A DNA stretch of 64,000 nt from Hoylesella buccalis ATCC 35310. Its GTDB lineage: Bacteria; Bacteroidota; Bacteroidia; Bacteroidales; Bacteroidaceae. Below the pieces are notes generated by a model. That model did no database searches. It was not told the origin of the DNA and worked only from the letters and a program-made list of their open reading frames with translations. The position numbers and the translations under genes are program-made. Positions 1 through 64,000 of the stretch are shown in pieces. Numbering within the stretch: position 1 is the first letter of the stretch; the number at the start of each line of letters is the position of its first letter. Location: contig NZ_CP102287.1 in assembly GCF_025151385.1 (NCBI RefSeq), positions 1,178,001 through 1,242,000 of the forward strand, read 5' to 3'.

Positions 1-413
1 GCAAAAATAGGACAATTCATGTCCGTGTATGTCCTATTCAATCATTCTTCGTTCAAGTGGCACCTTGTAGCACTCTTGGTGTAAACAAACGCTACCTTTT
101 TCTGTGCTGATACTATTGTTTGCAATATCGGTGCAGAATACCGCATACATGCGCAAAAGGTACATTCCTGCCTCTGCCTTTTCTTGTTATTTTATCATCT
201 GTTTTGACTTAATTTGGGCTTCAATCAGTCATTTCTTTTCCTGTCTCCTCAAAAATCCGTGCGAACTTTATTGCGAATGAACGCAACATCATGCAAGCAC
301 TCCCCGAATGCTTGGAACTTTCCCATTCTCTTCATAACTTCACTCTCGGAAACAAAAACAGGCATATAATGAAAACAAGCGCAGATAAAGGCAATTCGGA
401 GGGCGGGAACAAC
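1..413. other. Non-coding start of window with small hairpin
   Basis: No convincing gene is seen before the VapE gene. Positions 6-14 and 30-38 are a perfect 9-bp inverted repeat (AATAGGACA / TGTCCTATT) that could be a regulatory or terminator-like hairpin of the gene to the left. Nothing else is recognised. Confidence 0.4.
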
Positions 414-1640
414 ATGGCCAGACCGAGAAAGGCTTCCTCTAAGAACTCAGAGATAGAAGCCTATCTCTCCAAGCATTATGAGTTTAGATACAATACGGTA
501 TTGGGACGAACCGAATACCGTAGAAAATCTGATTGCGATTTTGTCAAGGTGGGTCGCTATGAAATCAATACGCTCCGCAGGGAGATAGACAACGACATCA
601 GTATAACAACCTCCTCGGATAATCTGTACTCCATCATCGAGAGCAGCTTCTCTCCACGTGTCAATCCCATACAGGAGTATTTTAAAAGGTTGCCATCGGT
701 GGATATAAGCAGTAGTTCTCCCTTTGCGCTGAAAGTTATTCCCGAATTGGCAAGTTGCGTAGTTGTTCGCAACTCTGACAAGTGGCTGCCATACCTTACC
801 AAATGGCTCGTGGCAACGGTTGCCAACGCCATGGACGACCGTGAATGTCGTAACCACACTTGCCTCGTGCTGACAGGTGAGCAGGGCAAGTTCAAGACAA
901 CATTCCTTGACTTGCTCTGTCCTCCGGCTCTTCACGGTTACAGCTATACGGGCAAGATATATCCGCAGGAGAAGGACACGCTTACCTATATAGGGCAAAA
1001 TCTCATCGTAAACATTGATGACCAGCTCAAAGCCCTCAACAAGCGTGACGAGAACGAGCTGAAAAATCTCATCACCTGCCCGATGGTCAAGTACCGTATG
1101 CCCTACGACAAGTATGTGGAGGAACATCCCCACTTGGCGAGTTTTGTTGCATCGGTGAACGGTAACGATTTCCTTACCGACCCCACAGGCAGCAGGCGGT
1201 TTCTGCCCTTTGAAGTATTGTCTATTGACATAGAACGAGCAAAGGCAATCTCAATGGATAGTGTCTATACCGAAGCAAAAGCCCTGTTAAAATCTGGTTT
1301 CCGCTATTGGTTTGACGATAATGAGATAGCAGAGCTTTACAAAGAGAGTGAGGATTTCCAAGTGCAGACCGCAGAAATGGAACTACTGCTACGCTGCTTT
1401 GAGAAGCCAACGGAGGATAATCCCTATTGTACCTATATGACCACCACCGAGATAATCACCTACTTAGGCTACTATACGCATCATCCCTTGTCCTTAAAGC
1501 ACATGGGCGAAGCCCTTAGGAAGGCAGGCTTTGAGAAAGTAAGCCGAAGGCGTGACGGTGGCAGCCCCATCTATGTGTATAAGGTAAGGAAGATTCTGCC
1601 GTGTCCTTTGCTGAATAGTTGCAGCAGTCAGATGCCATAA
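414..1640 (+). CDS. VapE-family P-loop ATPase of mobilizable element
   Basis: This is a virulence-associated E (VapE) family protein, a helicase-like P-loop ATPase common on Bacteroidota integrative elements next to a primase-like gene, and presumed to act in replication or maintenance of the excised element. A Walker A motif GEQGKFKTT is visible near residue 150, followed by a Walker B-like stretch (LIVNIDD) and the conserved SVNGNDFLTDPTGSRRF segment. In-frame ATGs occur at 291, 369 and 414. I chose 414 because the family-like N-terminus (EIEAYLSKHYEFRYN) begins only a few residues later and a GGAGGG lies 10 nt upstream, but 369 is possible. Function in transfer is inferred from context only. 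Confidence 0.8.
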   Translation: MARPRKASSKNSEIEAYLSKHYEFRYNTVLGRTEYRRKSDCDFVKVGRYEINTLRREIDNDISITTSSDNLYSIIESSFSPRVNPIQEYFKRLPSVDISSSSPFALKVIPELASCVVVRNSDKWLPYLTKWLVATVANAMDDRECRNHTCLVLTGEQGKFKTTFLDLLCPPALHGYSYTGKIYPQEKDTLTYIGQNLIVNIDDQLKALNKRDENELKNLITCPMVKYRMPYDKYVEEHPHLASFVASVNGNDFLTDPTGSRRFLPFEVLSIDIERAKAISMDSVYTEAKALLKSGFRYWFDDNEIAELYKESEDFQVQTAEMELLLRCFEKPTEDNPYCTYMTTTEIITYLGYYTHHPLSLKHMGEALRKAGFEKVSRRRDGGSPIYVYKVRKILPCPLLNSCSSQMP

Positions 1641-1808
1641 ACTATGTGTAGTAGGCAAATGTAGTTGGATGTGTAGTTTCTTCAAAATCATAATATATAA
1701 CTGATTAACAACAACTTAGAGTAGAGTAGTTTGTAGTAAGAAGAAAGATGAAAAAGTTTGGAGGGGAAAGACTTAGGAAAAGGGAAATTCATTCAAATGC
1801 AATCAAAT

Positions 1809-1857
1809 ATAATTCAGACAATCGATTATAATTCAGACAATCGATTATAACTCAATC
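1809..1857. repeat. Iteron-like 19-bp direct repeats
   Basis: Two perfect head-to-tail copies of ATAATTCAGACAATCGATT occupy 1809-1827 and 1828-1846, and a degraded third copy starts at 1847 (ATAACTCAATC). They lie 20-70 bp upstream of the primase-like gene in the 235-bp gap between the VapE and toprim genes. Direct repeats of this length beside replication genes can be initiator-binding iterons or an operator; which applies here is not decidable from sequence. Confidence 0.6.
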
Positions 1858-1875
1858 ACTTAAATTATTCAAGCA

Positions 1876-2868
1876 ATGAAAGAAGAAGATTTATCACTTA
1901 TCAAGCGATATCCCATCGTGGAGTATCTCGAAAGGAAAGGCATCAAGCCTGTACGTAGGACTGCAGTCTATGCCCTGTATTGTTCACCGCTCAGGGAGGA
2001 AACGCATCCGAGTTTTAAGGTGGACACAGAGAAGAACCTTTGGATAGATTATGGCGAAGGTAAGGGTGGAAGTATCATCGACCTCTGTATGCGTATGGAG
2101 GGCTGCACGCTATCGGAAGCCATCCATCACTTGGGGCAGAACGCTCCCGATAATACAGTATATAGTTCTCACAAAGACTTCTCACAAAACAATCTCCAAC
2201 CAACGATGGCTGCAAACGAGACAAGGAAACTGATAAGTATATCAGACACCCTACCGCCACATTTGCAGGAGTATCTTACAAAGGTACGCTGCATTGATTT
2301 GGAAAAGGCAAAGCCTTTCCTTAAATGTATCAGCTATGAGGTAAGGGGCAGGCGCTATCAATCCATCGGCTTTGCCAATCAATCAGGAGGGCATGAACTT
2401 CGGGACAATGGCACGTTCAAGGGAACGATAGCTCCGAAGGACATTACTCCTATATTCACCGACAAGATAATAAACCAAATACAGCCAACTTGTGTGTTCG
2501 AGGGATTTATGGATTTTCTTTCTTTTCTTTCAATGAAAGAAGAAGTAACAAGTGCCTGCCTTGTGCTAAACTCCGTGAGCAATACCGCCAAAGCAATTCG
2601 GTATATGAATGCGCAGGGAATATCTTCCATTCGTACCTTCCTTGATAATGACGATGCAGGGCGGAGGGCTGTTCAAGATTTCATAAAGGCAGGTTTCCAT
2701 GTTGAGGACATGAACATACATTACAAAGACTTCAAGGATCTCAACGATTTTCATGTCAGTCGTGTCCGTGAGCGACAGAATCATAAAGAGCAGATACAGG
2801 CACACATGTCGGTTACAGAACAAAATCAAAGCAATAAATCAAAACAAGTCAAACATAAAATGAGATAG
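1876..2868 (+). CDS. Toprim-domain primase-like protein
   Basis: This is a DnaG-like protein of the type encoded on Bacteroidota mobilizable and conjugative elements. The N-terminus resembles a CHC2 zinc-binding primase domain (CSPLREETHPSFKVD, then LWIDYGEGKGGSIIDL), although the full set of zinc ligands is not obvious. The C-terminal half holds a toprim domain with the acidic signatures VFEGFMDFLSFL and the LDNDDAGRRA motif, which would bind the catalytic metals. The length (330 aa) fits the family. It lies 4 bp upstream of the DUF3408 gene, with which it should be co-transcribed. Synthesis of primers for the element's DNA is inferred. Confidence 0.82.
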   Translation: MKEEDLSLIKRYPIVEYLERKGIKPVRRTAVYALYCSPLREETHPSFKVDTEKNLWIDYGEGKGGSIIDLCMRMEGCTLSEAIHHLGQNAPDNTVYSSHKDFSQNNLQPTMAANETRKLISISDTLPPHLQEYLTKVRCIDLEKAKPFLKCISYEVRGRRYQSIGFANQSGGHELRDNGTFKGTIAPKDITPIFTDKIINQIQPTCVFEGFMDFLSFLSMKEEVTSACLVLNSVSNTAKAIRYMNAQGISSIRTFLDNDDAGRRAVQDFIKAGFHVEDMNIHYKDFKDLNDFHVSRVRERQNHKEQIQAHMSVTEQNQSNKSKQVKHKMR

Positions 2869-2872
2869 AGAA

Positions 2873-3343
2873 ATGAAAAAGAAAACAATGATGAATGACA
2901 AAGACCTTTCATGGTTCTTGGAATGCCAAGATGATAAAATGGACAATGAGGTAATCCCACAGACGGAAGCACAACCCGTTCCTGTGGAGGAAATAACAAC
3001 GGACGTAGAAATAAATGAGGACAGTGTTACTCAAGGAGAAGCGGATATCACTTCTGGGAAATCCGAGCATACACGGCATACTGAGAATATGGCTGTTCAA
3101 AGACGCATCAGCTCCAAAATGAGGAAGAAAACACTCGAAGCCTACAAGCAAGCCTATCTTGTGCCAACCAAACTGTGCAACCGAAAGGCGGTCTATCTGA
3201 GCCGAGAAACGCAGGAGCATGCCGACTTCATCGTGCGCAGGTTAGGCGACAGGGGCAGCAACCTTTCAAGTTTCGTGGAGAACATCGTGCGTCTCCATTT
3301 GGAAGAGTACGGTGAGGACATAGATAAATGGAGGAGATTATAA
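2873..3343 (+). CDS. DUF3408 domain protein
   Basis: This 156-residue protein has an acidic, low-complexity N-terminal half and a conserved C-terminal half (from about residue 75: RRISSKMRKKTLEAY, then KAVYLSRETQEHADFIVRRLGDRGSNLSSFVENIVRLHLEEY). That region matches the DUF3408 family found in Bacteroidota conjugative and mobilizable transposons. The C-terminal part resembles a ribbon-helix-helix DNA-binding fold, so a role as a relaxosome or transcription accessory factor is possible. It starts 4 bp after the toprim gene. No biochemical function is established to my knowledge. Confidence 0.75.
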   Translation: MKKKTMMNDKDLSWFLECQDDKMDNEVIPQTEAQPVPVEEITTDVEINEDSVTQGEADITSGKSEHTRHTENMAVQRRISSKMRKKTLEAYKQAYLVPTKLCNRKAVYLSRETQEHADFIVRRLGDRGSNLSSFVENIVRLHLEEYGEDIDKWRRL

Positions 3344-3539
3344 ATCACAGGAAAAGGGTCGAGGACTTTTGGGAAAAGGGGCTATTATTCCACTCAAAAC
3401 TCTCAATCCTTTTTTAGAGAACATAGCAACAGAAATTTGTCAAACATACTGAATGATGAGAACACCACGAACACAGTTAAACACGGAATGCACAGCATTC
3501 ACTTTCAAGCAGCAAAACGCCTTGTGCGTAAACGTTTCG

Positions 3540-3640
3540 TTAGCTGATAATGCAAGACGTCAGTTTGTACCCACAAACTGCTCTTGCTCCCCTCGTCAGA
3601 CTGTCGGGGAGATTAGACCGTAATCACTACGTTCTCATCG
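3540..3640. other. Candidate origin of transfer (oriT)
   Basis: The 362-bp gap between the DUF3408 and mobC genes contains no gene but carries two adjacent hairpins. The first pairs GCAAGA (3552) and CAGTTTGT (3561) with ACAAACTG (3573) and TCTTGC (3582). The second pairs CTCCCC (3587) with GGGGAG (3606). Tandem inverted repeats immediately upstream of relaxosome genes are where oriT usually sits in Bacteroidota mobilizable elements. The nick site cannot be located by reading. Confidence 0.5.
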
Positions 3641-3705
3641 GTCAGCATTCAGAAATTAAGCAACAACAAATCATCTATAATGATTAACTCTTAAAGGAAA
3701 CTTAT

Positions 3706-4131
3706 ATGAATAGATACAAAGGAAAAGCTGCCCGATGGCAGTCAAAGGATAAGGAAGAACAGCGGATGAACAAGACAGAGTTCATCAAGATAAGATGCAC
3801 CTTAGAGGAGAAGCATCGTATCAAGTCAAAAGCGGAAAGTACAGGGCGGAAGTTCTCAGAGTACTGCCGTGAGATACTCCTTAACGGAGAAGTAACAGCT
3901 GTTCCCAAGATGACAGACAATGAGAGGGAAGCCATTGCCATTCTTCAACATACAGGAAGGTTCTACGGGCAGGTTTCCAATCTCATCAAGCTCAAGGACG
4001 AGGATTGGCTACATATCACCAAGAACCTTTCGCTATGTGCCAAAGAGGCATTTAAGCGGTTTTACGACCCGCATTTTCGTGTGGATGATGAGGTATATAA
4101 GGTCTTAAATCTAACAAGAAATGATAGGTAA
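3706..4131 (+). CDS. MobC-like relaxosome accessory protein
   Basis: This is a small basic protein (141 aa) with a predicted ribbon-helix-helix region (FIKIRCTLEEKHRIKSKAESTGRKFSEYCREILLNGEV, residues about 27-64), as in plasmid mobilization MobC and Bacteroides BmgB-type proteins. Such proteins bind oriT and help the relaxase open the strands. Its 3' end overlaps the relaxase gene by 11 bp, indicating translational coupling, and the candidate oriT lies directly upstream. The start at 3706 gives a short basic N-terminus (MNRYKGKAARWQSK); an internal ATG before NKTEFIKIR is an alternative. Confidence 0.8.
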   Translation: MNRYKGKAARWQSKDKEEQRMNKTEFIKIRCTLEEKHRIKSKAESTGRKFSEYCREILLNGEVTAVPKMTDNEREAIAILQHTGRFYGQVSNLIKLKDEDWLHITKNLSLCAKEAFKRFYDPHFRVDDEVYKVLNLTRNDR

Positions 4132-5182
4132 ATGCAAGGCGATAGCGCACGGAAGCACAGCTTTGGACTATATTTTCAGGGAAGGCAAACTCGGTAGTCG
4201 GCTTGCATTCCACAATCTTTGCAGCAGAGATCCAAAGACTATCTATGAGGAAATGAAAGTGGTCAGTGACTACAACAGCCGTTGCAGGAACAAGTTTCTC
4301 CGTATCGAAATTGGCATCGCACCGCAGGACGAGAAAAAGCTGTCTGTGTCTGAATATATGTGGATAGCACATTTGTTTGCCAAGCGAATGGGACTTGACA
4401 ACCACCAATGGGTGGCAGTAACGCACAAGGACACCGATAATAGACACATTCACATAATTGCTAACCGTATCAGTCTGTATGGAGAAGTCTATGATACCAC
4501 CTTTGTGAGCAATAGGGCTGCAAGGGTGGCAGAGGAAATCAGCAGGGAGAAAGGCTTGACCATTGCAAAAGAGGTCAAGGCAGAAAGGAAACACCAAAAG
4601 GAAAAAGCCAGCCCTACAAGAGAGCAAACAAAGCAGCAGGTGCAGAAGATTTGCTACACCTTGCTTGACAAGTACAAAGGAACAGGCGTCAAGGGGCATT
4701 CCATGTTCCTTTATGAATTGAACAAAAACGGCATTACCATAGAGCGTATGAAGAACAAGCAGGGCAAGGTATATGGCTTGAAGTTCTCATACGCAGGGCA
4801 ATCCTTCAAGGCTTCCGAAATCGGCAGGGAGTTCGGCTACCATTCCTTGCAGAAGAACTTTGAAACAACCAACAAGGAAGAATCAAGGAAACCACATCTA
4901 ACAGTACAAGAGCCGACAGAAAAGAGAGAACAATCTGATACAGGCTACCAACTTGTACCTCCAAGCCGCTCCTCAATTTCACGAGACAATGACACACCAC
5001 AAGTGCAGAGTCCTATTAGTACAGTGGCAGACACCATCGTTAGCGCAGCCGATGAAGTTGTGGAAGGGTTAGGCGATTTGATTACACCAAGTACACTAGG
5101 CTATGACTTAACCGAAGCTGCATGGCAGCGCAAACTCAGATACCAAGCTAACAGAAAGAAGAAACGTGGAAGGGGAATATAA
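4121..5182 (+). CDS. Relaxase / mobilization nuclease (MobA/VirD2 type)
   Basis: This relaxase nicks oriT and stays covalently attached to the transferred strand. The metal-binding histidine signature of the pfam03432 family is intact (HKDTDNRHIHIIANRI, residues about 102-117). Candidate catalytic tyrosines lie in the N-terminal region (for example YIF near residue 17). The first 170 residues form the nuclease domain. The C-terminal part (about 250-353) is low-complexity and basic at the end (QANRKKKRGRGI), as is common for DNA handling. It overlaps the mobC-like gene by 11 bp. It is the last gene of the element seen in this window. Confidence 0.87.
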   Translation: MIGKCKAIAHGSTALDYIFREGKLGSRLAFHNLCSRDPKTIYEEMKVVSDYNSRCRNKFLRIEIGIAPQDEKKLSVSEYMWIAHLFAKRMGLDNHQWVAVTHKDTDNRHIHIIANRISLYGEVYDTTFVSNRAARVAEEISREKGLTIAKEVKAERKHQKEKASPTREQTKQQVQKICYTLLDKYKGTGVKGHSMFLYELNKNGITIERMKNKQGKVYGLKFSYAGQSFKASEIGREFGYHSLQKNFETTNKEESRKPHLTVQEPTEKREQSDTGYQLVPPSRSSISRDNDTPQVQSPISTVADTIVSAADEVVEGLGDLITPSTLGYDLTEAAWQRKLRYQANRKKKRGRGI

Positions 5183-5228
5183 ACATAGCAGCATACAAAA
5201 AGTGCAGAATAAAGAATATCTCATCAAA

Positions 5229-5283
5229 AACGCTTGTTATTCGGTAACAAAGTATTATCTTTGCAAACGGAATAACAAGCGTT
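5229..5283 (+). promoter_or_regulatory. Consensus promoter inside a 14-bp inverted repeat
   Basis: AACGCTTGTTATTC (5229-5242) and GAATAACAAGCGTT (5270-5283) are perfect inverted repeats. Between and within them is a Bacteroidota-type promoter on the plus strand: TTG at 5234-5236, a 19-bp spacer, and TATCTTTG at 5256-5263. No recognised gene follows within 480 bp, so it may drive an untranslated RNA or read outward from the element end. Repressor binding to the repeat would cover both promoter boxes. Confidence 0.55.
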
Positions 5284-5477
5284 CTTTGTTAGGCAGAAAA
5301 CAGCGAAGCCAAGTAGCTCGCTCGTTTCCAAATCGTTACCTGTTTAGTTTCACTAACAATGTAACTTCTTTATTTTCAGATAGATATATTTTTATAATTA
5401 TCTTGAGGCACAAAGTGATGTTTTTAAGCGACTAAAAGGTATGCAATGAAGGCGAAAGTCGCATTTTCTTTCTCAAT

Positions 5478-5545
5478 TATCCCCTTGTTTGCATCCTGTT
5501 TGCCTATTGATTTTTTCTAGATTGAAAGATAGGAGGTGCCGTTTT
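5478..5545 (-). repeat. Dispersed repeat fragment (copy C)
   Basis: Positions 5501-5530, read on the minus strand, are identical over 30 bases to 12762-12791, and similarity continues for about 20 bases (AGGATGCAAACAAGG, then an AATT). The homologous region near 61.74-61.81 kb is more diverged. Similarity fades quickly beyond the core, so only the first part of the roughly 400-bp repeat seems present, right beside the mobile element's end. Confidence 0.7.
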
Positions 5546-5747
5546 TTAGGGTATTATTTGGTAAAAAAAGTCAACGACATGCGCCATCTTCCACCCACTA
5601 CTCTCTATTTAAACGAATAACGGCTGCGGATGAAAGTATGTCATCCATCCAGTCCATTTGTCACATATGCAAACGTCATCAATCCCAGTTAAGCGATTTA
5701 ACTGCGGCCGATTTTTTGGACATCCTTATGGATGATGGGACAAACGT

Positions 5748-6836
5748 TTACTGAATTTTCTTGTAACTGAACACCGCCCACACATCGATGACGATGGCGA
5801 ACAAAAGCAAGATGAGCAGGTCTTGGGCGATGGAAGCCAAGTTGCCCCCTCGAATAAACACCGTTCGCATGCCCTCGATGAAGTAGGTCACGGGGTTAAC
5901 CAGCGTCAACTTCTGCGCCCAATCTGGCATACTGGACACGGGAGTGAACAGTCCACTGAGCATCATAACAAACATAATGATGAAAAACATCACGAACATG
6001 GCTTCCTGCATAGCATCACTATAGTTGGAAATGATGAGTCCGATGCCGCTGAATATCAAGGCCAGGAGCATGGACAAGAGAAATATCAGCACAATGTTGC
6101 CTGCCGGAAAAATGCCAAAAACCAGCCAAGCCAGGAAGATACACTCTATGATGACGACTGCGGATATGACCCAATAGGGAATCATCTTGGAGAGAATAAA
6201 CTGGAGTTTGCTCACAGGCGTTACGTTCATCTGCTCAATCGTGCCGGCTTCTTTTTCGCTGACAATGTTCAAGGCCAAGAGAAAACCACACAGCATGATG
6301 ACCACCAACGACATCAGGGCAGGAATCATGAACAGCTTGTAGCTCTTGTGAGGATTGAACAGTGCCACGGTAGAGAACGGCGACTCCATCGGTTTGACTT
6401 GTCCGTCCTGCAAATTTTGATTCACAATCTGGGCCAAATATGCCGAGCCCATACCGCCTTTGGTACCATCCACGGCATTGGCTGAGATGAGTACCTGTGG
6501 CTGTTGTCCGTTCACCTGGTCGCGCTCGTAGTAGTGAGGGATGGTGAGTACCACGTCGGCATCATTCCTCTCGATGGCCTGCATGGCCTCCTCATTGGTC
6601 TGAGCCATTCCCGAGAACTTGAAATAGGGCGATGATTGGATGCGCTGCACCAAGCGTTGCGACTGCGTACTGTGATCGTTATCAACCACGGTGATGTAGA
6701 TGTTCTTCACCTCCATACTGGTAATCCACGGAAACACCAGCATGATGGCGATTGGAAAAAACAGTATCAGCTTGGGTATGAATGGATTGTGCCGAATCTG
6801 GATGAATTCTTTTTCAATGAGATAGGACAGTGTCAT
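5748..6836 (-). CDS. ABC-2 type transporter permease (second)
   Basis: This is an inner membrane permease of a YbhFSR-like exporter. Residues 20-37 form a first membrane helix, followed by a large extracytoplasmic loop of about 150 residues (VDNDHSTQSQRLVQRIQSSPYFKF and on). Five hydrophobic segments follow between about 175 and 360 (for example VVIMLCGFLLALNIV, ISAVVIIECIFLAWLVFGIF, MFVMFFIIMFVMMLSGLF). The EKEAGTIEQMNVTPV segment is the conserved ABC-2 coupling region. It overlaps the preceding permease gene by 4 bp (ATGA), so the two are translationally coupled and probably form a heterodimer. The substrate is unknown; such systems export drugs or lipophilic compounds. Confidence 0.85.
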   Translation of the reverse strand: MTLSYLIEKEFIQIRHNPFIPKLILFFPIAIMLVFPWITSMEVKNIYITVVDNDHSTQSQRLVQRIQSSPYFKFSGMAQTNEEAMQAIERNDADVVLTIPHYYERDQVNGQQPQVLISANAVDGTKGGMGSAYLAQIVNQNLQDGQVKPMESPFSTVALFNPHKSYKLFMIPALMSLVVIMLCGFLLALNIVSEKEAGTIEQMNVTPVSKLQFILSKMIPYWVISAVVIIECIFLAWLVFGIFPAGNIVLIFLLSMLLALIFSGIGLIISNYSDAMQEAMFVMFFIIMFVMMLSGLFTPVSSMPDWAQKLTLVNPVTYFIEGMRTVFIRGGNLASIAQDLLILLLFAIVIDVWAVFSYKKIQ

Positions 6837-7927
6837 GACAGTCTGATTTTAAATTTCTTCAACGCAACGGCTAACAATACCACAGCCATGGCAGTGAGTA
6901 CAGCCAGTTCTTTGTACACCATCTGCACATCAACGCCCATAATCATCAGCTTCTTCATGGCCGACACATACCATCTGGCTGGTATGATAGCTGAGAGATA
7001 ACGCAGAATGGCCGGCATGCTCTCAATGGGATAAATCATTCCAGAGAGCATCGTGCTCGGCATCATGAGCAACATGCCCGACATCAGAAGGGCCACTACT
7101 TGCGTTTTGGCAACCACACTGATGAGCAATCCCAAAGCCAACGACAGCAAGATGTACAGCAACGAAACTCCAAAGATGAGTGCCACGTTGCCCGCAATGG
7201 GCACGGCCAGGATAAACTTCGAGATGAGTAGGATGCTGATAAGTATCAAGATGGACAGCACAAAGTAAGGCACAGCCTTGGCTATCATGATGTACAGCGG
7301 CTTGACGGGCGATACCAGCAGCACCTCCATCGTACCTCTTTCTTTCTCACGGACGATGCTCACCGAGGTCATCATGGCGCAAATAAGCATCATGAGCATC
7401 CCCATGGTGCCAGGAACAAAGTTGTATGCACTCTTCATCTGTGGATTATACAGCAGTTGGGTGTTGACGGCAGGCCTGCTTTCTCCATGCATTTCTCTCG
7501 TTAGTTCGTCCATCACGATTTGTTGGGCATACGACACCTGCTGTTCAGCGATGTTCGGATCCGTGTAATCAGCGATGAATTGAACGCCAGCCTGACCGCT
7601 GTACCGATTGTTTCCGAAATCGGGAGAGAAGGCAATGGCCATGTTCACCTTGTTGTCTGACAGTAGTTGTTTGGCCTCTTTCGTCGTTCCAACCGTATGA
7701 GTAACAATGAAATTGCCCGACGCATCCAGGCTGTGAACCACCTGTTGCGTACGACTATCCATCGAAGAAGTGACAATGGCCACCTTCACATCCTTGATGT
7801 CGGTGGTGATGGCGAAGCCAAAAATGAGCATCATCACCACCGGCATGCCAAAAAGAATCAGCATAGTGCGCCGATCTCTCATTATATGTTTCGTTTCTTT
7901 GATGACAAATGAGTTAAACTGATTCAT
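6833..7927 (-). CDS. ABC-2 type transporter permease (first)
   Basis: This partner permease has the same architecture as the next gene: an N-terminal helix (TMLILFGMPVVMMLIFGFAI), a long periplasmic loop (residues about 45-170), then five C-terminal helices. The coupling segment EKERGTMEVLLVSPVKPL is conserved in ABC-2 exporters. It follows the twin-ATPase gene by 18 bp and overlaps the second permease by 4 bp. With the ATPase, membrane fusion lipoprotein and TolC it should form a tripartite exporter spanning both membranes. Confidence 0.86.
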   Translation of the reverse strand: MNQFNSFVIKETKHIMRDRRTMLILFGMPVVMMLIFGFAITTDIKDVKVAIVTSSMDSRTQQVVHSLDASGNFIVTHTVGTTKEAKQLLSDNKVNMAIAFSPDFGNNRYSGQAGVQFIADYTDPNIAEQQVSYAQQIVMDELTREMHGESRPAVNTQLLYNPQMKSAYNFVPGTMGMLMMLICAMMTSVSIVREKERGTMEVLLVSPVKPLYIMIAKAVPYFVLSILILISILLISKFILAVPIAGNVALIFGVSLLYILLSLALGLLISVVAKTQVVALLMSGMLLMMPSTMLSGMIYPIESMPAILRYLSAIIPARWYVSAMKKLMIMGVDVQMVYKELAVLTAMAVVLLAVALKKFKIRLS

Positions 7928-7945
7928 TCTTTTTCTCGCTAAACA

Positions 7946-9439
7946 TTATTCTCCACGGGTGGCTTGGCGTGCCAATAGCGTAAACACCTCATCCATGTCG
8001 TTGCAACGGTACATGCGTTTCAGCTCGCCAGGCGTACCCATGGCACGAATCTTTCCATCCACCATGATGGAGATACGGTCACAATATTCGGCCTCATCCA
8101 TATAGTGTGTGGTGACAAAAACGGTGATACCGCGCGCCGAAGCAGCATAAATGAGTTCCCAAAACTGTCGCCTCGTGGCCGGATCCACCCCCCCAGTAGG
8201 TTCATCAAGGAACACTACTTCGGGTTCGTGGAAGATACTTACCGAGAAAGCGAGTTTCTGTTTCCACCCCAATGGCAAGGACTTGACCAGCGAATCGCGA
8301 TGCTCTTCAAAATGCAACTGCTTGAGCATGTCGTCCATCTTGGCGGCAATGGCCTGCTTACTCATGCCATAGATGCCGCCAAAAAGCTTGATGTTCTGGG
8401 CCACGGTCATGTCTTCATACAGGGAAAAGCGTTGACTCATGTAGCCAATGTGCTTCTTAATCTGCTCCGAATGCTTGCGTATGTCAAATCCAGCCACCTT
8501 ACCTTTGCCGCTTGTGGGCTTGTTCAATCCCGTAAGCATGTGCATGGCTGTGGTCTTTCCGGCACCGTTTGCGCCTAAAAAGCCAAAGATTTCGCCGCGA
8601 TGAACACTGAAAGAAATGTCGTCAACGGCATGGAACGTCCCGAAAGCCTTAACCAGATGTTCAACCTGAATCACGTCTTCCGCCTTCTCTTGCAGTCCCT
8701 CTTCCGCCATTCCTTGCTGCACCTGGGCAGACTTATCCTCATGCTTCAGGCCTTCAGGATTGAAGATATCGGCAAATTGCGTTAAGATTTCATCGGGACC
8801 ATCGATAGCTCTCACCCGTCCATTATCCAGAAAAGCCACCCGCTCACAGCAGCGAATCTCGTCCAAGTAGGGCGTTGCGGCCACAATGGTGATATTCCTT
8901 TCTTTCAGCATTCCAAGCATCTGCCACAATTCTTTGCGCGAAACAGGATCAACACCCGTGGTGGGTTCATCCAAAAACAGCACGCTGGGTTGATGGACAA
9001 GGGCACAAGAAAGAGCCAATTTCTGTTTCATACCACCCGACAACGCACCCGCCTTCCGATTTTTGAAAGGCTCTATCTGCGAGTAAATGGCTTTGATTCC
9101 ATCGTATCCGGCAGCGATGGTGGTGCCAAAAAGATCGGCAAAAAACTGGAGATTCTCCTCTACTGTCAAATCTTGATACAACGAAAACTTGCCCGGCATG
9201 TAGCCCACACGCTGGCGAATTTCTTTATATTGGCTCACCACGTCATAGCCTTCAACACTTACAGTGCCTGCATCTGCCAGCAAAAGTGATGCCATAATGC
9301 GAAACAGAGATGTCTTGCCGGCACCATCGGGGCCTATAAGTCCGAACACTTCTCCTTGCTTCACGCTGAAAGAAACATCATCCAGCGCCTGGACATCATC
9401 GTAACTTTTGGTGATATGACTTACTTCTATCGCGTTCAT
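7946..9439 (-). CDS. Twin-domain ABC exporter ATPase (YbhF-like)
   Basis: This protein carries two complete nucleotide-binding domains in one chain. The first (residues 1-215) has Walker A GPDGAGKT, signature LSGGMKQKLAL and Walker B VLFLDEPTTGVDP. The second (about 255-480) has Walker A GANGAGKT and Walker B VVFLDEPTGGVDP, but its signature reads LPLGWKQKLAF instead of LSGGQ, a deviation I associate with YbhF-type proteins. An acidic linker (about 225-250) joins the halves. It starts 7 bp after the membrane fusion gene. It should energise the two permeases encoded downstream. Confidence 0.88.
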   Translation of the reverse strand: MNAIEVSHITKSYDDVQALDDVSFSVKQGEVFGLIGPDGAGKTSLFRIMASLLLADAGTVSVEGYDVVSQYKEIRQRVGYMPGKFSLYQDLTVEENLQFFADLFGTTIAAGYDGIKAIYSQIEPFKNRKAGALSGGMKQKLALSCALVHQPSVLFLDEPTTGVDPVSRKELWQMLGMLKERNITIVAATPYLDEIRCCERVAFLDNGRVRAIDGPDEILTQFADIFNPEGLKHEDKSAQVQQGMAEEGLQEKAEDVIQVEHLVKAFGTFHAVDDISFSVHRGEIFGFLGANGAGKTTAMHMLTGLNKPTSGKGKVAGFDIRKHSEQIKKHIGYMSQRFSLYEDMTVAQNIKLFGGIYGMSKQAIAAKMDDMLKQLHFEEHRDSLVKSLPLGWKQKLAFSVSIFHEPEVVFLDEPTGGVDPATRRQFWELIYAASARGITVFVTTHYMDEAEYCDRISIMVDGKIRAMGTPGELKRMYRCNDMDEVFTLLARQATRGE

Positions 9440-9446
9440 TCCTATC

Positions 9447-10340
9447 TTACAACTTCATCCCACCATACATACCAATCTTGATGTGACCGTCATTTTGTAC
9501 GGCTACCTTCACGGCATACACCTGATCGGCACGCTCGTCATCGGTCAAAATGGTCTTCGGGGTGAATTCAGAGCGTGGTGATATCCAAACCACCTTTCCC
9601 TTATACTCCTTGCTGGTGTCGTCTCCGTAATCGCTAAAGACGGTCACTTGCTGCCCAATCTTCACCTTTTCCAACTGCCGACTGGTGAGATAGGCGCGCA
9701 AGAAGAGGTTCTTGGTGTCGGCAACCTTGAACAATGGCTTGCCAACGGAAGCGAATTCGCCTTCTTCAGCATATTTCTCAAGCACGGTACCCGTAAGCGG
9801 TGAGGTGACATGACACTTCTTCAGTTGGTCAAGTACCTGATATTTTTGGATGTCGTTCGCACTGATTTGTGAATTCAGTGCACGCGTACTATTGTTCAAA
9901 GAAGATTGCTGTGCAGCCAATTGACGTTTCAACACCCGAACGGCCGATGTGGCATCGTCCAGTTGTTTGCGGTTGGCAGCCCCATCATTCACCAGTCCTT
10001 CAAATCGTTGTCGCTCTTGTTCGGCCTGCTTGAGCTGCTGTCTGAGCACGGCTATCTGCGCGTTTACATCCGGTTTCTGATTGGCAATCGACTTGGAGTT
10101 GGCCCCTACCTGGCGAGCTTTCAAGGTCAATTGAACCGTATCTATCAAGCCTACCTGCTGTCCTTTACTCACTTCAGAACCTTCGGCAACCCCCAGTTGG
10201 AGTAGTCTGCCATTTTGTTCGGCCGACACAACAACCTCTGTAGCTTCAAAAAGACCAGTCGCATCGTATTTATTCTCGTGTGACGAACATGCTGACAAGA
10301 TGCCAACAAGTCCGACCATCACTATCTTCATCGTTTTCAT
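9447..10340 (-). CDS. HlyD/YbhG-type membrane fusion lipoprotein
   Basis: This periplasmic adaptor links the ABC permeases to TolC. The ATG at 10340 follows the TolC stop codon by one base, so I prefer it to an upstream ATG (10397) that would overlap the TolC gene by 56 bp. From there the protein starts with a short hydrophobic segment and a lipobox (GILSAC), predicting a lipoprotein. Visible domains are a biotinyl-lipoyl half (LFEATEVVVSAEQNGRLLQLGVAEGSEV), a long coiled coil (residues about 90-170, rich in Q, L and R) and a beta-barrel region (LFLRAYLTSRQLEKVKIGQQVTVFSDYG). Confidence 0.86.
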   Translation of the reverse strand: MKTMKIVMVGLVGILSACSSHENKYDATGLFEATEVVVSAEQNGRLLQLGVAEGSEVSKGQQVGLIDTVQLTLKARQVGANSKSIANQKPDVNAQIAVLRQQLKQAEQERQRFEGLVNDGAANRKQLDDATSAVRVLKRQLAAQQSSLNNSTRALNSQISANDIQKYQVLDQLKKCHVTSPLTGTVLEKYAEEGEFASVGKPLFKVADTKNLFLRAYLTSRQLEKVKIGQQVTVFSDYGDDTSKEYKGKVVWISPRSEFTPKTILTDDERADQVYAVKVAVQNDGHIKIGMYGGMKL

Positions 10341-10341
10341 A

Positions 10342-11589
10342 TCAGTTATTATTGATGTTTTTGAGTTGATAAATTGCTTGCAAGAGCTGTATTTCATGAA
10401 TGGTTTTCTGCTGTCGTGCCTCGCTCACCGCATTGACGTCGCGCAGCATTTCGTTGATGCTCTCAATGCCATTCTGCACCTTTTTCACCGATGTGTCATG
10501 GATGCGCTCACGCAAAGTGATGATGCGCGTGTCTTGTTCCAGCTTCTTGCGCAGGTCATCCACCACCCCAGCCGACTGTTGGCTTTGCAAACGTGTGTTG
10601 AAAAGGAAGGTTTCACGCTCGCTTTCAATCTGCCTTTTCTTGGTTTCCAGATTCCTCAAATCGTTCTTACGCGTATAAAAAGGTGTCACGTTCCATGACA
10701 ACGTAATGCCACCCGCAATCATACCCGGACGCATGATGTCCATCACTTTGTTATGATACATGCCCATGGCGAAAGCACTTATCGTGGGATTGAGCTGGCT
10801 GTTCAATGCCTTGCGCTGCGTATCGAGCAATTTTGACTGCGCTGTAAAGTACGACAATTCGGGACGATGCGACGTGCTGTCCGGCAAAACTTCCGGCATG
10901 ACAGGCTTCGCCAGTTGGGTTTTCTCATCCACCTCCTGTCCGATGAACAGTCCCAACATCCGCGCATACGAGCGTCTTGAGGCACGAAGACTGCCCTCTT
11001 GCTGCTCGGCACGAACCTGTTCTACGGCCACTGCATCCAAATCAGACTGGTTAGCAACGCCACCTTTCAACATGGCTTCAACGGTAGTGCGGCTCAACTG
11101 CAAGTCGTTTTGTAAGAGTTTTACTTGCTTGAGCTGTTCATCCAGCATCAGAATGCCGAAATATAGCTGGTCCACTCGCTGGTTAATGTCGTACAAACGC
11201 ACATTCAACTGGTTTTCGTCAACCTCGGCTTGCGCCTTTGCCAGCTGTTTACGAGCTGCGATGCCACCTCCATCGTAAATCACTTGGTTAATCTGTACGC
11301 TGCTGTTGAGCAGGTAGTTCTTCATATCAGCCTGGCCCGAAGCTTTCATTTGTTCGGTCAAATCCAGCGGATCGGTGAACCCATTGGCTCCCAAACTAAC
11401 CTTTACTTGTGGCAAATAGGCCTTTGAAGCGTTGGAAACCGTGTAGTTCTTGCTCTGCCTGACCAACTCGTATTGCTTGATAACGGGATACTGTTCGCGT
11501 GCCAACTCATGGCAACGCTCCAACGTAAGCTGGGCAAAGCCTTGCACGGCAACAGCAGACAACAGCAGCATCATGATTCGTTGTTTCAT
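10342..11589 (-). CDS. TolC-family outer membrane efflux protein
   Basis: This is the outer membrane channel of the exporter and first gene of the five-gene operon. An N-terminal signal peptide is evident (MKQRIMMLLLSAVAVQGFA, then QLTLERCHELAREQYP, a typical TolC mature start). Long amphipathic helices with QQ and LR repeats follow, in two halves. Length (415 aa) is normal for Bacteroidota TolC proteins. A -7 box TACTTTTG lies at 11613-11620 on the minus strand, 24 bp upstream of the start. An AraC regulator is transcribed divergently. Confidence 0.87.
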   Translation of the reverse strand: MKQRIMMLLLSAVAVQGFAQLTLERCHELAREQYPVIKQYELVRQSKNYTVSNASKAYLPQVKVSLGANGFTDPLDLTEQMKASGQADMKNYLLNSSVQINQVIYDGGGIAARKQLAKAQAEVDENQLNVRLYDINQRVDQLYFGILMLDEQLKQVKLLQNDLQLSRTTVEAMLKGGVANQSDLDAVAVEQVRAEQQEGSLRASRRSYARMLGLFIGQEVDEKTQLAKPVMPEVLPDSTSHRPELSYFTAQSKLLDTQRKALNSQLNPTISAFAMGMYHNKVMDIMRPGMIAGGITLSWNVTPFYTRKNDLRNLETKKRQIESERETFLFNTRLQSQQSAGVVDDLRKKLEQDTRIITLRERIHDTSVKKVQNGIESINEMLRDVNAVSEARQQKTIHEIQLLQAIYQLKNINNN

Positions 11590-11717
11590 ATACTTTGTGT
11601 TAATTCTGTTTGCAAAAGTACAACAATTTGCTGCAACTGTTGTTACCCTTTATGCGTTAAATATGTTCTTTTTGTACGATTGTATCAGATAAAAAGGTTA
11701 AAATGAGAAATAATAGT

Positions 11718-11725
11718 TATCTTTG
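11718..11725 (+). promoter_or_regulatory. -7 box for the AraC regulator
   Basis: TATCTTTG matches TAnnTTTG. The ATG at 11740 is 14 nt downstream, giving a very short leader, which argues against using the GTG at 11725 as start. No clear -33 TTTG at 19 bp is present. Confidence 0.5.
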
Positions 11726-11739
11726 TGTTGTTTTTAAAG

Positions 11740-12678
11740 ATGAAATTGATGAGAAAACAACAAGCCAAACATATCAGTTTTGATCGTTTCAAGGAAATCG
11801 TTGAGCAGTCTGTCCAGCCCAATGACAAAAAACCTTATCTGGGAAAGCGGTTTGCCATGATCAAAAATATTTTGCCCAGTCTGCGTGACTCGGGGTTTGC
11901 CAAGAATCTCTTGCAGTTCACCGACTTGCGTATTGGTTTTGTGAAAAGTGGGGAAATAGAAGGAAACATCAACCTGCATCCCTCCCATCTGAAGCAAGGC
12001 ACGCTGATAAGCCTCACGCCTAACAGCATCATTGAAATGAAAAAGTTCAGTAAGGACGTGAATTTTATGGTAATCACCCTTAACCCCGAACAACTCAACG
12101 GTTGGTACAAAGGCCCCATTCCCGCCTTCTTGATCAACCAGATGACCGAATCAATTATGCAACCGTGTAAAGCCGACCTAGCAGTTTTCTTCCATCTATT
12201 CAACATCTTGTGGGATGTGGTGCATTTGTATGGTGATGATAGTGAGCTGATTCCCGACCTGATGAGTGCCATTCTCCACCAAGTACACCATATATATAAT
12301 ACACATGCACAGCAACATGTGCACCAACAGACGCGCGAACGAACCATTTTCCAAGAATTCATACAGATGGTCAACCAAGCTAACGGGACCCAACGGCAAT
12401 TGGACTACTATGCCAACCGCATGAACCTCACACAACGCTATCTGGGAACAGTAATCAAGCAAGTAAGCGATGTGACGGCCAAAGAATGGATAGACCGTTC
12501 GACCATTCTGCGCATCAAAGTCATGCTGCGCCACAGCGATCAGCTCATCACGCAAATATCCGATCAATTCGGCTTCCCAAACGACAGTTTTTTCAGCAAA
12601 TACTTCAAACGAATGACGGGGCTGACACCCAAGGAATACCGCAATGGAAAAGAGAGCTTACAAACTGTAGGGGCGTAA
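11740..12678 (+). CDS. AraC-family regulator, divergent from efflux operon
   Basis: This protein has a C-terminal AraC DNA-binding domain with two helix-turn-helix motifs (STILRIKVMLRHSDQLITQISDQFGF and DSFFSKYFKRMTGLTPKEYRN, residues about 245-300). The N-terminal part (to about 200) is a cupin-like sensor region without an identifiable ligand. Divergence from the tolC operon across a 150-bp shared control region suggests it regulates that exporter. I start at the ATG at 11740; the frame is open from a GTG at 11725, which overlaps the -7 box, and 11749 is another candidate. Confidence 0.83.
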   Translation: MKLMRKQQAKHISFDRFKEIVEQSVQPNDKKPYLGKRFAMIKNILPSLRDSGFAKNLLQFTDLRIGFVKSGEIEGNINLHPSHLKQGTLISLTPNSIIEMKKFSKDVNFMVITLNPEQLNGWYKGPIPAFLINQMTESIMQPCKADLAVFFHLFNILWDVVHLYGDDSELIPDLMSAILHQVHHIYNTHAQQHVHQQTRERTIFQEFIQMVNQANGTQRQLDYYANRMNLTQRYLGTVIKQVSDVTAKEWIDRSTILRIKVMLRHSDQLITQISDQFGFPNDSFFSKYFKRMTGLTPKEYRNGKESLQTVGA

Positions 12679-13162
12679 CCCACCACAGTTGAAACCAAGA
12701 CTGGCGCACAAAATATTGTTCGATATTTTGATGCTTCAACTCCTTCAAAACGGCTCTTCAAATCTTTCAATCTAGAAAAAATCAATAGGCAGGAAGGATG
12801 CAAACAAGGAGTAATTTGGATAGAAATATCGAGTTTTTCCGCAAAAACAATGATTTTTCACCACAAAATGCAGCACTTTGGCGGCCTACCAACATGCTTT
12901 TGCGCTGCAAAGTCATGTGAATTGGGCACCAAGAGCTATGCTTTTGGCTAAAAAATGCGTGAAAAGAGATGGAATAAGGGTTATATACAGATGTAATTCT
13001 TTATATATCAACTACATACAAAAGCCACTCATATTTGGCGTATTTGCGCCCAGGGTTTGCTTTGTTCGCAAATACGTCCAAAATAAGCAAGCTTGTTGTC
13101 AAGAAAAATTACATCCATGAACAAGCCTGATTCCCTATCCGACAGCGTGTAAGACCGATGGC
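12679..13162 (+). repeat. Dispersed ~400-bp non-coding repeat (copy A)
   Basis: The whole 484-bp gap is filled by a sequence that matches, in diverged form, the minus strand of 61,445-61,850 from end to end. Shared blocks include AGGATGCAAA, CACTTTGGCGG, ATGCTTTTG and CATATTTGGCGTATTTGCG, and a closing TTGTCAAGAAAA. Its first 80 bases also match 5478-5545. Near the 3' end TTTGGCGTATTTGCG (about 13038) can pair with CGCAAATACGTCCAAA (about 13069), a hairpin partly kept in the other long copy. A small open frame across it (12878-13120) has no known match. It lies between convergent genes. Confidence 0.7.
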
Positions 13163-13996
13163 TTATTTCCGTTTTTTATCGATAAAACACAGTGCAGCAC
13201 CAATGGCTGTGCAGAATTCACTGTACTTGGGAATGATGAAATTCACGCCATACAACTTCTCCATGCCACCGAATATGGACTTACACTGAGGTAGAAGCGT
13301 GAGGTTGCCGATGAGAACATAGTCCTTGATGCCCGTGCCCAACGAGGCCAGGATGGTGCTGCTTCCGATGGTTTGTAGCACCATGGTGATGATGCCCAGT
13401 GCTATGTCCTCGCGCGAGGCGTTACTCTTGGCGTTGCCAAAGAGTGAGGCAGTGGCGGTTTTGGGTAAGTTGGGCAGCGGATTGGGACTGATGTCGCCGA
13501 TGCGCACATCGATATTCGAACCGTCACCTTGCATAGCCAACATAGAAATCTGCTTGATATCGTCTGTCTTGAGCATGATGCGCGACAGTCCGATGAGCGT
13601 TCCGCCTCCCAATCCCATGCCCCCAATATGGCGAATGTCATCGCCCAAACATTGGATAAGGCTGGTTCCGGTACCCATACTCACAACGATCATGTCGTCC
13701 AACTCGGTCTCAAACTGTGCCCCAAGCCCATTGCAGATAAACTCTTCTGCCTTGGCCGTGGGCAATCCATACACGGGGTCATCAACATAAGCCGCACCAA
13801 CACCGGTGAGCATCACCTGCTCTACCTCGCCAAGAGAAATCTTGTTGTCGTGCAAATACTTGCCAAACGCACCATAGAGCGAGGTCACCGGGTCGGTAGC
13901 CTTGATGCGAATGGGGGCCACCACGGTGCCATCATCATTAATTCCCACGATTTTTGTCGTACTGATTCCTACGTCAATTCCTATTACAATAGCCAT
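13163..13996 (-). CDS. coaW: Type II pantothenate kinase
   Basis: This enzyme phosphorylates pantothenate, the first step of coenzyme A synthesis. It has the actin-like ASKHA fold of eukaryote/staphylococcal-type PanK: the N-terminal phosphate motif IGIDVGISTTK (residues 4-14), a second phosphate motif VVSMGTGTSLIQ (near 104-115), and GGMGLGGGTLIGLSRIM (near 124-140), characteristic of the PanK/fumble family. Length (277 aa) matches bacterial CoaW. A -7 box on the minus strand (TATTTTTG, 14017-14024) lies 20 bp upstream, in a repeat unit containing a 16-bp palindrome that recurs upstream of the GH20 gene. Confidence 0.85.
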   Translation of the reverse strand: MAIVIGIDVGISTTKIVGINDDGTVVAPIRIKATDPVTSLYGAFGKYLHDNKISLGEVEQVMLTGVGAAYVDDPVYGLPTAKAEEFICNGLGAQFETELDDMIVVSMGTGTSLIQCLGDDIRHIGGMGLGGGTLIGLSRIMLKTDDIKQISMLAMQGDGSNIDVRIGDISPNPLPNLPKTATASLFGNAKSNASREDIALGIITMVLQTIGSSTILASLGTGIKDYVLIGNLTLLPQCKSIFGGMEKLYGVNFIIPKYSEFCTAIGAALCFIDKKRK

Positions 13997-14016
13997 AATT
14001 ACTGTTTTATTGCTTG

Positions 14017-14090
14017 CAAAAATAGCGCAAACCGAAAACAGAGAAAGTTCACTTTCTATGTTAAGGTGCAGCCTATTTTATGCAAAAGTA
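14017..14090 (-). promoter_or_regulatory. Promoter repeat with 16-bp palindrome (coaW)
   Basis: On the minus strand TATTTTTG (14017-14024) is preceded, 17 bp upstream, by the palindrome AGAAAGTTCACTTTCT (14042-14057), and a further TACTTTTG lies at 14083-14090. The same arrangement and flanking bases occur twice at 33,421-33,550. Confidence 0.65.
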
Positions 14091-14144
14091 CAACATTATC
14101 AATAATTATTTGTACATTTGAAGCAAAATAAAAACCAAGAAAAG

Positions 14145-14549
14145 ATGAAAGAAAAGACATATCATGTGGTAGCTGCCATCATCAAGGACGGCGACAAATA
14201 CTTGTGCATGCAGCGGGGACGCTCGCACTATGCGTACATTTCAGAACACTGGGAGTTTCCCGGTGGAAAGGTTGAAGCGGGAGAATCTGACCACGAAGCA
14301 CTGGTGAGAGAAATAAAGGAAGAGATGGATTGGGATGTTTTTGTGGGCAAAAAAGTGGGCACAGTGGAATTCCACTATCCCGATTTCAACATGCATCTCA
14401 CGGCTTACCTTTGTAAAGGCGGCGACGGAGAGTTCAAGATGTTGGAACACTTGGACTATAAATGGCTCACCATCGATGAGTTGCAAGACCTGAAATGGAC
14501 GGAGGCCGACAGAAAACTGATAGAAATTCTCAAGACAAGAACAATCTGA
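14145..14549 (+). CDS. Nudix hydrolase, MutT-like
   Basis: This is a small (134 aa) Nudix protein with an intact Nudix box GGKVEAGESDHEALVREIKEE (residues about 41-60), the Mg-binding helix that hydrolyses nucleoside diphosphate derivatives. Similarity of the N-terminus (VVAAIIKDGDKYLCMQRG) to MutT suggests cleaning of oxidised dGTP, but other substrates are possible. A -7 box TACATTTG (14113-14120) lies 24 bp upstream of the chosen ATG. Its TGA overlaps the ATG of the downstream DNA ligase by one base, so the two are co-translated as a DNA maintenance pair. Confidence 0.86.
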   Translation: MKEKTYHVVAAIIKDGDKYLCMQRGRSHYAYISEHWEFPGGKVEAGESDHEALVREIKEEMDWDVFVGKKVGTVEFHYPDFNMHLTAYLCKGGDGEFKMLEHLDYKWLTIDELQDLKWTEADRKLIEILKTRTI

Positions 14550-16522
14550 TGACAAACGACTTACGGCAAAAGATGCAGCAGTTGGTGGAAGAGCTCAACC
14601 GTGCATCAGACAATTATTATAGCGGACGAACTGAGTCGATGACCGACTTTGAATGGGATGCCAAGTTCGATGAGCTGAAACGACTGGAACAAGAAAGTGG
14701 ATTGGTGCTGCCAGACAGTCCCACCACGAATGTTTCTGACGGCACAATCACCGGACAGAAAGAGGCGCACGAGTTTCCAATGCTGTCACTGGCGAAGACC
14801 AAGAAGCCCGAAGAACTGGTAAAATGGGCTGAAGGACGACCGATATGGCTGTCGTGGAAGCTGGACGGTTTGACCCTCGTGGTGACTTATGACGATGGGA
14901 AACTCACCAAAGTGGTAACGCGTGGCAACGGACACATCGGCACCAACATCACCCATTTGGCTCCTGCCATCCAGGGAATTCCAGCCACCATCAAGACCAC
15001 AGGACATCTTGTGATTCGCGGAGAGGCTGTGATTTCGTACGCAGACTTTGAAGTATTCAACATGGAAGCGGATGAAGCATACGCCAACCCACGCAACCTC
15101 GCATCGGGATCGCTCACGTTGAAGGATGTTGAAGAGGTGAAACGGCGCAAAATACAGTGGATTCCGTTCACGCTGGTGCACACAGATGAGGCGATAAACT
15201 CTTGGGGAGAACGCTTGGATTGGCTTAGAGAAATGGGCTTCAACGTGGTGAAACACGAACGCATCAGCGACCCTTCCATCCACAACGTGAACCAAGCCAT
15301 TGAACAATGGACCAACCTGGTTACCCACAACCAATGTCCCTTCCCCGTCGACGGCTTGGTTATCACGTTCGACGACACGGCTTTTGCTGCCACAGGCTCT
15401 ATCACTGGCCATCATGCCACACGCGCTGGACTGGCCTTTAAGTGGGAGGATGAAGCGGCTACGACCGAACTTGAGTACATTGAATGGTCGTGCGCAGCGT
15501 CTACCATCTCACCCGTTGCGGTGTTCAAGCCAGTAGAATTGGAGGGAACAACCGTGAAAAAGGCATCGCTGTGCAACATTAGCGAATGCGAAAGGTTGGG
15601 CATTGGCGGACCAGGCAGCGTGCTGTCGGTGATCAAGGCCAATAAAATTATCCCGAAAGTGATTAAGGTTGTGCAAACTGTTGGAGCGTTGGAAATACCG
15701 CACGAATGCCCCGTTTGCCATCATCAAACACGCATCGACATCAGCAAGGCAAGCGGTACGCGCACCCTTCACTGCACTAACGAGGCTTGTCCGGCCAAAC
15801 AATTGAAGAAATTCAATCGCTTTGTGTCGAAAAACGGCATGGACATCGATGGCATTTCTGAGCAAACGTTGGCCAAATTCATTAACTTAGGATGGCTCAA
15901 CACCTACGCTGACATCTACCGTTTACCCAATTATGCCCAACAAATCGCATCATTGGAAGGATTTGGAAACAAGTCAGCGGGCAACATGATGCGCTCCATT
16001 GAAAAGTCAAGGACTGTGGAAGCGCGCAAATTCCTCTATGCCTTGACCATTCCCATGTGTGGTGTTGACGCTTGCAAACGCCTGCTGGACGCTTACTCTT
16101 TGCACGAACTCATTAGCAAAGCCATTGAGGCTGACACGCCAGAGGCATTTGCCAACATCCCCGGAATTGGTCCGGAAACATCGGCTTCGGTTGTGAAATG
16201 GTTCCAAGTGGAAGCAAACAGAAACGTGGTTGATGACCTGTTGAAGACGTTAAACGTTGAACAGCCGTCCACACAGCCTACAGGTGCGAGGTGCGAAGGC
16301 CTCACTTTCGTCATCACAGGCGACGTACATCACTACAAAAACCGCGCTGAGCTCAAGGCTTATATCGAAAATCAAGGCGGACATGTGACAGGAAGCGTGA
16401 GTAAATCGACCAACTACCTTATTAATAATAATGTGAACTCTACCTCCGGAAAGAATAAAAAAGCAAAAGAATTGGGGATAGAGATTATATCAGAAGATCA
16501 ATTCAGGGAACAATTCACCTGA
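14549..16522 (+). CDS. ligA: NAD-dependent DNA ligase, divergent LigA
   Basis: The protein (657 aa) has the full LigA layout: a degenerate Ia region (DFEWDAKFDELKRLE), an adenylation domain with active-site Lys104 in WKLDG, an OB region, a four-cysteine zinc finger (CPVC, then CTNEAC), HhH repeats (about 450-570) and a C-terminal BRCT domain (about 580-657). It seals nicks using NAD. Several normally conserved positions differ: the Glu two residues before the lysine is Ser (LSWKLDG), RGDG reads RGNG, and GED reads GTN. It may be a second, specialised ligase rather than the housekeeping enzyme. The start ATG at 14549 overlaps the Nudix stop codon (TGATG). Confidence 0.85.
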   Translation: MTNDLRQKMQQLVEELNRASDNYYSGRTESMTDFEWDAKFDELKRLEQESGLVLPDSPTTNVSDGTITGQKEAHEFPMLSLAKTKKPEELVKWAEGRPIWLSWKLDGLTLVVTYDDGKLTKVVTRGNGHIGTNITHLAPAIQGIPATIKTTGHLVIRGEAVISYADFEVFNMEADEAYANPRNLASGSLTLKDVEEVKRRKIQWIPFTLVHTDEAINSWGERLDWLREMGFNVVKHERISDPSIHNVNQAIEQWTNLVTHNQCPFPVDGLVITFDDTAFAATGSITGHHATRAGLAFKWEDEAATTELEYIEWSCAASTISPVAVFKPVELEGTTVKKASLCNISECERLGIGGPGSVLSVIKANKIIPKVIKVVQTVGALEIPHECPVCHHQTRIDISKASGTRTLHCTNEACPAKQLKKFNRFVSKNGMDIDGISEQTLAKFINLGWLNTYADIYRLPNYAQQIASLEGFGNKSAGNMMRSIEKSRTVEARKFLYALTIPMCGVDACKRLLDAYSLHELISKAIEADTPEAFANIPGIGPETSASVVKWFQVEANRNVVDDLLKTLNVEQPSTQPTGARCEGLTFVITGDVHHYKNRAELKAYIENQGGHVTGSVSKSTNYLINNNVNSTSGKNKKAKELGIEIISEDQFREQFT

Positions 16523-16535
16523 GTTTTTTCTTTTT

Positions 16536-16625
16536 CATCCCGCAACATCCGTCGCTTTGACTACTGGGTTCATCACTTCAAACACTTTGATGAACCAGCA
16601 CAAACAGGACGCATGTTGCGGGATG
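16536..16625. terminator. Nested inverted repeats between convergent genes
   Basis: CATCCCGCAACAT (16536-16548) pairs perfectly with ATGTTGCGGGATG (16613-16625), and inside lies a second hairpin (GGTTCATCA near 16567 with TGATGAACC near 16589). A T-rich run sits just left of the outer arm (minus-strand exit has A, plus-strand has none), so it is an imperfect but plausible bidirectional terminator for ligA and the DUF5020 gene. Confidence 0.5.
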
Positions 16626-16636
16626 ATGGATGTCAG

Positions 16637-17377
16637 TTAGAACGTCCACTTTGCAGCTAAAGTTGGAATGGCGTAAAACTTATTGTTCTTTCCATGGTCA
16701 TTCCAAACGAAATTATTGCTGAGTTCCACCTCTGAACCGATGCTCAGGTTTACCCCTTCCCAACCCTTGATGGCATTAAGGTTGACCCACAACTGAGGTT
16801 CAGACAAAAAGATGAAATTACCGTTTACATTCGAATTGTACCAAAGATCACAAAAACCGCTGAACGACATCAGGTTGTTGGCGAAGTTAACACCCCACAC
16901 TTCCGTGAGTTGCACACTGCTGAAAGCCTTCGCACCCATGTGCCTACTCTTGAAAAACTGCTTATACAACAATTGCACCGAGAAGGTTTTGGAGAAATTG
17001 TCGTTGTGCCAATTCCACGCACCACCCAGCAATGCAGCATGTTGAAAGCGGGTAGCGTTCCAAGTTTTCTCATCAGAAGACAGTCCACCGTTATACTCAA
17101 CGTGTGCGGCCCACTGCTTGTTGGGCGTCAGATTGAACTCACGGGATATCTCCCAATAAGCACCAGCCACGCCATCACGCTGATAATCGAGGTCAGTGAA
17201 CATGTAAGTACTCCCCCACTTGTCTGCTTTGAACATTTCCACGGTTGTTGTTACCGACGGACGCCCACTCAACTCGCTGTAGATGTTGTGGCCTAAATCG
17301 TAATGAAACTGTACGTTTTGCGCTACTGCCGACAGGCTCAGACCCGCCAAAAGCATGGTGATGATTTTTGTTTTCAT
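16637..17377 (-). CDS. DUF5020 family outer membrane protein
   Basis: The protein has a signal peptide (MKTKIITMLLAGLSLSAVAQ) and about 225 residues of alternating aromatic/polar beta strands ending in a terminal phenylalanine (AAKWTF), the usual C-terminus of an outer membrane beta-barrel. The sequence resembles DUF5020, which is related to Tsx-like nucleoside channels; the substrate here is unknown. A -7 box TAACTTTG on the minus strand (17415-17422) lies 38 bp upstream. It is monocistronic and convergent with ligA. Confidence 0.78.
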   Translation of the reverse strand: MKTKIITMLLAGLSLSAVAQNVQFHYDLGHNIYSELSGRPSVTTTVEMFKADKWGSTYMFTDLDYQRDGVAGAYWEISREFNLTPNKQWAAHVEYNGGLSSDEKTWNATRFQHAALLGGAWNWHNDNFSKTFSVQLLYKQFFKSRHMGAKAFSSVQLTEVWGVNFANNLMSFSGFCDLWYNSNVNGNFIFLSEPQLWVNLNAIKGWEGVNLSIGSEVELSNNFVWNDHGKNNKFYAIPTLAAKWTF

Positions 17378-17654
17378 ATCGATAAAATCGTGTTTTGTGA
17401 AATATTGTCGGCTACAAAGTTACGAAAACCGATGGAGTTTCATGCCCTATTTTTTCACAAATCATAGCATTTGTTTGCAAATACACCTGCAAACGATTAC
17501 CTCTGTGTACCATTCCATCCCACCAATCAAGGGTTGTTCGCACGCATGGAACACATGAAGAAAAAACGTTTTTCACGTCTTTTCAATCTATCTATCATTC
17601 ACTTATTTCACATTATTTAAGGAATTAGTGTCATTAACATTAATGCTTTTTTCT

Positions 17655-17662
17655 TACTTTTG
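17655..17662 (+). promoter_or_regulatory. -7 box for trmD, near-leaderless
   Basis: TACTTTTG matches TAnnTTTG and ends 7 bases before the trmD ATG at 17670, so the transcript should start at or within a base or two of the start codon. Confidence 0.55.
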
Positions 17663-17669
17663 TCACAAT

Positions 17670-18374
17670 ATGCGAATAGACATCATTACAGTTTTGCCCG
17701 AAATGCTCGAGGGATTCGTCAATGAATCCATTCTATTGCGAGCACAGAAGAAGGGATTAGCCGAGATACACCTACACCATTTGCGCGATTACACCACCGA
17801 CAAGTGGCGACGCGTGGACGACTATCCGTACGGAGGCTTTGCCGGTATGGTGATGCAGTGCGAGCCTATTGACCGCTGTATCACCGCCTTGAAAGCCGAA
17901 AGGGAATACGATGAGGTGATTTTCACGTCGCCCGACGGTGAACAATTCAACCAACAGGTGGCCAACGACCTATCCATGAAGGGCAACATCATCATTCTTT
18001 GCGGCCACTACAAAGGCATAGACCAGCGCATTCGCGACCATCTAATCACTCGCGAGATTAGCATTGGCGACTACGTCTTAACGGGTGGCGAGCTGGCTGC
18101 GGCTGTGATGGCCGATGCCATCATACGCCTTGTCCCAGGAGTAATCAGCGATGAGCAGAGCGCACTGAGCGACTCGTTCCAAGACAACATGCTCTCCGCC
18201 CCTATCTACACACGCCCGGCCGACTACAAAGGGTGGAAGGTTCCAGAGATATTGCTCAGCGGCAACGAGGCGAAAATCAAGAACTGGGAAATGGAACAAG
18301 CCCTGGAACGTACCCGCAGGCTGCGCCCCGACCTGCTGGAAGACACGCCCCACAATCCTCAAATACATGATTGA
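17670..18374 (+). CDS. trmD: tRNA (guanine-37-N1)-methyltransferase
   Basis: TrmD transfers a methyl group from S-adenosylmethionine to N1 of G37 in tRNAs, preventing frameshifts. Family motifs are clear: [13 protein letters not shown] at the N-terminus, YGGFAGMVM (about 55-63), [11 protein letters not shown] (about 112-122) and the knot region [28 protein letters not shown] (about 131-158) that binds SAM. Length (234 aa) is standard. The ATG at 17670 is used because the sequence homologous to TrmD begins there and a -7 box ends 7 bp upstream; an upstream in-frame ATG at 17628 would precede the promoter. Confidence 0.93.
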
Positions 18375-18407
18375 CAAACTATTAAAACTATATTATCTTT
18401 AAAACCT

Positions 18408-18962
18408 ATGACTAAATTTATTGAGAAAACACAACCCTCATTTCCAGAAGCTGTAAGAAAAGGATGTAAACGACTTTTCGACTTCCATGGCCGCACACGT
18501 CGTTCAGACTTCTGGTGGTTCATGTTAGCCTACATGGTATGCTATTTCATCCTAACCAATATCTGTAAGGCTTTCCTGCCACTACTGGCTGCCGCCATCT
18601 GTGACCTTGCTGTCTTATCGCTTGCCCTTGCCATTACCGTGCGCCGATTGCAAGACCGTGGTGCCAGCAAATGGTGGGTTTTCGCAAACTATGCATCAAC
18701 AGCTGTCTACACACTATATATTTATGGAACAGGCATTGGCGAAGAACTAATGAGTGTCAATGCCAATCCAGAAGCCAGCATGGGCATGTTCACCGACCCC
18801 ATCTTCATCATCTCGCTAATCGTTGTCATGGTCACCGGTCTGGTAACATTCGTACTTTGCGTGCTGGATGGAAAGCCCCAGCCTAATAAGTACGGCCCCT
18901 CACCCAAATACATCATCAAAGAAGAAACGACAAACGAACAGCATCTTGAAGCAACAGCATAA
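18408..18962 (+). CDS. DUF805 membrane protein
   Basis: This inner membrane protein (184 aa) has the DUF805 hallmark FDFHGRTRRSDFWWF (residues about 24-38) and four hydrophobic segments (about 40-55, 60-82, 100-118, 135-155), with VRRLQDRGASKWW between helices. The family is widespread and of unknown function. It follows trmD by 33 bp and could be co-transcribed. The C-terminal tail is short, polar and variable. Confidence 0.8.
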   Translation: MTKFIEKTQPSFPEAVRKGCKRLFDFHGRTRRSDFWWFMLAYMVCYFILTNICKAFLPLLAAAICDLAVLSLALAITVRRLQDRGASKWWVFANYASTAVYTLYIYGTGIGEELMSVNANPEASMGMFTDPIFIISLIVVMVTGLVTFVLCVLDGKPQPNKYGPSPKYIIKEETTNEQHLEATA

Positions 18963-19003
18963 GATATTGTTTATCCAAAAGATACAACATCTCTGGAAAA
19001 GCA

Positions 19004-19846
19004 TCATGATAAGGTTTCGCAGAAGGCATTGCCCAGCATGAAGCCCTCTTGATACAACCGCTCCAGCCTGCCGATATCTTTCTCCATTCGTCCCACCTCC
19101 ATGGGTCTTTGGGGCCTGATACACACAACCTTCCCCAACTCCTCGAGCCGCTCCACCAGTTCCAGTTGCTCGTTGTAAGCGGCCACTCGGCGGCTCAGGG
19201 CCACACGCAGACGGGGATATTTCTTATAAACAAAGGGAGGTATCTTACGGTCGCGTTCCTTACTGCGGTAGCCTTTGTTGCGCGTCAAAATCACCACGTT
19301 CTGCGGATGCCCCGTCTCTATGGCCCGCATCACAGGAATCGAGTCGACGATGCCGCCATCGAGCATGGGGATGCCATCTACCCTTACGATTTTGCTGACA
19401 TACGGCAAACTGCTCGAAGCGCGCACAATATCCAGCGAACGTTGCCGGTCGTTCGACTCCGTGAGGTATTCCGCTTGTCCCGTCAGACAGTTGGTAGTCA
19501 CCATTTCAAAGGTCGCTGACCGCTGAAAAAACGAATCAAAATCGAATGGTATGTATTCGTTTGGAAATTTATCATACAACAATTCTTGATCAAAGATGCA
19601 ACCCTGTCTGAGTAAATGTCGCCAACCAATGTAGCCATATTGAGTCAAAAAGTCGATGTTAGACAAGCGCGCCCTGCGCGGTTGTCTGCTGATGTACGAC
19701 ATGCCATTACACGCACCGGCCGACACGGCGACGACATGACGGAAATATACACCATGCTTCATGAAAGCATCCAGAACACCACTGGTAAACACGCCACGCA
19801 TGCCTCCACCTTCCAACACCAGTCCTGTATTCCTCTCAATATGCAT
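19004..19846 (-). CDS. Patatin-like phospholipase
   Basis: This is a YjjU-like patatin (280 aa), a lipid acyl hydrolase using a Ser-Asp dyad. The oxyanion motif LVLEGGGMRGVF (residues 9-20), nucleophile Ser in AVSAGACNG (about 40-48), and the dyad Asp in MLDGGIVDSIP (about 160-170) are visible. The nucleophile elbow reads AVSAG where GxSxG is usual, an Ala for the first Gly. A -7 box TAACTTTG on the minus strand (19869-19876) is 22 bp upstream, back to back with the aminopeptidase promoter. Substrate unknown. Confidence 0.85.
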   Translation of the reverse strand: MHIERNTGLVLEGGGMRGVFTSGVLDAFMKHGVYFRHVVAVSAGACNGMSYISRQPRRARLSNIDFLTQYGYIGWRHLLRQGCIFDQELLYDKFPNEYIPFDFDSFFQRSATFEMVTTNCLTGQAEYLTESNDRQRSLDIVRASSSLPYVSKIVRVDGIPMLDGGIVDSIPVMRAIETGHPQNVVILTRNKGYRSKERDRKIPPFVYKKYPRLRVALSRRVAAYNEQLELVERLEELGKVVCIRPQRPMEVGRMEKDIGRLERLYQEGFMLGNAFCETLS

Positions 19847-19868
19847 AAAAACAAGTTATTTATTGCAA

Positions 19869-19906
19869 CAAAGTTACAATTTTTCAATCACTTTTTAGTA
19901 TCTTTG
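19869..19906. promoter_or_regulatory. Divergent -7 boxes: patatin (-) and aminopeptidase (+)
   Basis: TAACTTTG on the minus strand (19869-19876) faces the patatin gene and TATCTTTG on the plus strand (19899-19906) faces the aminopeptidase gene, leaving that gene an untranslated leader of about 85 nt. Confidence 0.5.
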
Positions 19907-19998
19907 CCGAGAATAAGGTTGTCGCGGACAACAAATCATTGTTTTGTAACATCCATGACAAGCCACAACAGATTACTACACTAACAAAAATTATTATC

Positions 19999-21408
19999 AT
20001 GTTCGATCAACAAACTTACATAAGACGCCGCGCCCAACTGAAAAAAGAAGTGGGTCAAGGCCTTATCATCCTGTTTGGCAACAACGAATCGCCTGCCAAC
20101 GGACCTTTTAACGGTTATCATCCTTTCCGTCAAGACTCATCGTTTCTGTATTATTTCGGACAGAACAGAGACGGACTGGTGGGTGTCATCGACATCGACA
20201 ACGACACCGAAACCTTGATTGGCGACGACATCGACATAGAAGACATCGTTTGGTTTGGCTCTGTAGACAGCGTCAAGGACATGGCCGAACAAGTTGGAGT
20301 GAAGCACTCGGCCCCGATGAAGCATCTCAAAACCCTCTGCAACGCAGCCATCGGCAGCAAGCGCAAAATACATTTTCTGCCGCCTTACCGCCACGACATC
20401 AAGTTACAGATATACGATTTGCTGGGAATCCATCCCAGTCAGCAGAAAGAAAGCGCCTCACTCGATCTCATCAAGGCTGTCGTAAAGATGCGTTCTACTA
20501 AGGAACCGCAGGAGATTGAAGAACTGGAACGCGCGGCGAAGATTGGCTATCTGATGCACACCACTGCCATGCGCCTGACCAAACCCGGTGTAACCGAGAA
20601 GTTTGTAGGCGGTCAGGTAGACGGCATTGCCAACTCGTATGGTGCCATGGTGAGCTTCCCAACCATCTTCTCACAGCACGGCGAAATCATGCACGGCAAT
20701 CCCTCACTGGCCAAGCTTGAAGCTGGAAGGCTGGCACTGTGTGATGCCGGAGCTGAAACGGTGAACAATTATTGTTCGGACAACACCCGCACCTTCCCCG
20801 TGAACGGCAAGTACACCCAACGACAGCTGGAGATTTACAGCATTGTAGAGGCTTGCCACGACCATGCACTCGAAGTTGCAAAACCAGGAGTGAAGTACAT
20901 GGACGTGCATTTCTCTGTATGCAAGCTTATGACAGAGCGCCTGAAAGAACTGGGACTGATGAAAGGTGACACCGAAGAGGCTGTTAGAGCTGGCGCTCAT
21001 GCCATGTTCTTGCCGCACGGACTGGGTCACATGATGGGCATGGACGTACACGACATGGAAGCCTTGGGACAAATCTACGTGGGATTTGACGATGAAACTC
21101 GTCCCAATCTCGAACAGTTCGGCACCAATGCCCTGCGCATGGGACGCCGCTTAGAAGAAGGCTTCGTGGTAACAGACGAACCGGGCATCTATTTCATTCC
21201 CGCACTAATCGACGAATGGAAGGCCTCCGGGCATTGTGCAGAATTCCTGAACTTTGACAAGTTGGAAACGTACAAAGATTTTGGAGGTATTCGTATTGAA
21301 GACGATATCCTAATTACCAAAGACGGATGCCGCTTCCTTGGAAAAGACCGCATACCCTATCATCCCAAAGATGTAGAAGCATTTATGGCTAACAATTCAA
21401 CTAAATAA
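19999..21408 (+). CDS. Xaa-Pro aminopeptidase family (M24B)
   Basis: This is a cytoplasmic metallopeptidase that removes N-terminal residues preceding proline. An aminopeptidase-P N-terminal domain occupies residues 1-145. The catalytic pita-bread domain follows, with the metal ligands in order: Asp in LCDAGAETVNNY, Asp in SDNTRTFPV, His in LPHGLGHMMGMDVHD, Glu in VTDEPGIYF and Glu in GGIRIEDDILI. Length (469 aa) is usual. The ATG at 19999 is chosen because homology starts at MFDQQTYIRRR; upstream in-frame codons lie in the leader. It is 22 bp upstream of the C1 peptidase gene. Confidence 0.9.
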   Translation: MFDQQTYIRRRAQLKKEVGQGLIILFGNNESPANGPFNGYHPFRQDSSFLYYFGQNRDGLVGVIDIDNDTETLIGDDIDIEDIVWFGSVDSVKDMAEQVGVKHSAPMKHLKTLCNAAIGSKRKIHFLPPYRHDIKLQIYDLLGIHPSQQKESASLDLIKAVVKMRSTKEPQEIEELERAAKIGYLMHTTAMRLTKPGVTEKFVGGQVDGIANSYGAMVSFPTIFSQHGEIMHGNPSLAKLEAGRLALCDAGAETVNNYCSDNTRTFPVNGKYTQRQLEIYSIVEACHDHALEVAKPGVKYMDVHFSVCKLMTERLKELGLMKGDTEEAVRAGAHAMFLPHGLGHMMGMDVHDMEALGQIYVGFDDETRPNLEQFGTNALRMGRRLEEGFVVTDEPGIYFIPALIDEWKASGHCAEFLNFDKLETYKDFGGIRIEDDILITKDGCRFLGKDRIPYHPKDVEAFMANNSTK

Positions 21409-21430
21409 TTTATTAAAACTATTCAAAAAC

Positions 21431-22633
21431 ATGAAGAAAATTTTAATGTTCGCCCTCTTGGCCATCATGGCAACGGGCGCACAGGCAGCTAAGAAAAAGA
21501 CTGCCCCCAAAAACAACAAGCCGGTATTTACCGTTGTTAAGCAAAACAAGATTACGAGTATCAAGGATCAGAACCGCAGCGGTACGTGCTGGGCTTATTC
21601 TACCTTGAGCTTCTTGGAAAGTGAAATCTTGAAGAAGACAGGGAAAACGTACGACCTGTGCGAGATGTTCGTAGCACACAAGACATACCAAGACCGAGCT
21701 GAAAAGGCTGTACGCATGCACGGTGATGTTAGTTTTGCACAAGGAGGTAGCACATACGACCCTGTTTATTGTTGGCAACACTATGGCATGGTTCCCGAAA
21801 CAGCGATGCCATTGCCTGGTACAATGACAGGTGACTCGTTGGCTAACTTTAGCGAATTCTTTGAACTCTTGACACCATACGTTGAAACAATAGCAAAAAG
21901 TAAGCAAAAGAAAATTTCTTCTGCATGGAAAAAAGGAATGGTAGGAATTCTTGATGCTTATCTTGGCAAAACTCCTGAATCATTTACTTACGAAGGAAAA
22001 ACTTATACTCCACAATCATTTGCGGCAAGTCTTGGACTGGACATGAACGACTACGTACACTTCACCAGCTACACACACCACCCCTTCTGGACTCAATTTG
22101 CTGTTGAGGTGCAGGACAACTGGCGCTGGCCTTTGAGCTGGAATATCCCCATTGACGACATTTGCAGGATTATCGACAATGCACTTGACAACGGTTATAC
22201 CGTAGCATGGGGTGGCGACGTCTCGGAAGACGGATTCACACGCAGCGGATTGGGCATCGCCTACGACCTGAAGAAGGCTCGCGACCTCTCTGGAACTGAC
22301 GCTGACCGTTGGGTGAAGATGTCGAAATCTTCGAAGGTAGCCAAGGTAGATTCTCTGGGTATCAACGCCCCAGAAGTGGTTCCTACACAAGAGATGCGCC
22401 AGGAAGCGTTCGACAACTGGGAGACAACCGATGACCACGGCATGCACATCTTTGGTATCGCTAAAGACCAGAATGGCAAAGAATACTACATGGTGAAGAA
22501 CTCTTGGGGAGAAAGTGGCAAGTATAAAGGTATTTGGTATATGACCAAGGCTTTCATTGCTTACAAGACCATGGACTTCATGGTGAATAAGAACGCCGTT
22601 CCACAAGATATCCGTAAGAAGATTAACTTGTAA
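21431..22633 (+). CDS. C1B-family cysteine peptidase (aminopeptidase C-like)
   Basis: This is a papain-like peptidase related to bleomycin hydrolase/PepC. A signal-like N-terminus (MKKILMFALLAIMATGAQA) suggests export, unlike classic cytoplasmic PepC. The catalytic triad is present: Cys in RSGTCWAYS (residue about 53), His in DDHGMHIFG (about 340) and Asn in MVKNSWGE (about 360). Length is 400 aa. It follows the M24 aminopeptidase by 22 bp, suggesting a peptide degradation operon, and ends at a clear terminator. Confidence 0.88.
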   Translation: MKKILMFALLAIMATGAQAAKKKTAPKNNKPVFTVVKQNKITSIKDQNRSGTCWAYSTLSFLESEILKKTGKTYDLCEMFVAHKTYQDRAEKAVRMHGDVSFAQGGSTYDPVYCWQHYGMVPETAMPLPGTMTGDSLANFSEFFELLTPYVETIAKSKQKKISSAWKKGMVGILDAYLGKTPESFTYEGKTYTPQSFAASLGLDMNDYVHFTSYTHHPFWTQFAVEVQDNWRWPLSWNIPIDDICRIIDNALDNGYTVAWGGDVSEDGFTRSGLGIAYDLKKARDLSGTDADRWVKMSKSSKVAKVDSLGINAPEVVPTQEMRQEAFDNWETTDDHGMHIFGIAKDQNGKEYYMVKNSWGESGKYKGIWYMTKAFIAYKTMDFMVNKNAVPQDIRKKINL

Positions 22634-22673
22634 AAGGCTGGGGCCAAAAGCCACCGCCCTACATAACATCTAC

Positions 22674-22708
22674 AGACCGCTTACCCGATAAGGATAAGCG
22701 GTCTTTTT
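22674..22708 (+). terminator. Rho-independent terminator after C1 peptidase
   Basis: AGACCGCTTA (22674-22683) pairs with TAAGCGGTCT (22695-22704), an 11-base loop between, followed by a short T-run. It lies 41 bp past the peptidase stop codon. Confidence 0.8.
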
Positions 22709-22927
22709 GTTCAGTACACCCTAAAAGCACATGATGAGTTGAAATCTGGGTATCAAACAGTTTTGAATTTGAATGCATCGTGATAAAAAAATATTTGAGA
22801 TAAAAGCAATGGAATATGACAAATATTTTGTATCTTTACACGCAAAATAGCTTACAAATCCCATGAAATTCACACCCGCATCCTTTTTATGCGGACACGG
22901 TAAGACAAAATAAAAAAAACAATATAA

Positions 22928-24664
22928 ATGCATTTCAAATGGAATTATGTACCACCTACATCAGAAGAAACAAAGGCAGCCAATGAGTTAGGAGAGAAAC
23001 TGAACATCAGCCCCCTTCTCGCTCAATTGCTCATCCGTCGTGGCATCACTACGGAGTCTGCCGCCAAGCGATTCTTTCGCCCACAACTGGCAGACCTCAT
23101 CAATCCATTTCTTATGAAAGACATGGATTTAGCCGTAGACAGATTGAACGACGCCATGGGACGCAAAGAGCGCATTATGGTGTATGGTGATTACGATGTG
23201 GATGGCTGTACGGCCGTCGCATTGGTGTATAAGTTCCTGCAGCAATTCTATTCCAACATCGATTATTATATCCCCGATCGCTACGATGAGGGCTACGGTG
23301 TGAGCAAAAAGGGAATAGACCATGCGCAGGAAACGGGTGTTAAACTGATTATTATTCTGGATTGCGGCATCAAGGCAATTGACGAAATAGCATACGCCAA
23401 AAGCCTTGGAATTGATTTCATCATCTGTGATCATCACGTCCCTGACGAAGTGATGCCACCCGCCGTGGCCATCTTAAACCCAAAGCGCCCGGACGACAGC
23501 TATCCTTTCAAGCATCTGTCGGGATGTGGAGTGGGCTTTAAGTTCATGCAAGCCTTTGCTAAGAACAATAGTATTCCTTTTTCACGGCTTATCCCACTGC
23601 TCGATTTCTGCGCAGTGAGCATCTCGGCCGACATTGTACCCGTGACAGACGAAAACAGAATATTGGCGTTTCATGGTCTGAAACAACTGAACCAGAACCC
23701 AAGTGTGGGTTTGAAGGCCATCATAGACATTTGCAACCTCAATGGAAGGGACATCTCCATGAGCGACATCGTGTTCAAAATTGGGCCACGCATCAATGCT
23801 TCGGGACGCATGGAGAATGGCAAGGAGAGCGTGGACCTCTTGGTTGAGAAGGACTTTGCCAGTGCGCTGAGACAGGCAAAACACATCAATGAATACAACG
23901 AACAGCGCAAAGACATCGACAAACAGATGACCGAAGAGGCCAACCAGATAGTTGCCAAGCTGGAAAGCCAAAAGCATCATTCGTCCATCGTGCTGTATGA
24001 TGAGAACTGGAAGAAAGGCGTTATTGGCATCGTAGCCTCGCGGTTGACTGAGATTTACTTTCGCCCAACGGTCGTATTGACACGCGACGGCGAGTTTGCC
24101 ACAGGTTCTGCGCGCAGCGTGACGGGCTTTGACGTTTATTCGGCCATCAAGAGTTGCCGAAATTTGCTCGTCAATTTCGGCGGACACACCTACGCCGCCG
24201 GCTTGACCTTGCGATGGGATGACATCAAGAAATTCAGAGAACGGTTTCAGAAATACGTGGATCTACACATCGAACCCGAACAAACTGAGCCTATCTTAGA
24301 CATCGATGCCATCATCGATTTCAAGGACATCACCAAACGGTTGCATGCTGACTTGAAAAAATTCTCACCCTTTGGGCCGGGTAATTCTAAACCTCTTTTC
24401 GGCACACTCGGCGTGTTCGACTATGGTACCAGTAAGGTAGTAGGACGCGAACAAGAGCACATCAAGCTTGAGCTGGTTGATTCAAAGTCGAGTAACATCG
24501 TCAACGGCATTGCCTTCGGACAGAGTGCATCGGCTCGATACATCAAGTCGAAGCGCGGTTTTGACATCGCCTACACACTTGAGGACAACGTATTCAAGCG
24601 CAATGCCATGCAATTGCAAATAGAAGATATACGTCCTACCGAAGAAGAGGAGCAGGATTTCTAA
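22928..24664 (+). CDS. recJ: Single-stranded-DNA exonuclease RecJ
   Basis: RecJ is the 5'-3' single-strand exonuclease of recombination and mismatch repair. DHH-family motifs are present: VYGDYDVDGCTAVALVY (residues about 78-94), IILDCGIKAIDE, and FIICDHHVPDE (about 165-175), followed by the DHHA1 domain with FGGHTYAAGLTL (about 417-428) and a C-terminal OB-like domain. Length (578 aa) is normal. The stop is only 4 bp before the recQ start, so the two are one operon combining a helicase with its partner nuclease. Confidence 0.93.
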   Translation: MHFKWNYVPPTSEETKAANELGEKLNISPLLAQLLIRRGITTESAAKRFFRPQLADLINPFLMKDMDLAVDRLNDAMGRKERIMVYGDYDVDGCTAVALVYKFLQQFYSNIDYYIPDRYDEGYGVSKKGIDHAQETGVKLIIILDCGIKAIDEIAYAKSLGIDFIICDHHVPDEVMPPAVAILNPKRPDDSYPFKHLSGCGVGFKFMQAFAKNNSIPFSRLIPLLDFCAVSISADIVPVTDENRILAFHGLKQLNQNPSVGLKAIIDICNLNGRDISMSDIVFKIGPRINASGRMENGKESVDLLVEKDFASALRQAKHINEYNEQRKDIDKQMTEEANQIVAKLESQKHHSSIVLYDENWKKGVIGIVASRLTEIYFRPTVVLTRDGEFATGSARSVTGFDVYSAIKSCRNLLVNFGGHTYAAGLTLRWDDIKKFRERFQKYVDLHIEPEQTEPILDIDAIIDFKDITKRLHADLKKFSPFGPGNSKPLFGTLGVFDYGTSKVVGREQEHIKLELVDSKSSNIVNGIAFGQSASARYIKSKRGFDIAYTLEDNVFKRNAMQLQIEDIRPTEEEEQDF

Positions 24665-24668
24665 CGAC

Positions 24669-26579
24669 ATGCAGGCCGAAGATAAATACCTGAACATACT
24701 GCACCAATACTGGGGGTATACTGATTTTCGTGGCATACAACGTGACATCATCGAAAGTATTGGGCAGCAAAAAGACACACTGGGGCTGATGCCGACGGGA
24801 GGGGGCAAGTCCATCACCTTCCAAGTGCCGGCACTGGCACAGGAAGGCGTGTGCATCGTGGTGACTCCGCTCATCGCCTTGATGAAAGACCAAGTGCAAC
24901 ATCTTCGAGAAAAAGGCATACAGGCCACAGCCATCTATTCAGGAATGAGCCAACGGGAGATTACCACGGCGCTCGATAATTGCATCTTCGGGGGTGTGAA
25001 GTTATTGTATATCTCGCCCGAACGCATCGGTTCTGAACTGTTTTTGATGAAGTTGCGCCGCATGAACGTCAGCTTTATCACCATCGACGAGGCTCACTGC
25101 ATCAGTCAGTGGGGCTATGATTTCCGACCAGCATACCTCCAAATAGCGAACATCCGCAAGGAAAAGCCCGACGCTCCCCTACTGGCTTTGACCGCAACAG
25201 CCACTCCTAAGGTTATTGTGGACATCCAAGAAAAGCTGGAGTTCAAGGAGAAGAATGCGTTCCACATGAGCTTTGAGCGCGAAAACCTGACGTATGTGGT
25301 ACGCAATGCGCAGGACAAGAATGAAGAACTCGTTCATATTCTCAACTCAGTGCGTGGCTGCGCCATCGTTTATGTACGAAGCAGGAAGCGCACCAAGGAG
25401 ATTGCAGAGATACTGAACGCGAATAACATTACTGCAACCTTTTATCATGCGGGGCTTGAACCCGCCGTGAAAGACGAACGACAGACGGCTTGGCAAAGCG
25501 ATGTGGTGCGTGTCATCGTAGCCACGAATGCTTTTGGAATGGGCATTGACAAGCCCGACGTGCGCATCGTGGTGCACATGGACTGCCCCGACTCGCTGGA
25601 AGCTTATTTCCAAGAGGCGGGACGTGCAGGGCGTGATGGCAACCGTTCCTATGCTGTTTTGCTCTACAATGGCGGCGATGAACGCAAATTGGACAAGCGA
25701 ATTGTAGACAACTTCCCCGAAAAGGAGTATATCAAGAATGTCTATCAGAGTCTGGCTTTCTACTATGAGATAGGCATCCACAGTGGCAAAGGACACACAT
25801 TTTCCTTTGATATCGGCAAATTTTGCATGACATACAAGTACTTTCCCGTGCCTGTCAATTCGGCCTTACATCTGTTGGCACGTGCAGGTTATCTTGTTTA
25901 TGAGACCGATCCCGACTCCAGTGCACGTCTGATGTTCCTCATTGGGCGCAATGAGCTGTACAAATTGGAACATCTCACACCTTATGAAGAGAAACTCCTT
26001 ACGGCCCTTTTGCGCAACTACGGCGGATTGTTCACTGATTATGTTTACATCGATGAGGGGCTTTTAGCCCAGCAAACCGAACTGACGAGAGAGCAAGTGT
26101 ATCTGCTGTTGCGTGGAATGACGCAGCGGCGTATCGTTCATTTCATTCCACAACGCAAGATGCCGTTCATCACTTACACCCGTGACCGCGAGGAGATTGA
26201 CCGGCTTATCATTCCTGCTGAAGTGTACGAGCAAAGGAAAGAAGAATACACCAAGCGCGTTCGGTCGGTCATCAACTATGCCAAAAACGATGAAGTGTGT
26301 AGAAGTAGGCAGCTTTTACGCTATTTCGGAGAGACCGATGTGCAAGACTGTATGCGCTGTGATGTGTGTCTGGAACATTATACGGACCAGACTTCAGAAG
26401 AAAAAATAAAGCCAGCACAAGACCAAATCAAGCTTTTTTTGAACGACGGGGAGAAGCATCATCTGACGGAACTCCATCAACTGTCCATTGCAAGACGCCA
26501 ATTAGACGAAGCTTTGGAAATGCTCATCGCCGAAGAAGAGGTAACGATTGAAGGAAGTTACATCTTCTTACAACCCTAA
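24669..26579 (+). CDS. recQ: ATP-dependent DNA helicase, RecQ family
   Basis: This 3'-5' helicase works with RecJ in recombination and fork repair. Helicase motifs: I MPTGGGKSITF (residues about 38-48), II IDEAHCISQWGYDFRP (about 139-154), III ALTATAT (about 176-182), V VATNAFGMGIDKPDVR and VI QEAGRAGRDG (about 317-326). A zinc-binding region follows near 545-575 (CRSRQLLRYFGE, then CMRCDVC). No HRDC domain is apparent; the C-terminal 70 residues look like a small winged-helix region. It starts 4 bp after recJ. Confidence 0.92.
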   Translation: MQAEDKYLNILHQYWGYTDFRGIQRDIIESIGQQKDTLGLMPTGGGKSITFQVPALAQEGVCIVVTPLIALMKDQVQHLREKGIQATAIYSGMSQREITTALDNCIFGGVKLLYISPERIGSELFLMKLRRMNVSFITIDEAHCISQWGYDFRPAYLQIANIRKEKPDAPLLALTATATPKVIVDIQEKLEFKEKNAFHMSFERENLTYVVRNAQDKNEELVHILNSVRGCAIVYVRSRKRTKEIAEILNANNITATFYHAGLEPAVKDERQTAWQSDVVRVIVATNAFGMGIDKPDVRIVVHMDCPDSLEAYFQEAGRAGRDGNRSYAVLLYNGGDERKLDKRIVDNFPEKEYIKNVYQSLAFYYEIGIHSGKGHTFSFDIGKFCMTYKYFPVPVNSALHLLARAGYLVYETDPDSSARLMFLIGRNELYKLEHLTPYEEKLLTALLRNYGGLFTDYVYIDEGLLAQQTELTREQVYLLLRGMTQRRIVHFIPQRKMPFITYTRDREEIDRLIIPAEVYEQRKEEYTKRVRSVINYAKNDEVCRSRQLLRYFGETDVQDCMRCDVCLEHYTDQTSEEKIKPAQDQIKLFLNDGEKHHLTELHQLSIARRQLDEALEMLIAEEEVTIEGSYIFLQP

Positions 26580-26635
26580 AAAAGTCTCACCTCAACCTGT
26601 TATAAACTAAATCAAACCTTTATTAAAAAGCCTCA

Positions 26636-27370
26636 TTAGATTTTCAATAAATCGTGAAAATCAGATAATATATAGGTTGGAAGCGTTTCATCATACTGCT
26701 TGTCCGTCCATCCTTCACCCTTCAACCAAGCAGTTTGGCAGCCTATTGCAGAGGCGGGTTCTATGTCTTTGTAGAAACTGTCACCAACTGCAAGAACATT
26801 AGCGGCTGGCATTTGCAAAACATCAAGTGCCATTTTGAACAGTCGGGCATCCGGTTTTCGGATGTTAACCACAGCAGATTCAATGACATCTTCAAACAAA
26901 TCGTCAAGCTGAAACTCCTTCAAAACCTGTCTCATGTTACCATAAAAGTTGGTAACCATCACAAGAGGATATCGATGGTGTAGCTTCTCAAGAACAATCC
27001 TGTTGCGATAAATGATGGTTGAGACATGCTCATATACACGATTTGTTAATTGTTGGTGCATCCGTTTCAGTTCTTTTTCATCCGCATCCCAGGCTCCAAG
27101 GATGCACAACTGCTCCAACTCGAGCCGCAACTTGACATCTATCGTCCTCTTGAGAGTATAATCTGCCCGAACCAAAGGATTCTTCTCGAGCGTGCGTTCA
27201 CCATGAACATAAGCCTCACGAAAAGCATCTTCCGACACTGGCATCCCCTCTTGTTGGTAAGAATGCCACAACATCTTGCCCCAATGCTGGCCGTTTGTAT
27301 CGATGGTTCCACCAAAATCAAGTATCAATCCCGTGATGTCTGATGTATTTTTTTTCATAATCTTCTCCAT
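26636..27370 (-). CDS. HAD-family hydrolase (phosphatase)
   Basis: This is a haloacid dehalogenase superfamily protein (244 aa) with motif I LDFGGTIDT (nucleophile Asp, residue about 17), motif II MVTNF (about 142), motif III Lys in IRKPDARLF (about 175) and motif IV VGDSFYKDI (about 196). The second Asp of the usual DxD is Gly, as in some sugar- or alcohol-phosphate phosphatases. It begins 2 bp after the CDP-alcohol phosphotransferase gene, the last gene of a four-gene cluster, which suggests it removes a phosphate from the product of that enzyme. Substrate not known. Confidence 0.8.
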   Translation of the reverse strand: MEKIMKKNTSDITGLILDFGGTIDTNGQHWGKMLWHSYQQEGMPVSEDAFREAYVHGERTLEKNPLVRADYTLKRTIDVKLRLELEQLCILGAWDADEKELKRMHQQLTNRVYEHVSTIIYRNRIVLEKLHHRYPLVMVTNFYGNMRQVLKEFQLDDLFEDVIESAVVNIRKPDARLFKMALDVLQMPAANVLAVGDSFYKDIEPASAIGCQTAWLKGEGWTDKQYDETLPTYILSDFHDLLKI

Positions 27371-27372
27371 GG

Positions 27373-28305
27373 TTAAATGTGTTTTGGAAGTTTTTCGAGG
27401 TCGCTCAAAAGCAGTTTACACAAGGTTTCATGGCGATTGTGCATGTAAATGTAGAGCATATGAAGAACCACTATCTCGAAGACAAAGTACACCCATGGAC
27501 AGTTGAGTAGGCAGGTAACGTACAAACAGATAGCACGTGTGTTGAACGTCAGAATGTTGGCATAGGGCATGAGCGGTCGGCTTCCTGCCACGAAACGCTG
27601 CTTCACATCCTCTTGTGGATGTCCAAGATAGGCTTGGAAGAACCGCTGAAACGCGGGTGTGCGCCGTTCTTGTCCTCGACAATAGTTGGCATAATTGACG
27701 TAAAACAGTCTTTTCAACCATTCATTCTTTTCCAATGACTTATAAATGTCGTATTGTTGTTTCGATTGATCCAATTCACTCCCCTCTTTACCCTTCAAAA
27801 AATAAAGATGAATCTGCCGATAATAATCGCCCAAAGAACTTTGCTGTGAATGACACAAGATACCTGCAACGGCCGCCAACGCCCAACTTCCCATACCCCA
27901 ATGGATATCGGTGAACGGCATTGGTTGATGCTGCAGGCGCATGGCAATCGCCACATAGATACCTAAAAACCACAACTGACTGGCGAAACCATCAAGCATG
28001 CGCCCGATAAATGTATGCTGGTGAGTGAGACGAGCCAACTGGCCGTCAGTGCTATCACAAAGATTGGCCAAGAGCAACAGCATCACACCACACAGATTGT
28101 GACACAGGTCAGTAAAATAAAAGCAATAAGCTGCTCCTGCTCCAAGAAAGATAGAGAGGATGGTGACGGCGTTAGGATGCACACCAAGTTGTTTCCACAT
28201 CAAGGCAAACACCAAACCCACAGGTCGTGTGAAGTGAACATCAAGCCACTCTTCCGTGTCTTTTGACTTCATGGAAGCCTGCAAAAGTTCTTGAAACCTG
28301 CTCAT
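27373..28305 (-). CDS. CDP-alcohol phosphatidyltransferase family protein
   Basis: This integral membrane enzyme transfers a phospho-alcohol from a CDP carrier to an acceptor hydroxyl. The family motif D(x2)DG(x2)AR(x8)G(x3)D(x3)D is visible as DSTDGQLARLTHQHTFIGRMLDGFAS (near residues 95-120), but the final Asp, normally metal- or acceptor-binding, is Ser here. Hydrophobic segments occur on both sides and near the C-terminus. The ATG at 28305 overlaps the TGA of the upstream ATP-grasp gene (ATGA), which supports this start over an upstream one at 28335. It lies in a nucleotidyltransferase/ATP-grasp/phosphatase cluster. Confidence 0.82.
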   Translation of the reverse strand: MSRFQELLQASMKSKDTEEWLDVHFTRPVGLVFALMWKQLGVHPNAVTILSIFLGAGAAYCFYFTDLCHNLCGVMLLLLANLCDSTDGQLARLTHQHTFIGRMLDGFASQLWFLGIYVAIAMRLQHQPMPFTDIHWGMGSWALAAVAGILCHSQQSSLGDYYRQIHLYFLKGKEGSELDQSKQQYDIYKSLEKNEWLKRLFYVNYANYCRGQERRTPAFQRFFQAYLGHPQEDVKQRFVAGSRPLMPYANILTFNTRAICLYVTCLLNCPWVYFVFEIVVLHMLYIYMHNRHETLCKLLLSDLEKLPKHI

Positions 28306-29048
28306 ACTTCCTTTAAAAGTTGTGCAATGGCCCAAGCTGCTTCCTCCCTACAAGGAGAGAAACTGGGCCAATCGTTAAAATCAATGATGCTGAAATGACC
28401 ATCTTCGCTCACGATACAATCACCGCCAAAGACATCAATACCGATGATATCAGCCAATCTACATGCATGGCGGTGCAGCTCTTTCGCATCAAAAGTGTAC
28501 CCCTGTTCGGAGGCACGAAGGCGATACCATCTGAAGAAGTCATGCCCAACGCAATAGAATTTCACCAAGTCGCCTTCAACATTCGCACTCTCCACACAAG
28601 TTAGAATACCGCGTTTCTCCCATTCATCCTTCCGCTTTCTCAACTCATCCTCGTCTTGACAAAACACCACGTCGTTATCCCTTTGTGCCAAGGCGTCACC
28701 ACGCTTAAGCCAATAGCCATGCTCTCCTTTCTCGGGAGGCATGGGAATATGGTGCGTTCGCATCAACTTCACGATATTCTTCCGCTCACACGCTTCCACT
28801 GCCTTGGGCGTATTTATCACCAAAGCACCCGCTGCGGCTCGTTTTCGCAAGAACTGCAACGTCGCTGGCAAGCGACCCATTGACAAATAAACGTCGGCCT
28901 TGAGTTCGTCTGTGAGTTGAGCTTCGTCAATCATCGGAATGTCACCGCCCAGACATTGGATGACAGAAACGAGAATCTCGCGGTCTTTTTGTTCTGCGTC
29001 CAGCGAATATCTCACGTCACGACGGATAGCAATGATTTTATTTTTCAT
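28302..29048 (-). CDS. ATP-grasp family protein
   Basis: This protein (248 aa) resembles RimK/ITPK-type ATP-grasp enzymes: a variable N-terminal domain, a central segment (VINTPKAVEACERKNIVKLMRTHHIPMP) typical of the entry to the ATP-binding domain, and a C-terminal metal-binding block (IIGIDVFGGDCIVSEDGHFSIIDFNDWPSFSPC) with the Asp and Asn that usually hold Mg-ATP. The reaction could be ligation of an amino acid or phosphorylation of a polyol. The ATG at 29048 is preferred to a GTG at 29066. It overlaps the downstream CDP-alcohol gene by 4 bp. I know of no experimental function for this protein. Confidence 0.72.
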   Translation of the reverse strand: MKNKIIAIRRDVRYSLDAEQKDREILVSVIQCLGGDIPMIDEAQLTDELKADVYLSMGRLPATLQFLRKRAAAGALVINTPKAVEACERKNIVKLMRTHHIPMPPEKGEHGYWLKRGDALAQRDNDVVFCQDEDELRKRKDEWEKRGILTCVESANVEGDLVKFYCVGHDFFRWYRLRASEQGYTFDAKELHRHACRLADIIGIDVFGGDCIVSEDGHFSIIDFNDWPSFSPCREEAAWAIAQLLKEV

Positions 29049-29089
29049 ATCGTTGGATGAAGGCACTGCGGGCCTTCGATGATTCTGTT

Positions 29090-29839
29090 TTAATGAGTTT
29101 GGCTCAACAACGACGCAGGATTTCGCAAGAACTCCTCTGCCTTTGGGATGTCAGAGGCGTGATCGATGTCCATCACCCGCCCCATGTCATAGGCCATAAC
29201 CTTCAATTGTTCGGCAATCAATGCTCGTTGAAAGTTGCGCATGCGATGCTCGCCACGCTCAATACAGTGAGCCAAGGTGTCCAACACACGAGGGTGCAGA
29301 CCATAAACACCACCAGAGATGAAGGTATGGTGACCAGGGTTTTGATCATGAAAGCCCAAAACATTGTACGCAGCGTCAGTTTCTACATAGAGTGGTTTCT
29401 CATCATCCACATACCTAGTCACACCCATCAAAGCATCAACACCATGATTGACAGAATGTTTAAAAGTACGAATGTAATCGGTGAAAGCTTGTTCCAAGAA
29501 AACCGTGTCTACCGTTGTAAGACAGAAAGGTGAACCCTTGAGCCATGTGCTCATGGCATACAGACTGTGCATTGAGCTGGGTGTACGCTTCATCAGTAGG
29601 CGTAAGGGAACACGAACGCCTTGCAAACCATCTGCCTTGAGGTCGCACAAATGAGCATAAACATCGGGCATGGCTTCGTTGCAGATTACGATGATTTCGT
29701 CCGCTTCATGCTCCATGAAGATTCGTATCAATCGGTCAATCAACGATTCTCCATGCACTTTTACCAACGGCTTAGGGACATTAATCCCCTCTTTGCTCAA
29801 ACGTGAACCCTCACCCGCTGCGATAACAGCATATTTCAT
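29090..29839 (-). CDS. NTP-transferase (sugar/alcohol-phosphate nucleotidyltransferase)
   Basis: This is a nucleotidyltransferase of the GlmU/IspD-like superfamily with the N-terminal signature IAAGEGSRLSKEGINVPKPLVKVHG (residues 6-30) and a likely metal site VDTVF near residue 111 and DIDHASDI near 222. It is the first gene of a minus-strand cluster with ATP-grasp, CDP-alcohol phosphotransferase and HAD genes. That context suggests it makes the CDP-activated alcohol used by the membrane transferase. A -7 box TATCTTTG lies at 29929-29936 on the minus strand, leaving an untranslated leader of about 85 nt. Confidence 0.8.
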   Translation of the reverse strand: MKYAVIAAGEGSRLSKEGINVPKPLVKVHGESLIDRLIRIFMEHEADEIIVICNEAMPDVYAHLCDLKADGLQGVRVPLRLLMKRTPSSMHSLYAMSTWLKGSPFCLTTVDTVFLEQAFTDYIRTFKHSVNHGVDALMGVTRYVDDEKPLYVETDAAYNVLGFHDQNPGHHTFISGGVYGLHPRVLDTLAHCIERGEHRMRNFQRALIAEQLKVMAYDMGRVMDIDHASDIPKAEEFLRNPASLLSQTH

Positions 29840-29928
29840 TCGTATCTGTTTTATCCATTTGTCGACAATGACTGGTCAACACCTTGCTGCGCATTAGCAC
29901 AGTGACCCGTCAAGAGCCTTTATAATTA

Positions 29929-29936
29929 CAAAGATA
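29929..29936 (-). promoter_or_regulatory. -7 box for the CDP-alcohol cluster
   Basis: TATCTTTG on the minus strand upstream of the nucleotidyltransferase gene; no TTTG at the expected -33 distance. Confidence 0.45.
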
Positions 29937-30074
29937 AAACATATTTTTGAAATAAGGAAGTGGCATCTCGAATATTCCTTTCAATGTCGTGAAGCCGTGA
30001 TGCATTCAACAGCAACTGCCTCACAACACCAAAAAGATTGATGCCACCCAAAGAAACACGCTTTTCTTCTAAGG

Positions 30075-30779
30075 CTAACGATTGGAAAGAATCCGCAAAT
30101 CGTCAGTGTTTATAGAGCCAGTTCCTCTCACCTTGTGTCTGAAATGCCTAACCGTTCCCGACAGTTCGATGTCGCCAACCCCTTCGAGTTCACATTGCGC
30201 CCAGTCACATTTTGCCAGATGAGCCTTGACATCTCCTACTCCTTTGAGCTTGAACGAGGCTTTCGACGCAATCACTTGTTCGAGTTCGATGTCGCCAGCC
30301 CCTTTCATTTCCACATTCACTTCATCGCAAATCAGATCCTTTATCTCAACATCACCAGCCCCTTCCAATCGAATTGTTAAGGTATCTGTATCCAAATGTT
30401 GATCGATATTGAAATCACCAGCGCCTCGCATCAACACTGAAATAAGGTCGGGGGATGTAAGATAGATATCCACGTCATCACAGGAACGCAGGTTTCTCCA
30501 TCCATTATTTCGTGTATGCTGGATGGTTAATTCCGTTCCGTCACTGGTGGTCTTGATGTGCTTAATCACATTTTCAGGCCCAACTATCTTGACACTCACA
30601 GAATCAGCTTGCACAAAATGCACTTCACAAGCCGTTTGTAAGTTGATGCGTTTAAACGGTTGCACATTCACGCTCTTTGTTATTTTCTTTCCACCATCCT
30701 TCTTTTTAACGACGTTCACGCACGATGCGAGTGTCACTACGCATACCACAGCACATGCCAACCAAAGTATTTTCTTCAT
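30075..30779 (-). CDS. Head-GIN domain lipoprotein (DUF2807)
   Basis: The N-terminus is a lipoprotein signal (MKKILWLACAVVCVVTLASC, lipobox LASC). The rest is a right-handed beta-solenoid of the head-GIN family, with a repeating pattern of VEMKGAGDIELEQ, FKLKGVGDVKAHL, CELEGVGDIELSG and RGTGSINT, about one repeat per 20 residues between 130 and 230. These secreted or cell-envelope proteins occur throughout Bacteroidota and have no assigned activity. Monocistronic by position. Confidence 0.83.
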   Translation of the reverse strand: MKKILWLACAVVCVVTLASCVNVVKKKDGGKKITKSVNVQPFKRINLQTACEVHFVQADSVSVKIVGPENVIKHIKTTSDGTELTIQHTRNNGWRNLRSCDDVDIYLTSPDLISVLMRGAGDFNIDQHLDTDTLTIRLEGAGDVEIKDLICDEVNVEMKGAGDIELEQVIASKASFKLKGVGDVKAHLAKCDWAQCELEGVGDIELSGTVRHFRHKVRGTGSINTDDLRILSNR

Positions 30780-30981
30780 ACCATTTACTATTTAGAGGAT
30801 TACATGACCTACCAACGAAGGCCATTTACTAACTGTTTATAGGACGATGACACATCCGTAAAAGTTGCAGCGGGCAAAACTTTTATCCGTCATCAACTGC
30901 ATTTATCTGGTCATGTCATATCCTTTTCATCGAAAAAGTTCATCATGACCATGCACGATGAACTCTTTTCCTACGGTTTTC

Positions 30982-33390
30982 TTAATCAACCGTTATCTCG
31001 TCTACGAACAAGAAGGCGGGCTGTCCATAACCATAATGCCATTGGGGCATACTGTGTTCGGACAACACCTTGATGCGTAGATACCGTGCTTTGACGTTTT
31101 CAAGCGTTATCTTTTGCGTGTTTACACTGGGTGGCACAACGTGCGGAAGCGATTGTTTAGTATCCGCAAACACCTCCTTGAAATGCTCTCCATCGTCAGA
31201 CACCAATAAGGAAACGCCTCGATCGGGGAATATCCAGTTGGATTGTTCGGTAAGTGTGCGCACCGATACACTCTTAATGGGCATTCTGTGTTGTAGATCG
31301 ATGATGATGTCCATATCGTTTCCCACGAATCCTACCCAGCGTCCAGAGTGAAACGAAGTGTTACCCAGCAATCCATTCACCAACTCTTGTGGACTATTTC
31401 CTTGATAAGCATGGTTGGGTGGCGTGCAAAAACGAACGGGTTTCATCATGGCTTTGTGAACAATGATTTGCTCCTTGGTCACATCACTGTGCAGACTATC
31501 ACTATAAGCTATGGCTTTAATGGTAGCAGATCGCTTGAGACAAAACGGCTTTTTGTACGGTTTGCTTTGCTCATTTGGCTCACTTCCATCGGTGGTATAA
31601 TAGATTTTCGCCTTCCCTGGTGCACTGAGAGCCACCTCCATGGCTTGCCCTTTGGACGATGGTGTCAGCACCGTGCTCACCGTGAAATAATGTTCAGCAT
31701 ATCGATAGCCGCAGGCTGTGTAGAGTTGCAGCATGTGAGGCAACCGCTGTAAGAAGCTGCCATAATCCTTCTCCTGCTCGCTTGACCACTGCACCTCGCA
31801 TGCTGCTGCCAACCGTGGCAACATCATATATTCTATGTGTGATAGCGTTTTTACCTGCTCGGTCCACAGATTGGCTTGCACACCAATGATATGCTTTGCC
31901 TGTTGTGGCGTCAACGACTTGGGAACAGGCAGGAAAGCATACACCTTCTCAATGGGTAAATAGGCATTGAAAGCCACAGGCTCGTTGGCTCTGTCTTCGG
32001 TTTGGTAATAATCGAAATACATGTTCGAGGTGGGACACATAATGGCATCGTGTCCCAAGCGAGCAGCCTCTTCAGCTCCTTGAATGCCTCGCCACGACAA
32101 CACCGTTGCGTTAGGTGCCACACCACCTTCCAATATTTCGTCCCAGCCACACACCTTGCGCCCATGCTGGGTGATAAAATTCGCCATTTCGCTCATAAAG
32201 TAGCTTTGCAAACGCTGCTCTTTGGTATGGTGTGCATCGGTAACAAGTCCCAAACTTTGAATCTTCGCCTGACATTTGGCACAGTTTTGCCACGACTTCT
32301 TCGGGCACTCGTCGCCTCCAATGTTGATATACTGACTAGGAAAGAGCTGCATCACCTCGGCAATCACGTCTTTGGCAAACTGCAAAGTGCTGTCGTTGCC
32401 GGCGCAAAGCACCTCCTCTGCAATGCCCCACTCTGTGCGTACGCTGTACGGACCGCCCGTACATCCTAACTTAGGGTATGCCGACAAGGCCGCCACCATG
32501 TGTCCCGGCATATCTATCTCGGGCACGATGTTGATGTGACGCTCGGCCGCATACTGCACTATCTCCTTGATTTGTTGCTGCGTGTAATAGCCTCCGTGGG
32601 GTTTGCCATCCTTCTTGTCCGTGTGTCCGATAGCCGTTTCGGGTCGGAATGCAGCCTTCTGGGTCAGCAACGGATATTTTTTTATCTCGATACGCCAACC
32701 CTGATCATCGGTCAAATGCCAATGAAAATTGTTGATGTTGTGCAAAGCAAGCATGTCGATAAATGTCTTGACAGCTTCTACCCCAAAGAAATGACGTGCC
32801 ACATCGAGCATCGCACCTCGATAAGCATATTGCGGATAATCTATTATCTCACCTGCTGGAAACACAATTCCTGACGAATAAGGCAGCAAGTCCTTCTGTT
32901 CTGTTGCTGAACAGCACTTCTTGCTCTTCCCATCCTCTTTCTCACATCTTCCCTTCTCCATATTACACTTCAAGGGAATTGCCTTTCGCAAGGTCTGAAT
33001 ACCATAAAAAGTGCCAGCGGCAGACGCCCCTTGAATAGTTATTTTTTGTGGGGAAACACGCATGCTGTACGCCTCCTTATTGGGATGTGGCAATCCCGTA
33101 CACAACTCGATGTTGTGTGCATCGGTGGCACTGGTTGCCACTTTGAGTCGCCAGCCTGTGAGTTCAAAGATGTAAGATGCCAGCAATTCGGCATCTTTCT
33201 TCAGCACACTGTCACATGCTGGGTACACAATTCGGGTTTGAGGGGTCAGCACAAAGCCCTTACTCTTCACCATGTTGATTTGTCGTGGCAAAGGAATCAC
33301 ACTGTAATTTGCCATGTTTGGCACACTCTGCGCATATCCCATGGCTGCGAGCAACCACAGGCATACGCTCATCAAGATAGTTTTCTTCAT
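30982..33390 (-). CDS. GH20 beta-N-acetylhexosaminidase
   Basis: This is a secreted glycoside hydrolase that removes terminal GlcNAc or GalNAc. Signal peptide MKKTILMSVCLWLLAAMGYA. A GH20b N-terminal domain (about 25-150) precedes the TIM barrel with FHWHLTDDQGWRIEIK (about 220) and the catalytic Asp-Glu pair in NIGGDECPKKSW (about 352-363), using substrate-assisted catalysis. The C-terminus (about 640-802) has a chitobiase-like segment (YYTTDGSEPNEQSKPY) and an F5/8 type C carbohydrate-binding domain. A stretch of Lys/Cys-rich residues (about 143-168) looks like an insertion. Host mucin glycans are a plausible substrate, by inference. Tandem promoter repeats lie upstream. Confidence 0.9.
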   Translation of the reverse strand: MKKTILMSVCLWLLAAMGYAQSVPNMANYSVIPLPRQINMVKSKGFVLTPQTRIVYPACDSVLKKDAELLASYIFELTGWRLKVATSATDAHNIELCTGLPHPNKEAYSMRVSPQKITIQGASAAGTFYGIQTLRKAIPLKCNMEKGRCEKEDGKSKKCCSATEQKDLLPYSSGIVFPAGEIIDYPQYAYRGAMLDVARHFFGVEAVKTFIDMLALHNINNFHWHLTDDQGWRIEIKKYPLLTQKAAFRPETAIGHTDKKDGKPHGGYYTQQQIKEIVQYAAERHINIVPEIDMPGHMVAALSAYPKLGCTGGPYSVRTEWGIAEEVLCAGNDSTLQFAKDVIAEVMQLFPSQYINIGGDECPKKSWQNCAKCQAKIQSLGLVTDAHHTKEQRLQSYFMSEMANFITQHGRKVCGWDEILEGGVAPNATVLSWRGIQGAEEAARLGHDAIMCPTSNMYFDYYQTEDRANEPVAFNAYLPIEKVYAFLPVPKSLTPQQAKHIIGVQANLWTEQVKTLSHIEYMMLPRLAAACEVQWSSEQEKDYGSFLQRLPHMLQLYTACGYRYAEHYFTVSTVLTPSSKGQAMEVALSAPGKAKIYYTTDGSEPNEQSKPYKKPFCLKRSATIKAIAYSDSLHSDVTKEQIIVHKAMMKPVRFCTPPNHAYQGNSPQELVNGLLGNTSFHSGRWVGFVGNDMDIIIDLQHRMPIKSVSVRTLTEQSNWIFPDRGVSLLVSDDGEHFKEVFADTKQSLPHVVPPSVNTQKITLENVKARYLRIKVLSEHSMPQWHYGYGQPAFLFVDEITVD

Positions 33391-33420
33391 ATTGAAAGAT
33401 TGTTCAAGTTTACTTTTTTA

Positions 33421-33550
33421 CAAAGATTGCGCAAGCCGAACACAGAGAAAGTTTACTTTCTATGTTAAGGCGAAGCCAATCTTCTGCAAAGATAGTGCAA
33501 GCCGAAGACAGAGAAAGTTTACTTTCTTTGTTGAGGCGAATACAAAGATA
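33421..33550 (-). promoter_or_regulatory. Tandem promoter repeats with 16-bp palindromes
   Basis: In the 327-bp gap upstream of the GH20 gene, two about 66-bp units repeat in tandem. Reading on the minus strand, each has a -7-like box (AATCTTTG 33421-33428; TATCTTTG 33487-33494; a third TATCTTTG at 33543-33550) with the palindrome AGAAAGTTTACTTTCT (33446-33461 and 33512-33527) placed exactly 17 bp upstream of the first two boxes. The unit upstream of coaW has the same spacing. The rest of the gap carries the btuG terminator. Confidence 0.68.
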
Positions 33551-33628
33551 GCCAAAATAATTGACCGATGGGGCGTCCATGCTAACTTTTACAACCTTCA
33601 TGCATGAAGACGCAAAAGCTGCGAACTG

Positions 33629-33665
33629 AAAAATGCCACCCCGATGTGTTACAACCGAGGTGGCA
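33629..33665 (-). terminator. Terminator after btuG
   Basis: Minus strand: TGCCACCTCG pairs with CGGGGTGGCA (one T-G pair) around a 12-base loop, followed by five T residues. It lies 53 bp past the btuG stop. Confidence 0.75.
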
Positions 33666-33717
33666 TGTTGCGTCTATGAAGCTCACAGACTATAGTGTAT
33701 ACGATGCAGCGTTCAGC

Positions 33718-34857
33718 TTACTGCATCACGTTATGATGGTCAAAAACAATGGCACCTGGACCAACGCCGGTGGGTAATGTTTTGAGCAATACACCCGACT
33801 CATCATAGATATTCACATAGCCCGGTGTGCTATAATCAGCAAAGCCTGTGTCTGGACTCTTCTTGTAAGACGTAATGTACACATAACCCGAAACGGGATC
33901 AACCGCTATTGCAGCCGGACAGTCTACCCCTTCTTTGATAAACGTACTGGTCTTACCCGTATGCATGTCGTACACCTGGTATGTAACAGGTGTAGCCGGT
34001 TTGGTGTACGGAGCATTGATGGTGTAGATGCGGTGTGGCTTACCACTCACGCTCATGACGGCCATCATGGTGGCATCGGCAACCTTTTTAGCCTTTCCAT
34101 ACATGAACCGAATGACGCCGGCACCTTGCTGATTGCCTGTCTTATCATACTTACCGGAGTCGAGAACAAACAAACCTTTGGAAACAACCTTGATGCTCGA
34201 GGGGTTGACAACCAGCGGATCGTTGATGGATGCCACGGTGCCGTTGATCAGATTGATTTCAGATAAGTTGCCTTTTCCTCTTCCCCAGTCAGAATTAGCC
34301 ACATACAACGTATTACCATGCACGGTGATTCCTTCGGGATAAGACCCTACCTGGTATTTCTTTTTCAAGCTCAATGATACGGTATCGATGGCTGCCACAT
34401 AGCCGCCAAACGTGGTTACATACACACATCCATAGGCACTTGCCAAATGGCGGGGGTAATATCCTTCCTTACTACCCAGCAGGTCGGTAATCTTGACTTG
34501 TTTCACCGACTTCATGGTGTTCTTGTCTAACACTTCTACCGTGCCTTCTGCAGATACCGCAATGTACATGCGGCTGCCATAAATAATGGCATCATTGGGC
34601 GTCATGCCCAGCTTTCGGCCGTTGGCAAGCTCAAAGAAGTTTTGGGTTGCGTTCCAGTTCTTGGTGGAAATGCCCGTAATGCTGCCGGAAATCTTGGCAT
34701 ACTCGTTACCTTGATTAATGACATAAATGCCTGTGGTTTTCATCTTCATTGGAGTAGGACCAGGCGTTACATCCTCTTCATCGTCACTACATGACGTGAA
34801 CATGGCCATGCCCATCAACAACACGGCAAAACTTAATAAATACTTTTTCATCTTCAT
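33718..34857 (-). CDS. btuG: BtuG-like surface cobalamin-binding lipoprotein
   Basis: This is a predicted surface lipoprotein with a seven-bladed propeller of the YncE/DUF5074 type. A lipoprotein signal (LLMGMAMFTSC) is followed by acidic residues (SDDEEDVTPG) that in Bacteroidota mark export to the cell surface. Repeated strands such as GYVAAIDTVSLSLKKKYQVGSYPEGITVHGNTLYVANSDWG run through the protein. It lies 7 bp downstream of a BtuB-type receptor under a cobalamin riboswitch. In Bacteroides, BtuG binds B12 very tightly and hands it to BtuB; the same role is inferred here. Confidence 0.82.
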   Translation of the reverse strand: MKMKKYLLSFAVLLMGMAMFTSCSDDEEDVTPGPTPMKMKTTGIYVINQGNEYAKISGSITGISTKNWNATQNFFELANGRKLGMTPNDAIIYGSRMYIAVSAEGTVEVLDKNTMKSVKQVKITDLLGSKEGYYPRHLASAYGCVYVTTFGGYVAAIDTVSLSLKKKYQVGSYPEGITVHGNTLYVANSDWGRGKGNLSEINLINGTVASINDPLVVNPSSIKVVSKGLFVLDSGKYDKTGNQQGAGVIRFMYGKAKKVADATMMAVMSVSGKPHRIYTINAPYTKPATPVTYQVYDMHTGKTSTFIKEGVDCPAAIAVDPVSGYVYITSYKKSPDTGFADYSTPGYVNIYDESGVLLKTLPTGVGPGAIVFDHHNVMQ

Positions 34858-34864
34858 TGTTTTT

Positions 34865-36844
34865 TTAAAATTGATAATTCATTGTTATTTGATATTGGAT
34901 GCCAGGCATCGGATAGCCGGCCACAATCTCATATTGTCGGTTAAAAATATTCTTGACATCAGCCCTTACAGCCAAAGAATGGCGCCACACCTTAAACGTT
35001 CGGGCAGCCATGACGCCCCATTCCATGTAGCCTCCAATCTTGCTCTGGTCATGGTGTTCGTTGTTGCTCCAGTTACTGCTCACGCCCGAGGCATGCACGG
35101 TAAGGTTAACCCACGGATTCTCATAGGCCAACGACATACTGCCAGAGTGCAGGGGCATATAGGCTATTTGGTTGTTATAGTAAGGAGACGTTTTCAGTGT
35201 TCGGTTGGCTGCACGCTGAAAGCCATAACTGCCCGTGTACCGCAACACATGTTGCGGCACCAACTGACAAGCCGCACGAAACATGGCATCCAGCCCAAGG
35301 ATGCGCACCTTACCTACATTGATATTGCTCCACACAAACATATTGTACGGCACAGCCACGATCTTGTCTTTCACATGGTTGAGATAACCGTCGAGTGAGG
35401 CCTCTATCCGCCAAGGCGACTGGTCATGCAGGAAGGTGAGTCCAATATTTAACTGATCGGTCAACTCGGGTTTTAAATCCTTACTGCCATAATGGTAGAA
35501 GTAGTTTTCATTGAACGTCGGAACCCTGAAGATGTTTTTATACGAGGCGCGCAGATACATGGCAGGCTGGTGGAGCAACTGATACGACAGAGAAACAGAG
35601 GGTGACAAGCGGCGCATGTCATCAGATCCGTCACCTTTACGGGCCCCATTGAAGTAAAGCGACCCCAACAAGCGGGCCAACACCTTGAAACGCTGTTGAC
35701 GATAAGTGGCCGACAGCGTTTGCAACAGGGCCTGGCGATAGGGTTTCACATCATGCAATCGAGAGCTGTTGAGGTTGTTGAAGATGTAATCAACAGAATA
35801 ATCGAAAGCCCATTGGCGGCTTGGAGCATACAAGACACATGCCGAGGTGTAGGCCTCGCGCTGCCAGTAATGCCCATCAACCACGCCATCTGGATAGTTG
35901 CCATTGCGATAGTTTGACGATGACCAATTGAACTTTCCCAACCACTTGAACGACCACTTGGGAAGGCTGGTGACCACATACTGCGCCTGCGCAAAGAAGT
36001 TTTGCGTGTGCAACGTCTCGTCACTCTCGTTGGTATAATACCTCACTATGCCGGGCAACTGCTGGCGGTTGTCGTAATAATACACCTTCGCCTTCAACTC
36101 ATGATGGGATACCGGAAGCCACGACGCATTCAGCTCAGCATGACCAGTATTCATCCTACTGTTGGTGCGACGCTCACGAGTTACAACTGAAACGTTACGC
36201 AAGGTGAACGGATAGTCGTTCTCCGCATACACATACTCACCCAGGGCCGAGAGTGCCATGCGGGAAGACAGTTTCTGCTCGTACCGAACAAACGGACCCA
36301 CATAGCCAAACGAGCCGACACGCAACTGTGACGTGACGTGCGGCGCAGCATCGTCAAATAGCATGGAGCGTGTTTCCAACAACAACAATGAGGGTACGCT
36401 GGCATTGCGCGCAGGAATGAAAAGCTGGTCGTTATCGCCTACCAGCAACGACAGGCTGCCCAGATTATCCAACGAATAGTGTGAGAGGTCTATCTCGCCA
36501 TTCTGACTATTGTTCAATAAGATACCATCATAGCTCACCCCCGTGTGCTGTGTGCCGAAACCACGCACCGACACCGTTTTCATGCCACCAGCTCCACCGT
36601 AATCACGCAAGGTAATACCCGGTATACGGTGCAAGGCATCCGCCATCGTGGATACCCCCATGCGCTGCAAATCGTTGTGACCGAGCGTATGAAGCGGAGT
36701 AGTACTCTGCAGGGAGCGATGGCTGCGCAGGCGGGATACAACAACGGTATCCAACACATGAACCTGGTCATGTATCGAATCGTTCTGCGAAAAACCAGAC
36801 AAGACACACGCGCACAACACGAATGTGATGACACACCTTGGCAT
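34865..36844 (-). CDS. btuB: TonB-dependent cobalamin receptor BtuB
   Basis: This outer membrane receptor imports corrinoids using TonB energy. After a short signal (MPRCVITFVLCACVLSGFSQ) comes a TonB-box-like segment (VLDTVVVSR), a plug domain (MADALHRIPGITLRDYGGAGGMKTVSVRGFG, residues about 67-97) and a 22-strand barrel ending in an aromatic residue (TMNYQF). Length 659 aa fits BtuB. The specificity assignment rests on the cobalamin riboswitch directly upstream and the BtuG-like lipoprotein gene 7 bp downstream. No BtuCDF genes are in the window. Confidence 0.88.
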   Translation of the reverse strand: MPRCVITFVLCACVLSGFSQNDSIHDQVHVLDTVVVSRLRSHRSLQSTTPLHTLGHNDLQRMGVSTMADALHRIPGITLRDYGGAGGMKTVSVRGFGTQHTGVSYDGILLNNSQNGEIDLSHYSLDNLGSLSLLVGDNDQLFIPARNASVPSLLLLETRSMLFDDAAPHVTSQLRVGSFGYVGPFVRYEQKLSSRMALSALGEYVYAENDYPFTLRNVSVVTRERRTNSRMNTGHAELNASWLPVSHHELKAKVYYYDNRQQLPGIVRYYTNESDETLHTQNFFAQAQYVVTSLPKWSFKWLGKFNWSSSNYRNGNYPDGVVDGHYWQREAYTSACVLYAPSRQWAFDYSVDYIFNNLNSSRLHDVKPYRQALLQTLSATYRQQRFKVLARLLGSLYFNGARKGDGSDDMRRLSPSVSLSYQLLHQPAMYLRASYKNIFRVPTFNENYFYHYGSKDLKPELTDQLNIGLTFLHDQSPWRIEASLDGYLNHVKDKIVAVPYNMFVWSNINVGKVRILGLDAMFRAACQLVPQHVLRYTGSYGFQRAANRTLKTSPYYNNQIAYMPLHSGSMSLAYENPWVNLTVHASGVSSNWSNNEHHDQSKIGGYMEWGVMAARTFKVWRHSLAVRADVKNIFNRQYEIVAGYPMPGIQYQITMNYQF

Positions 36845-36904
36845 GAAACAGTTTTACAATTAAATTTCATCTATTCGTCTTCCTCGAGTCCGAATAGGAA
36901 CATG

Positions 36905-37068
36905 TTGCAACGGCAGGTCTTCTGACTTGCAACCCATCATGCAAACGCCTTCCCGAAAAATTGTCAGTGGCTTTGTGTTCGCATGCGCTGAAGGTTGCTC
37001 ACAGCAGCGGGACTGTTCAGGACTTTCACCTGATTCCCTTTTTCATTCTATCCGTATAGAACCAATTG
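36905..37068 (-). ncRNA. Cobalamin (B12) riboswitch
   Basis: On the minus strand the B12-box architecture is clear: AATCAGGTGAAAGTCCTGA, then CAGTCCCGCTGCTGTGA, then GCCACTG, then GGGAAGGCG, and CAAGTCAGAAGACCTGCC, in the canonical order. Transcription should begin near 37068 from the TATCTTTG -7 box at 37075-37082. The btuB start codon is about 60 bases past the last conserved block, so translational or terminator-based shut-off of btuB-btuG by adenosylcobalamin or related cobamides is expected. Confidence 0.93.
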
Positions 37069-37172
37069 CAAATGCAAAGATACTAAATTCTGTCAGATTA
37101 AGACACGGAAAACATCAAAATAACAGAACATCCCCATCAATGTTCTGAACGAAAGCCCATGAGAGCCAAAAT

Positions 37173-37260
37173 CAATAGCATAGAGATTGGGGTGCAAAGT
37201 CAATGGGTTTAGTGGCCAATATCAATGGGTTTGGACACCAAACTCATTGAGTTTAGCGGC
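37173..37260. repeat. 22-bp tandem repeat, locus 1 (four units)
   Basis: Four imperfect 22-bp units begin at 37173, 37195, 37217 and 37239, each starting CAA and containing CAATGGGTTT or CATTGAGTTT (e.g. CAAACTCATTGAGTTTAGCG). The last unit includes the stop codon of the thioesterase gene. The same unit recurs in four copies at 45216-45303. Confidence 0.75.
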
Positions 37261-38029
37261 GTGCTTGAAAAAAGAGTAATTTACACCTACAAACTTCCAC
37301 TTCTTGAGGCGCTGCTTTTGCGTATTTGGTGATTCGCACACAGTATTCTTCGGAACCAGTCTGCTCCACATAAAAGGCCAATTCATCTCCGCCATAAGCC
37401 TCGGCCACATAGGCCACATCAATCCGCTTGAGCTGATGCGAGCGATGAAAATCCATGTTCCAGAGATCCATAACATGCTCAATATACTTCACGCTGTTGA
37501 TGTGTCCGTTCATGTCGACATCACTATAACAAGTGCCGATGTTGCGTATCCGTTGGGCAGCGTCGGTCATCTTCACCCGAGAAGGCTTGTCAATGGGGCA
37601 TGATTTTTCTACCTCAACATACTGACTGACAATTCCATCGTTGACGGTTTGGATGTCGGTGGGCTGGCGTGTGTCTGTATCAATCATGGCCCAAACGCTA
37701 CGGCCATAGCCAAATACTTGTCCACCTTCGTCAACCACCGCAAAATTACGGTTGGTGAAGTATTTCATAACGCCCTCCACCCACGTTTCAACGTAGAACT
37801 TTTGATAAGCCGTGGGCATCTCTTCCAACTCGATGGCCAGACGAGAGAGCACCCAAGTTTTGTGAAGCGGATGGAGAATGGTCATGCCGTAACCACGTTC
37901 GTTGGAGTGGAAATCAGCGGCATTGAGCAGAATATTTCCCAAACGGCCAATGAACAGCCGCTGAGAGAAGTCGCAATGGAAGGGTTCTGACAGGAAGGAA
38001 TAGCGTCCAACTTTATTTAATAGATTCAT
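37253..38029 (-). CDS. Acyl-ACP thioesterase
   Basis: This is a FatA/FatB-like acyl-acyl carrier protein thioesterase (double hotdog) that releases free fatty acids and ends fatty acid elongation. N-terminal hotdog (residues 1-130: MTILHPLHKTWVLSRLAIELEEMP, FYVETWVEGVMKYFTNRNFAV), C-terminal hotdog with the catalytic-region motif SDVDMNGHINSVKYIEHVMDL (about 170-190; Asn and His). Length 258 aa. The ATG at 38029 is preferred over a GTG at 38035. Its 3' end merges with the 22-bp repeat array. Confidence 0.87.
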   Translation of the reverse strand: MNLLNKVGRYSFLSEPFHCDFSQRLFIGRLGNILLNAADFHSNERGYGMTILHPLHKTWVLSRLAIELEEMPTAYQKFYVETWVEGVMKYFTNRNFAVVDEGGQVFGYGRSVWAMIDTDTRQPTDIQTVNDGIVSQYVEVEKSCPIDKPSRVKMTDAAQRIRNIGTCYSDVDMNGHINSVKYIEHVMDLWNMDFHRSHQLKRIDVAYVAEAYGGDELAFYVEQTGSEEYCVRITKYAKAAPQEVEVCRCKLLFFQARR

Positions 38030-38261
38030 TTTCACGTTGTTGTTGATGTAGATGTTTCACAAACCCCTTAGGCTTAGGCGCGAAATAGGGGTTGCTATAG
38101 GATATAACCCCATGGGATGGACAAATATTTTATCATCCGCAAAATAATCTGCTTTGAAGACGAAGAAAGTAGTTTTCCTTACTTATTCGCTGTTAATGAA
38201 GGCATTTCTCATCCTTCCCATTGATGAAAAAAGGTAGCATGCGGGCTGTTGGCAGGGCACT

Positions 38262-38299
38262 AAAAAATCCCGATGCGCTATAGAAGAACATCGGGATTT
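38262..38299 (-). terminator. Terminator after ompA-like gene
   Basis: Minus strand: AAATCCCGATG pairs with CATCGGGATTT around a 13-base loop and runs into a T-rich stretch. It is 26 bp past the stop codon of the OmpA-family gene. Confidence 0.82.
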
Positions 38300-38324
38300 G
38301 ATGATATTTTAATCTTGTGGTTGC

Positions 38325-39476
38325 TTATTCAACGCTTGTATCGTCATTGAAAGTAGCCACACGGTTGAAGTCATATTCCTTGAACAGCTTGTCTGTCACG
38401 CCCATACCAACAACTGTCAAGCGGCTGGGAGCAATCTTATACTTGTCTACGAGCAAGTTCTTGACATTCTTAGCACGATTCTCTGACAGACGTTGGTTCA
38501 GCTCTGCAGGACCTTCCGGTGAAGCATAACCCTTGATGGTGATCTTAGAATCCTTATGATTCTTCATGTATTTGGCAATCATCTCAACGTTTGGCATCTG
38601 AGAACGGTCTACAACGCTCTGGCCAACACGGAAGAGAACCGTTGGTTGCAGGTTGGTTGCCGTAGCTGGCTTCACGTATACCGGCTTCTTGTTTTTGCAC
38701 TCTTCAAGTGCTTTCTGAAGATCAGAAATTTGACGATCCTTGTTAGAAAGTTGTGCGTCTTTACCATTCAAGTCGCTACGAAGACTGTTGATTTGTGCAT
38801 TTAAGCCATCAATCTCGGCCTGATCGCGAAGCTGTGCGATGGTGAAGTTGTTGGTTCCGTTAGAGTTCTTGAACTTGTAAACGAAACCAGCATTCAACTG
38901 TACTGCTGACTTGTTGATGTTGTACTCAATGGGTTGTGTACCATCACCGTTCAAAGCCCATACAATAGCTGGTTCTACATAGAACTGCCATGCCTTCTCA
39001 GTGCCCAAGTTGAACACGAAGTCAACAGCTGCTTTAGAGGTGAGGTTGTCGTGATTCATCTTCTTGTAAGCGTCAGTGTTGCCAAACAAGTGCCCCCAAC
39101 CGAATCCATACAAACCAACCAACTCGAACGAACGAGGCTCACCAGTATATCCACCGAACCAATTACTGAGGTTTACAGTACCCAACAAGCTGGTGTTGAG
39201 TGCGCGTACAGCTGTACCGGTTGATGCGAGAGGCTTGTTAGAGAAGTAAGCATTGCTCTCTGCAGCCATACCAAAAACTGGCGTAAAATTGCGACCAATG
39301 CGAAGACCTGCATTGGGATTCAAGTTCTTCATCCAACTGTTTCCCGTTGTTTTGGTTGCAACTCCACCGTTAATACCAATATAAAAGTTGTCAAATGTCT
39401 TGCTTTCTGTTACAGTCTGTGCTGAAACAGATGCTGCCATGGCAGCTGCGGTAATAAGTAATCCTAATTTTTTCAT
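38325..39476 (-). CDS. OmpA-family outer membrane protein
   Basis: Signal peptide (MKKLGLLITAAAMAASVSA), then an eight-stranded-like beta-barrel (residues 20-215; FYIGINGGVATKTTG, FELVGLYGFGWGHLFG), a coiled-coil linker (about 215-265: LRDQAEIDGLNAQINSLRSDLNGKDAQLSNKDRQISDLQKALEE) and a C-terminal OmpA domain (TVLFRVGQSVVDRSQMPN, then IKGYASPEGPAELNQRLSENRAKNV) that binds peptidoglycan. It would anchor the outer membrane to the wall. Probably abundant, since it has a strong terminator and its own promoter (TTACTTTG, 7 of 8 matches, near 39525-39532). Confidence 0.9.
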   Translation of the reverse strand: MKKLGLLITAAAMAASVSAQTVTESKTFDNFYIGINGGVATKTTGNSWMKNLNPNAGLRIGRNFTPVFGMAAESNAYFSNKPLASTGTAVRALNTSLLGTVNLSNWFGGYTGEPRSFELVGLYGFGWGHLFGNTDAYKKMNHDNLTSKAAVDFVFNLGTEKAWQFYVEPAIVWALNGDGTQPIEYNINKSAVQLNAGFVYKFKNSNGTNNFTIAQLRDQAEIDGLNAQINSLRSDLNGKDAQLSNKDRQISDLQKALEECKNKKPVYVKPATATNLQPTVLFRVGQSVVDRSQMPNVEMIAKYMKNHKDSKITIKGYASPEGPAELNQRLSENRAKNVKNLLVDKYKIAPSRLTVVGMGVTDKLFKEYDFNRVATFNDDTSVE

Positions 39477-39685
39477 TTACCTTAAATTTAATCAATTATA
39501 ATGTTTTCGTTTCCTATTTGTACAGACAAAGTAAGAAAAAAAAACGATAACCTCCAAAGAAATGCGAATAATTTTGACATTTTATAGCATATACTTGACT
39601 TATATTTAGAAATAGTATTCATTTTTTTACATTTCCAATCTAACAATATGGTGCTAAAATGGCAAATGTATCGAAGTTGAAGAAG

Positions 39686-39721
39686 TAAAAAGAGCTGGCC
39701 GTAATCACTACGACCAACTCT
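39686..39721 (-). terminator. Terminator after oxidoreductase gamma gene
   Basis: Minus strand: AGAGTTGGTCGTA pairs with TACGGCCAGCTCT (two G-T pairs), loop GTGAT, followed by a T-tract. It ends the 2-oxoacid oxidoreductase operon. Confidence 0.8.
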
Positions 39722-39752
39722 GAAAAAAAATTAGAGAGTTATAAAAATCAAG

Positions 39753-40298
39753 TTATCTTTGTTTAGTAATGAGTTTCATTCCCATGTCAACAGCCTGCAT
39801 GTTGAGCGGAATCATGTGATGGTGCCGCTCTGGCAAAGATTTGTAGAGAGCCTTCTGCAGCCCATCTGTACTGACCACGGGACATACTTTAAGAAGTCCA
39901 CCCAGTACAATCATGTTGAACACCTTGGCGTTCTTCATCTCGGCAGCCTGCTCCACAGCATCGATACGATAGACCTGTATATCCGTCCTTGATGGTGGAT
40001 TGACGATACCATTACCATCGTATATCAAGATGCCTCCAGGCTTTATCCTCGGTTGAAACTTGTCTAACGAAGGCTGGTTGAGCACAATTGCTACGTCATA
40101 TTTACTTAATATGGGCGATGAAATGCGCTCGTCGCTCACAATGACCGTCACATTGGCCGTTCCGCCACGTTGCTCTGGTCCGTAAGCAGGCATCCATGTC
40201 ACCTCTTTTTCTTCCATCAAGCCCGAATAAGCCAGGATCTTACCCATAGAAAGTACACCCTGTCCGCCAAAGCCCGATATGATAATTTCTGTCTTCAT
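39753..40298 (-). CDS. 2-oxoacid:ferredoxin oxidoreductase, gamma subunit
   Basis: This is the gamma domain of a 2-oxoacid oxidoreductase of the Vor/Kor type (181 aa), beginning with IIISGFGGQGVLSMGKILA (residues 5-23), the family hallmark, followed by MPAYGPEQRGGTANVTVIVS. It lies last in an operon with ferredoxin, alpha and beta genes. The enzyme converts branched-chain 2-oxoacids or 2-oxoglutarate plus CoA to acyl-CoA, reducing ferredoxin; which substrate is used cannot be decided here. Confidence 0.88.
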   Translation of the reverse strand: MKTEIIISGFGGQGVLSMGKILAYSGLMEEKEVTWMPAYGPEQRGGTANVTVIVSDERISSPILSKYDVAIVLNQPSLDKFQPRIKPGGILIYDGNGIVNPPSRTDIQVYRIDAVEQAAEMKNAKVFNMIVLGGLLKVCPVVSTDGLQKALYKSLPERHHHMIPLNMQAVDMGMKLITKQR

Positions 40299-40319
40299 AC
40301 GTTGTTTCCTCCTGTTTGG

Positions 40320-41087
40320 TTATAGGCCTGTATTGTCTTTCAGATCGCCCTTTGGATATTTATCGAACATGTTTTCGCGCATCCACTCATTGGCTTTAGC
40401 GGGTGAAACCTTCCATCCGCTGTTGCATGTGCTAACCATTTCAACAAGTGAAGACCCTTTTCCCTCCATCGAAGCAGTGAAAGCTTTCTTGATAGCCTTC
40501 TTCGCTTGGCGGATGGAAGCTACGGTATCTACACTCTGTCGTGTGACATAGCAGGTTCCTTCCAACTTAGAAGCCAACTCTGTGATGTTGAGTGGATAGC
40601 CATGTAGTTTGGGATCGCGTCCATAAGGACACGTGCTAGTCTTCTGACCCAAAAGGGTTGTCGGTGCCATTTGACCGCCTGTCATGCCATAAATGGCGTT
40701 GTTGATGAATATCATGACAATGTTTTCACCTCTATTTAATGCATGAATCGACTCGGCAGTGCCTATACATGCCAGGTCACCATCACCCTGATAGGTGAAA
40801 ACCAAGCGGTCGGGCCACAGTCGTTTCACAGCCGTTGCCAACGCAGGAGCACGTCCATGTGGTGCTTCTTGCCAGTCTATGTCCAGGTAACGATAAGCAA
40901 AAACCGCACAACCTACTGGACATACGCCAACAGTCTTTTCCTCCATCTGCATTTCTGCAATGACTTCGGCCACCAATTTGTGCACAACACCGTGCGAACA
41001 ACCAGGACAATAGTGCATGGTTGTATCGTTCATCAGTTCCGGTTTGGCATAAACCAGATTCTCGGGAGATATGATATCATTGTTCAT
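40320..41087 (-). CDS. 2-oxoacid:ferredoxin oxidoreductase, beta subunit (TPP)
   Basis: This is the thiamine diphosphate subunit. The cluster/cofactor motif MHYCPGCSHGVVHK opens the protein, and the TPP-Mg motif GDGDLACIGTAESIHALNRGENIVMIFINNAIYGMTGGQ (about 95-135) is intact. Length 255 aa is normal. It begins 1 bp after the alpha gene stop and ends 21 bp before the gamma gene. It resembles VorA/KorB proteins; in gut and oral Bacteroidota this complex usually serves branched-chain or 2-oxoglutarate metabolism. Confidence 0.9.
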   Translation of the reverse strand: MNNDIISPENLVYAKPELMNDTTMHYCPGCSHGVVHKLVAEVIAEMQMEEKTVGVCPVGCAVFAYRYLDIDWQEAPHGRAPALATAVKRLWPDRLVFTYQGDGDLACIGTAESIHALNRGENIVMIFINNAIYGMTGGQMAPTTLLGQKTSTCPYGRDPKLHGYPLNITELASKLEGTCYVTRQSVDTVASIRQAKKAIKKAFTASMEGKGSSLVEMVSTCNSGWKVSPAKANEWMRENMFDKYPKGDLKDNTGL

Positions 41088-41088
41088 C

Positions 41089-42171
41089 CTACAGTTCCTC
41101 CTTCAATGCTTTGACGATCTCTTCCGGTTCAGGGACGATACCACCGAGACGTCCGAAATGTTCTACTTTGACAGTATTGTTGATGGCTAACCGCACATCC
41201 TGCACCATTTGTCCTGCATTAATCTCGGCTACCAGCACACCCTTTTTGCCTTGTGCAGCCTCTGCGAGTTCTTTTTGCGGGAATGGCCACAAGGTTATCG
41301 GGCGGAACAAGCCGACCTTCAATCCTTCTTCACGTGCCAATTCAAGTGCTTTTTCGGCTATTCGAGCCGCACTACCAAAGGCTACGATGATATAATCGGC
41401 GTCTTCCATCTGCTGTGTTTCATATCTTACTTCCTTCTCCTGAATGGTGTTGTATTTCTCTTGGAGATGTAAGTTACGCTCTTCCATCACTTCTGATTTG
41501 AGTTCCAACGAAGTAATGATGTTCGGTTTGCGATTCTTTGTCCGCCCAACTGTAGCCCATGGGCATTCTTTCTTAATCTCCTCTTCGGTGCGACGGGGCT
41601 TGAATGGAGGTAGAACCACCTTTTCCATCATCTGTCCTATCACGCCATCACTCAGAATCATGGCTGGGTTGCGATACTTGAACGCCAACTCGAAAGCCAA
41701 ATCAACAAAGTCTGCCATCTCCTGAACAGAGTTAGGAGCCAACACGATGACATGATAATCACCGTTTCCTCCACCTCTTGTTGCCTGAAAATAGTCACTC
41801 TGCGAAGGCTGAATGGTTCCCAATCCTGGACCACCGCGTTGAACATTGACAAACACACCAGGCAGTTCGGCGCCTGCCATGTAGGAGATACCCTCTTGCA
41901 TCAGTGCTATTCCTGGTGACGAAGAGCTCGTCAACACGCGTTTTCCGGCACCAGCTCCACCATAAACCATATTGATAGATGCCACCTCACTCTCGGCTTG
42001 CAGCACCACCATCCCCGTGGTTTCCCACGGTTTGAGTACTGCCAGCGTTTCAATAATTTCGCTCTGGGGAGTAATGGGATAGCCGAAATAGCCATCAGCA
42101 CCACAGCGAATCGCTGCGTTAGCAATAGCCTCGTTCCCTTTCATCAACACTATTTCTTGTTCTGCTGCCAT
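41089..42171 (-). CDS. 2-oxoacid:ferredoxin oxidoreductase, alpha subunit
   Basis: This is the alpha subunit (360 aa), often annotated 3-methyl-2-oxobutanoate dehydrogenase VorB. The conserved N-terminus MKGNEAIANAAIRCGADGYFGYPITPQSEIIE (residues 10-41) and LTSSSSPGIALMQEGISYMAGAELPGVFVNVQRGGPG (about 80-117) form the pyrimidine-binding part; the C-terminal domain II ends EPEEIVKALKEEL. Four bases separate it from the ferredoxin gene and one from the beta gene. Confidence 0.9.
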   Translation of the reverse strand: MAAEQEIVLMKGNEAIANAAIRCGADGYFGYPITPQSEIIETLAVLKPWETTGMVVLQAESEVASINMVYGGAGAGKRVLTSSSSPGIALMQEGISYMAGAELPGVFVNVQRGGPGLGTIQPSQSDYFQATRGGGNGDYHVIVLAPNSVQEMADFVDLAFELAFKYRNPAMILSDGVIGQMMEKVVLPPFKPRRTEEEIKKECPWATVGRTKNRKPNIITSLELKSEVMEERNLHLQEKYNTIQEKEVRYETQQMEDADYIIVAFGSAARIAEKALELAREEGLKVGLFRPITLWPFPQKELAEAAQGKKGVLVAEINAGQMVQDVRLAINNTVKVEHFGRLGGIVPEPEEIVKALKEEL

Positions 42172-42175
42172 CTTG

Positions 42176-42409
42176 TTACGCCTCCACTCGTTTTCTATAA
42201 ACGGTTATACAACCATCCGGACAAACGATGCCGCATGCCGCACAACCCACACAATCATCTGGGTTCACGGCCTGTGCATATCTGTATCCGTGCGTGTTCA
42301 CTTGTTTCTGAGCCAGTTCGATCACCTTTTGCGGACATGCCACCATGCAGAGTGAACATCCTTTACAGCGATCGGTATTCACAACTATGGCTCCTTTCAT
42401 CTTGCTCAT
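42176..42409 (-). CDS. 2x[4Fe-4S] ferredoxin, oxidoreductase delta subunit
   Basis: This small (77 aa) ferredoxin has two cluster motifs, CKGCSLCMVACP and CVGCAACGIVCP, the electron-accepting delta subunit of the 2-oxoacid oxidoreductase encoded next. The ATG at 42409 leaves 19 bp to the upstream gene; an in-frame ATG at 42445 would run into that gene's end, so I reject it. Confidence 0.9.
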   Translation of the reverse strand: MSKMKGAIVVNTDRCKGCSLCMVACPQKVIELAQKQVNTHGYRYAQAVNPDDCVGCAACGIVCPDGCITVYRKRVEA

Positions 42410-42428
42410 TGTATCCTGTTTTAGTTGT

Positions 42429-42608
42429 TTAAGGATTGTATGCATCCTTATTGTAAAAGCCCAGAATGTCTTCTACCATTTGTTTGGCTGCGACGGCGGG
42501 CGACTGGGGGTCCAACTCGATGGCCTCCAGATAGCAATTCAGTGCCATCTGCCAGTTTTCCTGCTGCCGATAGCGGTTGCCTTGCTGGTAGAATTCTTCT
42601 GCTGTCAT
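42429..42608 (-). CDS. Tiny TPR-like protein
   Basis: This 59-residue protein consists of a single tetratricopeptide-like helix pair ([38 protein letters not shown]) plus a short C-terminal helix. The ATG at 42608 overlaps the TGA of folD (ATGA), the best evidence that it is translated and for its start. It precedes the ferredoxin gene by 19 bp. It may be a small assembly partner for a neighbouring enzyme; function unknown. Confidence 0.7.
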
Positions 42609-43483
42609 TTGTAATATTCCTTTTTTGCCGCCGCTAACGTATTCTTCATCAGCGAACATATCGTCATGGGGCCAACCCCACCAGGTACAGGTGTGATGTA
42701 ACTGCACTTTGGAGACACCTCATCAAACTTCACATCTCCATTGAGTCGGAATCCACTCTTACGCGAAGCGTCGGGCACGCGCGTGGTACCTACGTCAATC
42801 ACCACAACTCCCTCTTTCACCATATCGGACCGAACAAAGTCAGGTTTGCCAACGGCTGCGATGAGAATGTCGGCCTGCCGACTCTCTTCTTTCAAGGCCT
42901 TAGAACTGGTGTGGCATATCGTCACCGTGGCATCGCCATACTGCTTTTGCATCATGAGCTGTGCCATGGGCTTGCCAACGATGTTGCTTCGACCGAGAAC
43001 GACACATTTTTTCCCACTCATCTCAATGTTGTAATATTGCAACAGAGTGAGGATTCCCAGTGGTGTGGCCGAGATGAAACACGGAAGTCCTATCGACATG
43101 CGTCCCACGTTGATGGGATGAAATCCATCTACGTCTTTTTTGTAGTCAACAGCCATGATGATTTTCTGTTCATCAATGTGCTCGGGCAGTGGCAACTGCA
43201 CGATAAAACCATCCACGTCTTCATCTTTATTCAGCTTGTCGACACACTGTAAAAGTTCTTCTTCGGTGACATCGTCCTCGAATCGAATCAAGGATGACTT
43301 GAATCCGCATTGCTCGCAAGCCTTCACCTTGTTCTTTACATACGTTTCACTGCCACCATCGTGACCCACCAATACAGCCGCCAAGTGAGGCTGTTTGCCG
43401 CCCTGGGCGACCATTGTTTTCACTTCTTCGGCTATTTCTGCTTTGATAGCAGCGGCCGTAGCCTTACCGTCTATGAGTTGCAT
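42605..43483 (-). CDS. folD: Bifunctional methylenetetrahydrofolate dehydrogenase/cyclohydrolase
   Basis: FolD interconverts 5,10-methylene- and 10-formyl-tetrahydrofolate with NADP. Motifs: catalytic Lys region [15 protein letters not shown] (residues about 48-62), [11 protein letters not shown] (about 105-115), the NADP-site [17 protein letters not shown] (about 161-177) and [11 protein letters not shown] (about 270-280). Length 292 aa is typical. It follows ffh by 31 bp and overlaps the TPR gene, so it is part of a long minus-strand run. Confidence 0.93.
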
Positions 43484-43514
43484 TTCTGTTTTTTCCTCCT
43501 TCTATTCTAACTTA

Positions 43515-44852
43515 TTATCTCATCTTCGGCATCCCTTTCATGCGGCTCATCATGCCTGCCATGCGGTTGCCAGTGACCATTTTCATCATCTTGCGCGTCT
43601 GGTCGAATTGCTTGATCAATCGATTCACCTCCTGAATGTCTGTTCCACTGCCTTTGGCAATGCGCTGACGGCGTGAAGAATTCAATATTTCAGGATTTGT
43701 ACGTTCTTTCGGTGTCATGCTCTTGATGATGGCCTCGATACCTTTGAACGAATCGTTGTCGATGTCAACATCCTTGATTGCCTTGCCAACACCAGGTATC
43801 ATGGCAGCCAAGTCCTTGATGTTACCCATCTTCTTGATTTGCTCTATCTGGTTGAGAAAGTCGTTGAAATCGAACTTATTCTTTTGAATTTTCTTTTGCA
43901 GACGCTTGGCTTCTTCCTCGTCAAACTGCTCCTGGGCACGCTCTACCAAGGAAACAATGTCGCCCATGCCTAAAATTCGGTCGGCCATACGCGAAGGATG
44001 GAACACATCGATGGCTTCCATCTTCTCGCCTGTACCCACAAACTTAATAGGTTTGGTCACCACCGTACGAATGGAAAGCGCGGCACCGCCACGGGTATCG
44101 CCGTCCAACTTGGTGAGTACAACACCGTTGAAGTCAAGTCGGTCATTAAATTCTTTCGCGGTATTCACGGCATCCTGTCCCGTCATCGCATCAACGACGA
44201 ACAGGGTTTCGTCAGGATGAACAGCGTCTTTGAGGCGAGCTATCTCATCCATCATCTCCTCATCTACCGCCAAACGACCGGCCGTATCGATAATTACCAC
44301 GTCATTGCCTTTGGCTTTGGCTTGCTGAATGGCTTGTTTGGCAATGGCAACCACGTCCTTGTTGTCGGGCTCACTGTACACCTCAACACCCACCTGGCCT
44401 CCAACAACCTTCAGCTGTTCGATGGCAGCGGGACGGTATACGTCGCAAGCAACCAGCAAAGGATTTTTCCGTTGCTTGCTCTTGAGCAGATTGGCCAGTT
44501 TCCCTGAGAACGTAGTCTTACCCGAGCCTTGCAGACCCGACATCAAAATGATGGCCGGTTTGGATTCCAACTGTAGTCCAACAGCCTCACCACCCATGAG
44601 CTCTGCCAGCTCGTCGTGCACGATCTTCACCATCAACTGACCCGGTTTCACGGCTGTGAGCACATTCATGCCCATGGCCTTTTCCTTAACCCGGTCGGTG
44701 AAACTCTTGGCCACCTTGTAGTTAACGTCAGCATCCAACAATGCACGCCGCACGTCTTTCAGCGTTTCGGCAACGTTAATCTCGGTAATTTTTCCTTCAC
44801 CTTTTAGTATTTTAAAGGATTTTTCTAGTCTATCACTTAAATTCTCAAACAT
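43515..44852 (-). CDS. ffh: Signal recognition particle protein Ffh
   Basis: This GTPase binds signal sequences and SRP RNA for co-translational membrane targeting. N domain (1-90), G domain with GLQGSGKTTFSGKLA (about 108-122), DVYRPAAIEQLK (about 140-151), DTAGR (about 192-196) and TKLDGDTRGGAALS (about 249-262), and a methionine-rich M domain ending MMSRMKGMPKMR. Length 445 aa is normal. It is preceded by an unusually good consensus promoter and a leader of about 215 nt. Confidence 0.95.
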   Translation of the reverse strand: MFENLSDRLEKSFKILKGEGKITEINVAETLKDVRRALLDADVNYKVAKSFTDRVKEKAMGMNVLTAVKPGQLMVKIVHDELAELMGGEAVGLQLESKPAIILMSGLQGSGKTTFSGKLANLLKSKQRKNPLLVACDVYRPAAIEQLKVVGGQVGVEVYSEPDNKDVVAIAKQAIQQAKAKGNDVVIIDTAGRLAVDEEMMDEIARLKDAVHPDETLFVVDAMTGQDAVNTAKEFNDRLDFNGVVLTKLDGDTRGGAALSIRTVVTKPIKFVGTGEKMEAIDVFHPSRMADRILGMGDIVSLVERAQEQFDEEEAKRLQKKIQKNKFDFNDFLNQIEQIKKMGNIKDLAAMIPGVGKAIKDVDIDNDSFKGIEAIIKSMTPKERTNPEILNSSRRQRIAKGSGTDIQEVNRLIKQFDQTRKMMKMVTGNRMAGMMSRMKGMPKMR

Positions 44853-45074
44853 TGTTTTATGTTGTTTCTATATAATTATTTTCTTGTTTGCCTGCATCGT
44901 TGAAACCAATCCCCACTGCGAAGTGGAAAAGAACCAGACAATTACGCAGCGAATGATGCGTGAGGCGTATTCATAAATATGTTGGGGAAACGACAACTTG
45001 ATGGTACTGGCAATAATCTAACTGATGTCAGCCGTGGCGTAAACACTCCGTACAAGCACCCTCCACCCCTCTTG

Positions 45075-45104
45075 CAAAAGTAATATATTTTTTCGATTCT
45101 CCAA
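45075..45104 (-). promoter_or_regulatory. Consensus promoter for ffh operon
   Basis: Minus strand: TTG at 45102-45104, a 19-bp spacer, and TACTTTTG at 45075-45082, matching the Bacteroidota -33/-7 arrangement. Predicted start near 45068, about 215 nt upstream of ffh. Confidence 0.7.
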
Positions 45105-45215
45105 GTGATTTAGCTTAAATTATCAAGTAAAAATTGTCCTTTTGTACAAATTATATCCAGCGTACAAATCGGTATGTTTTTCCATCTTCGACAAGCACTC
45201 ATAGGGCTTTGCTTT

Positions 45216-45303
45216 CAATAGCATAGAGTTTGACCTCCAAAGTCATTGAGTTTGGCATCCAATAGCATTGAGTTTGGCATCCAATTACATTGAGTTTGAA
45301 TGA
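45216..45303. repeat. 22-bp tandem repeat, locus 2 (four units)
   Basis: Units start at 45216, 45238, 45260 and 45282; the consensus is close to CAATAGCATTGAGTTTGGCA plus TC. The first unit, with CATAGAG, is nearly the same as the first unit at 37173. No spacers separate units, so it is not a CRISPR. Confidence 0.78.
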
Positions 45304-45400
45304 GTAAACCAAATTACCTGATTATCAATACAATACGAACTCTAAAAAATTCTCACCTACCTATCGGGAACTCGCTTGTACGCAACTGGTCACAGGAATG

Positions 45401-45442
45401 AAAAAAGAAAGCCGGTTCCATGACCCATGCACGGAACCGGCT
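45401..45442 (-). terminator. Terminator after DUF1080 gene
   Basis: Minus strand: AGCCGGTTCC pairs perfectly with GGAACCGGCT around a 13-base loop, followed by a T-rich run. It is 28 bp past the stop codon. Confidence 0.85.
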
Positions 45443-45469
45443 GATGTTTGTCTTCGTTGACAGCGAATA

Positions 45470-48400
45470 CTATCTTCTTCGTGTTCTTGATTTTGACGTT
45501 TTCTTGTTCTTGCTTAAATCCAGAATGCGGACATTGCGGAACTTCACACCCTCACCATGACCGCAGAAGCTGATATAACCATCCTTATTGAACAGTCCGG
45601 GGTGATTTTTCTTGTCAACCGTATATGGATTCACTTTTCCACCATCGGGGGCTACATTGTGGCCTTGACAGGCTTCACGAATATTGCCATCAAGTATCAC
45701 CTCGCCATTCACTGTAACGGTGATGCGGTCGCCAATGGCACGAATTTCTTCAACGTTCCAGGTTCCCAAAGGACCGAACTTGACATGTTTCGGCACAATG
45801 ATACCATAAACGGCACCATGCTGTTGATAGTCATGTAAGCCTTTGTAGATGGGGTCATCATGGTCGAGCACCTGAATCTCCATGCCATCGTAGGCAGCAT
45901 CAACACCGTGCTTGGTACGAATGCCTATGCCATTGTTGACTCCCGGCTTCACAAAACTAAATTCAAAGCGGTAGATAAAGTCGCTATACTTCTTCTTTGA
46001 ATAGAGGTTTCCACCGGCTCCGTACTTGGCACTTACATAAATATTGCCATCCACGGGAACGTAATTGATGAGATTTCCTTCCCACTTGTCGAGCGAACGG
46101 CCATCGAACAGTACTTCGTAACCTTCTTCTTTCTCTTCTTTTGACAAGGTAAATACAGGGGTAGAAGGCAGTTTGTGTATCATCAGATTACGAATCTGCA
46201 TTTCCTCTTCTCCACCCATGAAGAAAATTTGTCCAACGGTTTTGATTGGCAAACGGGTCGGGGTGTTCTTGATGATGACATTCTCAGCAACCACACGCCC
46301 ATTCGATTCAATCAAAAGTCGGTCGTTAACCAACCGTACATGTAGCGTATTCCACTCACCGAGCTTTGCGTACTGCTCAACAGCCACGAGCTTACTGTCG
46401 GCAGCATGCACAAACTGTGCACCCGTAGCGCCATCCAGTACCACCTCTGGCATAGAGCGCAGATACAGCATCCCTTTGCCCTTGGTTCGCCAGTCCACGT
46501 ACAGGTCGACATTTTCGAAAGTGTCGCCACTGCCCACAGAGGCCTTGCCTATGCACTTGCCGTCAACCACTTCATTCATAAAGCCATCCGACTGCCACTT
46601 GCCCAACAATCCTTTGATTTCATCAATGGCATATCCAGCATCGGCATCTTCGGTCTTGGCACTGAAAATGTCCTTGGCTTTGTTGAGCCATGTCTTGGTG
46701 GTTTCGCCACCTTGCAGGGTTTTGTTTTTAGCAATAATGGTCTTCACAACGGTTGCAGCCTGATAGGCATTCTCTTTCTTATCGAGATATTTTGCGGCAA
46801 GCGTTAATGCAGGCAGCTCATAAATGCTACCCAACGCCGACAGATAGCTGTTGACAACCGAAACCGATGGGTTCATTTCGAGGGCCCGACGATACAACAA
46901 ATACCTTTCCATGCCATTGAGTGACGAACGTTTGGTCAGTGTCAAGGCACGCTTCAACGCCTGGTCTTTTCGAGTGGCCGTTGTTGATGCAATCTGGTCA
47001 AGCACGTCTATCACCGATTCGTTGTCAATTTTCAACAAAGAATTGAAGGCTTCATCGGCCATAGAAGGATTCTGGTAGTGGAACTCTATCACCAGCCGAC
47101 GGATGGCCTGTTGGTTGCCTGCCTGTGCCAGCATAGGATAATAGAGTTGCAGATGATTGGTTTTGTCCAATCGTTTTTGGATGGCAGCGAACTGTTCAGC
47201 AGACGACTGCTGATGGAGTGCATACAAAGCGGCTTTCTGCAAATGTGGAGCCGTGGCAGCATCAGCACGTTCCAGCATTTCGCACAAAGGTTCGAAATGT
47301 TGATAGTCAGAAATGCTACCCAGTGCCTCATAAGCGGCAGTCTTTACAACAGCATTTTGTGAAGAGGTCAGTCGCAACACCTCGTCGTAAGCCTGATACA
47401 TGCGGCGTTCAGCAATTAATTTCAGTGCTTGAGCCTGTACAGACGCATTGCTATTGCCCAGTGCCTTGAGGGCCTCGGCTTGGATAGAGCCTTTGAATGA
47501 CTTGAGTACCTGTAGCGCTTGGTCGGCTTTCGGGCCACCCAACAATGCCATCAGTCCTTGCAATGCCTGCGGTCCACCTATCTGACTGGCGGCATGGATG
47601 GCTGCATTGGAGAGTTCATCATTGCTGCTCATCATCTTCTTGAGAACAACCTCAATAAAATTCTGTTGTTTATTGTTGCCCAACCAACGAACCACGTCTA
47701 TCTGAGCAGGCACCGAAAGTCGGTCAATCTGATTGGAAACGGCTTTGAAAATGCCATTTCCAGCGCATTCTTCAGCCATGGCCAAAGCTGTATTCCGATA
47801 TTGCACATCCTTATCTTTCAAGGCCTTGAGCACTTCTGACGTTGCTTTTGAACCAGAAGTCTTCAGCAACAGTTCCAACGCGGCACAACGAATAGCTGGC
47901 CTTTGTTGCTTTACCAACTGCTTGGCAGCCTTGCCTACCCATTTAGGGTCATTGCTTGCCAGGTGGGTTAGCAGCTGCATGTAGGCGTCGGTTGCATGTG
48001 TTGGTTCGTATTGATAACCAACAGATTTGGCCTGTTTGCCCAACACTTTGGCGGCTTTCGTAGAGCCATTGATCACCAAGGCCTTGTAAATTTCATTCAA
48101 CGTCTGTGAATCTGCCCCGGGAATCCATGACAAGAGCATCGGTTCCAATGCGGGTGATACCAACTGACGTGTCGTGATGAGGTGAGCCAGTGTCTGCTTT
48201 GGCAAGTTCGACTTGGGCAGCCAGCCTATCAAGTATTGATCAATACCTGGGGTTGTAGCCAGCGCACTCATGGCAAACGGCTGCAGGTAGCTGTCATTAA
48301 GATATGCCTCGAACACGGCAACATCAGCTGCTGTGGCGAGTTTTTGTATCTGCGTAATCAAGAAAGCCTGCAAAACCTGATCCTTAGAAGTACGCAATGC

Positions 48401-48739
48401 CTGAATCAAACCCTCTTTCACGCCAGCCCGAAGATTGGCTTTGTCGGGTCGGGTTACATAGTCTACCACGCCATTGACAGCATATTCATAGGCAGCATTA
48501 GCGCCTTTGCTGATTGGACCGAATAGCCCTACCAACGACTTGATGCCATCCGCACCCGTCTGGGCCATCTCTTCCATTACCTGGTTGAAGGTCTCAACAT
48601 TGTTAGCGGGCAGCTGCGCCAATCCGTCAGCTATGATGGTCGAGGCTACTCTGTTTCTTTGGTCTGTCCCTTGCGAATGACCAACGGTGCATATACACAA
48701 GAGCAATAATACAAGTATATGATATTGAAGCTTTTTCAT
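45470..48739 (-). CDS. HEAT-repeat protein with two DUF1080 (3-keto-glycoside hydrolase-like) domains
   Basis: This is a large exported protein (1,089 aa) with signal peptide MKKLQYHILVLLLLCICTVGHS. Residues about 150-690 are alpha-helical HEAT-like repeats (e.g. QALQGLMALLGGPKADQALQVLKSFKGSIQAEALKAL). Two C-terminal beta-sandwich domains of the DUF1080/3-keto-disaccharide hydrolase type follow (about 705-885 and 895-1080; the second begins GYEVLFDGRSLDKWEG and contains GIGIRTKHGVDAAYDGMEIQVLDHDDP). Such domains cleave 3-keto-glycosides in a recently described glycan pathway. The adjacent Gfo/Idh/MocA oxidoreductase, 47 bp upstream, would make or reduce the 3-keto sugar. The substrate is unknown. 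Confidence 0.82.
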   Translation of the reverse strand: MKKLQYHILVLLLLCICTVGHSQGTDQRNRVASTIIADGLAQLPANNVETFNQVMEEMAQTGADGIKSLVGLFGPISKGANAAYEYAVNGVVDYVTRPDKANLRAGVKEGLIQALRTSKDQVLQAFLITQIQKLATAADVAVFEAYLNDSYLQPFAMSALATTPGIDQYLIGWLPKSNLPKQTLAHLITTRQLVSPALEPMLLSWIPGADSQTLNEIYKALVINGSTKAAKVLGKQAKSVGYQYEPTHATDAYMQLLTHLASNDPKWVGKAAKQLVKQQRPAIRCAALELLLKTSGSKATSEVLKALKDKDVQYRNTALAMAEECAGNGIFKAVSNQIDRLSVPAQIDVVRWLGNNKQQNFIEVVLKKMMSSNDELSNAAIHAASQIGGPQALQGLMALLGGPKADQALQVLKSFKGSIQAEALKALGNSNASVQAQALKLIAERRMYQAYDEVLRLTSSQNAVVKTAAYEALGSISDYQHFEPLCEMLERADAATAPHLQKAALYALHQQSSAEQFAAIQKRLDKTNHLQLYYPMLAQAGNQQAIRRLVIEFHYQNPSMADEAFNSLLKIDNESVIDVLDQIASTTATRKDQALKRALTLTKRSSLNGMERYLLYRRALEMNPSVSVVNSYLSALGSIYELPALTLAAKYLDKKENAYQAATVVKTIIAKNKTLQGGETTKTWLNKAKDIFSAKTEDADAGYAIDEIKGLLGKWQSDGFMNEVVDGKCIGKASVGSGDTFENVDLYVDWRTKGKGMLYLRSMPEVVLDGATGAQFVHAADSKLVAVEQYAKLGEWNTLHVRLVNDRLLIESNGRVVAENVIIKNTPTRLPIKTVGQIFFMGGEEEMQIRNLMIHKLPSTPVFTLSKEEKEEGYEVLFDGRSLDKWEGNLINYVPVDGNIYVSAKYGAGGNLYSKKKYSDFIYRFEFSFVKPGVNNGIGIRTKHGVDAAYDGMEIQVLDHDDPIYKGLHDYQQHGAVYGIIVPKHVKFGPLGTWNVEEIRAIGDRITVTVNGEVILDGNIREACQGHNVAPDGGKVNPYTVDKKNHPGLFNKDGYISFCGHGEGVKFRNVRILDLSKNKKTSKSRTRRR

Positions 48740-48786
48740 GTTTATTTGATTGATTAGATTGTCAATTCATTTATCAACTAGGAACC

Positions 48787-50073
48787 TTAGAAATTCCATC
48801 CTTTACGCATGGGTTGATTGACCAAAGCATTGGCGGCATCATCTCCAATGAACAACTGTGTCTTGGGATCGAATGCCAATTCCTTGCGATTCAAGCGCAA
48901 AGCCACGGTTGCCATGTTGACCAATGTGCAGCTATGGTGGCCATTCAGTTCGTTAAGTGCAAACTTCTTTCGGGTGCGAATGCAATCCAGGAAGTCGGTG
49001 TTCTGCGGTTCTGGATCAGGATATTCGGCGAGCTTGTTCATCACGTCTGGTATGGTGCATTCAAAACCTTTATATACCTTACCCTTCGGACCTTCGATAT
49101 ACGGCACCTTTCCCTTGCTTTCGTAGCCTTCACCCTCAAGCACAATTTGGCAACCATCAGCGTAAGTATAGGTAATCTTACGCCAGATTCCTACTGCATC
49201 GTAATGCTGCTGAGGTGCATCCACTTCCACTTTTACGGGTGAGGTATTGTCCTTGCCTAAGAAATATTGGATGGGATCAAGGTAATGCTGCCCCATGTCA
49301 GTGAGTCCACCGCCATCATAATCCCAATATCCTCTAAACGTTTGATGTACACGATGGGCGTTGTAAGGCTTGAAGGGAGCCGGACCTAACCACATGTCAT
49401 AATCCAACTCTTGTGGAACTGGTTGTGGTTGCAGATTGTCTTTGCCAACCCAATAGAATTTCCAGGTAAAGCCTGTCGCACCAGACACAACAACTTTCAA
49501 CGGCCAACCCAACATTCCACTTTCCACAAGTTTCTTCAAGGGCTGTACGGTTGTGCCCAGTCCATAGAACGTATCCGTAAACCTGAACCATGTATTCAAC
49601 CTAAATATACGATTATAACGTTGCATGGCTTCTACAACCTTTCTACCTTCTCCTATGGTACGGGTCATGGGTTTTTCGCACCAAACATCCTTTCCAGCCC
49701 TTGCTGCCTCAACTGCCATCAATGCATGCCAATGAGGTGGAGTGGCAATGTGCACGATATCCACGTTGGGATCACGGATTAAGTCACGGAAATCATGGTA
49801 AGTGGTGAGTGTAGTTCCAAATTTCTTCTTGCCTAAATCAACGGCTTGCTGCAAATGTTTTTGGTCAACATCACAGACTGACACTAATCTACAGGCTTCG
49901 GAACTCGTGAAATGGTAAGACGACTTGCCTATTCCTCCCACACCAATGATTCCTTTTGTTAACTGGTCACTGGGTGAAATAAATCCATTCCCACCCAAGA
50001 CTTTACGCGGAACAATCGAAAAAAGCCCAATTGTCCCCAATGTTTTCAAGAACGTTCTACGGTTTGTCTTCAT
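48787..50073 (-). CDS. Tat-exported Gfo/Idh/MocA oxidoreductase
   Basis: This NAD(P)-dependent sugar oxidoreductase has a twin-arginine signal (MKTNRRTFLKTLGTIG), a Rossmann nucleotide site (KGIIGVGGIGKSSYHF), DVDIVHIATPPHWHALMAVEAARAGKDVWCEKPMTRT (the family EKP motif) and a C-terminal dimerisation domain with DMGQHYLDPIQYFLG. Length 428 aa. A -7 box TATATTTG (50140-50147, minus) is upstream. Followed by the DUF1080 protein gene, which suggests sugar 3-oxidation followed by cleavage in the periplasm. Confidence 0.87.
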   Translation of the reverse strand: MKTNRRTFLKTLGTIGLFSIVPRKVLGGNGFISPSDQLTKGIIGVGGIGKSSYHFTSSEACRLVSVCDVDQKHLQQAVDLGKKKFGTTLTTYHDFRDLIRDPNVDIVHIATPPHWHALMAVEAARAGKDVWCEKPMTRTIGEGRKVVEAMQRYNRIFRLNTWFRFTDTFYGLGTTVQPLKKLVESGMLGWPLKVVVSGATGFTWKFYWVGKDNLQPQPVPQELDYDMWLGPAPFKPYNAHRVHQTFRGYWDYDGGGLTDMGQHYLDPIQYFLGKDNTSPVKVEVDAPQQHYDAVGIWRKITYTYADGCQIVLEGEGYESKGKVPYIEGPKGKVYKGFECTIPDVMNKLAEYPDPEPQNTDFLDCIRTRKKFALNELNGHHSCTLVNMATVALRLNRKELAFDPKTQLFIGDDAANALVNQPMRKGWNF

Positions 50074-50260
50074 GATAAATATCGGTATTTAATGATTTTC
50101 ATCGCAGTGCCGAACGACACCGAGTACATGATTTCTCTGCAAATATACTAATTTTTAAGGTCATCACACATCATCCATGTGTTTTTTTTTACAACCAGAT
50201 AAAACAAACAGCCTGTGCGTCAGGCATCTACCCTTCATAGGAAAAGGGGAAGTGATGCTG

Positions 50261-51211
50261 TCAGTCGTCCCATCGGAGTCTGGCCACCAAGGGCAAATGG
50301 TCACTGAAACCATTCTGATAACGGGGTCCCAAATAATTCCTCCGAGGCTGCACTCCGCCGTATTTTTCATCGTCTTTTAGCAAGAAAGGGGCATCATGCA
50401 CATGACATTCCACCAATCTTTGCGCCGTATGCTCATCCACCATGATATGATCCAAGCTACCCCAATCGCCCCGGAAGCGATACGTTCCTTTGGCTCCGTG
50501 CATGCCAACGGCGTGTTGAGAAACATCTACAAGGCCATGAACGGTTAACTGTCGGATGTTCTCATCCGTGGAATAGTCGTTGAAATCGCCCATTAGCAGG
50601 ACATGGGGATGGGCAGACAAGGCACGAAGGGAATCAACCGACTCCAACAACCGATTGATGACCAATCTGCGGTGGGCACGCGTAGGACGTTCACCAGCTG
50701 TCCTACTGGGTGCGTGTACCACAAAAACGTGCAGCGTGTCTCGCAAACTGACACGTCCTTTCACGTACAATATGTCACGCGTGGGACGCATCTCTTTCAT
50801 GGGATGGATGCGAATAGAATAAGATTGAAGTAACTGAAACGTGAAAGGAGAATACAACAAAGCCACATCGATGCCCCGTTCATCAGGCGAATGGGTCATC
50901 ACATACTCATACCGGGCCTTGCGTAACAGCGATCGTTTGGTCAAATCAACCAAACAACTATCGTTCTCCACCTCGCACAAGGCCACTAAATCGGGCAGCG
51001 ACCAGCCGTCGTTCGATTCGCCACAAGATAGGATGGTCTGCCCGATGCGGTTCACTTTCTTCCAATAACGGTTAGGTGTCCAATGGTAATCAGATGAAGG
51101 CAGGAACTGCTCGTCATGCTTCAGACTGTCGTGGCGGCAGTCGAAAAGGTTCTCACAGTTCAGCTCTACCACGGTGAACACGCCCAGCAACAAGCTCAGC
51201 AGATACGTCAT
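50261..51211 (-). CDS. Endonuclease/exonuclease/phosphatase family protein
   Basis: This EEP-superfamily metallohydrolase (316 aa) has the expected motifs: VVELNCENLFD (residues about 14-24), LVALCEVEN (about 75-83), HVFVVHAPSRTAGERPTRAHRR, LLMGDFNDYST (about 205-215) and FSDHLPLVARL (about 300-310, the terminal SDH). A short hydrophobic N-terminus suggests export. Targets may be nucleic acid or phosphoesters; not decidable. It starts 10 bp after the EamA transporter gene stop. Confidence 0.82.
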   Translation of the reverse strand: MTYLLSLLLGVFTVVELNCENLFDCRHDSLKHDEQFLPSSDYHWTPNRYWKKVNRIGQTILSCGESNDGWSLPDLVALCEVENDSCLVDLTKRSLLRKARYEYVMTHSPDERGIDVALLYSPFTFQLLQSYSIRIHPMKEMRPTRDILYVKGRVSLRDTLHVFVVHAPSRTAGERPTRAHRRLVINRLLESVDSLRALSAHPHVLLMGDFNDYSTDENIRQLTVHGLVDVSQHAVGMHGAKGTYRFRGDWGSLDHIMVDEHTAQRLVECHVHDAPFLLKDDEKYGGVQPRRNYLGPRYQNGFSDHLPLVARLRWDD

Positions 51212-51221
51212 CTCAGCAGCA

Positions 51222-52112
51222 TCAGGCGGTCTTTCCTGCGGGCACCTGCCCCTTTCGGCTGCTCAGGTACAAGCCCGTCAATATCAGCGCAGTACCCACG
51301 ACGAAGTAAACAGTTATCTCCTCGTGCAGAATCCATGCGGCAAAAATGATGGTGGTCACGGGATTCACATACACATAATTGGTTGCCTGCAATGCACCCA
51401 GCCGCAACATCACCCACGTCCACAGCCAGAAACAGAGCATGGAAGCCACCGCTCCCAAGAACAGCAGGTTGTACAATATCTTGGGTTGCATCAAGGTTTC
51501 GACACTTGGAAACCCTGGTTCAAAGGCATAATAAGGCAACACGGTGAGCAGTCCGTAGAAAAATACCTTTCGAGTAATGAAGGTGGTAGGATATTTCTCG
51601 TTGGCTTTTTTGAGCAATAGCGAATACACTGCCCAGCTGATACAAGCCAGCAAAGCCAGCGAATCACCGAGTGGAGAAAGATTAAGCACCAATTGACCGT
51701 TGAGCACTACAGCCGCCATGCCCACAAACGAGAAGGCCGTGCCAATGATTTGCCACTTGCCGAGCGGCTCGCCCCTAAACCATATCCGGTGAAGCAGCAT
51801 GGTGAACAAAGGACACGAGCACACGATGAGCGACACGTTCATGGCCGTTGAGTAACCCAACGCCACATTTTGTGCCAGGAAGAACACCGTTCCGCCCGTC
51901 AAACCCAATCCTGCCATCAGTAATTCATCTTTCCATGTGCGGGCAAAAATATGCTTATGGAAAAACAACAACATCAGCACATAGGCTATTAAAAAACGCA
52001 ACGTGTACACTTGAGCCGGCGAAATGCCGCTTTGAATCAATACTTTGGTGGAGATGAAGGTAGAACCCCAGATAGCCACCGTGAGGAAAGCTACAACGTG
52101 ATAGAACCACAT
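51222..52112 (-). CDS. EamA/DMT-family transporter
   Basis: This is a ten-helix drug/metabolite transporter (296 aa) with two EamA halves: first (residues 1-140; AIWGSTFISTKVLIQSGISPAQVYTLRFLIAY) and second (150-285; LALLACISWAVYSLLLKKAN, ATNYVYVNPVTTIIFAAWILHEEI). These proteins export amino acids, metabolites or drugs. A -7 box TAGCTTTG on the minus strand (52152-52159) overlaps the end of the prephenate dehydrogenase gene. Confidence 0.88.
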   Translation of the reverse strand: MWFYHVVAFLTVAIWGSTFISTKVLIQSGISPAQVYTLRFLIAYVLMLLFFHKHIFARTWKDELLMAGLGLTGGTVFFLAQNVALGYSTAMNVSLIVCSCPLFTMLLHRIWFRGEPLGKWQIIGTAFSFVGMAAVVLNGQLVLNLSPLGDSLALLACISWAVYSLLLKKANEKYPTTFITRKVFFYGLLTVLPYYAFEPGFPSVETLMQPKILYNLLFLGAVASMLCFWLWTWVMLRLGALQATNYVYVNPVTTIIFAAWILHEEITVYFVVGTALILTGLYLSSRKGQVPAGKTA

Positions 52113-52156
52113 GATATAAATATATTTAAGCTTTTAAGTTAATTTGTGCTGCAAAG

Positions 52157-52939
52157 CTACAAATCTTCTTTCACATTTCGCCTTATTTTTGCCAAATATC
52201 TTTTCATTCCTTCCGCATCTTTGTTGGCAATGATGTTCAGGAGTTCTTTCAATTCTACCCGTATCTGCGACACTTGGTCGTGCGTGTAGGGATTGAAAAG
52301 TATTTCCTGCAAGAGATAATCATCCTCGTTCAACACACCCTTGGCAATGCGCATGTGCCGCTTAAACGTCGTTCCAGGCGCATCTTGATGCTTCATCACG
52401 GCCGCAAAGACGAACGTACTGACAAAGGGAATGCTCAACGAATAAGCCACAGTTTTGTCGTGTTCCTCGAACGTGTACTCGTAGATGTGCAGCCCCAGAC
52501 GCTGGTACAGATCCTTGAAGAAGATGCGCCCCATGTAATCACCCTCGCTGATGATAATGGCATTCTCCTCATTCAACTGGTTTAAGTTGGCAAAAGTGGG
52601 TCCGAACATGGGGTGCGTTGAAACGTAAGGGTGGCCCACCTGCTCATAAAAAGCCTTCAAACCCGTCTTCACCGAGCTGATGTCACTCAATATACAGTTG
52701 GTCGGCAGGTAGGGCATCACCTCCTGAAAAGCCGGAATGGTGTATTTCACTGTCACGGCGTTGATGACCAGTTCGGGTTGAAAAACCCGCACCTCGTTCA
52801 ACGAAGTGAAGCGTTGACAGTTGTACGTGAAGCGCATTCGCTTCGGATCTTTCTCGTACACGGCCGTCTCATGGTCGAAACTGAGCAGGTCAAGGAAGAA
52901 ACTTCCCATCTTGCCTGCACCCATTATCAGTATTCGCAT
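52157..52939 (-). CDS. tyrA: Prephenate dehydrogenase
   Basis: This enzyme oxidises prephenate to 4-hydroxyphenylpyruvate in tyrosine synthesis. The NAD site ILIMGAGKMGSFFLDLLS opens the protein, LSDISSVKTGL (about 90-100) and STHPMFGPTFANL (about 110-122, with the catalytic His) follow, then a helical dimer domain. Length 260 aa is on the short side but common in Bacteroidota. It is the last gene of the aromatic operon, separated from the DAHP synthase/chorismate mutase gene by a 156-bp gap holding a large inverted repeat. Confidence 0.9.
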   Translation of the reverse strand: MRILIMGAGKMGSFFLDLLSFDHETAVYEKDPKRMRFTYNCQRFTSLNEVRVFQPELVINAVTVKYTIPAFQEVMPYLPTNCILSDISSVKTGLKAFYEQVGHPYVSTHPMFGPTFANLNQLNEENAIIISEGDYMGRIFFKDLYQRLGLHIYEYTFEEHDKTVAYSLSIPFVSTFVFAAVMKHQDAPGTTFKRHMRIAKGVLNEDDYLLQEILFNPYTHDQVSQIRVELKELLNIIANKDAEGMKRYLAKIRRNVKEDL

Positions 52940-52964
52940 AGCCTGTTTTTAATTCATCATTCAT

Positions 52965-53103
52965 AATTCATAATATAGTTGACAAGTTTACGAGTTTACA
53001 AGTTCACCGGTTGATAGTCTTATAAGCAATAAATCTATTTACTTGTCTCCTCGTCAACTTGTAAACTCGTAAACTCGTAAACTTGTCAACTATATTATGA
53101 ATT
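52965..53103. repeat. Large inverted repeat with 8-bp sub-repeats
   Basis: The 40-nt left arm (52965-53004) and 48-nt right arm (53056-53103) are complementary, differing only by one extra 8-base unit (ACGAGTTT when read as the left arm). The left arm has one and the right arm two copies of this sub-repeat. The right arm overlaps the stop codon of the aroF-like gene. It may terminate, stabilise or slow transcription between aroF and tyrA, or be a slippage-prone repeat of the kind seen at 60291-60345. Confidence 0.7.
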
Positions 53104-54159
53104 AATGATTTTCAGTTGTTGTCTCACACTCTCCTGGTGTATCTCTTCAAAGATATTGGCCACACTCTCAGCCGAGATACCACACTGCTCGCCCTGCTTT
53201 CCTCGCTTTTCCAATATCTCTTTGTAACGATTTGACTGCAACACGGTCATGTTGTGTTCTTTCTTGTACTGCCCTATTTCACGGCAAACACGAAGACGTT
53301 TTGACAAAAGTGCCATGATTTCATCATCCAACTCGTCAATCTGCGCGCGCAAACTACGCAGACCTTCGGTCGTAGTATGTTCATCACGAATCACCAGCAT
53401 GCTCAGAATGATGTCCAAGGCATTAGGGGTTACCTGCTGTTTGGCATCGCTCCAGGCGTTGTCGGGATTACAATGCGACTCCACAATAAGTCCATCGAAT
53501 CCCAAATCCATCGCTTGTTGACTAAGTGGACCTATCAGTTCTCTGCGCCCGCCGATATGACTTGGGTCGCAAATGATGGGCAATTCAGGGATACGGCGAC
53601 GCAGTTCAATGGGGATTTGCCACATCGGAAGATTTCGATACATTGTTTTTTCGTAGCTTGAAAAACCGCGATGAATAGCTCCTAAACGCTTCACACCAGC
53701 CCTATTGAGACGTTCCAAGGCTCCAATCCACAATTCCAAGTCGGGATTGACAGGGTTTTTAACAAGCACAGGGACATCCACACCCTGCAAAGAGTCGGCC
53801 AAAGCCTGCATGGCAAAGGGGTTGGCAGCGGTGCGAGCCCCTATCCAAAGGATGTCTAAGCCATGCTTCAAACACAGCTCTACATGCTCTGGGATGGCCA
53901 CTTCTGTAGAAACAAACATTCCGGTTTCATCCTTCACACGTTTCAACCACGGCAAAGCCTCCTCGCCTTTCCCCTCAAAACCTCCGGGTTTGGTGCGGGG
54001 CTTCCACACACCAGCCCTAAAATTATGGCATCCTTTCTTTTTCAATTGCCATGCTGTCCCCATGACCTGTTGCTCCGTTTCGGCACTACAAGGCCCCGCA
54101 ATGACGAAAGGTCGCTTTACATCACTTTGTAAATTGAGTGGTAATAAGTCTATTTCCAT
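53095..54159 (-). CDS. Bifunctional DAHP synthase / chorismate mutase
   Basis: The N-terminal two-thirds (residues about 1-255) is a type I-beta (KDO8P-like) 3-deoxy-7-phosphoheptulonate synthase: FVIAGPCSAET (about 19-29), FRAGVWKPRTKPGGFEG, LVKNPVNPDLELW, IICDPSHIGGRREL. It condenses PEP and erythrose-4-phosphate. The C-terminal third (from about 265: LRSLRAQIDELDDEIMALLSKRLRVCREIGQYK) is an AroQ chorismate mutase, so entry and branch point share a chain. The ATG at 54159 fits a -7 box TACCTTTG (54198-54205, minus); a GTG at 54192 would lie at or before the transcript start. That promoter is internal to the operon. Confidence 0.93.
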   Translation of the reverse strand: MEIDLLPLNLQSDVKRPFVIAGPCSAETEQQVMGTAWQLKKKGCHNFRAGVWKPRTKPGGFEGKGEEALPWLKRVKDETGMFVSTEVAIPEHVELCLKHGLDILWIGARTAANPFAMQALADSLQGVDVPVLVKNPVNPDLELWIGALERLNRAGVKRLGAIHRGFSSYEKTMYRNLPMWQIPIELRRRIPELPIICDPSHIGGRRELIGPLSQQAMDLGFDGLIVESHCNPDNAWSDAKQQVTPNALDIILSMLVIRDEHTTTEGLRSLRAQIDELDDEIMALLSKRLRVCREIGQYKKEHNMTVLQSNRYKEILEKRGKQGEQCGISAESVANIFEEIHQESVRQQLKIINS

Positions 54160-54197
54160 TTCATTTTTTCTATTTTCTATCACCTTTGACACTATGG

Positions 54198-54205
54198 CAA
54201 AGGTA
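54198..54205 (-). promoter_or_regulatory. -7 box for DAHP synthase/chorismate mutase gene
   Basis: TACCTTTG on the minus strand, giving a short leader to the ATG at 54159. It would allow expression independent of the upstream attenuator. Confidence 0.45.
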
Positions 54206-54292
54206 AATACTTTATCCGTATAAATATTTCTAATTGCTCGTTTTGTTCAAATTCTCCCAGTTATTTTGAAGACTTTGCTACATCATAGCCGA

Positions 54293-55462
54293 CTACCATG
54301 CCATTGCCTGAAGGCGCATCAAGGCTTCGTTCATCTTTGTTTCTTTGGCACATAGTGATATTCGGATATAGCGTTTTCCGTTGCTACCAAATATAAATCC
54401 AGGGGTAATAAAAACGTTCGACTTGTGCAATACACGTTCGGTGAGTTGCTCGGCATCCTTATATTTGGCAGGAATACGCCCCCATAAAAACATCCCCACT
54501 TGTGCATGATCATAGCTACAGCCCAAGACTTGCATGATCTGTTCAGCTATCTTGCGACGCTCTTTGTACACCTTCACATTATTTATATAATGCCACATTT
54601 CGTCATTAGTATTGTATGCCTCAGCTGCAGCCAACTGAATACCGCGAAAAGTGCCGCTGTCTATGTTGCTTTTTATCTTGAGAATCCACGAAATATACGT
54701 TGCATTCGATGCGCACAAGCCCACTCTCCACCCTGGCATATTAAAGCTTTTAGACATAGAGTTGAACTCGATGCAGCAATCTTTGGCTCCCTCTACTTGC
54801 ATGATTGACAATGGACGGTCGTTAAGTATGAACGAATAAGGATTGTCATTGACAATCACAATATTGTGTTTTTGTGCAAATGCCACTAATTTCTCATAGG
54901 TCTCCAATTGCGCATTGCCGCCCGTAGGCATGTGAGGATAATTGGTCCACATCAGTCGAACCTTTGCTAAATCCATTTGTTCTAACTCATCAAAGTCGGG
55001 CTGCCATGCATTCTCCTCTCGTAAGTTGTAATTGAGTACCTGTACTCCCAACAATTTACTCAGCGAAGTATATGTAGGATAACCTGGATTGGGAATCAAT
55101 ACGGCATCTCCAGGATTGCAAAAAGCCAGCGTTACGTGCAAAATACCCTCCTTACTACCAATGAGCGGCTGTATTTCGGTTTGTGGATTGAGCCTCACGT
55201 CATACCATTTTTCGTAAAAGCGTGCCATGGCTTGGCGCAATTCTGGCGTACCACAGGTGGGTTGATAGCCATGTGTAGAAACGTCGTTGGCTACTTCGCA
55301 GAGCTTTTGAACCGTTTGATGAGAAGGCGGCATATCAGGACTACCTATGGCAAGTGAGATGATATCGTTTCCCGAGGCTTGCAGCTGTGCTACTTCTTTC
55401 AGTTTCTTACTGAAATAATATTCTTGTATTTGGTTCACACGTTGTGCAGGTTGAATGTTCAT
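54293..55462 (-). CDS. PLP-dependent aminotransferase (aromatic operon)
   Basis: This is a class I/II aminotransferase (389 aa) with IIPxP-like IPNPGYPTYTSL (about 108-119), NYPHMPTGG, VNDNPYSFI (the PLP-ring Asp/Tyr) and the Schiff-base Lys in FNSMSKSFNMPGWRVG (about 230-245). The C-terminus has the carboxylate Arg in RYIRISLC. The ATG at 55462 is preferred to one at 55501 because homology starts at MNIQPAQRVNQI. It is the first gene after the aromatic attenuator, so transamination of phenylpyruvate or 4-hydroxyphenylpyruvate is likely; family similarity alone would also allow aspartate or diaminopimelate substrates. Confidence 0.88.
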   Translation of the reverse strand: MNIQPAQRVNQIQEYYFSKKLKEVAQLQASGNDIISLAIGSPDMPPSHQTVQKLCEVANDVSTHGYQPTCGTPELRQAMARFYEKWYDVRLNPQTEIQPLIGSKEGILHVTLAFCNPGDAVLIPNPGYPTYTSLSKLLGVQVLNYNLREENAWQPDFDELEQMDLAKVRLMWTNYPHMPTGGNAQLETYEKLVAFAQKHNIVIVNDNPYSFILNDRPLSIMQVEGAKDCCIEFNSMSKSFNMPGWRVGLCASNATYISWILKIKSNIDSGTFRGIQLAAAEAYNTNDEMWHYINNVKVYKERRKIAEQIMQVLGCSYDHAQVGMFLWGRIPAKYKDAEQLTERVLHKSNVFITPGFIFGSNGKRYIRISLCAKETKMNEALMRLQAMAW

Positions 55463-55601
55463 TTTGTTGTTGATTTTATAGTTAGACCACGAACTTATCA
55501 TTCAATCTTCTTCCTCTTTGCCTTTCCGACCTCATGGTGACAGGAAGAATTGTTTTGCTTTCTCTTCATATCCTTATCTGTTTGATGAGGCACTACAAGC
55601 G

Positions 55602-55640
55602 AAAAGCCCCGCTTTCACATATTGTGAAGCGAGGCTTTTA
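55602..55640 (-). terminator. Attenuator terminator hairpin
   Basis: Minus strand: AAAGCCTCGCTTCAC (55639-55625 region) pairs with GTGAAAGCGGGGCTTT (55618-55603 region), one bulge and one G-T pair, loop of about 5, then TTTTC. It lies between the leader peptide and the aminotransferase gene. Its 5' arm includes CGCTTCACAA (55622-55631), which can instead pair perfectly with the leader segment TTGTGAAGCG (55680-55689). Confidence 0.8.
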
Positions 55641-55661
55641 TGGGGTTATTTATTGAATTGA

Positions 55662-55745
55662 CTATGGCACACAAACTTCCGCTTCACAAGTGTTTGCAAA
55701 GTAAAAATAGAAGTAATAATAAGATGTGTGTGACTGATTCAACAT
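55662..55745 (-). CDS. Aromatic attenuation leader peptide (27 aa)
   Basis: This short gene starts ATG at 55745 and stops TAG at 55662-55664. Codons 9-16 (55698-55721) read TAT TAT TAC TTC TAT TTT TAC TTT, i.e. YYYFYFYF, followed by ANTCEAEVCVP. Such an uninterrupted run of tyrosine and phenylalanine codons upstream of aromatic biosynthesis genes is the hallmark of a leader peptide whose stalled ribosome senses charged tRNA-Phe and tRNA-Tyr. It lies 27 bases downstream of a consensus -7 box, and its 3' half contains the antiterminator segment 55680-55689. It is too short for standard gene calling. Confidence 0.88.
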   Translation of the reverse strand: MLNQSHTSYYYFYFYFANTCEAEVCVP

Positions 55746-55771
55746 TTTTCTCATATTTCCTAATTCGATTA

Positions 55772-55803
55772 CAAAAGTAGATGATTTATTTGTAACTAAC
55801 AAA
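55772..55803 (-). promoter_or_regulatory. Promoter of the attenuated aromatic operon
   Basis: Minus strand: TTTG at 55800-55803, a 20-bp spacer, and TACTTTTG at 55772-55779. The predicted start near 55765 leaves a leader of about 20 nt before the leader peptide ATG. Confidence 0.72.
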
Positions 55804-55862
55804 CATTTTGCTAAGGAATCATTAAAATAGCTTACATTTTTAATATTTTTAAAGACGATGTA

Positions 55863-56753
55863 TCAAGAATTGCTGAAAATGCCGTATGCGTCCACGTTTT
55901 TGTAGGCCTGTTTCACCTTCTGCTCCACATCCTCATCAGCAACACCTTGGGCCTGATCGGCAGCCAATTGAGCAGCCATCTTCTCGGCCATCTCAATGTC
56001 TTCCCTACCGCCTTGCTCATCACCCAGCTCCATCCTGAGCGGTCCTCGTTCCTGAAAGGCAACCATCGAGAATGGGTTCACATCTATCACCTTATTATAA
56101 TAGGTAAGCGCCTCAGCCTTGTTGCCCTTCTTCTGTTCGATGCGAGCCTTCAAAACCAGCACGTCTTCGTTGTCTGCCAACTGTTCTAACAGATGGGTAG
56201 CGTCTTCATCCGCAGCGTCCAAATCACCCGAATCCAACAGCGTTTCGCCTCGCAAAAGATAGGCTTCGTATGCTTTGGGGTTCAACATGATGGCCTTGGT
56301 GAGCATGGCAATGGCGTTGGTAAGGTCGTCACGACCTATACAGGCTTTGGCATAGCGATACAACACTTGCGGATTTTCACTGTCCACGAGCATGGCTTTC
56401 TCGCAGGCATTGCCCATGGCAACATAGTCTTCCATCATATATGCCACGTCGGCCATGCGAAGATAAATCTGCAAATTGTCGGGTTTTGCCTCCATCAGCT
56501 TCTGCAATTGTGCGTAGGCACCAGGCAGGTCGTTGTTTCGTATCAATGCCTGTGAATAGTAATCACGCGTCTCCAGATCATCGTGCAGCTGTAAGGCGTG
56601 ACTGAAACAGCGCAGGGCTTGTTCTATTTGGTTAATCTGTAACGCTCTAACACCATCGTATTTCAGTGTTTCAAAGTTCTTTCGTTCTTCTTCCCGACGC
56701 TTTTCTTCCTCGTTTTCAACCTTGCTTCCAAACAGCGATTTCATGAAATTCAT
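55863..56753 (-). CDS. Tetratricopeptide repeat protein
   Basis: This 296-residue soluble protein has a charged N-terminal helix (KVENEEEKRREEERKNFETLKYDG) followed by about seven TPR units between residues 30 and 255 (e.g. YEAYLLRGETLLDSGDLDAADEDATHLLEQ, ALTYYNKVIDVNPFSMVAFQERG). It presumably scaffolds protein contacts. The ATG at 56753 or 56744 fits; the stop codon of the upstream gene is 5 bp away, so the two form an operon. Confidence 0.78.
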   Translation of the reverse strand: MNFMKSLFGSKVENEEEKRREEERKNFETLKYDGVRALQINQIEQALRCFSHALQLHDDLETRDYYSQALIRNNDLPGAYAQLQKLMEAKPDNLQIYLRMADVAYMMEDYVAMGNACEKAMLVDSENPQVLYRYAKACIGRDDLTNAIAMLTKAIMLNPKAYEAYLLRGETLLDSGDLDAADEDATHLLEQLADNEDVLVLKARIEQKKGNKAEALTYYNKVIDVNPFSMVAFQERGPLRMELGDEQGGREDIEMAEKMAAQLAADQAQGVADEDVEQKVKQAYKNVDAYGIFSNS

Positions 56754-56758
56754 AGTTT

Positions 56759-57349
56759 TTATAGATTTAAAAGTTGTTCGTAAACCGAGTTGGTCATGAA
56801 GTCGGTACGCTCCCATTTCGGCCACCAGCCCTTCACATTCTGAAACTCCTGTCCCACATTTTTATACTGTCGATAGGTAAATTTGGCATTGATATACCCC
56901 TCTTCACCGTCACGGGCGATGATGAAACAGTGCAGCGTTCGTTGATATCCCACCAGTTCGCCATCCTTCTCAACCGTCTCCAGTACCCATTCTTTCTGTG
57001 GAATAGCCACCGACTGGATGCTTACCTTGGGGTATTTCTTTCTAAACAGCTGCGTGCAGGTCTTGCGATACGTCAACGCATCCTCGCCTTTGTACAGATC
57101 CTTGCTGTACAAGGGCATGTAATAAGACCCGTTTACTTTCAGCAAGTCAGACTTTCCATCTATCCTGTCGTTAAAGCCAATGGCATCGCCAAGCTCGTGT
57201 CCGGCCTGCTCCAACTCCTTCTTGGTCTTCTTCAAAAACTTCGACACCTTTTTATCAAAAGGCTCTTTTTTCTTATCTTGGCTCTGCGCCGACACGTTCG
57301 TGACTGCTCCCAATAAAAGGACAAGCACGATATACCCTATTTTCTTCAT
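56759..57349 (-). CDS. Secreted protein of unknown function
   Basis: Signal peptide MKKIGYIVLVLLLGAVTNVSAQ, then a lysine-rich segment and a compact domain (residues about 70-196; LKVNGSYYMPLYSKDLYKGEDALTYRKTCTQLFRKKYP, and WVLETVEKDGELVGYQRTLHCFIIARDGEEGYINAKFTY). I do not recognise the family. An excellent promoter lies upstream (TTTG 57402-57405, 19-bp spacer, TATTTTTG 57375-57382, minus). Start ATG 57349 is chosen because it begins the signal peptide. Followed 5 bp later by the TPR gene. Confidence 0.7.
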   Translation of the reverse strand: MKKIGYIVLVLLLGAVTNVSAQSQDKKKEPFDKKVSKFLKKTKKELEQAGHELGDAIGFNDRIDGKSDLLKVNGSYYMPLYSKDLYKGEDALTYRKTCTQLFRKKYPKVSIQSVAIPQKEWVLETVEKDGELVGYQRTLHCFIIARDGEEGYINAKFTYRQYKNVGQEFQNVKGWWPKWERTDFMTNSVYEQLLNL

Positions 57350-57374
57350 TGTCGTATCATTTAAAAGTATGTCG

Positions 57375-57405
57375 CAAAAATAGCATAAATAAGCAGAGAA
57401 CCAAA
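57375..57405 (-). promoter_or_regulatory. Consensus promoter, unknown secreted protein
   Basis: TTTG (57402-57405), 19-bp spacer and TATTTTTG (57375-57382) on the minus strand, an exact match to the Bacteroidota consensus layout. Confidence 0.75.
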
Positions 57406-57444
57406 ATAACAATTGATAATTAAAATAAAATTACCCTTAAAAGT

Positions 57445-57475
57445 TTTGCGATATTAGCGCGATAACCTATCTTTG
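57445..57475 (+). promoter_or_regulatory. Consensus promoter, leaderless gene
   Basis: TTTG (57445-57448), 19-bp spacer and TATCTTTG (57468-57475) on the plus strand. The ATG of the downstream gene begins 7 bases after the box, so the mRNA should be leaderless. Confidence 0.78.
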
Positions 57476-57481
57476 TGGCAG

Positions 57482-58240
57482 ATGAAAAAGATGTACATTC
57501 TATTGTTGGCAGGGCTGTTTTGCACCAATATCAGTGCGCAGGAGCGTCGCCAAGTATTTCGGTCAACGGCCGAAAAAACAGACTCTGTGCAAGCCAAGCC
57601 TACTGATGCTGGCCTCAATCTTCAACCTCACACGGCTGGAACCTATGCCCAACCCATCATCGACAGACATTTGCCGGCCGCACAAACCACGGCTACCGAC
57701 ACACTGCATCTGCCCACCATCAACGCATACGGGCAGATGTTACCCTTCCGTTGGTACCCTTACGGATGGCTGGGGTGGTACAATTGGGATCTTCACCCCG
57801 GTCTGAATGTCAACCTTGGTGCATCTGTTTTCGCTTTTTTGGGCAAGAACGCACCTCGTGGAGCTGGGTTCACACAGAACCTGTCGGCCATGTATGCCAT
57901 GCCCCTGACCAAGAATCTGTCGCTCGCCGTGGGCGGTTATCTCAACAACATTATATGGAGCCGCACCTCATACCGCGATGCCGGACTGACGGCGGCCTTG
58001 GGTTATCGCTTTGACGAACACTGGGAGGCTTATCTCTACGGAAAGAAATCCATCGCCCGAACTCGCTTCACTCCGCTACCCTTGTACGATATGGGCACTT
58101 TGGGCGACCGCATCGGTGCTGCGGTGAAATACAACTTCAACCCTTCTTTCAGCGTGCAATTATCAGTAGAACGAGGCTGGATGCCCAAACAAGAAAGCCG
58201 CTACTTCGACCAATACAACTATCCCGTGCCGGAAAGGTAA
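57482..58240 (+). CDS. Predicted outer membrane beta-barrel protein
   Basis: A signal peptide (MKKMYILLLAGLFCTNISAQ) precedes a low-complexity segment (about 20-80) and a barrel-like region (GLNVNLGASVFAFLGKNAPRGAGFTQNLSAMYAMPLTKNLSLAVGGYLNNIIW, then TAALGYRFDEHWEAYLYGKKS). I cannot assign a family. The ATG at 57482 lies 7 bases after a perfect promoter; a TTG codon upstream (57473) is part of the -7 box and unlikely. Divergent from the unknown secreted protein gene across a 130-bp region, and convergent with copA. Confidence 0.72.
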   Translation: MKKMYILLLAGLFCTNISAQERRQVFRSTAEKTDSVQAKPTDAGLNLQPHTAGTYAQPIIDRHLPAAQTTATDTLHLPTINAYGQMLPFRWYPYGWLGWYNWDLHPGLNVNLGASVFAFLGKNAPRGAGFTQNLSAMYAMPLTKNLSLAVGGYLNNIIWSRTSYRDAGLTAALGYRFDEHWEAYLYGKKSIARTRFTPLPLYDMGTLGDRIGAAVKYNFNPSFSVQLSVERGWMPKQESRYFDQYNYPVPER

Positions 58241-58348
58241 ACGAAAACCAACGTTTACCCATTCTACCAACCAGTACAAACGCAAACAAGTAGGCTGGGC
58301 CAACCACCGACAACCTCTTCTCTTTTCCCACTTGTTTGAACCTTTCAA

Positions 58349-60274
58349 CTACTTCACATACTTTAATCGCAAGCTGTTGAGCACCACACTCACGCTCGAA
58401 AAGGCCATCAAAGCACTGGCCCACATGGGCGTTATCTGGAAATTGACACCGAAAAGATGCAGCACACCGGCCGCCAACGGAATGCAAACGATGTTGTAGA
58501 TGAAGGCCCAAAAGAGATTCTGCCTAATCATCGACACCGTTTTCTTGCTCAGATGGATGGCCTGTGGCAAGCGCCGAAGGTCATCGCCCATCATTGTTAC
58601 CTGCGCCACATCCATGGCCACGTCGGTTCCCCGCCCCATGGCAATGCTCACATCTGCCATCGCCAGGGCCTGCGTGTCATTGATACCGTCGCCCACCATG
58701 GCCACCTGCTTGCCCTCACGCTGCAACTTGCGCACCAAGTTTTCTTTATCCTGGGGCAACACCTTACTTTGATAATGGCGGATGCCCGCCTTCTGAGCCC
58801 AATATTTGGCGGCCTCTTCCTTGTCGCCACTCATCATATAGACCTCCACCCCAGCCTCGTTTTGCAATTCAAGCATGGCTTCGCGGGCATTCGGCTTCAG
58901 CGTTTCGCGCGCTTCAAGGGGTAAGTCATCAGCCTTGGTAAAATCGATTTGCTGATTCGGAATGGTCAGTGTGCCGGTCTTGTCGATGACCATGGCATTG
59001 ACCTTACGCAGACTTTCCAGCGCAGTTGCGTCCTTGATAAGCACGTTCTTCTCAGCCGCTTTTCCAATGCCCACCATCAATGCCGTGGGTGTTGCCAAGC
59101 CCATGGCACACGGACAGGCGATGACCAGCACCGAGACAGCCGACAGAATGGCTTGCGGAAGAGCCTCGTTGCCACCAAGAAGCCACCATAGCGCGAATGT
59201 CAACACGGCTACCCCCATGACTACCGGCACAAAGACCAAAGCCAACTTGTCGACAACGCGCTGCACGGGGGCCTTGCTTCCCTGTGCCTGCTGCACCATT
59301 TGGATAATCTGAGCCAACGCCGTATGCTCGCCTATCTGTTGGGCTTTAAATCGAAGTTTGCCCTGCGAAATGACGGTACCAGCCAACACCGATGCCCCAA
59401 CCTGCTTCAATGCCGGCGTGGGCTCACCGGTTATCATGCTCTCATCAACATAAGCACCGTCTTCGAGCATAAAGCTGGTCGCCCAGGTCACCTCACCATC
59501 TACCGGCACTTTCTCACCCGCACGCACCTCCAGCACGTCACCGATCTTGACGGTAGACAGAGGGATGTCCTCCGTTTGCTCACCACTGACCAGATGAGCC
59601 GTCTTGGGAGACAAGCCCATGAGCTGGCGAATACTGCCGGCTGTGCTGTCCTTGGCCCTCTCTTCCAACAACCTGCCGGTGAGAACGAAGGTGATGATCA
59701 TCACCGAGGCATCAAAATAAGTGTGCCACTCAATGCCTCTGCTGCCCCAAACACGCTCTCCATAAAAAGTGTTGAACGCACTGAAGACGAATGCGATGCC
59801 CGTGGAGAGTGCCACGAGCGTATCCATGTTGGCCGACCTTTGCAGCAACTGCTTCCAGGCAGATACGAAGAACTGGCGACCGCAGTAGACGAAGTTGGCC
59901 AATGCCAGCAGCATGGTCACTTGATTGGACACTTGGACTGACCCCAATGAAATCCATCTCATCGAAACGGCCATGCACAACACGGCAAAAAGCCACGACA
60001 GCAGTGTCTTTCGCTTCAGTTGTCTGTACGCATTGCGCTCTATCTCTTCCACCGACCGGTCACTCTCTATCACGAGGTCATAGCCTATGGCATTGATTTC
60101 ACGCTTCATCTGTTCGAGTGAAATCTCTTTTTCATCATATTCTACCAGTGCGCTTCTGCCTGGCAGACTGACTGACGCTGACTGGATGCCCGGCAGGGAA
60201 TTGAGCTTCCGCTCCACATGGGCAGAGCAGGCAGAACATGCCATCCCCACCACCGGTATTGTTTTCTTAATCAT
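58349..60274 (-). CDS. copA: Copper-transporting P1B-type ATPase, N-domain reduced
   Basis: This is a heavy-metal P-type ATPase (641 aa). Order: HMA domain with GMACSACSAHV (Cys13, Cys16), transmembrane helices, TGE loop (MITGEPTP, about 282-289), the metal-site CPC in VIACPCAMGLATP (about 386-398), phosphorylation motif DKTGTLT (Asp about 431), MMSGDKE (about 480-486) and MVGDGINDTQALAMAD. Only about 50 residues lie between DKTGT and SGDK, whereas about 140-150 are usual; the nucleotide-binding N domain with its HP motif appears missing. Cu(I) export is inferred from CPC and the adjacent copZ. Followed by no terminator obvious at 58349; convergent neighbour. Confidence 0.87.
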   Translation of the reverse strand: MIKKTIPVVGMACSACSAHVERKLNSLPGIQSASVSLPGRSALVEYDEKEISLEQMKREINAIGYDLVIESDRSVEEIERNAYRQLKRKTLLSWLFAVLCMAVSMRWISLGSVQVSNQVTMLLALANFVYCGRQFFVSAWKQLLQRSANMDTLVALSTGIAFVFSAFNTFYGERVWGSRGIEWHTYFDASVMIITFVLTGRLLEERAKDSTAGSIRQLMGLSPKTAHLVSGEQTEDIPLSTVKIGDVLEVRAGEKVPVDGEVTWATSFMLEDGAYVDESMITGEPTPALKQVGASVLAGTVISQGKLRFKAQQIGEHTALAQIIQMVQQAQGSKAPVQRVVDKLALVFVPVVMGVAVLTFALWWLLGGNEALPQAILSAVSVLVIACPCAMGLATPTALMVGIGKAAEKNVLIKDATALESLRKVNAMVIDKTGTLTIPNQQIDFTKADDLPLEARETLKPNAREAMLELQNEAGVEVYMMSGDKEEAAKYWAQKAGIRHYQSKVLPQDKENLVRKLQREGKQVAMVGDGINDTQALAMADVSIAMGRGTDVAMDVAQVTMMGDDLRRLPQAIHLSKKTVSMIRQNLFWAFIYNIVCIPLAAGVLHLFGVNFQITPMWASALMAFSSVSVVLNSLRLKYVK

Positions 60275-60290
60275 CTTATGTAGGATAGTT

Positions 60291-60345
60291 CTTGAGTTTT
60301 TGAGTTCATGAGTTCATGAGTTGGTAAGTTTTTTAGTTGTTGAGT
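60291..60345. repeat. 8-bp-period repeat between copZ and copA
   Basis: GAGTTTTT, GAGTTCAT, GAGTTCAT, GAGTTGGT, AAGTTTTT, TAGTTGTT and so on form a row of 8-bp units between the copA start and the copZ stop. It resembles the arm sub-repeats at 52965-53103 (AAGTTTAC, GAGTTTAC, AAGTTCAC). Confidence 0.65.
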
Positions 60346-60347
60346 GA

Positions 60348-60557
60348 TTACACCTGTAACTCGTAACCAGCCTCATCGACAGCTTTTTTCATGTTCGCTG
60401 GTTTTATCAACTCTTCATCATAATTCACCGCAACCGTGTGATTGGCCAGGTCAACCTCAGCCGAATCTACACCCTTGAGGCACGACAATGTGCGTTCTAC
60501 CTTGGCTTTGCAGTGGTCGCAAGCCATTCCGTTTACTGTAAATGTTTTCTTTTCCAT
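60348..60557 (-). CDS. copZ: CopZ-like heavy-metal chaperone
   Basis: This 69-residue HMA-domain protein carries the metal site GMACDHCKAKVE (Cys13, Cys16 in MEKKTFTVNGMACDHC) in a single ferredoxin-like fold and would hand Cu(I) to CopA. A -7 box TATCTTTG at 60583-60590 (minus) lies 26 bp upstream. copA follows downstream on the same strand after a 73-bp repeat-filled gap; the regulator gene lies upstream. Confidence 0.87.
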   Translation of the reverse strand: MEKKTFTVNGMACDHCKAKVERTLSCLKGVDSAEVDLANHTVAVNYDEELIKPANMKKAVDEAGYELQV

Positions 60558-60649
60558 TGTTATATGTTTTAATTGAACACTGCAAAGATACAGCCTTGGT
60601 CCACAAAACGTGTTATGGAATTTTGGGAGAAAATTATAAAAAAAGGATA

Positions 60650-61267
60650 TCAGATGGTGTCCAATCCCCTACGCATATTTTTCTTCAATGCCTTGAATTG
60701 CGAGGGCGTCATGCCCGTGATTTGCTTAAATTGGCTCGATAGATAAGCCACGCTCGAATAATTGAGTTTATAGGCTATCTCGGTGAGCGACAACTGGTCG
60801 TAGAAAATCAGCTCCTTGACACGCTCAATGCGTTGTAGAATGAAATAACGCTCTATGGTGATGCCCGTAAATTCACTGAAAAGCTTGCTCAAACTGCTAT
60901 ATTCACTGTGCAGCTGTTGTGCCAGATAGTCGGAGAGGTTGAGCTGGGAGCGGTTTTCATGATAATGAACCAGGTCGACAATGAGGGTTTTGATGCGGTC
61001 GATGGTTTGCTGCCTTTTGTCGTCAAGCAGTTCAAAGCCCAGCTGCCGCAACCCTTTTTCGAGTGTTTCCAACTGTTCTTTATTGAGTTCTTCAGCCAGT
61101 TTTACCACCCCTAACTCTACAGATTGAGGTGCGATACCCTGCCGTTGTAGCAACTGCCGCACAGCCATGATGCAGCGGTCGCACACCATATTCTTGATGT
61201 ACAACACACTTCCGTCGGCAGATGCTCGTTTCTTATCGGCAGTAGATGGCTTTTGCTGATTCTTCAT
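60650..61267 (-). CDS. HMA-AraC fusion regulator, probable copper sensor
   Basis: The N-terminal 75 residues resemble a heavy-metal-associated domain (SVLYIKNMVCDRCIMAVRQLL with Cys29 and Cys32 in CxxC, then VKLAEELNKEQLETLEKGLRQLGFEL). A C-terminal AraC helix-turn-helix domain follows (about 115-200; EFTGITIERYFILQRIERVKELIFYDQLSLTEIAYKLNYSSVAYLSSQFKQITGMTPSQF). The ATG at 61267 is chosen over an upstream frame that lacks homology. It lies upstream of copZ and copA on the same strand, so sensing of Cu(I) through the CxxC pair and activation of these genes is the natural inference. Confidence 0.84.
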   Translation of the reverse strand: MKNQQKPSTADKKRASADGSVLYIKNMVCDRCIMAVRQLLQRQGIAPQSVELGVVKLAEELNKEQLETLEKGLRQLGFELLDDKRQQTIDRIKTLIVDLVHYHENRSQLNLSDYLAQQLHSEYSSLSKLFSEFTGITIERYFILQRIERVKELIFYDQLSLTEIAYKLNYSSVAYLSSQFKQITGMTPSQFKALKKNMRRGLDTI

Positions 61268-61863
61268 CTCGTTACTCCCTCTCACCCAAACAGCATGAGG
61301 TATCTCCTGCAAATGTAGTAAATAAGTCTGTAAACGCCATGTGCAGCGGTTGAATTTTTGGCTTATTCTAACCAACGTTCAGCGCAAGAAGCATGACTAT
61401 CTATGAACCCAAGCCCATGAAAAAAATAAGAATCAAGTTTTTGGATGATGACGAATTTTCTTGACAACATGACGCTAAATCCTGGCCGTATTTACAAACT
61501 ATTGTGCCTCTCGTCGCAAATACGCCAAATATGAGCAAATTTTGTAAACCTTTGTATTTCAATATATTAAGATGTAGACGGACCTGTATATATGGATTTT
61601 CCACGCTTTTTCAAGGCAAAAGCATTGCTTTTAATCACCAATTGACATGCTTTTGGCGTGCAACCACATGCGAATTGACCGCCAAAGTGAAGTTTCTAAG
61701 CGGACAAAAGCATGGTTATTGCTGAAAATACGGCTGACGATTCCCAAATAATCTCCTGCTTTGCATCCTCGCTACCTATTGTTTTTCTCCAGATGAAAGA
61801 CTTTGAAAGGCCATTTTGAAGGCATATTTCAGTCAAAATACCGAACATTTTCGATCTTCAAAC
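61268..61863 (-). repeat. Dispersed ~400-bp non-coding repeat (copy B)
   Basis: The 596-bp gap between the AraC-type gene and the MATE gene holds, at about 61,445-61,850 on the minus strand, a full-length diverged copy of the repeat at 12.7-13.1 kb. The hairpin segment (TTTGGCGTATTTGCG with a partner near 61,490) is partly conserved, and the closing TTGTCAAGAAAA is near 61,460. A small frame here (61401-61604) shares LIFGVFA and CCQE with the frame in copy A but has no other support. Confidence 0.68.
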
Positions 61864-63237
61864 TCAACCTTTTTCACTACTTGGCGTTTCAGTTTGTTGC
61901 GCCCGCCTCAACTCACTGAACGTTTTATATAATAGCGGCAGCGTAAGGAGTATCGAGCAGGCATCGCTGCAAGCCTGACTCATCATCACGCCCTGCAAGC
62001 CCAGAAAATGGGGCAGCACAACAATCAGCGGGATGAAGAACAGGCCACTGCGCGAGGCAGCCAGCAGGTTGGCGCGGAACGTCTTACGGATGGTTTGCAT
62101 CAACATATTAGACATAAGGAAAAACGCCATGGCTGGCAACGACACCAACTGCCAGCGCAAGGCCTGCGTGCCGATGCGGATTACCTCTGAATCGTTGCGG
62201 AACAACTCGACAATGGCATCCGAGAAAAACCATCCCAGCACGGTGCAAGTCAGCAAGAAGCAGGTTCCTATCCTCACCGCAAACCAGAAACCCTTCCGCA
62301 CACGGCCATAGAGGCGAGCACCATAGCTGAACCCGCAGAACGGCTGGAAGCCATGTCCCAGTCCAATGACAAAGGCCATGATAATCATTGTAAACCTATT
62401 GACGATAGACATAGCTGCCACGGCTGCGTCACCATAGCGCGCCGCAGCCACATTGAGCAGGATGCTGGCCACGCTGGTGAGCCCCTGGCGTGACAGAGAG
62501 GGCGTTCCACCGGCCAGAATCTCCTTGATATAGATGCGCGAGGTGGAAAAATGACGAAAGCTGATGCGGATGCTTCCGCCGTGACGGGTCATGCGCAGCA
62601 GCACCACAAAGCTGGCCAGCTGACCGAAAACCGTGGCCAAAGCCGCACCAGTGATACCCCAGTCGAGCCAGAAAATAAGGATAGGATTAAGTCCAATGTT
62701 GACAATGGCGCCGGCAACGATGCCCCACATGGCAAACGACGCATTGCCTTGGAAACGCATCTGGTTGTTCAGGCACAGCGAACCGGTCATCAAAGGCGCA
62801 CCAAGGAGTATGATGCCGAGGTATTTCTCTGTGTAAGGCAAGATGGTAGGCGTGCTGCCAAGCCAGACGGAGAGAGGCTTCAGCAAGAGAAGACCTACCA
62901 CCATGATGACCAATCCTGCCGCAAGAGCATAGAAAAAGCCCGTCGACGCCATGGCCTCAGCATTGTGATGCCGCTGCGCCCCGAGCTCGCGAGCGATGTA
63001 GTTGCCCGACCCATTGCCGAAAAAGAAACTGAATGCCTGGATAACGAACATCACAGAGAACACGATGCCCACGGCCGCGACGGCCTGAGTGTTGATCTTT
63101 CCCACGAAATAGGTGTCGGCTACATTGTACAAACTGGTAACCAGCATGCTGACAATCGTGGGCACAGCCATGGTTCCGATAACCCGATAAACGGGCCCTT
63201 GCGTTAAGAATGTATAGTTGTCTCTGTGTTGTTGCAT
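61864..63237 (-). CDS. MATE-family efflux transporter
   Basis: This is a twelve-helix Na+ or H+ driven multidrug exporter (457 aa). The two MATE halves are visible: helices 1-6 (IGTMAVPTIVSMLVTSLYNVADTYFVGKI, a typical first helix and loop) and 7-12 (GHGFQPFCGFSYGARLYGRVRKGFWFAVRIGTCFLLT). The C-terminus is polar and lacks a membrane segment. The ATG at 63237 is the first in the frame. The leader includes the remnant SDR gene on the same strand, 75 bp upstream. Confidence 0.89.
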   Translation of the reverse strand: MQQHRDNYTFLTQGPVYRVIGTMAVPTIVSMLVTSLYNVADTYFVGKINTQAVAAVGIVFSVMFVIQAFSFFFGNGSGNYIARELGAQRHHNAEAMASTGFFYALAAGLVIMVVGLLLLKPLSVWLGSTPTILPYTEKYLGIILLGAPLMTGSLCLNNQMRFQGNASFAMWGIVAGAIVNIGLNPILIFWLDWGITGAALATVFGQLASFVVLLRMTRHGGSIRISFRHFSTSRIYIKEILAGGTPSLSRQGLTSVASILLNVAAARYGDAAVAAMSIVNRFTMIIMAFVIGLGHGFQPFCGFSYGARLYGRVRKGFWFAVRIGTCFLLTCTVLGWFFSDAIVELFRNDSEVIRIGTQALRWQLVSLPAMAFFLMSNMLMQTIRKTFRANLLAASRSGLFFIPLIVVLPHFLGLQGVMMSQACSDACSILLTLPLLYKTFSELRRAQQTETPSSEKG

Positions 63238-63312
63238 ACGAATCTCACGAATTGTGGTGCATGCCGGGTGTCATCACGGTATGCGTATCGTCCCGACGTT
63301 GCCGCCCCGGCA

Positions 63313-63444
63313 TCATGACATAGATGACAAACGCACTTGGTTACGGCCAGTCAAGATAAGGTCGTAGCCGTTTTTTGCAAACGCACGGGCACAAGCTTCA
63401 CCTATTCCACTTGTCGCACCTGTAATCAAAGCAATTTTCTTCAT
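63313..63444 (-). pseudogene. Truncated short-chain dehydrogenase remnant
   Basis: The 43-codon frame reads MKKIALITGATSGIGEACAR and on to ILTGRNQVRLSSMS, an intact SDR start with TGxxxGIG cofactor motif that then stops; the remaining about 200 residues of a normal SDR are missing, including the YxxxK catalytic pair. Downstream bases show no SDR similarity. It looks like a deletion that brought the MATE gene close to wecB. A genuine small protein cannot be excluded. Confidence 0.68.
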
Positions 63445-63518
63445 AGCTGAAAAAACACGGCCTTGCTCCGTCCTGTGCATACGCAGGAATACTGGCAAGG
63501 CCTTTGTTGGTGATACGT

Positions 63519-64000
63519 TTATGACTGTTCCAATAATATTTGTACGATTCGCTCGGCGCTCCTTCCGTCCCATCGATCGGGAATGGCGCATTTTTTCCAT
63601 GTGCCATTGACCATATCTTCAACGGCCTTGCCCAACAACTGGGCATCTTCGCCAACCAAAACGTTGGAACCGACCTTGACCGTTTCAATATGTTCGGTGT
63701 AACTGTTGAGCGTGATGCAGGGAATGTTGTTGAACGTTGCCTCTTCGGCCACATTGCCACTGTCGGTAATCACACCGCAAGCATGAGCGGTGAGATAGCC
63801 AAACTGCAAGTAGGAAAGTGGCTTTATCAGCCTGAATGTGGGATGATTTGAACCTAAAAGTTCAGCCACGACAGCTGCCGAACGACTGCGAAGCGGCGCC
63901 AACACCATCTTGCCGGCGGCTTTGTCGAGCATGGCATGGAGCATGTCTTTAAGGTTTGCCTTGTCTGCCAGCAAAGCCTTGCGGTTCAAAGTGAAAACAA
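63519..64000 (-). CDS. wecB: UDP-N-acetylglucosamine 2-epimerase, C-terminal part
   Basis: The gene runs off the right end of the window; about 160 C-terminal residues are visible. Conserved family segments are FTLNRKALLAD (compare VTLHR), FRLIKPLSYLQFGYLTAHACGVITDSGNVAEEATFNNIPCITL (with the substrate-binding DSG and EE) and HIETVKVGSNVLVGEDA. The enzyme converts UDP-GlcNAc to UDP-ManNAc for surface polysaccharides. The reading frame is open to position 64000. Confidence 0.87.
   Translation of the reverse strand, partial: VFTLNRKALLADKANLKDMLHAMLDKAAGKMVLAPLRSRSAAVVAELLGSNHPTFRLIKPLSYLQFGYLTAHACGVITDSGNVAEEATFNNIPCITLNSYTEHIETVKVGSNVLVGEDAQLLGKAVEDMVNGTWKKCAIPDRWDGRSAERIVQILLEQS

Follow-up and report, generated by a model that had tools for sequence, protein, structure and literature searches.

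A putative ribosome-mediated attenuator reading Phe and Tyr codons before aromatic amino acid genes of Hoylesella buccalis and its relatives in the Bacteroidales

How does Hoylesella buccalis set the expression of its aromatic amino acid genes? The question is raised by a short open reading frame (ORF) with a run of Tyr and Phe codons in the window, that is, the whole 64,000-nucleotide stretch analysed here (strain ATCC 35310, contig NZ_CP102287.1, positions 1,178,001 to 1,242,000). In the window genome this leader lies directly 5' of the first gene, a class I/II aminotransferase (54293..55501, minus strand, like the other operon genes and all parts of the leader; Pfam PF00155). The true start of the aminotransferase is perhaps the ATG at 55462-55460, and most relatives' matches begin at residues 7-16; its nearest named relatives are from Hoylesella timonensis (98%) and H. 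buccalis (97%), and one Prevotellaceae MAG reaches 99%. Downstream lie a DAHP synthase fused to chorismate mutase (53095..54192; PF00793 and PF01817) and a prephenate dehydrogenase-like gene, tyrA (52157..52939; PF02153). The first-pass annotation had named an aminotransferase, a DAHP synthase/chorismate mutase and possibly a prephenate dehydrogenase here, and by Pfam all three are present.

The candidate promoter, TTTG-N20-TACTTTTG (55772..55803), has TTTG at 55803-55800 and, after a spacing of 20 bp, TACTTTTG at 55779-55772. A like motif is found in relatives: TTG-N17-23-TAnnTTTG, which we take to be of the Bacteroidota type, occurs no more than 160 nt from the ATG of the leader at 74 of 76 loci compared with 1 of 76 shuffled ones. 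The leader ORF, of a type shared with relatives, has 27 codons (MLNQSHTSYYYFYFYFANTCEAEVCVP; 55662..55745), starts at ATG 55745 with a second in-frame ATG at 55754, and ends at TAG 55664-55662. Its eight control codons (55698..55721), TAT TAT TAC TTC TAT TTT TAC TTT, encode YYYFYFYF. Segment 1, CACACATCTT (55721..55730), is able to pair with AAGTTTGTGTG (55678-55668) in segment 2 (55668..55689), which begins with the 5' arm of the antiterminator, TTGTGAAGCG (55689-55680). This arm starts 8 bases past the control codons and is the exact complement of segment 3, CGCTTCACAA (55622..55631), which serves both as the 3' arm of the antiterminator and as part of the 5' arm of the intrinsic terminator, a 3:4 hairpin with a U tract (AAAAGCCTCGCTTCACAATATGTGAAAGCGGGGCTTTT; 55602..55639; -20.7 kcal/mol). 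The promoter, ATG, ORF, codon run, hairpin and complementarity had all been placed correctly to the base by the first-pass annotation. As 12 places in the 3.3-Mb genome (16 matches) have six F/Y codons in a row, with 26 matches for the reversed control pattern, a run of six is nothing special. The window run is the sole run of eight among the genome matches listed, in which two others reach seven, judged by match overlap.

In all likelihood, to judge from its sequence, the leader controls transcription by ribosome-mediated attenuation and senses charged tRNA-Phe together with charged tRNA-Tyr. As in pheL/trpL-type attenuators, a short ORF is present between the promoter and the first gene, and it carries a codon run for the operon's end product (Y/F); there is an intrinsic terminator before the first gene, and an antiterminator that excludes it and is conserved with covariation. 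When both charged tRNAs are plentiful, the ribosome would pass the Y/F codons, reach the stop and cover segment 2, and the nascent 3:4 hairpin would terminate transcription before the first gene. When tRNA-Phe or tRNA-Tyr is short, the ribosome would stall in the run and cover segment 1; segment 2, left free, would form 2:3 before segment 4 is made, and with the terminator pre-empted the aminotransferase, DAHP synthase/chorismate mutase and tyrA genes would be transcribed. We infer that the leader is translated, that ribosome and RNA polymerase are coupled and that the switch responds to starvation. In this bacterium and most of its relatives, the Phe/Tyr genes are very probably on only when these amino acids are in short supply.

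Conservation in relatives had been proposed as a check on this mechanism. Among 80 named relatives, four (L050, L055, L077 and L097) had too little upstream DNA and were dropped, leaving 76 assessable. The leader is present before the operon in 75 of these 76 named Prevotellaceae loci, e.g. as MNKSYASFYYFYFYFAGNCEAGSCV followed by a stop; L109, kept in the count as a miss, lacks the leader and, by eye, retains the hairpin. The terminator is present at 76 of 76 loci, window included, and in 72 of 76 leaders 9 nt separate the last control codon from segment 2. A start of pheA, the prephenate dehydratase gene, is found no more than 500 nt after the leader in 71 of 75 named relatives (tblastn with the L040 protein, which is PF00800), and the remaining four (L035-L038) are the window's own clade. 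Judged from these gene neighbourhoods, the leader is part of a pheA operon. In a 150-genome sample of the genus, the aminotransferase is found in 119, the leader in 120 and pheA in 119, some of these entries being inferred from gaps in the genome numbering. Leader and aminotransferase occur together in 117 of the 150, and 117 of the 119 genomes with the aminotransferase have the leader. The aminotransferase without a leader is seen in G060, at a contig end, and in G098, where no leader was found in the sequence before pheA (L309). Three incomplete genomes (G056, G057 and G115) have a leader, with pheA adjoining it, and no aminotransferase, and the leader is in none of the 27 genus genomes without both aminotransferase and pheA. 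With the Y/F run and the hairpin pairing kept among relatives, the attenuator reading was not refuted.

The pairing arms carry the second line of evidence. In the genus (76 leaders), segments pair better with their own partners than with those of other species: the duplex energy is -20.0 kcal/mol in cis and -19.1 across species for 2:3, -20.8 and -15.8 for 3:4, and -15.1 and -13.7 for 1:2 (0 of 5000 permutations for each contrast; the permutations ignore relatedness). The contrast is larger in the order set (n=28, with L131 and L132 left out), where the cis and trans means are -17.1 and -12.8 kcal/mol for 2:3, -18.9 and -12.7 for 3:4, and -18.7 and -14.5 for 1:2 (0 of 20000 permutations each, relatedness again ignored). 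Segment 2 set against the whole post-stop spacer gave no contrast (-7.01 in cis, -7.03 in trans). Alignment A1 shows 91.5% of cells paired for 2:3, where 4 of 11 pairs have changed on both sides, and 83.1% for 3:4. Pairing is kept with changed letters in GGTGAGGC:GCCTCACC (L143), GAGCAGGA:TCCTGCTC (L145) and ACGGGATTTTA:TAAAATCCCGT (L149). Alignment A2 took in 29 of 30 order loci, L142 being left out with a mis-called terminator, and 4 genus loci. Terminator and antiterminator thus co-vary across relatives, as the proposed covariation check had asked. A further helix, AAGUUG/CAACUU, lies at the peptide end and just past the stop (A1 columns 82-87 with 100-105); it is paired in 75.5% of cells and shows some double changes (UCGUUG/CAACGA, AUGUUG/CAACAU and GAGUUG/CAACUC).

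A weaker pairing, proposed as the 1:2 hairpin, is present in the window sequence. It fared less evenly: its cis pairing exceeds that across species, but its fixed-column covariation is weak, and folding, described below, shows no protection. In A1 it is paired in 77.8% of cells, and most measures are not clearly above shuffles. By eye, its partners vary by subgroup (CACACA/UGUGUG in the window, UACGCA/UGCGUA in many others) and are therefore beyond the reach of fixed alignment columns.

These patterns bear on two other explanations. Depending on where it sits, the ribosome could also uncover or mask Rho sites, and the leader ORF might control Rho access or first-gene translation and not an intrinsic terminator; a U-tract hairpin at 76 of 76 loci, with arms that match in cis, makes this very improbable. 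A structured leader before an amino-acid operon might also be a riboswitch, a T-box or the target of an RNA-binding protein that reads metabolite or tRNA directly, the ORF being incidental. The best conserved columns are, however, the Y/F run and the pairing arms, and the leader has no riboswitch or T-box match in Rfam. At the gathering score, Rfam gave only a cobalamin riboswitch in the 64-kb window (RF00174; 36895-37081, minus strand, 99.9 bits) and no T-box, and no T-box match was found in 55480-55880 up to an E-value of 10. We give this explanation hardly any weight.

Folding calculations for different ribosome positions agree in part with attenuation. In RNA ending before segment 4, the upstream pairing of segment 3 averages 0.74 (above 0.5 in 75 of 76 leaders) with the ribosome stalled at the last control codon, and 0.23 (above 0.5 in 1 of 76 in one calculation and 2 of 76 in another) with the ribosome at the stop codon; the direction of the switch is therefore right. 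The E. coli pheL and trpL leaders go in the same direction, with values of 0.43 and 0.62 when stalled and 0.0 at the stop. In the ribosome-free state, segment 3 pairs upstream with a mean of 0.79 (above 0.5 in 68 of 76 leaders), as against 0.16 for pheL and 0.05 for trpL, and 1:2 is therefore no block to 2:3 in the calculation. The probability of 1:2 is 0.94 before segment 3 exists, yet 2:3 is not excluded at equilibrium; this measure is 0.0 for both E. coli leaders, to which its cut is unsuited, and the 0.94 is not comparable with theirs. On these calculations, either 1:2 may act kinetically or untranslated leaders may read through. At full length the terminator exceeds 0.5 in 66 to 76 of the 76 leaders in any ribosome state, with the E. 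coli controls alike, so stalling does not abolish the terminator at equilibrium. Full-length equilibrium folding was accordingly set aside as a test, as it does not separate the ribosome states, whereas folding before arm 4 does.

If the codons are sensors, what do they sense? Loci were classed by the genes after the leader, and pheA was called lone where tblastn finds no aminotransferase, DAHP synthase or TyrA relative in the sequence covered at that locus; lone-pheA loci whose sequence extended less than 1400 nt from the pheA start were left unclassed, which removes G315. From the codon and module analyses, 11 kinds of spurious short ORFs were excluded by their first letters. The 8 leaders before lone pheA, from 4 families, have an F/(F+Y) fraction of 0.96 in the run. 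For the 88 leaders of combined operons (71 genomes, 37 families) the fraction is 0.57, and for the 15 leaders (7 families) that precede Tyr-side genes in the absence of pheA it is 0.44. Family means differ between lone pheA and combined operons (p=0.0007), Tyr-side and combined operons (p=0.002), and lone pheA and Tyr-side operons (p=0.005). The lone-pheA leaders are L341 (G173), L342 (G357), L270 (G183), L278 (G362), L281 (G422), L321 (G163), L343 (G238) and L277 (G392), and the run of G173 reads FRFFFFFAFFF. The single genome G163 has split leaders, the one at pheA reading FFTHFFFFF and the one at tyrA-DAHPS FGYYAFYYYFFY; G173 and G357 are split in a similar way. L251, before tyrA in G183, is a counter-example, a Phe-rich leader on the Tyr side. 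A lone pheA without a leader also exists, e.g. in G276 and G419. The 2:3 pairing was matched by more than 10 of 200 shuffles in 3 of the 8 lone-pheA leaders, where it is thus not clearly better than shuffled, in 2 of the 34 tandem modules and in 2 of 10 leaders on the Tyr side. From these comparisons, the codon shift with operon content is the strongest sign that the codons act as sensors. Sensing of Phe and Tyr in one leader had been thought unusual; in the combined operons examined, the mixed run turns out to be the common state. Wobble positions vary, the F/Y codons of the 76 leaders being TTT (238), TTC (36), TAT (110) and TAC (209). Trp codons occur within the F/Y runs of L252, L329, L330, L283, L284, L288, L289 and L291, and these leaders may also read tRNA-Trp.

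The same shift bears on whether the product is a small peptide that acts in trans, for instance a hydrophobic regulatory or membrane peptide, next to an ordinary terminator hairpin. A peptide end, (N)CEAGSCV, is indeed common within the genus; it is explained by RNA pairing. A one-base insertion after the control codons of L051 and L078 shifts the frame and puts the stop inside the antiterminator, whose bases are kept, and at several loci in other families (e.g. L134 and L149) the ORF stops ahead of the antiterminator or at it, with a different peptide end. As F and Y also shift with operon content, we put very little faith in a trans-acting peptide. Attenuation, which the first-pass annotation had favoured, is the best fit, because the conserved control codons, the hairpins with their co-varying arms, the cis pairing of 1:2 and a codon content that follows the operon agree.

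In 18 genomes (17 in 10 families, and G315), a single pheA is preceded by two F/Y leader ORFs in series (L206 in G295, L216 in G203, L224 in G315, L225 in G229, L340 in G339, L333 in G372, L334 in G383, L335 in G245, L336 in G330, L337 in G354, L338 in G210, L339 in G404, L286 in G319, L288 in G373, L291 in G431, L294 in G296, L312 in G169 and L313 in G417). All 34 modules of the 17 tandem genomes have a hairpin and a T-rich tail under a relaxed rule; for 32 of them, no more than 10 of 200 shuffles equalled the 2:3 pairing. In both modules the run mixes Phe and Tyr.

The window genome is a special case. No match to prephenate dehydratase (PF00800) was found in its 3.3-Mb sequence (G000), the control being found in 14 of 14 genomes, and it is likewise unmatched in H. 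timonensis S9-PR14 (G029). HisG and the N-terminal domain of TrpE were not found in G000 either, and the organism is therefore probably auxotrophic for Phe, His and Trp; as read from its gene content, it keeps its Tyr-side genes under a Phe/Tyr leader. With pheA lost in this lineage, the switch probably now tunes the tyrosine-side enzymes and still reads imported Phe. The loss also raises the possibility that the leader is decayed, a non-functional remnant. All arms and the eight control codons are intact, however, and G072, G097, G116 and G139 also have the leader directly before the aminotransferase and keep leader, hairpin and 2:3 pairing, so that decay appears unlikely. In G072, G097 and G116, pheA is found at a separate place, where no F/Y leader was seen; no pheA was seen in G139, whose genome is 70% complete. 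A shift of the window leader towards Tyr after pheA loss was considered and is unsupported: BV3P1 (L039), which has pheA, carries the same YYYFYFYF, and in the genus the mean run composition differs little, 0.47 with pheA (n=71) and 0.40 without (n=5). Past the terminator, a 23-codon ORF (MKRKQNN..., 55569-55498) has a TGA stop that overlaps the ATG at 55501 (ATGA), and it recurs with changes in L036 and L038. It is possibly a coupling ORF or a trace of pheA; local alignment to L039 gave no support for a pheA remnant behind the terminator.

How far does the family reach? Two models, R1 and R2, were searched in 295 genomes of the order; R2 was built from order loci, and both match their training loci by construction. 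R1 matches 96 of the 295 genomes at E<=0.01 and R2 matches 142 at E<=0.001, with some weaker matches partial or away from aromatic genes. For at least 94 of the 139 pheA places in the order sample, R2 finds a match no more than 400 nt upstream. By reading, the 45 other pheA places comprise 28 with an F/Y leader, 10 with none and 7 unassessable, where contig ends cut in or sequence was ambiguous or lacking. In total, of the order's 132 pheA genes that could be assessed, at least 122 have the leader, and ten do not. Of the 38 regions read by eye, 5 were too short for a control of the reading rule. The rule picks out 28 of the other 33, compared with 2 of the 33 when reversed and 2.0 when shuffled, and with 6 of 252 control windows. 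Outside the order, the 40 pheA regions covered are a selection from 257 genomes with a match. The leader is found in 5 of 13 regions within the same class (L164 and L170-L173, by eye also with a terminator and complementary segment) and in 0 of 27 outside the class. In this sampling, and as far as sequence can tell, the leader family is lineage-specific.

Taken together, we lean somewhat towards the view that the Bacteroidales hold an old, lineage-specific attenuator family that works as a two-amino-acid OR gate, reads Phe only at lone pheA and is often serially doubled, which would sharpen control. If so, the ubiquity of the attenuator would mean tight ribosome-RNA polymerase coupling in the Bacteroidota, and transcription-translation coupling is predicted there. 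An element upstream of most pheA genes in a major gut order is now open to modelling and annotation. Split, merged and doubled leaders offer natural experiments on the way control codons change in evolution as operon content changes, and the family suggests how aromatic biosynthesis in commensals of the gut or mouth is set by the supply of Phe and Tyr there.

We found no description of Phe/Tyr leaders in Bacteroidales in a search that covered few subscription papers; Lopatovskaya 2010, said to be the likeliest earlier survey, may hold one. Several published systems come near. The accessible part of one report places such leaders in Proteobacteria and Actinobacteria only, before its own case (PMC2965389), and that of another notes short ORFs like leader peptides in B. 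thetaiotaomicron (PMC7366714). For Flavobacterium psychrophilum, structured elements before pheA and hisG without an Rfam hit, present also in other Flavobacteriaceae, were described in 2021, and in the text available the authors point to hints of attenuation by leader peptides at operons for amino acids (PMC9723704). The pheA element resembles ours in gene, class and want of an Rfam hit; section 19 of that paper gives it without peptide, codons or mechanism, and the part available does not mention Bacteroidales (PMC9723704). The Salmonella mgtCBR leader, as the available text describes it, likewise has two short ORFs in one leader, which respond to different signals, ATP and proline, whereas both of our tandem modules are Phe/Tyr, each with its own hairpin (PMC3641672).

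The closest likeness is to E. coli pheL-pheA (RF01859, Phe_leader), with its Phe-codon peptide, terminator and competing antiterminator upstream of pheA. Membership of RF01859 was rejected, the score being 18.3 bits against a cut-off of 55 in a permissive Rfam search. On comparison of the sequences, the kind of mechanism, pheL/trpL-type attenuation, is known and the family is a new form of it; what appears new in it is that it is lineage-specific, reads two amino acids, is doubled in 18 genomes and has codons that follow operon content. Unlike E. coli pheL, the leader here has a mixed Phe/Tyr run, also precedes aminotransferase, DAHP synthase/chorismate mutase and tyrA genes, and in the folding calculation leaves the untranslated state unprotected.
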